Origin: Parcubacteria group bacterium GW2011_GWD2_38_11
Lineage (GTDB): Bacteria > Patescibacteriota > Minisyncoccia > Moranbacterales > GWC2-37-73
Direction of reading: 5' to 3'
Length of the DNA stretch: 51,066 nt
Assembly: GCA_000992325.1 (NCBI GenBank)
Contig: LBTZ01000022.1
Location: forward strand, 1 to 51,066
Below are positions 1 to 51,066 of this stretch, piece by piece. Every line of letters begins with the position of its first letter. Positions within the stretch are counted from its first letter, which is position 1. Made by a program: the position numbers and the translations under genes. The notes under the pieces were generated by a model, which saw only the letters and a list, made by a program, of their open reading frames with translations, had not been told where the DNA came from and ran no database searches.

Positions 1-1
1 A

Positions 2-1042
2 AAAGTTGCCATTGATAAGGAAATTGAGCATTATTTTGATATTGCCATTAAAGAGGCTCAAAAAAGCGATAAACTTATTGCTGAGGCTTTGACGCATACA
101 AAAAAGATAGCACTTTCTGGAGGAAAGAGGATTCGCGGGGCCCTTTTGTGTCAGGCATATTTTGGATTGGGAGGTAAAGAAAAAAAGAAAATATTGAAAG
201 TTGCTGCTGCAATAGAGCTCGTGCATCTTTTTTTGCTGGTTCATGATGACATTATTGATCGTGGAGATCTGCGGCATAACCAGGACACTTTGCATAAGAT
301 GATTGAAAAGAGATATCGAAAGAATATTTCCACTGAGCAGGCGAAGCATTTTGGGGAATCAATTGCAATTATTGGCGGAGGGATGCTGTATACTATTGCT
401 AATAAAATAATTTTGGAGGCCGGATTTTCTTTGGAAGAAATGACGCGCGCACTTGTTCAGCTGCAAAAAATAGTGGCGACCACGATCATTGGACAATCGC
501 AGGATATCGCAATTGAATATGGCAAAAATGTCACCGAGCAAGAGGTACTGGCGATGTATGAAAATAAAACGGCGCGGTATACTTTTGAAGGACCGATTTA
601 TGTTGGAGCGATGCTGGCAGGTTGCAACGATAAAAAAACATTTACACTGCTCAGTGGTTATGCGATGCCGCTTGGAATTGCTTTTCAGATTAAGGATGAT
701 ATTTTGGGAATTTTTGGATCTAAAAAGAAAATGGGCAAGTCAGTTGCTTCTGATATCGAAGAAGGGAAACAATCACTTTTAGTTATAAAGGCTAGGCAAT
801 TAGCAACAAAAATGCAGAAAAATCAATTCAATTCAATTTTGGGAAAAAAGAAATTGACGCAAAAGGAAATATTGACGTTTCAAAATATTTTAAAATCAAC
901 CGGTGCGCTGGAATATGCTGAAAAACTGGCTGCGCAATATCTGGACAAAGGAAGAGGAGAAATTGAAAAAGCCGTTCTTTTGCCGCAGTCCAAAGAATTT
1001 CTCGTCGGGTTGGTGCAATATTTGGAAAAAAGAGAAAAATAA
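2..1042 (+). CDS. Polyprenyl (geranylgeranyl/farnesyl-type) diphosphate synthase, 5' end outside the window
   Basis: DDIID and KDDILG Asp-rich motifs. The tracked start at 89 is a TTG; the frame stays open upstream to the window edge (KVAIDKEIEHYFDIAIKEAQ...). Confidence 0.88.
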   Translation, partial: KVAIDKEIEHYFDIAIKEAQKSDKLIAEALTHTKKIALSGGKRIRGALLCQAYFGLGGKEKKKILKVAAAIELVHLFLLVHDDIIDRGDLRHNQDTLHKMIEKRYRKNISTEQAKHFGESIAIIGGGMLYTIANKIILEAGFSLEEMTRALVQLQKIVATTIIGQSQDIAIEYGKNVTEQEVLAMYENKTARYTFEGPIYVGAMLAGCNDKKTFTLLSGYAMPLGIAFQIKDDILGIFGSKKKMGKSVASDIEEGKQSLLVIKARQLATKMQKNQFNSILGKKKLTQKEILTFQNILKSTGALEYAEKLAAQYLDKGRGEIEKAVLLPQSKEFLVGLVQYLEKREK

Positions 1043-1140
1043 TAAAAAATTAATCATTTGGATTTGAGTCATTTGTTTGAAATTTGTCATTGAGATTTTG
1101 GATTTAAAATCTGCATTAAAAATCATAAAATATTAAAAAA

Positions 1141-1857
1141 ATGTTAACCGATAATAAAAAAAGTCTTCCTTTGCATATCGCCATCATTCCTGATGGAAAC
1201 AGGCGATGGGCAAAAGAAAAAAATCTTGAGCCGTGGCAGGGCCATAAGGCTGGAGCGGAAAAATTGGAGCAACTCGCTCGCTGGGCTTTTAATAATGGGA
1301 TTTTTTGTCTTTCATTCTGGGGATCGTCTTTAAAAAATCTTGAAAAAAGACCACTCAGAGAAAAACAGGAATTGTTAAAAATTTATGAAGAATATTTCAA
1401 GAAATTAATTGTAGATGAAGATATTCACCGCAACCGCGTAAGAATAAATGTGATTGGAAAATGGGAAAGTCAGTTTCCAACATCTCTAAAAAAGATTATA
1501 CTTGAAGGAGTTGAAAAAACAGCTCATTATGAAGAGCACGAGTTGAATTTCTTTTTGGCTTATAGTGGTGATGATGAAATGTTGGATGCTGTTCGGGCAA
1601 TTGCTGGAAGCGGAATTGATCCTAAAGAAATCACAGCTGAGACGATTAAACAAAACTTGATGACCAGTAAATTGCCAGCAGTTGATTTGCTGATTAGAAC
1701 AGGTGGTGAGCCTCATTTGAGTGTAGGTTTTATGATGTGGGATATCGCTAACTCATATTTATATTTTTCAAAAAAGTATTTTCCTGATTTTAATGAGACT
1801 GAGTTATCCGAAGCTATAAATGAATATTCCGCCAGTGGGAAGAGAGGGGGTAAATAA
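1141..1857 (+). CDS. uppS: Undecaprenyl diphosphate synthase (cis-prenyltransferase)
   Basis: IAIIPDGNRRWAKEKN...GHKAG and LIRTGGEPHLS motifs. Confidence 0.92.
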   Translation: MLTDNKKSLPLHIAIIPDGNRRWAKEKNLEPWQGHKAGAEKLEQLARWAFNNGIFCLSFWGSSLKNLEKRPLREKQELLKIYEEYFKKLIVDEDIHRNRVRINVIGKWESQFPTSLKKIILEGVEKTAHYEEHELNFFLAYSGDDEMLDAVRAIAGSGIDPKEITAETIKQNLMTSKLPAVDLLIRTGGEPHLSVGFMMWDIANSYLYFSKKYFPDFNETELSEAINEYSASGKRGGK

Positions 1858-1961
1858 CTTAGTCAATAACCAAGAAACAATAACCAAATAAATCTCAAAT
1901 CACAAGCTTCAAAACAAAAGGGATTTGATTATCATATCTTTGTTATTAAGATAAAACTATT

Positions 1962-3074
1962 ATGAAGAAAATGCTCCTGGTGCTATTTTTTACGATGTTG
2001 CTGGTGCCCAATATTTCCTTGGCACAGGAAAAAAAACAGGCTGTTTATTTTTATGCAACTTGGTGTTCGCATTGCCAAAAGGTTGATTCCTTTTTGAAGG
2101 AGAATGGTTTTTATGGTAAATATGACATTAAAAAGTTTAATTTTGATGAAAGGGAAAATAAAATTCTCTTAAAAAAAGTGCTTGATGGCAAGATGATTGC
2201 AGACGGTGGAATTCCGGCGATGATTATTGATGAAGAAGTTTTTCTTGGGGATGTGCCCATCATCGATGCTTTTGAGAAAAAAATGGAAGCTTCAAATGGA
2301 ACAGCGCTGCAATATGTTGAAAAGTTTGGAGCTGGAAAGCAAGATGCAATCAAAGAATCTCCAAAACCAAAAAAAGAAGAATTCAGGGGAAGCAATGATG
2401 GTGTGGCTTTGCCACTATTGTTAGGTGCGGCATTAAGCGATGCAATTAATCCTTGTGCTTTTGCAGTGCTTATTTTGCTCGTTGGAACTGTGCTTAGGGC
2501 ACAAGGCAGGCGCAGGGCACTTTGGGCGGGACTATTGTTTTCTTTGGCGATTTTTATTTCGTATTTCTTGATGGGGTTGGGACTGTATAAGGCAATTACA
2601 ATTTTTAATATTCCAAAATATTTTTCATTGGTTGTTGGATCATTGGCTATTTTGATAGGATTAGCAAATCTAAAAGACACTTTTTGGTATGGAAAATTGT
2701 TTATTATGGAAGTGCCATTGTCTTGGCGTCCTAAAATGCAAACAATTTTGAAACATGCTACTAGTCCATTTGGTGCATTTACGAGTGGACTTCTGGTCAG
2801 TTTATTTTTGCTGCCTTGTTCAAGTGGTCCGTATATTGTGATTGTGGGGTTATTGGCAGAAAAAGTTAATGTGGCAGTTGCGACTTCTCAACTTGCTTTG
2901 TATAATTTTATTTTTGTCTTACCAATGCTTGCGATAACCTTGGGAATGTATTTCTTTAATTTTCAAATGGCCGAACTTGAAAAAATTCGCAGAAGTAATC
3001 TCAAGGTACTTCATGCGATTGTAGGAACTATTATGGTTTTGATGGGAATATATTTAATACAAGGATGGCTATAG
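1962..3074 (+). CDS. N-terminal exported thioredoxin-like domain (WCSHC) fused to CcdA/DsbD-like membrane domain
   Basis: Signal peptide, ATWCSHCQK active site, then multi-TM CcdA-like region with NPCAFAVL and LLPCSSGPY cysteines. Confidence 0.85.
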   Translation: MKKMLLVLFFTMLLVPNISLAQEKKQAVYFYATWCSHCQKVDSFLKENGFYGKYDIKKFNFDERENKILLKKVLDGKMIADGGIPAMIIDEEVFLGDVPIIDAFEKKMEASNGTALQYVEKFGAGKQDAIKESPKPKKEEFRGSNDGVALPLLLGAALSDAINPCAFAVLILLVGTVLRAQGRRRALWAGLLFSLAIFISYFLMGLGLYKAITIFNIPKYFSLVVGSLAILIGLANLKDTFWYGKLFIMEVPLSWRPKMQTILKHATSPFGAFTSGLLVSLFLLPCSSGPYIVIVGLLAEKVNVAVATSQLALYNFIFVLPMLAITLGMYFFNFQMAELEKIRRSNLKVLHAIVGTIMVLMGIYLIQGWL

Positions 3075-3251
3075 ATAAAATTGTAAGTTTAAAATTGCAT
3101 TCAGCTGTATAAGTCATCAGTCATCAGTAACCTGTAATTGATATGGGAGGATGACCGATGACTGATTGCTGATGACTATCATTAATTAATATTAATTTAA
3201 TAAATAATTGCATATTTAAACAGTAAATATCAGTTATTTTGTCACAAAATT

Positions 3252-3569
3252 ATGGAAATGGAGTTTACAGACCAGAATTTTGAACAAGAAGTTTTGAGGA
3301 GCGATGTGCCGGTGTTGGTTGATTTTTGGGCACCGTGGTGTGGACCGTGTCAGATGATGGGACCAATCGTGGAAGAGTTGGCAAGAGAAATGGGGGACAA
3401 GGCAAAAGTTGGAAAACTTAATGTTGATGAAAATGGAGAAATTTCATCAAAATTTGGTATTATGTCTATTCCTGCTATCAAAATCTTTAAAGATGGCGAG
3501 GTTGTAAAAGAATTTGTAGGGGTTCAATCTAAAGAAAATCTCAAAAAAGAATTGGAAGCACTTGCCTAG
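3252..3569 (+). CDS. trxA: Thioredoxin
   Basis: VDFWAPWCGPCQMMGP active site, about 105 aa. Confidence 0.95.
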   Translation: MEMEFTDQNFEQEVLRSDVPVLVDFWAPWCGPCQMMGPIVEELAREMGDKAKVGKLNVDENGEISSKFGIMSIPAIKIFKDGEVVKEFVGVQSKENLKKELEALA

Positions 3570-3590
3570 GCTCTTTTTTATTTGAATTGA

Positions 3591-3620
3591 AAAATACCCA
3601 ACTTAGTTGGGTATTTTTTT
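3591..3620 (+). terminator. Rho-independent terminator after trxA
   Basis: AAATACCCAACTTAGTTGGGTATTTTTTT hairpin plus T tract. Confidence 0.8.
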
Positions 3621-3685
3621 GTTGATTGTGCTTTGATATTGAGGTATACTTTATATGAAATATTAAATACAAAAATATAAAAATT

Positions 3686-4609
3686 ATGTACGACCTTATT
3701 ATCATCGGTGCGGGTCCTGCGGGATTGGGTGCATCAATCTATGCTTCACGTTACAAGCTTAATCACGTTGTGATTGGGGGAGAAATTGGCGGACAAGTAG
3801 TTGAGGCCTGGGAAATTGAAAATTATGCCGGAATAGAATCAATTTCCGGCAAGGACTTGATGGAAAAATTTGTGAAACAAACAAAGGATTTGGGAGGTAA
3901 TATTATTGTGGGAAATGTTAATAAAATTTTAAAGGAAGGCGAATTCTTTTCTATTGCCACTGAAGACGGAAAGAAATATGAAGCAAGGGCTGTCCTTCTT
4001 GCTCTTGGTATGAAAGCAAGAAAGATGAATATTCCGGGAGAAGATAAATTCCTTGGCAAAGGTATTTCGTATTGCGCAACTTGCGATGCGATGTTTTTTC
4101 GCGGTAAGGATGTAGCAGTAATAGGGGGTGGCGATGCGGCGGCAACGGCTGCAATTCATTTGGCCGAATTTGCCAATAGTGTCCAGCTTTTATATAAAGA
4201 CGGGACTAAAACTTTTGAACCAGCTTGGGACGAACAAATGGCCAAGATGGGAAAGATTGCCTCCAGCACGTTCACAAACATCAGTGGCATTGAGGGTGAT
4301 GAAAAAGTGGAGGGCCTAGAATACGAACTCGATGGTAAAAAGAAAGAGTTATCAGTCCAAGGCGTATTTATTGAGATAGGCTCGACTCCAGGTGTTGTCA
4401 TTGCAAAAGAATTAGGTGTAAGCACGGATGAACAGGGTTATATTGCGGTTGATCAAACTCAGGCAACCAATGTTGATAATGTATATGCTGCAGGAGACGC
4501 TACAACTGGATCAAACAAGTTTCGCCAAATCATCACGGCAGTGGCTGAGGGGGCAGTGGCAGCAGGAAGCGTGTATAAGAAAATAAAATTAAACACCAAT
4601 AAAAAATAA
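3686..4609 (+). CDS. trxB: Thioredoxin reductase
   Basis: GAGPAGLGASIYASR FAD motif, CATCDAMFF redox motif, GGGDAAATAAIHLA NAD(P) motif. Confidence 0.94.
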   Translation: MYDLIIIGAGPAGLGASIYASRYKLNHVVIGGEIGGQVVEAWEIENYAGIESISGKDLMEKFVKQTKDLGGNIIVGNVNKILKEGEFFSIATEDGKKYEARAVLLALGMKARKMNIPGEDKFLGKGISYCATCDAMFFRGKDVAVIGGGDAAATAAIHLAEFANSVQLLYKDGTKTFEPAWDEQMAKMGKIASSTFTNISGIEGDEKVEGLEYELDGKKKELSVQGVFIEIGSTPGVVIAKELGVSTDEQGYIAVDQTQATNVDNVYAAGDATTGSNKFRQIITAVAEGAVAAGSVYKKIKLNTNKK

Positions 4610-4777
4610 AGAATTGATGAAGTTTTGAATTTTGTGAGATTAAGAATATTTTTTAAATTTTCAATTTTCAGTTTCCAATTTTCAAATAATTTTCAATTTT
4701 TCAATTTACCAATGATTGAAAATTCAAGTATTGAAAATTAAATGTGAATTGTGAATTGATAATTGATCATTGTTGTT

Positions 4778-5908
4778 ATGGATGCAATTGAATTATCAAA
4801 AAAAATGGGCGGGAAAATTGAGATAAGATCTAAGAAGAAATTAACCAAGGAAAGTCTGTCTATTTTGTATACACCAGGCGTTGCTGACGTTTGTAGAGCT
4901 ATTGCAAAAAACAAAAAACTCTCATTTGAATATACAATCCGTAAGAATACGGTGGCGGTTATTTCTGATGGAAGTGCTGTTTTGGGTCTTGGCAATATTG
5001 GTCCAGAAGCAGGACTACCAGTGATGGAAGGAAAGGCACTTTTGTTTAAGGAACTTGGCGGTGTGGATGCAATTCCGATAGTTTTGGCAACGCAAGATAC
5101 TGAAGATATTATTAAAATTGTGAAAGCTCTCGCACCAACTTTTGGAGGAATTAATTTGGAAGATATTTCTGCTCCGCGTTGTTTTGAAATAGAAAGACGC
5201 TTAAAAGACGAATTGGATATTCCTGTTATGCATGATGATCAACACGGAACAGCTATTGTTGTTTTGGCGGGACTGATTAATGCTCTTAAGGTTGTTAAAA
5301 AAGACATCAAAAAAATTAGAATTGTTATTTCTGGTGCAGGCGCTGCAGGGACTGCTATTATGAATCTTTTGATGAATTATGGCGCTAAGGATATTGTTGT
5401 GGTTGATAGCACCGGCATTATTTATAATGAGCGTCCCAGTGGGATGAATGATTCAAAAATGGAAATTGCAAAAATAACCAATCCTGAAAATTTACAGGGA
5501 ACACTACAGGATGCTTTGTTAGGTGCGGATGTTTTTATTGGCGTGAGCGCTCCTAACTTGATTAATCATCTTGATATTCGCAGAATGAGCAAAGATGCTA
5601 TCGTTTTTGCAATGAGTAATCCTATTCCTGAAATTATGCCAGATGAAGCTAAAAAGGGTGGAGCGGCAATTGTGGCAACCGGAAGATCTGACTATCCAAA
5701 TCAAATTAATAATGTATTGGTGTTTCCTGGCATTTTTCGTGGAGCGCTGGATACTCAAACAAAAAAAATAACAGAAATTCATAAATTGAAAGCAGCCAAG
5801 GCTCTTGCTTCTTTGATAAAAAAACCTACTCGTGATAAAATAATAATAAATGCACTTGATAAACGTGCAGTCAAAGTCGTGGCTAATGTTTTCAAAAAAC
5901 AAACATAA
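4778..5908 (+). CDS. NAD(P)-dependent malic enzyme
   Basis: YTPGVADVCRAI, DDQHGTAIVVLAGL and ISGAGAAGTAI motifs. ATG at 4778 preferred over the TTG at 4763. Confidence 0.9.
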   Translation: MDAIELSKKMGGKIEIRSKKKLTKESLSILYTPGVADVCRAIAKNKKLSFEYTIRKNTVAVISDGSAVLGLGNIGPEAGLPVMEGKALLFKELGGVDAIPIVLATQDTEDIIKIVKALAPTFGGINLEDISAPRCFEIERRLKDELDIPVMHDDQHGTAIVVLAGLINALKVVKKDIKKIRIVISGAGAAGTAIMNLLMNYGAKDIVVVDSTGIIYNERPSGMNDSKMEIAKITNPENLQGTLQDALLGADVFIGVSAPNLINHLDIRRMSKDAIVFAMSNPIPEIMPDEAKKGGAAIVATGRSDYPNQINNVLVFPGIFRGALDTQTKKITEIHKLKAAKALASLIKKPTRDKIIINALDKRAVKVVANVFKKQT

Positions 5909-5983
5909 AACATAAAACATGGAACATGGAACAAAGTTGGAGCATTGAAATGCTTTATGATCCATGCTTTATGATCCATAAAG

Positions 5984-6430
5984 ATGAATATAAAAATACA
6001 CAAACAAAAAATTGATTTGGAAAGTAAAAATCAAATTGAGTTTTTTGACATCACTGAGAAAGTACAAGAAATTATTGAGGCTTCGGGTGTTAGAGATGGA
6101 AATGTTGTTGTTTTCGCTCCACACACCACGATGGGTGTTATTATAAATCACAATGAGTCGATGCTTGTTCAAGATTTTATGCGCATTTTGTATAAGATTG
6201 TTCCGATGGATGATCGTTATTCTCATGATTTGTTTGAACTTCGTAGAAGCTCCAAATCAGATGGTAGAAGTAATGGGCACTCACATTGCAAATCATTTTT
6301 AATAGGAGTTAGTCAAACTGTCCCAATTGAAAAGGGAAAATTGTTGATAACTGAAAAGCAAAGTATTTTCGCCGTGGAATTTGATGGTGCTCGTAAGCGA
6401 GATGTTATTGTTCAGGTTATGGGTATTTGA
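5984..6430 (+). CDS. YjbQ/UPF0047 family protein
   Basis: FAPHTTMGVIINHNES...DDRYSHD...NGHSHCKSFLIG family pattern. Confidence 0.88.
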   Translation: MNIKIHKQKIDLESKNQIEFFDITEKVQEIIEASGVRDGNVVVFAPHTTMGVIINHNESMLVQDFMRILYKIVPMDDRYSHDLFELRRSSKSDGRSNGHSHCKSFLIGVSQTVPIEKGKLLITEKQSIFAVEFDGARKRDVIVQVMGI

Positions 6431-6536
6431 GAACACGGATTAGCACTGATTGATGACTGATCAAATACGGATTAATGCTAAGAAAAATCTGTGATTCGTT
6501 TTGATCTGTATTTAATCTGTTAAATTAGTTTTATAC

Positions 6537-7157
6537 ATGAGTAGGCTTGTTAATGATTTGATTAGAAAAGGCTATTTGCGCACTGATGATGTCATTAGCG
6601 CTTTTTCAGAAATTCATCGAACAGAATTTATTCCAAGTGATCTGGAAGGTCAGGCAGAAGCTGATATTCCCTTGCCAATTGGATATGGACAAACAATCTC
6701 ACAACCCTTGACTGTCGCATTAATGTTGGAACTGCTTGAACCTCGGAGTGGTCAAAATATTCTCGATGTTGGCAGTGGCAGTGGCTGGACAACTGCACTT
6801 TTGGCTCATATTGTTGGCAGCGCTGGCAATGTTACGGCTATAGAAGTTATTCCGGAACTCTGTAGGAGTGGTGAAAAAAATGTAAGTAAATTCAGTTTTA
6901 TAAAAAAAGGAGTTGTGCAATTTCATTGCCAAACTGCTGAAAATGGATTTGAAAAAAAAGCTCCCTATGACAGAATTTTGGTTTCAGCTTCAGTTGAAGA
7001 AATTCCCAAGGCTTTCAAGGAGCAGCTAGTGGTTGGGGGTAAGATGGTTATTCCGGTTAGAAATGAAATTTGGTTTGTTGAAAAAAGAGGATCTGATGAT
7101 TTTAATATAGAAAAATTTTCAGGATTTGCTTTCGTACCTTTTGTTGAAAAAAATTAA
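6537..7157 (+). CDS. pcm: Protein-L-isoaspartate O-methyltransferase
   Basis: PLPIGYGQTISQPLTVALMLELL and NILDVGSGSGWTTALLA motifs. Confidence 0.9.
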   Translation: MSRLVNDLIRKGYLRTDDVISAFSEIHRTEFIPSDLEGQAEADIPLPIGYGQTISQPLTVALMLELLEPRSGQNILDVGSGSGWTTALLAHIVGSAGNVTAIEVIPELCRSGEKNVSKFSFIKKGVVQFHCQTAENGFEKKAPYDRILVSASVEEIPKAFKEQLVVGGKMVIPVRNEIWFVEKRGSDDFNIEKFSGFAFVPFVEKN

Positions 7158-7292
7158 ATTATAAGTCATAAAACATAGAGCATAGAACATAAAAAATATA
7201 AAAAATAGCAAATATTTTTTTATTTCCGAGCAATCGCAGATATCAAAAGTTTTGATGCCTTTTATTATTTTATGCTGCGTGATTAATATCCT

Positions 7293-8312
7293 ATGAAGAT
7301 GCGAAGAAAAATTAGTATCATAATCCTTGGTCTAATGCTTGTCATTGGTGGTTTTTTTTATGTTTATGATAGAATTTATTTGGAATCTGGAACTGCCAGT
7401 GAAAAAAAAACAGTACTTATTGAAAAAGGGGATAACGCTTTGGTTGTCGGAGAAAAACTTGCTGGAGAGGGAATTATTGATGGAAAATATTTTTTAGTTC
7501 TCTATTTATTCAACAAGAATCACTTGCATAGTCTTGTGGCTGGCGCATATGAATTCGCGCCTGGTCTGAAAATTCCTGAAGTTGCAAGGATCATCACAGG
7601 AGGAGAAGTGATTTCCACGCGCATCCCAATAACTTTTCCTGAAGGGTGGACAATCAAGCAGATGGCTGAGAGATTGGATGCAAACGGTTTTTCAAAGAAT
7701 GATTTTATTTCTATCGTTAATAATCCTAGTTCAGAACTTAAGGAGAAGTATAAATTTTTAGGCGAAATTCCGAAGGGAAAATCGCTAGAGGGTTATCTTT
7801 TTCCTGACACATATTATTTCTCCAAAGATGCCACCGCTCAGGATATTGTTGAAAAAATGTTGAAGAATTTTGATGTAAAAATTACTGAAAATATGCGCGA
7901 TGATGTTTCGATGCAGAAAAAATCTCTTTATGATGTTGTGACAATGGCAAGTATCGTCGAAGGAGAAGTTAAAAATGATGATGACAGAAAGATTGTAGCT
8001 GGATTATTTTGGAACAGGCTTGAGAATGGAATGCCGCTGCAAAGCGATGCTACTTTGGAATATATTCTTGGCGACAATAAATTTCAACACTCTATCGCGG
8101 AAACAAAAATAGAATCTCCATACAACACTTATCAAAATAAAGGACTTCCGCCAGGACCAGTTTCTAATCCGGGCTTGAATTCTATTATTGCAGCAATTAA
8201 CCCAGCTCAGACAGATTTTGTTTATTTTTTGACTGACCCAAAAACAGGAAATACTGCTTTTGCAAAAACTTTTGAACAGCACATAACAAATAAGGCAAAG
8301 TATGGGTTGTAG
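7293..8312 (+). CDS. mltG: Endolytic murein transglycosylase MltG-like (YceG)
   Basis: N-terminal TM; LEGYLFPDTYYF, MASIVEGE, LQSDATLEYILG and PYNTYQNKGLPPGPVSNPG motifs. Confidence 0.93.
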   Translation: MKMRRKISIIILGLMLVIGGFFYVYDRIYLESGTASEKKTVLIEKGDNALVVGEKLAGEGIIDGKYFLVLYLFNKNHLHSLVAGAYEFAPGLKIPEVARIITGGEVISTRIPITFPEGWTIKQMAERLDANGFSKNDFISIVNNPSSELKEKYKFLGEIPKGKSLEGYLFPDTYYFSKDATAQDIVEKMLKNFDVKITENMRDDVSMQKKSLYDVVTMASIVEGEVKNDDDRKIVAGLFWNRLENGMPLQSDATLEYILGDNKFQHSIAETKIESPYNTYQNKGLPPGPVSNPGLNSIIAAINPAQTDFVYFLTDPKTGNTAFAKTFEQHITNKAKYGL

Positions 8313-8598
8313 AAATTAGGATTTAGGTCGTAGGAAATACAAAAAATAGTAATTACTAAAATTACATAAAAATACTCTCACTTAAAAAGGATGCATAAAG
8401 CATCCTTGTTGCTTTGTTTAAGGTATAAAATACTTAAAATATTGATATTGTACATTATTAATAAGGGATAAATACAATTGTGGGTTTGTACTAAAAACCA
8501 ATTCCTAGCTCCTAAATCCTGTTTTTGACATTTTGGCTTACCCAAGCTATGATATCAGAAGGTTAAAATGTTAATTTGGAGGGATATTTCATACTATT

Positions 8599-9684
8599 AT
8601 GGGGGAAAAAATAAAAAGCTTTTGGCAAAACATATTTGGAAATTTTTTTGGCAATATCTCGAGGGATATTGGCATTGACTTAGGAACTGCTAATACATTA
8701 GTCTATGTTAAGGGAAAAGGGATTGTGATTAATGAACCTTCAGTAGTTGCAATTAATAAGCGTACTGGACAAGTTTTGGCAATTGGTAGAGATGCAAAGC
8801 GAATGGTTGGAAAAACTCCAGGACACATTGTGGCAACACGACCATTGGTAGATGGTGTGGTAAGTGATTTTGAAGTGACCACTCAAATGCTTAAATATTT
8901 TATTGAAAAGGTTAACAAGGATTCTTTCACATTTTCTCCTAAGCCAAGAGTTTTGATTGGAATTCCATCGCGAATAACTGAAGTTGAAAAAAAGGCAGTT
9001 ATAGATGCTGCTATGAGCGCTGGAGCCAGGGAGGCATTTCTTATTGAAGAGCCAATGGCCGCTGCAATCGGAGCAAGGCTTCCAGTGACTGATGCTCGAG
9101 GGAATATGGTTGTTGACATTGGTGGCGGAACTTCTGAGATCGCAGTTATTTCCTTGGGAGGAATTGTGAGTGCGCGTTCTTTGCGAGTGGCGGGAGATGA
9201 AATGAATGAAGATATTATTCGTTATTGCAGAGATGAATTCAATTTGCTTATTGGTGAAAAAAGCGCAGAAGATGTCAAGATTGCAATTGGCAGTGCATAT
9301 CCGCTTAAAGAACAAATGAAGGTTACGGTTCGCGGACGTGATCTTGTGAGTGGTTTGCCAAAAGAGGTTATTGTAAATGATGAGCAAATTAGAGAAGCAA
9401 TTTCACGTTCAATTCGCATTATCGTGAATAATGTGAAAACAGTTATTGAGGAAACTCCACCAGAACTTCTTTCTGATATAATGCAACGAGGTATAATTTT
9501 GGCAGGTGGAGGAGGACTAATTAGAGGTCTTGATAAATTGGTCGCTAATCAGACGGAAATGCCAGTTCGAATGATGGAAGATCCGTTAACGGCAGTTGTG
9601 CGAGGAGTTGGAATTGTGCTTGAGGATCTCGAGAGTCTAAAAGATGTTCTTGTAGAAGATCAACGTGAGAAATCCTTCAAATAA
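8599..9684 (+). CDS. mreB: Rod shape-determining protein MreB
   Basis: IGIDLGTANTLVYVKGKGIVINEPSVVA; MVVDIGGGTSEIAVIS. Confidence 0.97.
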   Translation: MGEKIKSFWQNIFGNFFGNISRDIGIDLGTANTLVYVKGKGIVINEPSVVAINKRTGQVLAIGRDAKRMVGKTPGHIVATRPLVDGVVSDFEVTTQMLKYFIEKVNKDSFTFSPKPRVLIGIPSRITEVEKKAVIDAAMSAGAREAFLIEEPMAAAIGARLPVTDARGNMVVDIGGGTSEIAVISLGGIVSARSLRVAGDEMNEDIIRYCRDEFNLLIGEKSAEDVKIAIGSAYPLKEQMKVTVRGRDLVSGLPKEVIVNDEQIREAISRSIRIIVNNVKTVIEETPPELLSDIMQRGIILAGGGGLIRGLDKLVANQTEMPVRMMEDPLTAVVRGVGIVLEDLESLKDVLVEDQREKSFK

Positions 9685-9710
9685 AAAACAAGAAAGTAAG
9701 CACGTACTGC

Positions 9711-9815
9711 TTGTATGGCTATTTATTTTTTTGGCACGTTTTTGACCGAAAATCTTGGTCAAAAACTCTTGATTACTGTTGTAATCAACGGCCAAAAAAA
9801 CAAACAGCCATACAA
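9711..9815. other. Three-way-junction inverted-repeat element, copy A
   Basis: P1 9711-9735/9791-9815 (two mismatches), P2 TTTTTGACC/GGTCAAAAA 39-47/57-65, P3 TTGATTAC/GTAATCAA 69-76/81-88 (last digits of 97xx). Junction strings GGC-ACG, CTC and GGCC. Confidence 0.7.
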
Positions 9816-9906
9816 AACAGATAATATTAGAAAGGCAACAAATTTATACATCAAATCTTGTTTGGTGTTTGTATCTTGGTTATTGTATCTTTAGTTTATC
9901 TCAATT

Positions 9907-10716
9907 ATGCAGCAATTTGCAAAAACCAAATTATTTAAAGTATTTTTTGTGGCAGCAATTTTTTTGCTGCTTATTTTTTTGAATCCCTATATTTTTTTTA
10001 ACCCTTTTCGTAGTGTGGTAGGTGCTATCTTCTTGCCTTTTCAAAAGGTTTTTTATTCTGTATCTATTGGCATAGAAAGTGGAAGTGAATTTTTGGGATC
10101 AATCGGACAGCTTAAGAGTGAAAATGAAAAATTGTTTAAAAAAAATCAGGAATTGGTTGCAAAAAATGCAATGCTTAATGATATGCAAAACGAGAACATA
10201 AATTTGCGCGATCAACTAAGATTGCTTCCAAGAGATGAATATGATTTAGTCGCAGCAACAGTTGTGAGTCAGGATCCTCATAGTATGGGAAATTGGTTGG
10301 AGATTGATAGGGGGAGTAATGACGGTATTGTTAGTGGGATGTCTGTCATAGTCTCTGATAGTATTTTGATTGGAAGAATTCAGGAAGTTAACGCGAAGAG
10401 CTCAAAGGTTATGCTTATGACAAATTCAAAAAGCACTGTTAATGTGATGACCTCACAAAATAGTACAAGGGGTGTTGCGAAAGGAGAATATGGTTTGGGA
10501 ATTATTTTCGATATGATTTTGCAGACTGATACTGTTGCGGTTGGGGATGATGTCGTTACCTCCGGAATTGGGGGAGAGATGCCGAGAGGGTTGTATATTG
10601 GATCAGTGCAGGAAGTTCACGCTTCGCCCGATCATTTATTTCAACAGGCTGTAATCGCGGCTCCACTTTCAGTTTCAAAATTGCAAACGGTTTTTGTTAT
10701 TAAAAAAAGTAAATAA
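9907..10716 (+). CDS. mreC: Rod shape-determining protein MreC
   Basis: N-terminal TM, coiled coil, GIVSGMSVIVSD...IGRIQEV pattern, position after mreB. Confidence 0.92.
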   Translation: MQQFAKTKLFKVFFVAAIFLLLIFLNPYIFFNPFRSVVGAIFLPFQKVFYSVSIGIESGSEFLGSIGQLKSENEKLFKKNQELVAKNAMLNDMQNENINLRDQLRLLPRDEYDLVAATVVSQDPHSMGNWLEIDRGSNDGIVSGMSVIVSDSILIGRIQEVNAKSSKVMLMTNSKSTVNVMTSQNSTRGVAKGEYGLGIIFDMILQTDTVAVGDDVVTSGIGGEMPRGLYIGSVQEVHASPDHLFQQAVIAAPLSVSKLQTVFVIKKSK

Positions 10717-10729
10717 TTTCAAATAAAAA

Positions 10730-11242
10730 ATGAAGAAAAAAATTATTTATTTTCTGCTCTTATTTTGCGCAATTGTTTTGCAGACAAGTGTGCTACCTTT
10801 GATATCTCCCGTATATGTAACTGGAGATATATTGCTGATGCTAATCTTGGTAGGGTCTGTGTTGGATGGCTTCTTTGCATTTTTTTGGTGGGCAATTTTT
10901 GCCGGAATTATTTATGATCTCGCTAGTTATATGGCTGTTGGCGTTCATGCTCTTATTTTCCTTTTGGTTGTTTATTTCGTGAGTTTTTTTTCTAGACGTT
11001 TTTCTGTTGAGATCAGGGGTGTGGGTTTGGCGTTGTTTATGTTTTTTGTCGTTGTTGCAACCCTGGTTTCTCGAGGAATTATAGCCTTGTCGATTGCCTG
11101 GGATTTGCAAACACTCGATGGATATTTTAGAGAATTTGGCAGTTTGAAAATTATTGGTGTTCAAATTTTGTTTAATATATTTTTATTTTTCTTTTGCTTT
11201 TTTCTGCTTAAAAAAGTGAAAAAGTTTTTTGCAATTGAATAA
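10730..11242 (+). CDS. mreD: Rod shape-determining protein MreD
   Basis: Small multi-TM protein between mreC and the PBP2 gene. Confidence 0.85.
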   Translation: MKKKIIYFLLLFCAIVLQTSVLPLISPVYVTGDILLMLILVGSVLDGFFAFFWWAIFAGIIYDLASYMAVGVHALIFLLVVYFVSFFSRRFSVEIRGVGLALFMFFVVVATLVSRGIIALSIAWDLQTLDGYFREFGSLKIIGVQILFNIFLFFFCFFLLKKVKKFFAIE

Positions 11243-11247
11243 AAATT

Positions 11248-13134
11248 ATGTTCAGGAAAAGACAAAAAATACCAAAAAAATTCTCAGGAATGGAAATTGA
11301 AGACTATGTCCTTACTGCGACAGAAAAAGAAGCTTCAAGAATGGAAAGGCCGCTTGAAAAAAAATGGTTTGATTTTTTGTGGTGGTTTATTGTGGCATTC
11401 ATTGTGATTTTGGGAATGAGGGTGTTTTTTTTAATTGTTATACGTGGTGCATATTATCAGGATGTTTCCAAGGGAAATAGTGTTAGATCGATTGTGATCA
11501 AGGCTCCGCGTGGGAGAATTTTTGATCGCGCTGGTGTGCCGCTGGTAAATAATGTGCCAAGTATTGATGCGGTGATAATCCCGGCAGATATTCCCAGGGA
11601 CAGTGTGAAAACCAAGGAAATGGCTGAGGATGTTTCAAAAATTTTAAATCTCAATATTGAAGAAGTGTGGAGTGCACTTGAGAGCAATACTGCTTCAAAA
11701 TCACTCAATCCTGTTTTATTGAAGGAGCATATTGAGCATAATCAAGCGCTGGCACTTCTCGAAAAGAGTAACGATCTTCCTGGTATTGGTATTGAAAAAA
11801 CCGCAATCAGGGATTATACAGATGGTCCAATATTTTCTCATATTCTTGGCTATGAAGGAAAAATTGAAAAAAAAGAACTTGATCAAAATCAAGGTTATTT
11901 GCTTACTGATTATATTGGAAAGCAGGGAATTGAGAAATCTTATGAAAAATATTTGCGAGGAGTTCATGGCGCCGATCAAGCAGAAGTTGATTCGATGGGT
12001 AACACTAAACGGGAGGTTGGTATTATAAACCCAAAGCCCGGTAGTGATTTGATTATGAGTATAGACGCAGGACTTCAGAAAAAAATTTACGATAGCATTA
12101 ATGGAATTTTGGAAAAAACAGGAACAAAGACTGCAGCTGCCGTGGCTATTGATCCACAAACCGGCCAAGTGTTGGCAATGGTTAATGTGCCAAGTTTTGA
12201 TAATAATTTATTTGCCAACAAAATTTCTGGTAATCAATACGCAAGCTTGATAAATGATCCCAATAATCCACTTTTCGACAGGGCAATTTCTGGAGAATAT
12301 CCGCCAGGCTCAACAATTAAACCTGCTATTGCCTCCGCAGCACTTTCCGAGGGTATCATTGATCCAAACACTGTTATTGATGGGCTTGGCGGAATGTTGC
12401 GAATAGGTAGTTATACTTTTGGAGATTGGAAAACTCATGGACCGAGTGATGTGCGCACAGCAATAGCGGAAAGTAATGACATATTTTTTTACACTATTGG
12501 TGGTGGCTATGGAAACATAGGGGGACTTGGAATGAGTCGAATGAAAAAATGGTATAACTTGTTTGGATTTGGTGAGCTTTCCGGCATTGATATAGGAGGA
12601 GAGGCGACTGGGCTTATTCCAGATGAGAAATGGAAATTGGATACAATAAAGGAAAAATGGTCAGTTGGAAATAGCTATCATGCAGCAATTGGTCAAGGAT
12701 TCGTGACGGCAACTCCACTTCAGGTTGCAAATTATACGGCGGCAGTTGCCAACGGTGGAACGTTGTATAAACCTTATCTTGTTTCTCAAATAAAAAAAAG
12801 CAGTGGGGAGGATATTATTATTGAACCCGAGGTAATTCGCTCAAATTTTGTTTCTTCTGATGTTTTGAATGTTGTGCGCGAAGGAATGAGGCAAACCGTC
12901 TTGGCTGGGACAGCGCAAACACTTAAAGATATGCCAGTGGAAATTGCTGGAAAAACCGGTACGGCTGAATTTGGTAGTGAAGACAAAACTCACGCTTGGT
13001 TTATTTCTTTTGCTCCTTATAATAATCCTGAAATTGCTATGGCTGTTTTGGTGGAGGGTGGTGGAGAAGGTCATTCTAGTGCATTGCCTGTTACTAAAGA
13101 AGTCTATCAATGGTATTTTGGAGGCAGGCAATAG
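11248..13134 (+). CDS. mrdA: Penicillin-binding protein 2
   Basis: PRGRIFDRAGVPLVNN, SGEYPPGSTIKP (SxxK), AESNDIF (SxN), AGKTGTAE (KTG). Confidence 0.94.
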   Translation: MFRKRQKIPKKFSGMEIEDYVLTATEKEASRMERPLEKKWFDFLWWFIVAFIVILGMRVFFLIVIRGAYYQDVSKGNSVRSIVIKAPRGRIFDRAGVPLVNNVPSIDAVIIPADIPRDSVKTKEMAEDVSKILNLNIEEVWSALESNTASKSLNPVLLKEHIEHNQALALLEKSNDLPGIGIEKTAIRDYTDGPIFSHILGYEGKIEKKELDQNQGYLLTDYIGKQGIEKSYEKYLRGVHGADQAEVDSMGNTKREVGIINPKPGSDLIMSIDAGLQKKIYDSINGILEKTGTKTAAAVAIDPQTGQVLAMVNVPSFDNNLFANKISGNQYASLINDPNNPLFDRAISGEYPPGSTIKPAIASAALSEGIIDPNTVIDGLGGMLRIGSYTFGDWKTHGPSDVRTAIAESNDIFFYTIGGGYGNIGGLGMSRMKKWYNLFGFGELSGIDIGGEATGLIPDEKWKLDTIKEKWSVGNSYHAAIGQGFVTATPLQVANYTAAVANGGTLYKPYLVSQIKKSSGEDIIIEPEVIRSNFVSSDVLNVVREGMRQTVLAGTAQTLKDMPVEIAGKTGTAEFGSEDKTHAWFISFAPYNNPEIAMAVLVEGGGEGHSSALPVTKEVYQWYFGGRQ

Positions 13135-13140
13135 GCTTGA

Positions 13141-13226
13141 CCCCGCACTAACTTTTCACAAACGCAAAGCGCCAATTTATAAAATAAAAAATCTATTTAA
13201 GTTAAAAGTGAAAAGTTAGTGCGGGG
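13141..13226. repeat. 19-bp perfect inverted repeat
   Basis: CCCCGCACTAACTTTTCAC (13141-13159) / GTGAAAAGTTAGTGCGGGG (13208-13226). Confidence 0.85.
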
Positions 13227-13301
13227 TTGACAAAATGGCTTAAAATAGCTATACTGTATCGGTTATGGTATAATCATAATATAGATCTTTGAGAGTATAA
13301 T

Positions 13302-13776
13302 TTATCAAGTCAGTCAGGCAATCGCCCCGATTTATTGGGGAGGAAAGTCCGGACATTTCCTATGTAAATAGGAGCAAAGTAGCGGGTAACTCCCGTCCGT
13401 AGTGATGCGCGAGGTGCGAGCAGAGACGCCTTGATTTGAAAAAATCGGGCACCCTTCGGGGTGAGTCTTGATGGAAACATCAAGAGTGAAACGGCTAAAT
13501 CCTTACTTAAATGCAAGACCGTACTCCGATGCAAAGCATCGGGAATATCTAATTTCTAATATCTAATTTCTAATAAATTTCTAATATTTAATTTCAAATG
13601 TCTAAAATTTTTATTCATTGGTTATTAAAAAATTGGGATTTTATTGGAAATTGGAAATTGGTTATTGGTAATTCTGACGCTTTGCGTCGGTTTGTGTCGC
13701 TCGATCCCAATGGCAACATTGGGATAAGATAAATGATTGTCCCAGACAGAATCCGGCTTATCGGTTGGCTTGATAA
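13302..13776 (+). ncRNA. rnpB: RNase P RNA with an AT-rich insertion
   Basis: P1 TTATCAAGTCAGTC/GGTTGGCTTGATAA; GGGGAGGAAAGTCCGGAC; GCAAGACC; GCAA-capped P18-like hairpin ATCCCAATGGCAACATTGGGAT; ATAAATGATTGTCCCAGACAGAATCCGGCTTATCGG. Confidence 0.93.
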
Positions 13777-13819
13777 ATTATAAGCTTAAAGACTTTGCAA
13801 TTATTATTTTTGTAAAAAA

Positions 13820-15253
13820 ATGAAAAAACGCAGCGAATTATTTTTTAGTGCAATTCAGGTTCCAATGGATGCTGCTATGTTATTGTTGGCAGCACTGAGT
13901 GCATTTGCGATCAGAAATATTCCAGAGATTATAGCGCTTAAGCCAAAGCTGTATAATTTTCCACTGGATAGTTATTTGAATATTATTTTAACAATAATTC
14001 CTTTGGCACTCCTTATTTACGCTGTGGAGGGATTGTATAATATTAAAGTTACTAGAAAGTTTTGGTATGAGGCAATGAAAGTTTTTTCAGCCACTTCTAT
14101 TGTACTTGTTGTTATTATTGTCACAATATTTCTTAAGCGAGAATGGTTTTCATCTCGCTTTATAATTCTTGCTGGTTGGATTCTAACTGTTGTATATGTG
14201 ACAATGGGCAGATATATCTTGCAAAAGATTCAAAGATATCTCTTGGAAACTAGGGGTATGGGTGTTCATAGACTTCTTTTGATCGGCAGAAACGGTAAAA
14301 TGGATCAAATTTTAAAATTAATCAAACACAATGCATCCCTGGGATATAAAATTGTAGGGCATATTGAAACGGGAAGCATTAGAGCTATTCGTGAGATAAA
14401 AGCTGAAAAAGGTGTTGATGAGATTATTGTTTGCGATGCGTTGCTTACAGATGAAGAACAAGAAAAATTGATTGACTACTGTGCAATCAATAATGTTTCA
14501 TATAAATTTATTCCAACGAAATTGCAGACTGCAAAGTTTGAAGCAGGAATTTTTAATGGCGAACCTATTATTGAAATCAAGCATACCCCTCTTGAAGGTT
14601 GGGGAAAAATATTAAAACGTACTTTTGATATAATCAGTTCAAGTATTTTAATTCTAATCCTTTCTCCGCTGATGCTGCTGGTTTCATTGCTTATAAAATT
14701 TGAATCACTTTTTGAAAACAGAAAAGGTGCACCTATTATTTATAAAAATGAACGCATTGGAAGCGATGGAAAGAAATTCAACGTGTTTAAGTTTCGATAT
14801 ATGAAATGGGAGTTTTGCACGGATCCTAATACAAAAGAAGGAAAGAAGGCGTTGGAATATGAAAAGGAATTAATTGAAAAATTGAGCATTAAAAAAGGTC
14901 CTCTTTATAAAATTAAAAATGATCCTCGCAAAACAAGGGTGGGTGCATTTATTGAAAGATATTCTATTGATGAACTGCCGCAATTTTTCAATGTACTGTT
15001 TGGGGATATGAGTTTGGTTGGTCCTCGTCCACATCAGGAAAGGGAAGTTGAAAAATATAATGAATATCACAGGCGTTTGCTCACCATCAAGCCGGGAGTA
15101 ACGGGGATGGCGCAGGTTTCCGGCCGCTCTGATCTTGAGTTTGAAGATGAATATAAATTGGACGTGTTTTATATTGAAAATTGGTCACTTTGGCAGGATA
15201 TCCAAATTTGCCTTAAGACAGCCTTAGTTTTGTTTAAAAAAAGGAAGAATTGA
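13820..15253 (+). CDS. Exopolysaccharide polyprenyl glycosylphosphotransferase (undecaprenyl-phosphate sugar transferase)
   Basis: N-terminal TM cluster; C-terminal [13 protein letters not shown]...[22 protein letters not shown]...[16 protein letters not shown]. Confidence 0.93.
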
Positions 15254-15369
15254 CAAAAACTGTAAAATAGACTATAATTAGAGGTAGAGAGGATTAAAAG
15301 GAGAATGGTTTGGTCGACTGTTTTTCGCAATCTTTCTCGGTATTAACCAGTAATTAATGAAACACAATT

Positions 15370-15585
15370 ATGACAGAAGTAAGACCCACAGACCAGGAAT
15401 TTTTAGAGTTTGCTGTAAAAGCGCTCGTTGATAACCCTGGAGATGTAAAGGTTGAAAGAAAAATTGATGAAATGGGAGTTCTCATTACGTTGGATGTAAA
15501 TCCTGCAGATATGGGAATGGTAATCGGCCGAGAAGGTCAGACCGCAAAAGCCCTTCGTACAATTTTGAGAGTTATTGGTGCTTAA
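15370..15585 (+). CDS. KH-domain RNA-binding protein (KhpA/YlqC-like), truncated by a frame break; the continuation is in another frame to 15709
   Basis: VIGREGQTAKALRTILRVIGA then stop. The next frame reads KINEPEGSLRGERTPRPEAAPVAPAPEVKKSIDDVLGDMNI*. Confidence 0.8.
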   Translation: MTEVRPTDQEFLEFAVKALVDNPGDVKVERKIDEMGVLITLDVNPADMGMVIGREGQTAKALRTILRVIGA

Positions 15586-15732
15586 GATCAACGAACCAGA
15601 AGGTTCTCTTCGCGGAGAGCGAACACCTAGACCAGAGGCTGCGCCAGTTGCGCCAGCTCCAGAAGTGAAAAAGAGTATTGATGACGTTCTTGGAGATATG
15701 AACATCTAATAGACTTTCAAATCTATATATAA

Positions 15733-15763
15733 TAAAAACCTCGATGAAAGTCGAGGTTTTTAT
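15733..15763 (+). terminator. Rho-independent terminator
   Basis: AAAAACCTCGATGAAAGTCGAGGTTTTTAT. Confidence 0.85.
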
Positions 15764-15775
15764 ATTGCAAAAATT

Positions 15776-15989
15776 GTCATTCCGGACTTGATCCGGAATC
15801 TAGCATTTCACACGAGACTCTTTTCCACATTTCTTTTTCCGCAAAAGAAACCTGGAGGTTTGAAAGTCACCCAAAGGGTGATCAGCCTCTGGCTGAAAAT
15901 ACTGTGGCAAACTCATTTTGTCATTCCCGTGAAAACGGGAATCCAGGCCCGCATTTTGAACCTGGATCCCCAGTCAAGCTGAGGACGAC
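15776..15989. repeat. Dispersed palindromic repeat of GTCATTCCCGTGAAAACGGGAATCCAG type (two units)
   Basis: GTCATTCCGGACTTGATCCGGAATC at 15776; GTCATTCCCGTGAAAACGGGAATCCAGG...GTCAAGCTGAGGACGAC at 15920-15989. Confidence 0.8.
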
Positions 15990-16075
15990 ACTGCTGTGTC
16001 GATTTCTTAACGCTTATCACTCGTTTTTTACCCACGTACTTCATATGGTGCAAAGGAATGCGGGATGCAAATACA
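15821..16075. repeat. Dispersed non-coding repeat, copy 1 (about 250 bp)
   Basis: Shares TTTCCACATTTCTTTTTCCGCAAAAGAAACCTGGAGG, GATACTGTGGCAAA-like and TTAACGC(T/C)TATCACTCGTTTTTT..C.ACGTACTTCATATGGTGCAAA with 26085-26296. Confidence 0.75.
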
Positions 16076-16082
16076 TTAGATA

Positions 16083-17516
16083 TTACTCTAGATAAGTGTG
16101 TATTGATGAAATTAAATAGAGCGAACCGGTTATGACGACTGGTTTTTTTGATGCGCGAATAGGCTTGATAATTTCAGATTTTTTGTTTCCGATGATTGAA
16201 AACTTTTTGAATTTTTGGGATTTGAAAAACGCTGAAATTTCTTGATTGTCGATAGAATTCCAGTGATTATCCATTCCTGAAGTGGAAAATTGTGTGAGCA
16301 GGATTTTGTCTGCTAGTGGGATGATATATTTTAGCATTACTTTGAAATCCTTGCCTTTCTTAAAAGCGACAACGAAAGTGAATTTTTGTGAGGGATAAAT
16401 TTTGGCAAGATTGCTGGTAAGAGCTTTCATTTTTTGCGGATTGTGCGCACCGTCGATGATCAATGCTTTGTCATTAATTTTGCGAATTTCTAATCTCCCA
16501 GTGACAGTGATATTTTCGAGCGCATTGCGCAAAGATTTTTCATTGACATCAAATTTGTCACGCGCTGATAATATTGAAAGGCAAGCGAGTGCGAGTGAAC
16601 AGTTTTCAGCTTGATGAATTCCAATCAAGCCTAAATGGATATTTTTTAAAGATAGTTTTTTTTCTTTGTCATTCCGGGCTTGACCCGGAATCCAGCCGGA
16701 CTTTATAGTTATATTGCTAACCGATGATTTTAATAAAGGCCGGATTCCCGTTTTCACGGGAATGACACAATGAAAATTAAAAACAGTTTCATTAGCGGTT
16801 GACGAAATGATGGAATAATTTTTCTTATTTAAAATGTTCAACTCCGCATTTTTTTTCTCGCACCTCGTCTTTATTGTATTGATGACTGATGACTGATGAC
16901 TGATGACTGAATTCCTAGTTCCTATAATTCCAGCTTTTTCAGAAGCGATCTTGGAAATAGTGTTTCCGAGAATTTGAGTGTGATCCAATCCTAGTTTTGT
17001 GATGATGCAAATTTTGTTTTTACTGGTGACTGTGTTGGTCGCATCCAGTGTTCCGCCAAGCCCTGTTTCCATCACAGCGTAGCCCAGTTTTTCTTTGGCG
17101 AACATAAAAAAAGCGAGAGCAACATTTATTTCAAAAAAAGTTGGCATACCATATTTACATTTTTCCATTTTTAAAATAATTGGCAAAATTTGGTTGAAAT
17201 ATTTAAGAACCAGTTTTTCATTTGCCAACTGATTGTTGATTTGCATTCTTTCGCGGATATCAAAAACGTGAGGAGAAATAGAGAGTCCCACAGAAAATCC
17301 TTGGCTTTGCAATATGTGGCTAATAAGGTGTGCAGTCGAGCCTTTGCCAGAAGTCCCAGCTATGTGGATAACTCTGATTTTGTTTTGAGGATTTTTGAGT
17401 AATTTCATGAAATATTTAGCTCTTCTTAAACCAATATCTCCCATAAACAAAGCCTCCCTCGTTGGAATACGGGTTTGTATGAAGGCTTCAAATTGTGCCA
17501 ATGTTGTAATTTTCAT
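16083..17516 (-). CDS. folC: Bifunctional folylpolyglutamate/dihydrofolate synthase, carrying repeat-derived insertions
   Basis: VIHIAGTSGKGSTAHLISHIL, METGLGGTLDATN, LGLDHTQILGNTISKIASEKAGI, IDGAHNPQKM. Confidence 0.92.
   Translation of the reverse strand: MKITTLAQFEAFIQTRIPTREALFMGDIGLRRAKYFMKLLKNPQNKIRVIHIAGTSGKGSTAHLISHILQSQGFSVGLSISPHVFDIRERMQINNQLANEKLVLKYFNQILPIILKMEKCKYGMPTFFEINVALAFFMFAKEKLGYAVMETGLGGTLDATNTVTSKNKICIITKLGLDHTQILGNTISKIASEKAGIIGTRNSVISHQSSVINTIKTRCEKKNAELNILNKKNYSIISSTANETVFNFHCVIPVKTGIRPLLKSSVSNITIKSGWIPGQARNDKEKKLSLKNIHLGLIGIHQAENCSLALACLSILSARDKFDVNEKSLRNALENITVTGRLEIRKINDKALIIDGAHNPQKMKALTSNLAKIYPSQKFTFVVAFKKGKDFKVMLKYIIPLADKILLTQFSTSGMDNHWNSIDNQEISAFFKSQKFKKFSIIGNKKSEIIKPIRASKKPVVITGSLYLISSIHTYLE
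16668..16766. repeat. 99-bp palindromic repeat inserted in frame in folC
   Basis: GTCATTCCGGGCTTGACCCGGAATCCAG...CGGATTCCCGTTTTCACGGGAATGAC; translated on the minus strand as VIPVKTGI...SGWIPGQARND. Confidence 0.85.
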
Positions 17517-17779
17517 GTCCTGCTATCATAACGGTTCATTCATAAAAAGACAAATTTTAAATGTCGATGGAGTAAATTTTTTAAAAATATTTTCCAGCAA
17601 ATACTATCATGCTCGATAGTGTGATAGTATTTGCCAATCATTACAAACGTCTTTGTGTATTGACTTATTTTGTTTTTGGTGTTAGTTTGGTTTCAATCGA
17701 AGGAAGGCTTGTTGATACGGTGTTTTGCGCGAATATCGTTCAGCATTAACCTGTCCTTTTGTTTTGCTCTAGGGTGGAC

Positions 17780-17856
17780 CCCGCCATGTAACCCGAAACC
17801 CTGGAGCGAACCGAATGGGTGCGTGAGGGAGTCGCATTTTGTGCGACCATGGCGGG
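17780..17856 (+). promoter_or_regulatory. Structured 5' leader candidate upstream of the CHC2-phosphatase gene
   Basis: CCCGCCATG (17780-17788) / CATGGCGGG (17848-17856) encloses ACCC/GGGT and GTCGCA-TTTTG-TGCGAC. Confidence 0.5.
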
Positions 17857-17896
17857 AATTCTTTAAAAATCCAAAAAATTGGAGAAAGGAGGCATC

Positions 17897-18982
17897 ATGT
17901 CTGATGACAATCGGTATCCTGAATATGTGCAGATTGAATTTGAAAAATATTTCAAGCGTTTACAGGAAGAAATTGATTGGTCAATGGTGCTTCCGAAATT
18001 TTTTCGAAAAGATCAATTGAAAAAAGTTCAAGGCGCTGCCTATGCATGTTGTCCGTTTCACAAAGAAAGAACGGCCTCAATGCGCTTTCACTTTGCTTAT
18101 CAAATTTTTCATTGCTTTGGATGCGGTGCTGCAGGAAGTCCATTTATTTTTATTGCAAAGATAAAAGGAGGATCTCTTGAAGCAATGCTATTTATTAAAA
18201 AGCACTTTCGGATTCCTTTGCCATTTTCCAGAAAACAATGGCGAGCAATAAAAACAGAAATGGCGATGAAAGAAACTTTAGGATTGAATTCCGATTTTCA
18301 AGTAATTGCTCTTGATGAATGGGAAGAATCCTATATGCTCGAGCATGAGGAAAGGGAAGAAATTGAAACTCGGAAATTTAATTTTGAGTTGTCTTGTGTT
18401 GATCCAACGGAAGCCTTTTTTGATTCGAGAGATGATTATTTTTTTCATCCCACTACTCAAATAAAGGAAATAAAAAAAGTTAATATTCAAAAAAAAGAAG
18501 AACAAGCCTTATTAGATGTGAGTGGGTTATGTTTGAAAAAACTTATAATCATAAGACATGGCATGTATGGTTTTGATGATCGCTTGAACGAACGGGGTCG
18601 TCAACAGATGGAAGAGTTATCAAAAAAAATAAATCCACTTTTGGAAGGTGAAGGTACGCTATTGATTTCTTCAACTGCACCTAGGGCATTAGACAGCGCG
18701 GATGTACTTGAAGAAAAGTTGTTTTTTGAACTGCGCGAAGATCTTGAGTTATTTTGGTCTGACAATAGTCATAATTGGGATATTGCAGCTGCCACAGAAT
18801 TTATTCTTGAAAAAGGAAAAGATTATGAGGTGGTGGTTATCGTATCTCATCTGGAGTATTGCGAATATCTCCCATGGCGTTTTATGAAAAAGGTTTTTGG
18901 TGTAGATTTCCAAGGTTTTTCCATGAATAAGGGTGATGCTTGTCTGTGCGACCTAAAAGAAGAAACATTGATAAAACTGTAA
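17897..18982 (+). CDS. CHC2 (DnaG-type) zinc-finger domain fused to a histidine phosphatase (PGAM/SixA-like) domain
   Basis: CCPFHKERTASMRFHFAYQIFHCFGCGAAG zinc ribbon; LIIIRHGMYGFDDRLNERGRQQMEEL and VVIVSHLEYCEYLP phosphatase motifs. AGGAGG upstream of ATG 17897. Confidence 0.85.
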   Translation: MSDDNRYPEYVQIEFEKYFKRLQEEIDWSMVLPKFFRKDQLKKVQGAAYACCPFHKERTASMRFHFAYQIFHCFGCGAAGSPFIFIAKIKGGSLEAMLFIKKHFRIPLPFSRKQWRAIKTEMAMKETLGLNSDFQVIALDEWEESYMLEHEEREEIETRKFNFELSCVDPTEAFFDSRDDYFFHPTTQIKEIKKVNIQKKEEQALLDVSGLCLKKLIIIRHGMYGFDDRLNERGRQQMEELSKKINPLLEGEGTLLISSTAPRALDSADVLEEKLFFELREDLELFWSDNSHNWDIAAATEFILEKGKDYEVVVIVSHLEYCEYLPWRFMKKVFGVDFQGFSMNKGDACLCDLKEETLIKL

Positions 18983-18988
18983 AATTTG

Positions 18989-19020
18989 GCAGTCCTTGCA
19001 TCGCAAGGACTGCTTTTTTC
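18989..19020 (+). terminator. Rho-independent terminator
   Basis: GCAGTCCTTGCATCGCAAGGACTGCTTTTTTC. Confidence 0.85.
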
Positions 19021-19173
19021 TTTTATTTTAGCCCTTTTTTATTTTAAAAAACCGTGGTAAAATGATAATAGTTATAAGATTGAGAAAGTTGCAAGTTATA
19101 AAGCAAGAGCTTGTGATTTTTGTGTTCCTAACTTTATAAACCTTAAGAACCTTACAACTTTACAAACTTTTAT

Positions 19174-19833
19174 ATGCGATTTGATATAATTACAATTTTT
19201 CCGAAGATTTTTGATAGCTATTTTGGCGAGTCAATTATTAAGCGTGCTAAGGAAAAGGATGCTGTTGAAATTAATGTGCATAATTTGCGAGATTATTCAA
19301 CCAACAAACATCATAATGTTGATGACACACCATATGGTGGTGGCGCTGGAATGGTGATGCAAGTCGAGCCAATTTATCGAGCAGTGGCTGACATTCAGAA
19401 AGCCAATTTGAAAACCAGAACAATTTTGTTTTCTGCTAAGGGAAAGAGATACAAACAAAAAGATGCAAAAAGATTGTCCCAATATGACCAGCTTATTTTT
19501 GTTTGTGGAAGATATGAAGGTGTTGATGAAAGAGTGGCACAGTTTGTCGTTGATGAGGAAATTTCCATTGGAGACTTTGTGCTGACTGGCGGCGAAATTC
19601 CGGCAATGTTGGTGGTGGACTCTGTCACGAGATTGCTGCCAGGAGTTTTGGGTAATGATCAAAGCGCAGTTGAGGAATCGCACAGCGAAGAAGGCTATTT
19701 GGAATTTCCACAATATACTAAACCGGAAAAATTTTTAAAGTGGGAGGTGCCTAGCGTGCTGCTTAGTGGAAATCACAAGGAAATTGAAAGATGGCGAAAG
19801 GGAAACTCAAAGAATTTGAAATTTAAAATTTGA
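19174..19833 (+). CDS. trmD: tRNA (guanine-N1)-methyltransferase
   Basis: [56 protein letters not shown]. Confidence 0.96.
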
Positions 19834-20015
19834 AATTCGAAATCAATTTTTAATAAATAAATTTTCAATGTTTTTAAAATTAAGACATTGGAATATTAGT
19901 ATTTGATTAAAAATTTCAAATTAAAAATTAAAAATTTGATAGTCAAAATAAAAAGGTAAAACTTTATTATTTAGAGATGTTGAAATAAGTAGAATATTAT
20001 ATAGAAGCGACCAAT

Positions 20016-21122
20016 ATGCAAACAAAATTAGGAGATAGGACATTACTGATAGTTGTTTCGTCGTTGCTTGTTTTCGGGCTTATTATGATCGCAAGTGCTG
20101 GTGTGATTTATTCAGAGACCAGATTTGCTGATGAATATTATTTTTTCAAGCATCAATTGATTTACGGAGTTCTGCCGGGAATTTTCGCTTTGTATTTTTT
20201 TTCTAAACTTGACTATCATTTTTGGAAAAAAGTTGCCGTGCCATTATTTTTTCTTGCGGTTATCTTTTTAATTTTGGTTTTTGTCCCTGGTGTTGGGTCG
20301 CGAGTGTATGGCGCAAGTCGTTGGATTCAACTTGGTCCATTTTCTTTTCAACCTTCCGAAATGACAAAATTAGCAGTAATAATATATCTCGCTGCTTGGC
20401 TTGAAAGTCGTGGAATACAGAGAATTAAAGATGTTTTTGAGGGAATGTTGCCGTTTTTAGGAATAATAGGCTTGCTTGCTTTTTTGATTATGAAGCAACC
20501 AGACACTGGAACATTGGGTGTTATTATTCTCACTTCTTTTGCTATTTTTTTTATTGCTGGGGCTCGTCTTTCGCATCTTGCTTCAATGGGAGTTTTTGGG
20601 ATGTTGGCGCTTTGGATTCTTGTTAAAATTGAACCATATCGATTTAATCGAATTTTGGCGTTTCTTGATCCGAGCGCTGATCCGCAAGGAATTGGTTATC
20701 AAATAAATCAAGCATTGTTAGCTGTTGGCAGTGGTGGTTTTTTCGGTGTTGGCCTTGGCCATTCCAGGCAAAAATTTAATTATTTGCCAGAGCCAGTCGG
20801 GGACAGTATTTTTGCAGTTTTGGGCGAAGAAATTGGGATGATGGGTGCGATGATTTTGATTGCGCTGTTTGTTGTTTTAGCAATGAGAGGAATAAAAATT
20901 GCTAAAAATGCCCCTGATATGTTCGGCAGACTTATGGCAACAGGAATTACATCTTGGATAATATTGCAGGCATTTATTAATATCAGCGCTAATATTGCAC
21001 TGGTGCCACTTACGGGAATTCCGCTTCCATTTATTAGTTATGGCGGAACATCACTTGTATTCTTGATGTCAGCGGTTGGAATTTTGCTTAATATATCCAA
21101 ACATTCAAATTTGAATAACTAG
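20016..21122 (+). CDS. ftsW: FtsW/RodA/SpoVE family protein, probably FtsW by position
   Basis: SEDS-type multi-TM protein with RWIQLGPFSFQPSEMTKLA and PLPFISYGGTSLV, directly upstream of murG and murC. Confidence 0.88.
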   Translation: MQTKLGDRTLLIVVSSLLVFGLIMIASAGVIYSETRFADEYYFFKHQLIYGVLPGIFALYFFSKLDYHFWKKVAVPLFFLAVIFLILVFVPGVGSRVYGASRWIQLGPFSFQPSEMTKLAVIIYLAAWLESRGIQRIKDVFEGMLPFLGIIGLLAFLIMKQPDTGTLGVIILTSFAIFFIAGARLSHLASMGVFGMLALWILVKIEPYRFNRILAFLDPSADPQGIGYQINQALLAVGSGGFFGVGLGHSRQKFNYLPEPVGDSIFAVLGEEIGMMGAMILIALFVVLAMRGIKIAKNAPDMFGRLMATGITSWIILQAFINISANIALVPLTGIPLPFISYGGTSLVFLMSAVGILLNISKHSNLNN

Positions 21123-21283
21123 CAATTTATGCTGGATTTATTGCGCGTTTGTTGCTATACTGAGTATATAAATACAATTTTCAATTCACAATTTTCAATG
21201 CATAAATTTTCAAACATTTGGAAATTTGGTCATTGGAAATTGTTTAGAAATTGGAAATTAAAAATTAGAAATTATTTAAAAGT

Positions 21284-22393
21284 ATGCGAATAGTATTAAC
21301 TGGTGGAGGCACAGGAGGACATTTGACACCGCTTGTTGCAGTGGCTGATAAATTAAAATCCAAACTTGGTAGTGAAGCTGAGATTCTTTACATTGGTTCT
21401 GGAGCTGAAATGGAAAAAAAAATAATGTCTGAAGAGGGAATTCCAGCAAAATTTGTTGTTACTGGGAAAATGAGACGATATTTTTCTTTTCAAAATTTTG
21501 TTGATTTTTTTAAAGTCCCGATTGGTTTTGTGCAATCATTATGGATATTACTTCGTTTTATGCCGGATGCTATTTTTTCCAAAGGAGGTTATGTGGCAGT
21601 GCCGATTGTGCTGGCAGGTTGGATATATCGTATTCCGATTATGATTCACGAATCTGACAGTGCACCAGGAATTGCAAACCAATTTTTGTCTAAATTTGCC
21701 AACAGGATTGCGGTGGCATATCCAAGCGCTGGGGAATATTTTCCTAAGGAAAAAACAGCATTAGTTGGAAATCCAATACGTTTTCAAATAACCGAAGGTG
21801 ATGCCAAAATATTGCGACAAGAAATTGGTTTTACCGAGTCGCGAAAAACACTTTTGATATTAGGTGGTTCACAGGGATCGCGTGTTATTAATGATGCAAT
21901 TGTTAAAATCCTCCCGCAACTCCTGCAACATTTCCAGATTGTTCATCAAACCGGACAAGAACATTATGATGATGTTTTGCGTGAAGCCGCTTTCGTTGGT
22001 GTTAAAGCTGGGCACAATGGATATTATGCTGTGCCGTTTATGAATGCCAATAAACTTCGAGATGCTTTTGCTTTAAGCGATTTGGTTATCAGCAGAGCTG
22101 GTGCAACATTTATCACGGAAATAGCAGCAAATGGAAAGCCGGCAATCTTAATTCCAATTTCTGAAAGTGCAAATGATCATCAGCGTATGAATGCTTATGC
22201 GCTTGCGCAAATTGGAGCGGCGCTTGTGTTGGAAGAGGCAAATCTTGGCGAACACATTTTACTTGAAAAGATAAATTATATTTTAAATGATAATGAATTG
22301 CAGCAAAATATGGTTGAGAAAATTAAAACTTTTTATCACCCAACCGCTGCAGATGTCATTGCTAATGGTATTATTGAAATTGCTCGCTTATAA
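21284..22393 (+). CDS. murG: UDP-GlcNAc:undecaprenyl-PP-MurNAc-pentapeptide GlcNAc transferase
   Basis: LTGGGTGGHLTPLVAV; LLILGGSQGSRVIN; SDLVISRAGATFITEI. Confidence 0.95.
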   Translation: MRIVLTGGGTGGHLTPLVAVADKLKSKLGSEAEILYIGSGAEMEKKIMSEEGIPAKFVVTGKMRRYFSFQNFVDFFKVPIGFVQSLWILLRFMPDAIFSKGGYVAVPIVLAGWIYRIPIMIHESDSAPGIANQFLSKFANRIAVAYPSAGEYFPKEKTALVGNPIRFQITEGDAKILRQEIGFTESRKTLLILGGSQGSRVINDAIVKILPQLLQHFQIVHQTGQEHYDDVLREAAFVGVKAGHNGYYAVPFMNANKLRDAFALSDLVISRAGATFITEIAANGKPAILIPISESANDHQRMNAYALAQIGAALVLEEANLGEHILLEKINYILNDNELQQNMVEKIKTFYHPTAADVIANGIIEIARL

Positions 22394-22542
22394 GCGAGCA
22401 CACAGATGAATGCGGATTTGAAACTGATGTACACGGATAACGAAGTTGAAAAGTGTAGCCCGTTTAATTTCTGGATTATCTGTGATCTGTAAAAATCTGT
22501 ATTTAATCAGTATTTAATCCGTCTAAATCAGTTTTTAAATAT

Positions 22543-23928
22543 ATGGAAATTAAAGATATTAAAAAAGCTTATTTTATCGGTATTAAGGGTGCAGGTATGA
22601 CTGCTGTGGCTCAAATTTTGCAAAGCAGAAATATTGAAATTTCCGGCTCCGATACGGGCGAGGTTTTTTATACTGATGCGATATTAAAACGTTTGAAAAT
22701 CCCATACTACGAGGAATTTATAGCGCGGCATATTCCAAGCAATGTTGATGTTGTTATTTATTCCACTGCTTACAACGAAGGAAATAATGTTGAAATGGCT
22801 GAGGCTAAAAAGATGGGTGTTTTGATGCTGAGTTATCCTGAAATTTTGGGACTTTTGTTTGCTGAAAAACTGGGCATTGCAGTTTGCGGAACACACGGAA
22901 AAACAACCACCTCAGCTATGCTTGCCAGTGCTCTTGCCCAAGCAGAATTGGAGCCCAGTGCAATTGTTGGAAGCAATGTTATTTCGTGGGAGGGAAGCGC
23001 GCTTTCGGGTAGTGGAGAATATTTTGTGGCTGAAGCTGATGAATATCAAAACAAACTTCGTTTTTATCAGCCGTGGTCCGTGATTCTTACAAGCGTTGAT
23101 TGGGATCATCCAGATTTTTTTCCAGATTTTATTTCCTATAAAAAAGTGTTTCAGGATTTTGTGAAAAAAATTCCCAAAACAGGTTTTTTGGTGGTTTGGG
23201 GGGATAGTAGTGACACTTTGGAAGTTGCCGACAGTGCAAATTGTAATTTGCTTACCTATGGATTTGGGGAAGATAATGACTATAGAATAATAAACAACAG
23301 ACAACAAACAACAGACAACAAAGTCATACAGAGATTTGAAGTTGAATATGATGGAAAAAATTTGGGAGAATTTAGTTCGCCACTTTCCGGTAAACACAAT
23401 ATTTTAAACGCCGCTTCTGTTATTGCACTTTCTCATAAAATGGGATTGGATTTGGAAAAAATAAAAAAATCCCTGAATGAATTTGAGGGAACCACGAGAC
23501 GTTTTGAATATATTGGAAAATACAAAGAAGCATTGCTTATCGATGATTATGCTCATCATCCAGATGAAATCAAAGCAACGCTTGCTGGCGCCAAAGATCG
23601 CTTTGAAGGAAAAAGAATCTGGACAGTTTTTCATCCGCACACTTTTTCTAGAACAAAAGCTTTGCTTCAAGACTTTGCTCAAAGTTTTGATAACACTGAG
23701 CGTGTTATTATTATTGATACGTATGGAAGCGCGCGCGAAACCGGTGGGGAGGCCACTTCTGAAGATCTGGTAAAATTGATTAATAAATATAATTATGACA
23801 AAGCCGAATATATTCCAAGTATAGAAGAGGCTACGCAGTATCTGAAAGAAAAGTCAGGAGAATATGATGTGCTTATTACTATGGGTGCAGGAGATGTTTG
23901 GAGGGTTGGACAAGCACTTAAAGAATAA
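22543..23928 (+). CDS. murC: UDP-N-acetylmuramate-L-alanine ligase
   Basis: FIGIKGAGMTAVAQIL; VCGTHGKTTTSAML; LLIDDYAHHPDEIKATL. Confidence 0.94.
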   Translation: MEIKDIKKAYFIGIKGAGMTAVAQILQSRNIEISGSDTGEVFYTDAILKRLKIPYYEEFIARHIPSNVDVVIYSTAYNEGNNVEMAEAKKMGVLMLSYPEILGLLFAEKLGIAVCGTHGKTTTSAMLASALAQAELEPSAIVGSNVISWEGSALSGSGEYFVAEADEYQNKLRFYQPWSVILTSVDWDHPDFFPDFISYKKVFQDFVKKIPKTGFLVVWGDSSDTLEVADSANCNLLTYGFGEDNDYRIINNRQQTTDNKVIQRFEVEYDGKNLGEFSSPLSGKHNILNAASVIALSHKMGLDLEKIKKSLNEFEGTTRRFEYIGKYKEALLIDDYAHHPDEIKATLAGAKDRFEGKRIWTVFHPHTFSRTKALLQDFAQSFDNTERVIIIDTYGSARETGGEATSEDLVKLINKYNYDKAEYIPSIEEATQYLKEKSGEYDVLITMGAGDVWRVGQALKE

Positions 23929-23980
23929 ATTTAAAATTGCTTTTATCTTGGAAAATGTTAAAATTGAATTATCAGCGTGT

Positions 23981-24060
23981 GTCATCCCGCACTTGATGCG
24001 GGATCCAGTCAGTCTCACAAGTTAGGCATAGTTCTGGATTCCCGTTTTCACGGGAATGAC
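23981..24060. repeat. Dispersed palindromic repeat unit
   Basis: GTCATCCCGCACTTGATGCGGGATCCAG...CTGGATTCCCGTTTTCACGGGAATGAC. Confidence 0.8.
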
Positions 24061-24129
24061 AATAACGTTAATTTTTTTAAAAATTCATTATTCAGAAAAA
24101 TTAAAACATTTTAAATAAATTTTGAATTT

Positions 24130-24561
24130 ATGCAGCAAAAAATAATAATGTACACAGATGGTGGTTCAAGAGGAAATCCCGGACCAGCGGCAGTTGGTGT
24201 GTACATTGAAACTTTGAATAAAAAAATTGGTGAGTGTATTGGAAACAGAACAAATAATGACGCCGAATACGAGGCTTTGATTTTAGGCTTGCAAAAAGCT
24301 AAGATATTTTTAGGCAAAGATAAAGCTAAGAAAACCGAGGTGGAATGCTTTTTGGATAGTGAACTGGTTGTAAAACAACTGAATCACGAGTATAAACTTA
24401 AGGAACCACGCATACAGCAATATTTTATTGAAATTTGGAATTTGATGTTGGAATACAGCAAGGTTACTTTTGTGCATATTCCGCGGGAGAAAAATAAGAT
24501 TGCAGATGCACTTGTTAATGAGGCGTTGGATAATCAATGCAAACAAAATTCACTGTTATAA
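24130..24561 (+). CDS. Ribonuclease HI family protein
   Basis: MYTDGGSRGNPGPAAVGVY...NNDAEYEALILGL...FLDSELVVKQLN...VNEALD. Confidence 0.9.
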   Translation: MQQKIIMYTDGGSRGNPGPAAVGVYIETLNKKIGECIGNRTNNDAEYEALILGLQKAKIFLGKDKAKKTEVECFLDSELVVKQLNHEYKLKEPRIQQYFIEIWNLMLEYSKVTFVHIPREKNKIADALVNEALDNQCKQNSLL

Positions 24562-24568
24562 TCCTTGT

Positions 24569-24683
24569 GTCATTCCCGTGAAAACAGCCTGCCCGCCTTT
24601 GGAGGGGGAATCCAGGTTACGTGTTTATTTATTAAGTCGTTGATATAAAGCGGGGCTGGATTCCCAATCAAGTTGGGAATGAC
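24569..24683. repeat. Dispersed palindromic repeat unit with a second repeat nested in it
   Basis: GTCATTCCCGTGAAAAC[AGCCTGCCCGCCTTTGGAGGG]GGAATCCAG...CTGGATTCCCAATCAAGTTGGGAATGAC. Confidence 0.75.
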
Positions 24684-24716
24684 AATATTATAAAGAATTA
24701 AATCAAAAAATAGCTT

Positions 24717-26021
24717 ATGTCTAAAATAAAAAAATATTCAATTTGGATTATAATTCTAGCTGCAGTTGTTGGCAGCATCTTTTGGTATGTGAAAAGCAAA
24801 AAACCCGTCACGACTTATACGACTGCTGAAGCGACAAAAGGAAATCTCGCGCAAACAGTTTCGGTGACTGGGGATTTGGTGGCAAAAGATGAAATTACTC
24901 TTAATTTTGAATTAGGCGGAAGGGTGAGTAGGGTTTTTGTTAAAGAAAGTGATCAGGTTGCAGCGGGAGACAAGATTGCAACACTGACGGACGCGACACT
25001 TCAAAAGCAGGTTGATCAGGCAAAAGCCGGTCTTGATCAAGCAATTGCAACATCTGGTTCTAATAGCGATACTTTGCGCGAAGCAAAAGTAAGTCTTGAT
25101 AATGCCGAGGATTCACTGGATCAAACAAAAAAATTAAATGATGAAACGGTTGCTTCTGCAGAGCAGACAGTTGAAAATGCACAAAAAGCTTATGACGATA
25201 CGTTGGATTTTTATAATAGCAATGTTTCAAAACAAAACAAGATTACGCTTACAAATGCTGAAAATGCACTTGCAAGTGCCAAGCAAGCGCTGAAAACTTC
25301 CAAAGAACAAACAGACCTTTCTGAAATTTCAGCGGACAATGCTGTTTCCAGTGCTAAGGCCAGAGTTAAAACAGTTGAATCTGATTTTGCCAGAAATGCC
25401 AGAAATGCTCAAGTTGCCGCAGCTCAAGCCGTATATGATATGGCTGTTCTTAATTTGAACAGAGCAACTCTTATTTCCCCGGTAAATGGAATTATTACTG
25501 AGGTTAACAATAAGCCGGGTGAAATTCTTGGAACTGGTGTGATTAAGGAAACATTTTCACGTGTAATGTCACTTGATATGATTATTCAATCACAGGTTCC
25601 TGAGTCGGATATTGTAAAGGTAAAACTTGGCCAACATGCTAGCGTCACTTTTGATGCGCTTACGCCAGAGGATATTTTTGATGCAGAAATTATTGAAATA
25701 AATCCAGCTTCAACAAATGTACAAGGGGTTGTTTATTATAATATTAAGCTTAAACTCAACACTCTTGATATTAGGGTGAAACCTGGAATGAGCTTGAATG
25801 TTGACATCAGAACTGCTGAAAAAAATGAGGTCATTATGATTCCAAGCCGCGCAATCAAAATTGAAGAAAATAAAAAGTATGTGGAAATTTTGAAAGTTGA
25901 TGGAATTACCACGGAAAAAGTTTTTATTGAAACTGGATTAGAAGGGGATGATGGAATGATAGAGGCGAAATCGGGACTTAAAGGTGGAGAGAAGGTCGTG
26001 ACATTTCAAGTGATGAAGTAG
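24717..26021 (+). CDS. HlyD/MacA-like periplasmic adaptor (membrane fusion) protein
   Basis: N-terminal TM, biotinyl-lipoyl-like GGRVSRVFVKESDQVAAGDKIATL, long coiled coil, beta-barrel. Confidence 0.87.
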   Translation: MSKIKKYSIWIIILAAVVGSIFWYVKSKKPVTTYTTAEATKGNLAQTVSVTGDLVAKDEITLNFELGGRVSRVFVKESDQVAAGDKIATLTDATLQKQVDQAKAGLDQAIATSGSNSDTLREAKVSLDNAEDSLDQTKKLNDETVASAEQTVENAQKAYDDTLDFYNSNVSKQNKITLTNAENALASAKQALKTSKEQTDLSEISADNAVSSAKARVKTVESDFARNARNAQVAAAQAVYDMAVLNLNRATLISPVNGIITEVNNKPGEILGTGVIKETFSRVMSLDMIIQSQVPESDIVKVKLGQHASVTFDALTPEDIFDAEIIEINPASTNVQGVVYYNIKLKLNTLDIRVKPGMSLNVDIRTAEKNEVIMIPSRAIKIEENKKYVEILKVDGITTEKVFIETGLEGDDGMIEAKSGLKGGEKVVTFQVMK

Positions 26022-26028
26022 CGGAATT

Positions 26029-26056
26029 GTCATTCCCGTGAAAACGGGAATCCAGG
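26029..26056. repeat. Half unit of the dispersed palindromic repeat
   Basis: GTCATTCCCGTGAAAACGGGAATCCAGG. Confidence 0.75.
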
Positions 26057-26084
26057 TTATGTATTGATTTGTGTGATAAAATTT

Positions 26085-26296
26085 GTTTCCACATTTCTTT
26101 TTCCGCAAAAGAAACCTGGAGGAAAGAAAACTCGCACCGGATGAAGATACTGTGGCAAAAACTTCGTTCTTCGCTAAAATTTACACTGCGTGCCTTCGCT
26201 TGCTAGCGGGCACTACGTTTCAAAATTTTTTAACGCTCATCACTCGTTTTTTGCCTACGTACTTCATATGGTGCAAATGGAATGCAGATACAAGAA
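26085..26296. repeat. Dispersed non-coding repeat, copy 2
   Basis: Homologous blocks shared with 15821-16075, in different reading frames. Confidence 0.75.
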
Positions 26297-26321
26297 ATAC
26301 TTTGAAAATTTTTATATAAAA

Positions 26322-26372
26322 AAGCCCGCGTATGTTAACTGTGAAAGATTTCACAATTAATTTCCGCGGGGT
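26322..26372 (-). terminator. Terminator-like stem-loop for the minus-strand gene
   Basis: Minus strand: CCCGCGG...TGTGAAATCTTTCACA...CGCGGGCTTTTTT. Confidence 0.6.
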
Positions 26373-26403
26373 TCTGAGCTGGGTAAAAAATATTGAATTC
26401 TAT

Positions 26404-26637
26404 TTAAGGAAAATATGTTATCGATGCAACCATCGCTGCTTCAGTTGCGATTTCAGAGTCGCTCCTGTCCTCAGCCCGGCAACCTTTTTGCAAGAAAATA
26501 ATTGATCCATCATCTTTTATTTCCTTGATTGTATATTCGGGTGAAGTTATTTTTTCTCCTGAGAGCAGGTTGAAGGATTTTATACCGCTTCCGTTGTGTG
26601 TTTTTTGAATAATCTCCCGTATCATTTCTAATTGCAT
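26404..26637 (-). CDS. Small hypothetical protein, strong Shine-Dalgarno
   Basis: AAGGAGGAAACATG start at 26637; MQLEMIREIIQKTHNGSG... Confidence 0.6.
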   Translation of the reverse strand: MQLEMIREIIQKTHNGSGIKSFNLLSGEKITSPEYTIKEIKDDGSIIFLQKGCRAEDRSDSEIATEAAMVASITYFP

Positions 26638-26792
26638 GTTTCCTCCTTGGCTTCTTTGAGCCATTTGTGATATTTGACTGCTAACGAACTGTAATATTCT
26701 ATTATACTCCAAAATAGCCAAAAAGTCAAGCACGCGCTAAGGCGCGAGTAAAAAGCTTTTAAAGTTTGTAAAGTTCATAAAGTAAATAAGAT

Positions 26793-27518
26793 ATGAAATT
26801 GATAGAAGTTGAAAATTTGGTTAAAACTTACGACAGTGAAGGCGTGCAGACTCAGGCAATGAGGGGTCTGACTTTTACGATTGAAAAAGGGGAATTCGTT
26901 TCCATTATGGGACCAAGTGGTTCTGGCAAATCAACTTTGATGCAGATTTTAGGGATGTTAGATCGGCCTTCTGAGGGGGTGTATCTTTTTGAGGGAAAGG
27001 ACATAAACTCTTATTCTGATGATGAATTGTCAAAACTTCGAAATAAAAAAATTGGTTTTGTTTTTCAATCTTTTAATTTGCTTCCGCGCACTACAGTATA
27101 TGAAAACACGGAGCTTCCACTTCTTTACGATGAAGATCATTTGGAAGTGCATAATGAGGAAAAAATAAACAAAGCCCTTGAGGCTGTTGGAATGAGTCAT
27201 CGCACGCAATATCTTTCTAATCAGCTTTCTGGCGGCGAAAAGCAGCGTGTGGCCATTGCGCGCGCTCTTGTTAATGACCCAGAGGTTATTTTTGCTGATG
27301 AACCAACGGGAAATCTGGATTCAAAATCAGGACTTGCTGTGATGAGAATTTTGCAAAAACTCAACAATGAAGGACACACTGTTATTTTGGTCACTCATGA
27401 AACTTATACCGCGCAGCATGCTAAACGTATCTTGAATATGAAAGACGGAATGGTTGTTTCTGACGAATTGGTGAAGGATCGCTTAATTGCAGATGGGGAA
27501 GGAGAACTTTTAAAGTAA
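26793..27518 (+). CDS. ABC transporter ATP-binding protein (MacB/LolD type)
   Basis: [15 protein letters not shown] Walker [16 protein letters not shown] signature, [13 protein letters not shown] Walker B. Confidence 0.95.
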
Positions 27519-27692
27519 TTTCCAATAACCAATTTCCAATTTCCAATAAATTCGCCATCCGGCGAAATTGCAATACAGTGAAGTTGTTTTTATTTTGGTT
27601 TGAAAATTTAAAGAATTAAAAATTGATTGAAAATTGAAAATTGTGAATTGAAAATTATAAATTTGATAAAACGCACAAATCTCTAAAATTAC

Positions 27693-28934
27693 ATGAAGCT
27701 TTCTAGCCCGATTAAAATATCTTATAAAAACCTGATGGCGGCCAAGTTCCGCTCGTTTTTGACGATTCTGGGGATTATTATTGGAATTGCTTCGGTGATT
27801 ATCGTGATGGCAATCGGTGCAAGCGCTCAACAACTCATTATTGCGCAGGTTTCAGGTGTTGGTTCGAATCTCGTTGGGGTTTTGCCGGGGGCTTCGGATG
27901 AAAAAGGTCCGCCAGCATCTGCGCTTGGGATTGTGACGACAACACTAAAACAACCTGATCTGGATGCTGTTTTGCTGAAAAAAAATGTGCCAAACGCTGT
28001 AGCAGCTTCTGGATATGTCAGTGGAATAGGAACGGCAAGGTATAAAAATAATTCTAGGCAGAATAATTTTCAAGGTGTTTCCGCGGATTTTATTAATGTG
28101 GAAAAAAACGATTTGGGATCTGGAAGATTTTTTACTAGTGAAGAAAATTCAGGTCTAGCTCGTGTGGCAGTTTTGGGTGCAACTACGGCGAAAGAACTTT
28201 TTGAAACTGAGGATCCGATTGGAAAAATGTTTTCTCTTAAAGATGTGAATTTTACAGTGATTGGTGTTTTGGCGCCAAAGGGTGGATCGGCAGTTTCTAA
28301 TCCTGATGAGTTGGTGTATATGCCATTGCTTACTGCACAAAAAATTCTGCTTGGAATCGACTATCTTAATTTTATGCGTGTTAAGATTGATAATCCTGAA
28401 AACATAACTCGCGCAGTTGCAGATATAAAATATACCATCAGGGTTCAGCATAGAATAAAAAATCCAAGCGATGATGATTTTTCAGTGCGGGATACTGCAC
28501 AGGCACTTAATGTGATCACAAACATAACCAATGTTCTTAAATATTTTTTAGCTGGAATCGCGGCAATTTCTTTGTTGGTTGGAGGGGTTGGTATTATGAA
28601 TATTATGCTAATTTCAGTTACACAACGTATTCGCGAGGTTGGTCTTAGAAAAGCTGTTGGTGCACGTAATCGTCATATTATCACACAGTTTTTGATTGAA
28701 TCTGTTTTTATTACTTTGGTTGGTGGCATAATCGGAATTATTTTTGGAATTTTAATATCACTTTTAGCAGCAGTAATTATTAATGCCTTGGGATATGATT
28801 GGGAATTTTTGATTTCATTTAGTTCGATTATAATTGCAACGTTGGTTTCAGTGCTGATAGGATTGTTATTTGGACTTTATCCTGCAAAAAAAGCAGCCAA
28901 GATTTCACCAATGGAAGCATTGAGATATGAGTAA
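27693..28934 (+). CDS. MacB-like ABC transporter permease
   Basis: SFLTILGIIIGIASVIIV N-terminus; GGVGIMNIMLISVTQRIREVGLRKAVGAR. Confidence 0.92.
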   Translation: MKLSSPIKISYKNLMAAKFRSFLTILGIIIGIASVIIVMAIGASAQQLIIAQVSGVGSNLVGVLPGASDEKGPPASALGIVTTTLKQPDLDAVLLKKNVPNAVAASGYVSGIGTARYKNNSRQNNFQGVSADFINVEKNDLGSGRFFTSEENSGLARVAVLGATTAKELFETEDPIGKMFSLKDVNFTVIGVLAPKGGSAVSNPDELVYMPLLTAQKILLGIDYLNFMRVKIDNPENITRAVADIKYTIRVQHRIKNPSDDDFSVRDTAQALNVITNITNVLKYFLAGIAAISLLVGGVGIMNIMLISVTQRIREVGLRKAVGARNRHIITQFLIESVFITLVGGIIGIIFGILISLLAAVIINALGYDWEFLISFSSIIIATLVSVLIGLLFGLYPAKKAAKISPMEALRYE

Positions 28935-29058
28935 TAGTTTGTAAAGTTTATAAAGTTCATAAAGTTTGTAAGGTTCATAAAGTTTGTAATGTTTGTAAAG
29001 TTCATAAAGTTCATAAAGTTTGTAAAGTTTGTAAAGTTTGTAAGGTTCATAAAGTAAA
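28930..29058 (+). repeat. Degenerate 9-mer tandem array
   Basis: About 12 units of AARGTTYRT (AAAGTTCAT / AAAGTTTGT / AAGGTTCAT ...). Confidence 0.9.
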
Positions 29059-38864: not shown

Positions 38865-39146
38865 ATGAAAAGGACAATGAGAAGAAGCGCTGTGGTTTTG
38901 AGGTCTAAAATTGAAGAATTGTATGCAAATTATCACAGTAACGACAAAGAAAGATGGGACAAATTTAAGGCTTGCATAATAGTAGCCTTAGAATCTGCTT
39001 TGGTTGTTGAAGTCAAACTTAAGGAGGAAATCCGCGAGCTCTTCCTTACTTTGTGGGATGGGGCATCGGGAAGTTGCAGTGTTCAGCAGAGAAGTTTGTG
39101 GAGTGATGTCCAGCTTGAATTGCAGACTTGCGGCATCATCTATTGA
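38865..39146 (+). CDS. Hypothetical small protein, strong Shine-Dalgarno
   Basis: AAAAGGAGGAGGAAAGAATG; followed by a terminator. Confidence 0.6.
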   Translation: MKRTMRRSAVVLRSKIEELYANYHSNDKERWDKFKACIIVALESALVVEVKLKEEIRELFLTLWDGASGSCSVQQRSLWSDVQLELQTCGIIY

Positions 39147-39165
39147 TGATCTATCGATGATTGCT

Positions 39166-39210
39166 AAAAACCTTCAAGAAATAATATATTTCTTGAAGGT
39201 TTTTTTTATT
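39166..39210 (+). terminator. Rho-independent terminator
   Basis: AAAAACCTTCAAGAAATAATATATTTCTTGAAGGTTTTTTTT. Confidence 0.85.
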
Positions 39211-39330
39211 ATATTAAAATGATGTTTTATTTATTTGAATGTGATATAATAAAATATATATTATTAAATATAAACTCATTCGCTCGGAAATAAAAAAAAC
39301 TAATTTTTATTTTGCTCGCTCATTTTGATT

Positions 39331-39903
39331 ATGAAATTGAACAAAAATACATTTGAAATAATCTTTTTTGCGCGGGGTGGACAGGGAGCAAAGACTGCTT
39401 CTGAGCTTATTGCTCATAGTGCTGTACGCGAAGGAAAGTTTGTGAAAGCTTTTCCATTTTTTGGACCAGAGCGAAGTGGCGCGCCTACTAAAATGTTTTT
39501 GCGCGTCTCCGATAGGCCAATTCGAACGCAGGAGCCCGTCACTGATCCTGATGTTGTGTTGGTGTTGGATGAAACTGTAATGGATTCTCAGGATGTGGCC
39601 AGAAATTTGGACAAACACGAAGTACTCATAGTGAACTCGGCAAATTCCAAAGAAGAAATCAGAAAAAGAGCACCACATTTTGAAGGCTCGATCCATTGTA
39701 TAGACGGTAATGCAATCTCCACGGAAATAATTGGAAAGCCAAATCCAAATATGGTGCTTATTGGACATCTTATAAAGGTTACGGAAATAGTGGCTCTGGA
39801 AAGTGCTGGTGAAATTTTTCGCGAAGTTTTCACGGAAAAAATTGGCAAAGAATTGACTGAAAAAAATATCCGCGCGATGATAGCTGGATACGACTCGCTC
39901 TGA
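39331..39903 (+). CDS. porC: 2-oxoacid:ferredoxin oxidoreductase gamma subunit
   Basis: FFARGGQGAKTASELIAHSAVREGKFVKAFPFFGPERSGAPTKMFLRVSD. Confidence 0.9.
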   Translation: MKLNKNTFEIIFFARGGQGAKTASELIAHSAVREGKFVKAFPFFGPERSGAPTKMFLRVSDRPIRTQEPVTDPDVVLVLDETVMDSQDVARNLDKHEVLIVNSANSKEEIRKRAPHFEGSIHCIDGNAISTEIIGKPNPNMVLIGHLIKVTEIVALESAGEIFREVFTEKIGKELTEKNIRAMIAGYDSL

Positions 39904-40026
39904 CGAGCGTAATTTCGAAGTTTGAATTTCGAATTTCGAATAAAATCACAATGAACAAATGTTTAAAACATTAAAAATTCAATCATTGGAAATTCATTCA
40001 AAATTAAAAATTCAAAATTAAAAATT

Positions 40027-40308
40027 ATGGAACGTGGAGGAATTATAAAAAATGATATTTCTAAGTCTCCCAAAACAGGGGATTGGGCATATTCAAAACC
40101 AGAAGTTGATAAGGATAAATGCATTGGCTGTGAAACTTGTGTTCAATATTGTCCAGATGCTTGTATTGAAATGCAAACTCACAACTCACAACTCACAACT
40201 GACAACAAAAAACAAAAAAAAGTTGCTGATATCGATTATGATTTTTGCAAAGGCTGTGGCGTTTGCGCGCAAGTATGCCCAGTCAAAGCAATTTCCATGA
40301 GGAAATAG
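40027..40308 (+). CDS. porD: 2-oxoacid:ferredoxin oxidoreductase delta (ferredoxin) subunit
   Basis: CIGCETCVQYCPDAC and CKGCGVCAQVCPVKA 4Fe-4S motifs. Confidence 0.9.
   Translation: MERGGIIKNDISKSPKTGDWAYSKPEVDKDKCIGCETCVQYCPDACIEMQTHNSQLTTDNKKQKKVADIDYDFCKGCGVCAQVCPVKAISMRK
40178..40205 (+). repeat. Heptamer tandem repeat inside porD
   Basis: CTCACAA x3 plus CTGACAA. Confidence 0.9.
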
Positions 40309-40472
40309 CTTTGAAATTTACAATGATCAATTTTCAATTTACATTGAAATCTCAATGATGCAATGAATAAATGAAAAAAGATTTAATTGGAAATTAGAAA
40401 TTGAAAATTTAATGAAAATTGTGAATTGAAAATTGAAAATTTGATAGGCTTAATTTATATCATCTTGAAATA

Positions 40473-41651
40473 ATGGATAAAAAATCTTCAAAAAATAAAA
40501 CTAGTATCAAGGCCTTGTCAGGTGGCTATGCAATGGCGGAGGCTTTGCGTCAAATTCATCCAGATGTTATGGCTGTGTATCCAATCACGCCACAGACAAC
40601 GATTATTGAAACGTATGCCAAATTCAAGGCGGATGGGTTGGTGGAAACTGAAATTATTCAAGTCGAATCTGAACATTCTGCGATGAGTGCAACGATTGGG
40701 GCTTGCAGCGCTGGTGCGCGCGCCGTGACCGCCTCGAGTTCCCAAGGACTTTTGCATATGGCCGAGACTTTGCCGGTTGTTAGTGGTCTTGGACTTCCAA
40801 TTGTGATGTGTGTGAGTTCCCGGGCTCTTTCAGCCCCGCTCAACATTCACGGCGAGCACGGCGATGTGATGGCAATTCGCGACTTTGGTTGGGTGCAAAT
40901 TTTCGGAGAACAAGCTCAGGATGCCTATGACAACACAATAATTGCCCTCAGGCTGGCTGAAATGGCGGGGGTGCCAGTTATGCCCATTATGGACGGTTTT
41001 CACACCTCGCACACCACAGAGCGTGTGGAAGTGCTTGGGGATGAAATTATCCAGAGTTTTGTCGGACAATTCAAGCCCGAAAATGCTCTTTTGGATCAAA
41101 AAAACCCTATAACTATCGGAACTTTGGCTCTGCAGAACACTTATTTTGACTTTAAAATAGATCAAGAAAAAGCCTTTCTAAAAGTGAAGACTTTGTACAA
41201 AAAAATCTGCGCTGAATATGGCAAAATTTCAGGTCGCAAGCATAGTCTTTTTGAGGAATATAAAACAAAAGATGCTGATTTTGTGATTGTAATGATGGGC
41301 GCAACCGCTGGAACCGCCAAAGACGCAGTTGATGTGCTGCGCGCAAAAGGTAAAAAAGTTGGCTTGCTTAAAATAAACTTGTTCAGACCATTTCCATATA
41401 AAGAGGTTGGCAGCGCTCTGGCGCACACTAAAAGTATCGCAGTGCTTGATCGTGCGATGGCTTTCGGATCATTTCCGCCGCTGTATCAAGACATTGTGAC
41501 TAGTATGCAGAGTGCAGGCTCTCGCAAGCACGATGTTGCTAGTTACATCTATGGTATCGGCGGACGCGACACAATGCAATCTCACATTATTTCTGTTTTT
41601 AAAGATTTGGAAGAAGGAGAAGTAAGTAATAAAATTAAGTATCTGACCTAA
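40473..41651 (+). CDS. porA: 2-oxoacid:ferredoxin oxidoreductase alpha subunit
   Basis: YPITPQTTIIE, ESEHSAMSATIGA, TASSSQGLLHMAE. Confidence 0.93.
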   Translation: MDKKSSKNKTSIKALSGGYAMAEALRQIHPDVMAVYPITPQTTIIETYAKFKADGLVETEIIQVESEHSAMSATIGACSAGARAVTASSSQGLLHMAETLPVVSGLGLPIVMCVSSRALSAPLNIHGEHGDVMAIRDFGWVQIFGEQAQDAYDNTIIALRLAEMAGVPVMPIMDGFHTSHTTERVEVLGDEIIQSFVGQFKPENALLDQKNPITIGTLALQNTYFDFKIDQEKAFLKVKTLYKKICAEYGKISGRKHSLFEEYKTKDADFVIVMMGATAGTAKDAVDVLRAKGKKVGLLKINLFRPFPYKEVGSALAHTKSIAVLDRAMAFGSFPPLYQDIVTSMQSAGSRKHDVASYIYGIGGRDTMQSHIISVFKDLEEGEVSNKIKYLT

Positions 41652-41795
41652 TTTTATGAATTTCAAATTTCAAATTAAAAATGTCAAATAAAATCCAAAT
41701 GATAAAATGACTAAATTAGAATTAAGGTTTGAAAATTTAATTCATTGGAAATTCAATGAAAATTGAAAATTGTGAATTGAAAATTATTTATACAT

Positions 41796-42704
41796 ATGAA
41801 TAAAGAACTTACAAAAAAATTATCGTCTGGTCATGCGACTTGCCAGGGGTGTGGAATCCCGGCGATTGTGCGTCACGTTTTAGGCGCGACTGACGAACCG
41901 GTTATTGTGGCTAATGCAACGGGCTGTTTGGAAGTGACGACCACAATTTATCCATATACGGCTTGGAAAGTCCCATACGTTCACAGTGTGTTTGGAAATG
42001 CTGCAGCGACTGCTTCCGGAATTGATGCTGCTCAAAAAGCATTGATGAAAAGTGGTAAAATAAAGAAGAAGGCCAAGGTTGTGGTTTTTGGTGGCGACGG
42101 TGGAACATATGATATTGGCTTGCAAGCTCTTTCTGGAGCTTTGGAGCGAGGACATGATTTTTTGTATGTGTGTTATGACAATGAAGGATATATGAACACC
42201 GGAGGACAAAGATCTGGCGGCACACCCTATGGCGCCAACACGGAAACTGCACCGGCTGGCGAAACTTCTTTCGGAAAAGCGCAGCAACGAAAAGATTTGA
42301 TGGAAATTGTCAATGCGCATCATATTAAATATCTTGCTCAATCAAACGTGGCATATGTAAATGACCTCAAAATGAAAGCCAAAAAAGCCTTGGAAACTCC
42401 CGGACCATCTTTTCTTTTGGTTTTGCAACCTTGTACGCAACTTTGGAAATTTCCGACTTCGGAATATGTGGCGGTGGGAAAACTTGCAACTGAAACTAAT
42501 TTCTGGCCCCTATATGAAATTGAAGATGGAAAATATAAAATAAATAATGTTCAGAAAAATCCAAAACCAATTGAAGAATTTTTGAAAGTGCAAGGTCGTT
42601 TCAAACATCTCTTTGCTGATAAGAATAAAGATGTTATTGTGGATATCCAAAATAAAGTTGATGATAATCTGTCCAAGCTTGTCAAAAGAGCTGAAAAAAG
42701 CTAA
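41796..42704 (+). CDS. porB: 2-oxoacid:ferredoxin oxidoreductase beta subunit
   Basis: GHATCQGCGIPAIVRHVL; VFGGDGGTYDIGLQALSGALERGHDFLYVCYDNEGYMNTGGQRSGGTPYGA (TPP motif). Confidence 0.94.
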   Translation: MNKELTKKLSSGHATCQGCGIPAIVRHVLGATDEPVIVANATGCLEVTTTIYPYTAWKVPYVHSVFGNAAATASGIDAAQKALMKSGKIKKKAKVVVFGGDGGTYDIGLQALSGALERGHDFLYVCYDNEGYMNTGGQRSGGTPYGANTETAPAGETSFGKAQQRKDLMEIVNAHHIKYLAQSNVAYVNDLKMKAKKALETPGPSFLLVLQPCTQLWKFPTSEYVAVGKLATETNFWPLYEIEDGKYKINNVQKNPKPIEEFLKVQGRFKHLFADKNKDVIVDIQNKVDDNLSKLVKRAEKS

Positions 42705-42750
42705 CATAAAGCAAAAGAATAAAATTTTTCTGCGAAATTAAACTCGAGCT

Positions 42751-42828
42751 CTTTATTTTTTAACTAAAATTTTTTGTGGTCACACGCGTATACCGCGCAA
42801 GGGACAAAAAATTTTAGAAAAAATAAAG
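42751..42828. repeat. Long AT inverted repeat with GC-rich cap
   Basis: CTTTATTTTTT(AA)CTAAAATTTTTTGT / ACAAAAAATTTTAGAAAAAATAAAG, 25 bp with a 2-nt bulge. Confidence 0.75.
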
Positions 42829-42878
42829 GCTCTCAAACAGTAATTTCTTGAAAAATTTCATTCTTTAGCTTTATTAAG

Positions 42879-42951
42879 GCCGATGTAGCTCACTTGGTAG
42901 AGCAATACACTCGTAACGTATAGGTAGCCGGTTCGATTCCGGCCATCGGCT
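42879..42951 (+). tRNA. tRNA-Thr (anticodon CGU)
   Basis: GCCGATG...CATCGGC acceptor stem, CTCGTAA anticodon loop, GCCGGTTCGATTCCGGC T arm; no encoded CCA. Confidence 0.93.
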
Positions 42952-43007
42952 CAGCGAATTTTTTGTATATTTGTATTTTTGTATAATTTTGTAATTTTGT
43001 AGACCCT

Positions 43008-43526
43008 ATGAAAACTTATATTTGTGAAATTTGTGGGGATGCTTATATTGGAGAAGGGAAGCCGACCAATTGTCCTTTTTGCGGCGCACGCGGGGCTTTT
43101 ATCAGAGAAGGAAAAGACGCTCATCCTGTTGTGGAGGTCAAGGAATCACTTTCTGATCTTACAGTGAAAAATTTGCAAGAAACTTTGCAGCTGGAATTGG
43201 ATGCCAATGCAATTTATTTATGTATGGCAGCGAAAACTGATTCATATGAAATAATGAAGATGTATAAACGTTTGGCAAAGGTTGAAATGGAACACGCGAT
43301 TATTTGCACAAAAATAATGCAAATTACAATGCCGGAAGCTGGCGCAAAAGAATGCAGCGATGATGACATTGCAAATTTCCAAAAAACTCTTGAATTGGAG
43401 GATCATGCTGCAGAGCTGTATGCAAAATTTGCTAAAGAGGCAATTGAAAAGCATGTGAAGATTATGTTTACCGCACTTAATCAAGCGGAAGTTGACCACA
43501 TTGAACTTATAAAGAGTTACTTGTGA
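43008..43526 (+). CDS. Rubrerythrin-like protein (rubredoxin-like plus ferritin-like domain)
   Basis: CEICGDAYIGEGKPTNCPFCG; di-iron helices with EMEHAIIC and EVDHIELI. Confidence 0.88.
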   Translation: MKTYICEICGDAYIGEGKPTNCPFCGARGAFIREGKDAHPVVEVKESLSDLTVKNLQETLQLELDANAIYLCMAAKTDSYEIMKMYKRLAKVEMEHAIICTKIMQITMPEAGAKECSDDDIANFQKTLELEDHAAELYAKFAKEAIEKHVKIMFTALNQAEVDHIELIKSYL

Positions 43527-43681
43527 GAGTCGCTCGATCATCCCCGCCTGCATCGCTATGCGAAGCATTGCGGGCAGGGAAAAACAATTGCAACTTTTGA
43601 CACAACACCAATGAGACTTGTTTTAAGTGACAAAAATAAGAATACGCTCTCGCTCTATTTCATCTCTTTAAAGTCTATCTT

Positions 43682-44425
43682 ATGGAAGTTTGGATTTACA
43701 CAATATTAAGTGTTCTGATTGTTAGTCTCCTTTCTCTTTTGGGATTGGCGGCTTTTCCGTTTGGGGAAGAGAAGATCAAAAAGTTTGTGATTTGGGCGGT
43801 GGCATTTGCTGGTGGAACACTTTTGGGAGATGCATTTTTGCATTTGATTCCTGAGGCATACGAAAATGGATCTGGAGTTGGAATTTCTTTTTCAATTCTG
43901 GGTGGAATTTTGGCGTTTTTCGTTTTGGAAAAATTCATTCACTGGCATCATTGTCATGACATTGCCTGTGAAGAACACAATGAAACTTTTTCCTATGTGA
44001 TTATGATTGGAGATGCTGCGCATAATTTCATTGATGGAATGATCATTGCAGCAAGCTATATGGTCAGTATTCCAATTGGAATCGCCACAACTTTGGCGGT
44101 AATTTTTCATGAAATTCCTCATGAGATTGGAGATTTTGCTTCGATGCTATATGGTGGTTTTTCAAAAGTAAAAGCTCTTTGGTATAATTTTTTGGCAGGA
44201 ATTGTGGCTATTTTTGGGGCGTTGCTAGTTTTGATTATTGGTCAAAATTTTGCTGATTTAACTTATTATCTTATTCCATTTGCGGCTGGTGGTTTTATTT
44301 ATGTGGCTAGCGCTGATATCATTCCTGAACTTCACAAATCAACAAAAATTTCACATTCATTTTTGCAGCTCTTGTTTATTATCGCAGGAATAGTCATAAT
44401 GTATGGGCTTTTAATTTTAGGTTGA
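43682..44425 (+). CDS. ZIP family metal transporter
   Basis: HLIPEAYENG; DAAHNFIDGMIIAASY; VIFHEIPHEIGDFASML. Confidence 0.9.
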   Translation: MEVWIYTILSVLIVSLLSLLGLAAFPFGEEKIKKFVIWAVAFAGGTLLGDAFLHLIPEAYENGSGVGISFSILGGILAFFVLEKFIHWHHCHDIACEEHNETFSYVIMIGDAAHNFIDGMIIAASYMVSIPIGIATTLAVIFHEIPHEIGDFASMLYGGFSKVKALWYNFLAGIVAIFGALLVLIIGQNFADLTYYLIPFAAGGFIYVASADIIPELHKSTKISHSFLQLLFIIAGIVIMYGLLILG

Positions 44426-44457
44426 TTGATTTTTTTAATATGCTGCGATAGTCGTTC

Positions 44458-44555
44458 AACTGTTTTCATTCTTGGCACGCTTTTGGATAAATACTCAATA
44501 TCCAAAAGCTCAAGAAGCCGCTGTCGCCGGCTATTGGCCAAGAATGAAAATAGTT
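44458..44555. other. Three-way-junction inverted-repeat element, copy B
   Basis: P1 44458-44476/44537-44555, P2 CTTTTGGATA/TATCCAAAAG 44480-44489/44499-44508, P3 AGCCG/CGGCT; the same GGC-ACG and CTC junctions as copy A. Confidence 0.7.
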
Positions 44556-44615
44556 TCACTCCATTTCGTATATTTGTACTTTTGTAAAAATTTGTAAGTT
44601 TGTAGCCAATATTGT

Positions 44616-45711
44616 ATGAAAGAAATATTAGACAGTCTTATCGTGATAAAAAATAAGCTCCCGCTTTTGCGGGACTATCTTTGACGTTGCTAATAAAAAG
44701 AAAAAAATTGTAGAACTAGAACAAAAAACCGCAGAGGATGGTTTTTGGAATGACAATCAAAAGGCGGCAAAAATCTCGCAGGAGCTTGAACTCCTCAAAA
44801 ATGAAGTTACGGGGCTTGAAAATATTGAAAAAAAAGTCGCAGAGCTTATTGAACTCATTGGTCTTTTCGAAGACTCTGAAAGTGAGGAAAAAAAAGAAGT
44901 TGAAAAGCAATTTCTTGAACTTGAAAAAGAATTTGATGCATTGGAATTTAAATCATTGTTGGGAGGTGAATATGACAAAAGTGATGTGATTTTGGCAATT
45001 AGGAGTGGTGCTGGCGGAGTGGATGCTCAAGACTGGGCGCAAATGCTTGAAAGGATGTATCTCAAATGGTCAGAAAAAAATGGTTTCAAGGCTGTTATGG
45101 TTGAGGAGACGCGTGGAGCAGAAGCTGGGATTAAAAGCGCGACAATTGAAATTTCCGGAGCTTATGCATATGGTTATTTGCAGAGTGAAGCTGGCGTGCA
45201 TCGATTGGTCAGACTTTCTCCTTTCAACTCTGACAATTTGCGTCAAACATCTTTTGCTATTGTCGAAATTTTGCCAGTAATCGAAGAAATTGCTGAAGTG
45301 ATTATAAGTCCGCAAGATCTTGTGATTGACACATATCGCGCATCAGGCGCTGGCGGACAACACGTGAACACAACAGATAGCGCAGTGCGCATCACGCACA
45401 CGCCAACAGGAGTCGTTGTTACTTGTCAAAGTGAACGTTCTCAGCTTCAAAATAAAGAGCAGGCAATGAAAGTTTTGAAAGCCAGAATTCATCAGCGATA
45501 TTTGGAACAGCAAAAGGCAGAAAAAGAAAAACTGCGCGGCGAATATAAAAGCGCTGAATGGGGAAGTCAAATTCGGTCATACGTTGTTCATCCGTACAAG
45601 ATGGTCAAGGATCATCGCACAAAATTTGAAACTTCTGATGCGGAAAAAGTTCTCGAGGGAGAATTGCAAGGATTTATGGAAAGCTATTTACGTTGGCAGG
45701 CAGGTGCGTAG
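44616..45711 (+). CDS. prfB: Peptide chain release factor 2 with +1 programmed frameshift (in-frame UGA at 44682-44684)
   Basis: MKEILDSLIVIKNKLPLLRDYL-(CTT TGA C)-DVANKKKKIVELEQKTAEDGFWND...; RASGAGGQHVNTTDSAVRITH. The ORF track shows only 44941-45711. Confidence 0.93.
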
Positions 45712-45777
45712 AATTTAGTGTTACTTTTTTTATATTGCTCTTCGTATTATTTTATTTGTGTGATATAATATAAAAGT

Positions 45778-45834
45778 AAAACTTTACAAACTTTATAAAC
45801 TTTATAAACTTTACAAACCTTATAAACTTTACTT
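45778..45834 (+). repeat. Degenerate 9-mer tandem array upstream of ftsE
   Basis: ACTTTACAA/ACTTTATAA units, roughly the reverse-complement word of the 28.9-29.1 kb array. Confidence 0.85.
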
Positions 45835-46521
45835 ATGCCAATATTAAAATTTGAAAATGTTTCAAAAACATATCCGGGAAATTTTATAGCTCTCGAAGAA
45901 ATTAATCTTGTCATCGAAAGCGGAGAATTCTTGTCGATTGTTGGTCACAGTGGATCTGGAAAATCAACCTTGCTTAAGCTTATTTATGCTGAGGAACAGG
46001 CAAGTGAAGGTCATGTATATTTTAATGATCGTGCTATAGATTCGATTAATCGTAAACATTTGCCGTATTATCGTCGTAACATTGGAACGGTTTTTCAAGA
46101 TTTTAAATTGCTTCCACAAAAAACAGCTTTTGAAAACGTTGCGTATGCATTGGAAGTCTCAGATGAAACCGAAGAGGAGATCAATGAACTCGTGCCAGAA
46201 ATATTGGAAATAGTTGGAATGAATGATAAAGCTAAAAAATATCCTCGTCAGCTTTCAGGTGGAGAGCAGCAAAAAATTTGTTTAGCTCGAGCCTTGGTAC
46301 GCAAGCCTATGGTTATTATTGCTGATGAACCAACTGGCAATCTCGATCCAGTAGCAACCTGGGAAATCATCCAGCTCCTTTTGAAAATTAATAGTATGGG
46401 AACAACGATCATATTGGCCACCCATAATAAAGATATTGTAGACAAATTGAATCGTCGAGTTATTGCGCTTGATAAGGGAAAAGTAATCAGGGACCATCAA
46501 AAGGGAAGGTATGCTATTTAA
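45835..46521 (+). CDS. ftsE: Cell division ATP-binding protein FtsE
   Basis: [43 protein letters not shown]; followed by ftsX. Confidence 0.93.
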   Translation: MPILKFENVSKTYPGNFIALEEINLVIESGEFLSIVGHSGSGKSTLLKLIYAEEQASEGHVYFNDRAIDSINRKHLPYYRRNIGTVFQDFKLLPQKTAFENVAYALEVSDETEEEINELVPEILEIVGMNDKAKKYPRQLSGGEQQKICLARALVRKPMVIIADEPTGNLDPVATWEIIQLLLKINSMGTTIILATHNKDIVDKLNRRVIALDKGKVIRDHQKGRYAI

Positions 46522-46641
46522 AAATCTGCTGATTTTTAAATAGAATTTTCAAATCCCAATTTCCAATTTCCAAACAAAAGGAATAAATAATTATTTTAAT
46601 GGCTAAAAAGCTAAGAAGCTAAAACCTAAAAAGCTGTTTAT

Positions 46642-47553
46642 ATGAAATTTACAAAACTCAAAAGAACATTTAAAGAAGGAATGGATAACTTTCGTCGTAA
46701 TGGGTGGCTTAGTTTTGCCACTGTTAGTGTGCTGGCAATATCGCTGTATGTTATTAGTGTCACAATAATTTTGGGAGTGACGGCAAATATTGTACTTAAA
46801 AATATTCAGGACAAAATCAATGTAAGTATGTATTTTAATTCTGATGTTGAGGAGAGCAGAATTTTGGAGATAAAAAGTAAACTTGTGGGGTATCAGGAAA
46901 TTGCCTCAATAGAGTATGTTTCAAAAGAGCAAGCGCTAGAACAATTTAAAAAATTGGGAGATAAAAATCCTTCAATAACGCAAGCCCTTGATGAAATTGG
47001 GGAAAATCCATTGCTTGGCGCCTTGGTCGTGAAGGCAAAAAATCCAAATCAATATGAAATCATCACAAAAGCTATTTCAAACGCCAGCTTTTCTGGGGAT
47101 ATTAGTCGTATTGATTATGAGGAAAATAAAACAGCAATTGATCGCCTTACAAATATAATTAAATTGGTTGAACAAGTTGGAATGACGCTTGGAATAGTCT
47201 TTGTGTTTATCGGAGTGCTCATCACGTTTAACGCAATTCGTCTTACTATGTATGCTCATAAACAGGAATTTGAAATAATGCGACTTGTCGGAGCATCAAA
47301 CACTTATATTAAAATGCCATTTGTTTTTGAAGGAATTTTTTACGGGGCAGTTTCTGCTTTTGTTGTGATGATTTGTCTTTATGCTACTTCAAAATTCCTT
47401 TCCCCAATAACTCAAGGCAGCATCGGAGGGGGGGACATCGTTTCGTTTTATTTTGGAAATTTCTTTATTATTTTCGGAGGACTTCTTTTGTCTGGAATAT
47501 TCTTGGGAACACTTAGTGGAATTATTGCAATTAGGAGATATCTGAAAGTTTAA
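46642..47553 (+). CDS. ftsX: Cell division protein FtsX
   Basis: RRNGWLSFATVSVLAISLYVISV; four-TM FtsX arrangement; MRLVGASNTYIKMPFVFEG. Confidence 0.93.
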   Translation: MKFTKLKRTFKEGMDNFRRNGWLSFATVSVLAISLYVISVTIILGVTANIVLKNIQDKINVSMYFNSDVEESRILEIKSKLVGYQEIASIEYVSKEQALEQFKKLGDKNPSITQALDEIGENPLLGALVVKAKNPNQYEIITKAISNASFSGDISRIDYEENKTAIDRLTNIIKLVEQVGMTLGIVFVFIGVLITFNAIRLTMYAHKQEFEIMRLVGASNTYIKMPFVFEGIFYGAVSAFVVMICLYATSKFLSPITQGSIGGGDIVSFYFGNFFIIFGGLLLSGIFLGTLSGIIAIRRYLKV

Positions 47554-47593
47554 AAGTCTCAAATGTTATTATTCAAGTTTGTCGCTTTATAAA

Positions 47594-47630
47594 TAAAAAA
47601 ACATTCACGTCAGGTGAATGTTTTTTTATT
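47594..47630. terminator. Bidirectional terminator between convergent ftsX and the cohesin-like gene
   Basis: AAAAAAACATTCACGTCAGGTGAATGTTTTTTT. Confidence 0.85.
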
Positions 47631-47638
47631 TTGCTGTG

Positions 47639-51066: not shown

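Follow-up and report, generated by a model that had tools for sequence, protein, structure and literature searches.

The window analysed was an entire contig (G000:C22) of 51,066 nucleotides from the 936-kb genome of Parcubacteria group bacterium GW2011_GWD2_38_11 (G000). Using the neighbouring PBP2 gene, its relatives were placed in Candidatus Moranbacteria/Moraniibacteriota (Patescibacteria), among them GW2011_GWC1_36_108 (G005), UBA12142 (G004) and GW2011_GWE2_36_40 (G002). The genome carried a single copy of the RNase P RNA gene rnpB, located in this window with the following features, helices being named after their position in the Rfam model.

13227–13255, + strand: likely rnpB promoter, TTGACA-17-TATACT, sigma-70-like, about 50 nt 5′ of the RNA (predicted, read from the sequence)
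13306–13776, + strand: rnpB, class A RNase P RNA (RF00010, 127.7 bits, E 7.5e-39, model positions 1–367)
13517–13520, + strand: 5′ strand of P15 (GACC), immediately 5′ of the insertion site (Rfam alignment)

The RNA was assigned to class A, its score being above the gathering score of 100 and the full model being covered. This full-length alignment confirmed the insert of heptad arrays that a preliminary description had reported within rnpB, between P15 and P18. The promoter block was kept in G003 and G001. Between PBP2 and the promoter, at 13137–13226, a palindrome (CCCCGCACTAACTTTTCAC...GTGAAAAGTTAGTGCGGGG) was present that was missing in G003 and G001; a related core (CCCGCACTAATTTT..AAAATTAGTGCGGG) was found within rnpB of G038 (L023).

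The substrate-CCA motif of L15 was missing in G000, G004 and G005, which carried UUUGU, and was kept as GGGU in G002 and G003. An encoded CCA was missing from most tRNA genes sampled. Relaxed constraint near L15 may have favoured insertion into P17; it is not required for insertion, since inserts also occurred in other helices. A cluster of five tRNA genes (L057, 3608–4142, G000:C7), with anticodons also present elsewhere, had an encoded CCA in four of the five genes, unlike the other tRNAs sampled, and is possibly foreign.

About 130 additional bases were put in the P16/P17 region by the Rfam alignment, with the insert at the tip of P16/P17, which supports the earlier proposal of a helix extension. 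The insert and its surroundings were composed as follows.

13526–13542, + strand: left bordering hairpin L, CCGATGCAAAGCATCGG (CCGATGC-AAA-GCATCGG), 17 nt, P16/P17 stem, a self-palindrome
13544–13673, + strand: inserted foldback element of type A with heptad arms, 130 nt, matching dispersed copies with the same ends
13544–13605, + strand: left arm, AATATCT/AATTTCT heptads followed by AATAAATTTCT (TRF; alignment with dispersed copies)
13616–13673, + strand: right arm, inverted heptads with ATTGGGATTTTATTGGAAATTGGAAATTGG (TRF at 13643–13673; near-identical to the right arm of G000:C9:15078-15203)
13674–13690, + strand: right bordering hairpin R, CTGACGCTTTGCGTCGG (CTGACGC-TTT-GCGTCGG), 17 nt, pairing with L at 16 of 17 positions

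Within the insert, TRF arrays of AATATCTAATTTCT (4.6 copies) and ATTGGAA (4.4 copies) were detected. The borders were derived from dispersed copies, which typically began and ended at positions 19 and 148 of the query 13526–13690; when 13544–13673 was used as query, matches began and ended at 1 and 130 even in other genera and families. The insert had thus been located correctly by the preliminary description, at 13544–13674, with the exact right border one position earlier and the 17-nt hairpins on either side overlooked.

In 537 kb of G000, the L/R hairpin motif was confined to the two borders of the rnpB insert. The insert-free counterpart of hairpin L in G005 and G003 was a single hairpin, CCAATGCTTTGCATTGG. 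The loops of L and R were complementary at 18 of 21 positions (P ~8e-6) and matched directly at 2 of 21, which identifies the borders as inverted copies. A target-site duplication of the hairpin was rejected because the loops are hardly alike in direct orientation. Similarly, the hairpins were judged not to belong to the dispersed element of G000, since spacer copies did not carry them. Neither group I nor group II introns were matched at the gathering threshold anywhere in the window; by that test, the insert is not a self-splicing intron.

The region 13512–13700 was predicted to fold into one long helix at −68.1 kcal/mol, compared to −30.7 ± 3.7 kcal/mol for shuffled sequences (z −10.2), so that the self-complementarity previously proposed for the arms was upheld. 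For the insert of G000 and five inserts of relatives, a continuous L:R helix was favoured by 8–15 kcal/mol over separate folding of each 17-mer. Because L and R are each (near-)perfect self-palindromes, with changes compensated within each hairpin, a branched tip in which they fold separately is possible. The element alone had 48 predicted pairs, and its sense strand folded better than its antisense strand (−35.6 versus −11.2) because in the transcript its imperfect pairs are G-U. Better folding of the sense strand was observed for type A inserts at five of five independent RNA-gene sites (orthologous inserts are not independent of one another) and for 13 of 23 spacer copies, the orientation of which is arbitrary; one dispersed copy was about as strand-asymmetric as the copy in rnpB. 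This sense-strand bias hints at RNA-level upkeep, the sample being small and spacer copies pairing too. Arm pairing as such was dropped as proof of RNA-level selection for the latter reason.

Repeats of the same kind were searched by an inverted-repeat scan covering 443 kb of G000 and by a motif census covering 537 kb, both taken as regions. The scan yielded 25 AT-rich palindromes of >75 bp with 7-bp periodicity. About 18 of these aligned in one register, consisting of four heptads AATTTNN, the 11-mer AATNAAATNNN, AATGANN and a centre with ACATT. The rnpB insert was organised in this way too, with a right arm that matched that of the copy G000:C9:15078-15203 almost base for base. The two heptad arrays that were initially described as pairing are therefore better understood as two inverted arms of one palindromic element, sharing its inner register with these dispersed copies. 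The best local scores of the insert were 57–59 (copies in L053 and L059), against maxima of 28.5–32 for shuffled copies.

With 13526–13690 as query, BLAST returned 28 matches in G000 and 54 in G004, 37 in G003, 36 in G005, 27 in G002 and 6 in G001, bearing out the suggestion that a spacer repeat had entered an essential RNA. The insert alone gave full-length matches (1–130) in G010, G026, G006 and G030; among 16 other Moraniibacteriota genomes, 10 were without a match at 1e-7. This patchy distribution, together with the constant ends, argues against an artefact of AT composition. Segments with lag 7 numbered 18 in G000, versus 0–4 at lags 5, 6, 8, 10 and 11, lag 9 being a second period with 12 segments; the 7-bp period is a property of the G000 genome. 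The following copies of the family were located in the window.

4661–4766, unstranded: family copy (inverted-repeat scan and alignment)
19819–19937, unstranded: family copy (inverted-repeat scan and alignment)
21176–21259, unstranded: family copy (inverted-repeat scan and alignment)
39910–40027, unstranded: family copy, with an unrelated 86 bp at this site in G004 and G005
40320–40450, unstranded: spacer copy of the family, the site being nearly empty in G005 and empty in G003

The stretch 40307–40473, filled in G000, was represented by 13 bp in G005 and by nothing in G003; the family thus inserts elsewhere too. By eye, no target-site duplication was evident in spacer copies, and the borders in rnpB were inverted rather than direct. 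In short, the family is MITE-like: its members are short, non-coding and multicopy, with inverted arms, constant ends and presence/absence at orthologous sites. We infer that the foldback element is or was mobile.

The P15–P17 segment measured 23 nt in G005, 25 nt in G002 and in G003 and 30 nt in G001, as opposed to 171 nt in G000 and G004. A conserved helix of the same length in close relatives, which would have spoken against an insertion, was therefore not found in four of the five congeners. The P15–P18 span had a bimodal distribution across 48 rnpB loci from the order, with 40 loci at 55–82 and 8 at 155–283. These lengths indicate that the P17 repeat was inserted.

In G004, a separate species with an independent assembly, the junctions were the same and the insert was 96–97% identical. 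In the flanking genes, identity between G004 and G005 was 97.5% (PBP2) and 95.2% (glycosyltransferase), versus 85–87% between G000 and either of them, making G004 and G005 sisters. Over the segment reaching from P7 to the left side of P17, identity was 98.8% for G000 and G004 and 86% for G004 and G005; in P18, G004 and G005 did not differ, and identity between G004 and G000 was 29%. The rnpB gene is thus a mosaic between species, G004 being G000-like over P7–P17 including the insert and G005-like in P18 (13306–13776 compared with L032 and L021). Given the sisterhood of G004 and G005 in the flanks, recombination is the simplest reading of the near-identical segment in G000 and G004, and the insert-bearing part of rnpB was probably moved between species in this way.

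Inserts were also found at other helix tips of rnpB. Among 19 family members, with segment lengths given only where the flanking anchor was present, baseline and insert lengths were, respectively, 27–45 and 150–314 for P3, 28–38 and 95–190 for P5/6, 21–29 and 83–183 for P8–9, 57–68 and 128 for P11–14, and 18–30 and 126–240 for P15–17. P18 measured 26–27 nt in all 19 members, inserts being present at other tips only. Three such inserts were carried by rnpB of G015 and four, counting P3, by that of G018. In genus g7, similar elements occupied the rnpB helices P5/6, P9 and P17 as well as the 23S rRNA helix H98, where a hairpin-bordered heptad foldback element was observed in three species (G015, G017 and G018; L149 571–769, L150 1047–1245 and L151 1501–1699). 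The G000 bin gave no LSU (23S) match.

In genera g1 and g7, the inserts in P5/6, P9, P17 and H98 had a 17-nt hairpin on one side and an inverted copy of it on the other, and two types with such borders were distinguished, the heptad type A and type B (CACTGACCAATGCTGACTTAAC...). The g7 hairpin CCAGTGCnnnGCACTGG occurred 11 times in six genomes, always at rnpB or 23S inserts and around two unrelated interiors; unrelated interiors were likewise found at the same tips in relatives. A second foldback insert, of type B and unrelated to the P17 insert of the same gene, was present in P3 of rnpB in G004 (L032, G004:C13).

A stand-alone GIY-YIG ORF (PF01541, 59.3 and 57.4 bits) was nested in the rnpB helix P3 of two species that belong to different genera (L031 and L207, G001:C24:14894-15100; L035, G016:C20:6477-6683). 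In G016, this ORF was flanked by an inverted repeat, CCCAGCCCTTTGAAATTATT / AATAATTTCAAAGAGCTGGG, forming the P3 stem. A mini-element of about 75 bp (CCAGCCCTTTTGG...CCAAAAGGGCTGG) had four copies in 12 genomes, every one within rnpB (P5/6 and P11–14 of G016, G014 and G001; L035, L024 and L031), and its end CCAGCCCTTT was the end of the GIY-YIG element of G016. The end of the GIY-YIG ORF was common to type C only, which is unrelated to the type A family.

All evidence considered here is comparative sequence, and it is best explained by a non-coding palindromic (foldback, MITE-like) repeat, dispersed in Moraniibacteriota spacers, of which one copy would have landed at the tip of the P16/P17 hairpin. 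The insert would be transcribed with rnpB and its arms would pair, lengthening P17 into one long, mostly A-U/G-U helix. Such an extension would not disturb P15, P18 or the catalytic core, and the essential RNA would therefore continue to work; we infer that the extended RNase P RNA is functional. The insertion would be tolerated and not selected for. That a copy of the foldback repeat occupies the P16/P17 tip and is tolerated as a helix extension is very probable, and the element is most likely a selfish palindromic one. Considering the similar insertions in other arms of rnpB and in rRNA of relatives, rnpB and 23S rRNA appear to be recurrent landing sites. A more specific proposal, in which structured RNA genes of Moraniibacteriota are dedicated landing sites for foldback cassettes carried between two inverted small hairpins, is based on the confinement of CCAGTGCnnnGCACTGG in g7 to RNA-gene inserts, the GIY-YIG ORF in P3 and the end shared with the mini-element found in rnpB only; it is put forward tentatively and seems to us rather doubtful. 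If true, it would define a class of mobile elements adapted to helix tips in essential RNAs.

The fate of the RNA could differ without any change in the nature of the element. As happens with intervening sequences (IVS) of 23S rRNA, the long helix may be excised by RNase III without religation, in which case the mature RNase P RNA would consist of two pieces that tertiary contacts and the L:R stem keep together. Such excision, a sub-case of the tolerated extension, is a serious contender, if not quite what we would expect. An RNase III gene was found in G000 (239 bits) and in 10 of 11 relatives searched, which is permissive only; the 48 predicted pairs of the element and the occurrence of the same element type in H98 of three g7 species, 23S rRNA being a known place of RNase III-excised intervening sequences, point the same way. 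On the other hand, the helix has bulges, and some class A RNAs retain long helices uncut. A helix selected as a functional part of the RNase P RNA of this lineage, for example as a platform replacing lost tertiary contacts, would fit its better pairing in sense than in antisense and its maintenance in G000 and G004, between which five substitutions have left the folding energy unchanged (−63.9 and −64.1). It is nevertheless improbable, as the helix is missing in close species, its sequence is that of a spacer repeat and the same tips hold unrelated interiors in relatives.

Expansion of tandem, STRR-like heptads by slippage within P17, followed by selection for pairing, could account for the heptad periodicity of both arms and has a counterpart in partnerless heptad arrays elsewhere in the genome; with arms that are inverted and a non-periodic inner segment and ends common to dispersed copies, we consider it very unlikely. 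Finally, the assembly is fragmented and repeats are prone to misassembly (rnpB of one relative, G022, contained a run of N), so that a chimera, or else an rnpB pseudogene, was considered. The junctions recur in the UBA12142 species, which was assembled independently and whose flanking genes are 85–87% identical, contrary to the chimera that had been named beforehand as a possible refutation; moreover, the rnpB concerned is the only one in the genome and retains the conserved core. Either explanation is thus scarcely credible. The tolerated foldback insertion is thus retained as the preferred reading.

Cyanobacterial STRRs are tandem heptamers. The parallel with them drawn in the preliminary description holds for the outcome, a short genomic repeat with a 7-bp period lying within rnpB, but not for the kind of repeat: instead of head-to-tail heptamers without an inverted partner arm, G000 has a palindrome of two inverted arms with defined ends, forming an extended helix, in Patescibacteria. 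The reference for STRR heptamers in the rnpB gene of heterocystous cyanobacteria is Vioque 1997 (NAR 25:3471), as cited in PMC2858038. Intervening sequences are known from 23S rRNA, for example of Coxiella (PMC4990558), and rRNA insertions in CPR bacteria include IVS, most insertion ORFs encoding homing endonucleases (PMC11270868, which mentions neither RNase P nor palindromes). The present insert resembles an IVS in entering an essential-RNA helix at a variable tip, in its occurrence in 23S H98 of relatives and in the presence of an RNase III gene; unlike an IVS, its host in G000 is RNase P RNA and its interior is an ORF-less dispersed spacer repeat. The family shares with bacterial MITEs and palindromic repeats (review PMC10969869) that it is short, non-coding, multicopy and built of inverted repeats. 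It differs from bacterial MITEs in its heptad-built arms and in that no target duplication is evident. Rickettsia palindromic elements are a further example of such bacterial palindromic repeats.

Large helix extensions in CPR RNase P RNAs, including one extended P15, and frequent loss of UGG were described by Lui et al. 2021 (PMC8172020), who do not name the extensions as dispersed elements and make no mention of sites that recur, of hairpins at the borders or of an ORF nested within. In the open-access literature, to which the search was directed and which excludes subscription journals, no report was found of bacterial RNase P RNAs containing palindromic elements or GIY-YIG ORFs, or of dispersed palindromic elements at multiple RNase P RNA helices. 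On the present reading, an essential ribozyme of bacteria with very small genomes would have been entered repeatedly by foldback repeats at several helix tips, as would 23S rRNA by the same repeat. This offers a source for the swollen helices behind the poor standard-model scores of CPR rnpB genes, and natural insertion-tolerance maps of RNase P RNA. Two questions also become testable: whether cells of CPR bacteria contain their RNase P RNA in fragments, and by what route palindromic repeats arrive at hairpin tips.

Other repeats were observed in the window. A folC-like gene (16083–17516, minus strand) contained an in-frame heptad array, TGATGAC (4.4 copies), at 16880–16910 and, beyond it, a palindromic repeat that is likewise in frame and translates as VIPVKTGI..WIPGQARND, so that repeats also enter coding sequence. 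A dispersed repeat of about 200 bp at 26086–26285, adjoining a dRS3-like palindrome, had copies in four congeners that were mostly 83–97% identical. A 9-bp unit (GTAAAGTTT and complement) was repeated in arrays at 28931–29055 and 45779–45832, the former being missing at the orthologous site in G003.

Follow-up and report, generated by a model that had tools for sequence, protein, structure and literature searches.

The palindromic element (copy B) that separates the genes for a ZIP-type transporter and RF2 (prfB) in the window, the whole 51,066-nucleotide stretch of DNA analysed here, is very probably (a probability of about 0.86) a member of a non-autonomous, MITE-like family of mobile DNA of Moranbacteria. 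Repetition of the element, a conserved structure, empty orthologous sites in relatives, target duplications and restriction to intergenic DNA were all observed directly in this family, and it is because of these family features and the empty sites that copy B itself is considered mobile.

Fold and component parts of copy B

The first-pass annotation described a three-way-junction element at 44458-44555, and its reality is borne out by folding. The RNA fold of 44440-44575 reaches -52.7 kcal/mol against -25.3 +/- 3.1 for shuffles (z = -8.7; 0/200 shuffles as low), the DNA fold of the copy B region gives z = -8.4, and the inverted arms 44458-44476 / 44537-44555 are complementary at 18/19 positions. 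The strand between these limits is predicted to fold into a three-way junction (P1/P2/P3) of the form GGC-AC-G(P2)C-T-C(P3)G-GCC, and the arms continue on the far side of a TC/TC internal loop, reaching roughly 44444-44570. The junction strings GGCACG, CTC and GGCC and the 9-nt P2 loop, which had been reported as common to two copies, are present in copy B and recur in copy A (9733-9793). The structure as originally drawn is correct in its arms, junction strings and P2 loop, but its P3 omits AAGA (44512-44515) and ATTG (44533-44536), the full helix being C-AA-(GA)-AGCCG-CTGTCGC-CGGCT-(A)-TT-G. The reported distance of about 60 nt to prfB likewise holds, the ATG at 44616 lying 60 nt past the end of P1. 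Copy B itself has no clear terminal repeat and no clear target duplication. The features referred to below are as follows:

9711..9815, + strand: family member copy A, in the mreB-mreC spacer, with an empty site in G005 (fold and arms; covariance model)
43682..44425, + strand: ZIP-type transporter gene, upstream neighbour
44444..44570, + strand: copy B, the palindromic element to the limit of its traceable arms, ends approximate (fold; covariance-model match 44462-44551, 101 bits)
44456..44457, + strand: TC of the TC/TC internal loop, 5′ side, with partner TC 44556-44557 (fold; recurs in other copies)
44458..44476, + strand: P1 5′ arm, with the conserved GGC at its end (fold, arm complementarity)
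44477..44478, + strand: unpaired AC of the three-way junction (AC columns 16-17 invariant in the 14-copy alignment)
44479..44509, + strand: P2 hairpin, 11 bp with 9-nt loop AATACTCAA (fold; five P2 pairs changed on both sides)
44511..44536, + strand: P3 hairpin with internal loop (fold; three P3 pairs changed on both sides)
44537..44555, + strand: P1 3′ arm, with the conserved GCC at its start (fold, arm complementarity)
44556..44557, + strand: TC of the TC/TC internal loop, 3′ side (fold)
44616..45711, + strand: prfB (RF2), downstream neighbour, with +1 frameshift site CTTTGAC

Copy number, distribution and ends of the family

The genome to which the window belongs (G000, 0.94 Mb) contains 16 matches to the pattern GGCACGN{22,40}CTCN{14,44}GGCC against a single match for the reversed control; of these matches, 15 proved to be true copies. 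A covariance model trained on 14 true copies, with copy B left out, still scored copy B at 101 bits, which upholds its description as a repeated element with variable stems and a conserved junction, and the covariance-model search proposed in the first-pass annotation recovered 28 copies (E<1e-4) in this genome. Each of the congeners searched likewise carries 15-34 copies. Fourteen of the 58 genomes of the order carry the element by covariance-model search, comprising 6/6 genomes of genus g1 (15-34 copies each), 6/6 tested genomes of genus g7 (14-22 copies), one genome of genus g8 (16 copies) and one of genus g2 (1 copy); it was found in none of the genera g3-g6 or other families among these 58 genomes. 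A class-wide sample of 293 genomes, searched with stricter filters, yielded no further group carrying the element. Matches to the tip pattern in named genomes fall within Candidatus Moranbacteria / Moraniibacteriota and related bins, and viral contigs are without any match. Matches outside Moranbacteria were attributed to chance, with 17 rescored records reaching at most 20.5 bits and E = 0.005 for one of them. The element thus occurs in several genera of one Candidatus Moranbacteria family.

Well-preserved copies end, like MITEs, in terminal inverted repeats, namely GGGTCATACGCAAT..ATTGCGTATGACCC and TAGGACTTACGC..GCGTAACTTCTG, while the copies of genus g7 have GGGTCATACGCAATTTATGG...CCATGTATTGCGTATGACCC in common. 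The element is also short and without coding capacity, as expected of MITEs, with 127 bp between anchors in most B-type copies and 167-231 bp in T-type copies. When the sequences adjoining the ends were scanned for direct repeats, 12/34 B-type copies proved to have 5-bp duplications, a count for which shuffled pairing predicts 0.76. The T-type copies, with ends GGGTCATACGCAAT/ATTGCGTATGACCC, form 12 entries corresponding to 8 distinct elements, some being read on both strands; three of these eight are flanked by perfect 8-bp duplications (AATTTTAT, GTTAAAAT, CTTTTAAT) and another three by near-perfect 7-bp duplications. Target-site duplication, a further MITE trait, is thereby present in the family, exceeding shuffled pairing at both 5 bp and 8 bp and also seen in the filled/empty pair at locus L041, where the element is bordered by 9-bp flanking repeats AATTTTTTT and has an empty counterpart in G005. 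The same tip is found with two types of end, whose duplications differ in length, and the copy L105 combines B-type arms with an A-like P2. The occurrence of one tip with two kinds of end, together with L105, suggests exchange between subfamilies.

The element is a gene-free near-palindrome, about 130-200 bp in length where both ends are preserved, whose long arms lead to terminal inverted repeats on the outside and hold the conserved three-way-junction tip between them. It inserts between genes, duplicating a short AT-rich target, and would probably be mobilised by a DDE-type transposase acting in trans on its ends, since the ends and the target duplications fit such an enzyme. The palindrome may be kept at the DNA level by arm-to-arm copying during replication or by selection of a hairpin or cruciform. 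Distant pairs of element ends were sought in G005, and the end pattern in G011, G016, G004 and G000, as signs of an autonomous partner, and in each case only pairs ~180-200 bp apart were obtained. The ISL3 transposase (PF01610) was not found in G000-G004, the IS1595 (PF12762) and DDE_Tnp_1 (PF01609) transposases are absent from G000-G005, and a repeated transposase gene was not seen in G005. An ISL3-like element of G011 was rejected as a partner, its ends CCCGAAGAACC being unlike those of the element.

Genomic context, empty sites and the prfB locus

All 31 family repeats in G005 are intergenic by simple ORF calls, though 83% of this genome is coding, and the genes adjoining the copies are unrelated to one another. 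Between tandem genes, copies oriented with and against the genes number 14:3 in G000 and 12:7 in G005 (26:10 combined; p = 0.011; likewise from simple ORF calls), which amounts to a mild sense bias with many antisense copies.

Nearly all of G005 (1.05 Mb) was compared with the copies of G000, G004 and G002. An orthologous site in G005 was compared for 27 G000 entries, two of which are neighbouring or opposite-strand matches of the same loci; the G005 site is filled in five cases, empty or short in ten and occupied by other sequence in twelve. Clean filled/empty examples with respect to G005 include L070, L072, L076, L084, L085 and L089 of G004 and L029, L041 and L042 of G000. The mreB-mreC spacer, which harbors copy A, is short in G005, and the element is absent in the compared relatives with a readable spacer. 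The family thus combines multiple copies with insertion polymorphism, as MITEs do. At position C4:105516 of G005, where the G000 locus L022 is filled, a remnant of the element retains both ends while the entire tip is deleted (AGGATTTACGCATTTTCTCAACTAT/GCGTAACTTCC).

In the congeners G001 and G002 and in G008, ZIP and prfB are separated by a short spacer that lacks the element. In G005 and G003 this spacer is occupied by a different palindrome, with a different tip and similar flanks, for which insertion and tip replacement cannot be told apart. A gene other than ZIP precedes prfB in G004 and G010; this gene, which we take from its appearance to encode a GxxExxY-type protein, adjoins AT-rich repeats in both genomes (L154 and L159, respectively). 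The presence of copy B at prfB is best explained as a lineage-specific insertion. Read-through of copy B would add a stable hairpin to the prfB leader as a side effect, and we agree with the earlier view that a leader role is not general. A small hairpin (TCCCGCTTTTGCGGGA) is also located at 44655-44685 of the window, before the prfB frameshift site, and is conserved in the congeners; E. coli has an internal Shine-Dalgarno at this place.

Covariation, competing explanations and known systems

In the 14-copy alignment, changes on both sides occur in 15 of the 33 pairs (43 cells versus 13.9 in shuffles, with slid controls collapsing), one-sided changes are nearly absent, and in one pair column a G.U cell is the sole variation. 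Plain MAFFT misplaced the GGCC between subfamilies, and the alignment was corrected by one N added to short-P3 copies. Across 149 distinct copies and 4676 pair cells, 88.8% are Watson-Crick, with 91 G.T against 149 A.C cells, and in well-paired columns G.T numbers 26 against 67 for A.C; fitting the alignments to the structure biases them to pairs generally but should not raise A.C above G.U. A C.A or A.C position recurs as a mismatch in P1, and the two mismatches of the P2 TC/TC loop are about equally common (columns 23/53 and 25/52, 14 and 15 copies in alignment A5; matching columns, 23 and 23 copies in alignment A6). Since G.T is rarer than A.C among the 149 copies, the data do not favour RNA wobble. 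A repeated palindrome can show covariation that mimics a conserved RNA exactly and yet arises in mobile DNA, and the G.T versus A.C count provides a simple test to distinguish RNA-like from mobile-DNA covariation.

This count weighs upon the proposal that the element is a structured RNA (a leader, 3′ UTR element or small RNA) selected at each locus, including a cis-regulatory leader at prfB. Such an RNA would account for the strong covariation, with double changes in 15 pairs, the mild sense bias among tandem genes (26 versus 10) and the position of copy B 60 nt from the prfB start, yet we consider it very improbable. A selected RNA should favour G.U, while G.T is rarer than A.C, and one report (PMC8794818) describes template switching between arms in DNA as creating and maintaining paired arms, so that double changes are possible without RNA selection. 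Furthermore, close relatives lack the element at the same gene, both orientations relative to genes are in use, the neighbouring genes are unrelated, a promoter-like match near copy B was not found, and Rfam at gathering thresholds gave no match near 44.4-44.6 kb. The RNA role that the first-pass annotation entertained for prfB accordingly gives way to the marks of mobile DNA, namely terminal inverted repeats and target duplications. Copy B follows closely on the ZIP stop codon, which might suggest an ordinary intrinsic terminator for that gene, but this option is disfavoured to the point of being negligible, as a T run is absent after the stem, no terminator-like call was obtained at 44458-44555, the same tip is found at 28 loci, and relatives with the same gene order have no element.

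Parvoviruses possess T-shaped terminal hairpins, which the shape of the element resembles by analogy only. This likeness, the conservation of structure beyond sequence and the recurrence of mismatches at fixed places would suit mobility as folded single-stranded DNA, with the three-way junction as substrate of an HUH/Y1 transposase acting on REP-like hairpins or of attC-like recombination. We regard this as very improbable, given that Y1_Tnp (PF01797), by which a Y1-borne REP/RAYT system would be recognised, was not detected in G000-G004, all of which are copy-rich, and that the target duplications fit staggered DDE cuts and not Y1 or attC chemistry. Counting against the MITE-like reading, an autonomous partner with the ends of the element was not found, and a scheme with one transposase does not explain two end types with unequal duplication lengths and the same tip. 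Because the tip sits between two kinds of end (8-bp and 5-bp duplications), and because a family-2 tip at the prfB site occupies homologous-looking flanks, we tentatively raise the reading, unlikely on balance, that the tip itself is the selected and exchanged unit and may, as a DNA structure, be recognised by a host factor or during transposition, in which case these elements would be modular palindromes with exchangeable tips.

The preferred interpretation, a MITE-like mobile family, places the element beside the bacterial MITEs reviewed in PMC10969869, such as QMITE2 and Chunjie. It shares with these a short (<500 bp), gene-free sequence, many intergenic copies, terminal inverted repeats, target duplications in younger copies and transcripts that would fold into stable stems. 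It differs in being palindromic over nearly its full length, in its conserved three-way-junction tip, in bearing one tip with two kinds of end, and in that a related insertion sequence was not found. A conserved three-way-junction tip common to elements with different ends is unusual for a MITE-like element. The enterobacterial ERIC / RU repeats (127 bp; PMC2759123) are likewise intergenic imperfect palindromes and MITE-like small mobile sequences. They belong, however, to another phylum than the Moranbacteria element, and were compared with it by description. To our knowledge, the junction GGC-AC-G..C-T-C..G-GCC has not been described for ERIC. The REP sequences with their RAYT transposases (PMC3733652, PMC2817692) are also dispersed extragenic palindromes, but are 20-40 bp in size and tied to Y1 transposases, whereas the Moranbacteria element has target duplications. 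A description of MITEs in CPR or Moranbacteria was not found in the open-access literature searched. The family is an example of small transposons that are active in the compact genomes of Patescibacteria. Its natural insertion polymorphisms and structural tip offer testable material.

Other small palindromes are inserted within the P2 loop or P3 of the element at L101, L102, L103 and L131, and nested palindromes, for example CCTGCCTACCGGCAGGCAGG and the 56-nt CCCCGTCAAATCC..GGGGCGAG, show that small palindromes sit inside one another. In the window, the interval between the RNase P RNA and a penicillin-binding-type gene includes, at 13140-13227, a perfect 20-bp inverted repeat (ACCCCGCACTAACTTTTCAC) with a 48-nt spacer. 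A second family of palindromes (family 2) is represented at 43526-43655 by a copy with tip CAATTGCAACTTTTGACAnAACnCCAATGAGACTTG, whose 5′ arm seems to be broken by a GC-rich palindrome, CCCGCCTGCATCGC..GCATTGCGGGCAGGG. G005 has about 12 family-2 copies, of which two occupy sites whose orthologues carry copies of the family described here (family 1).
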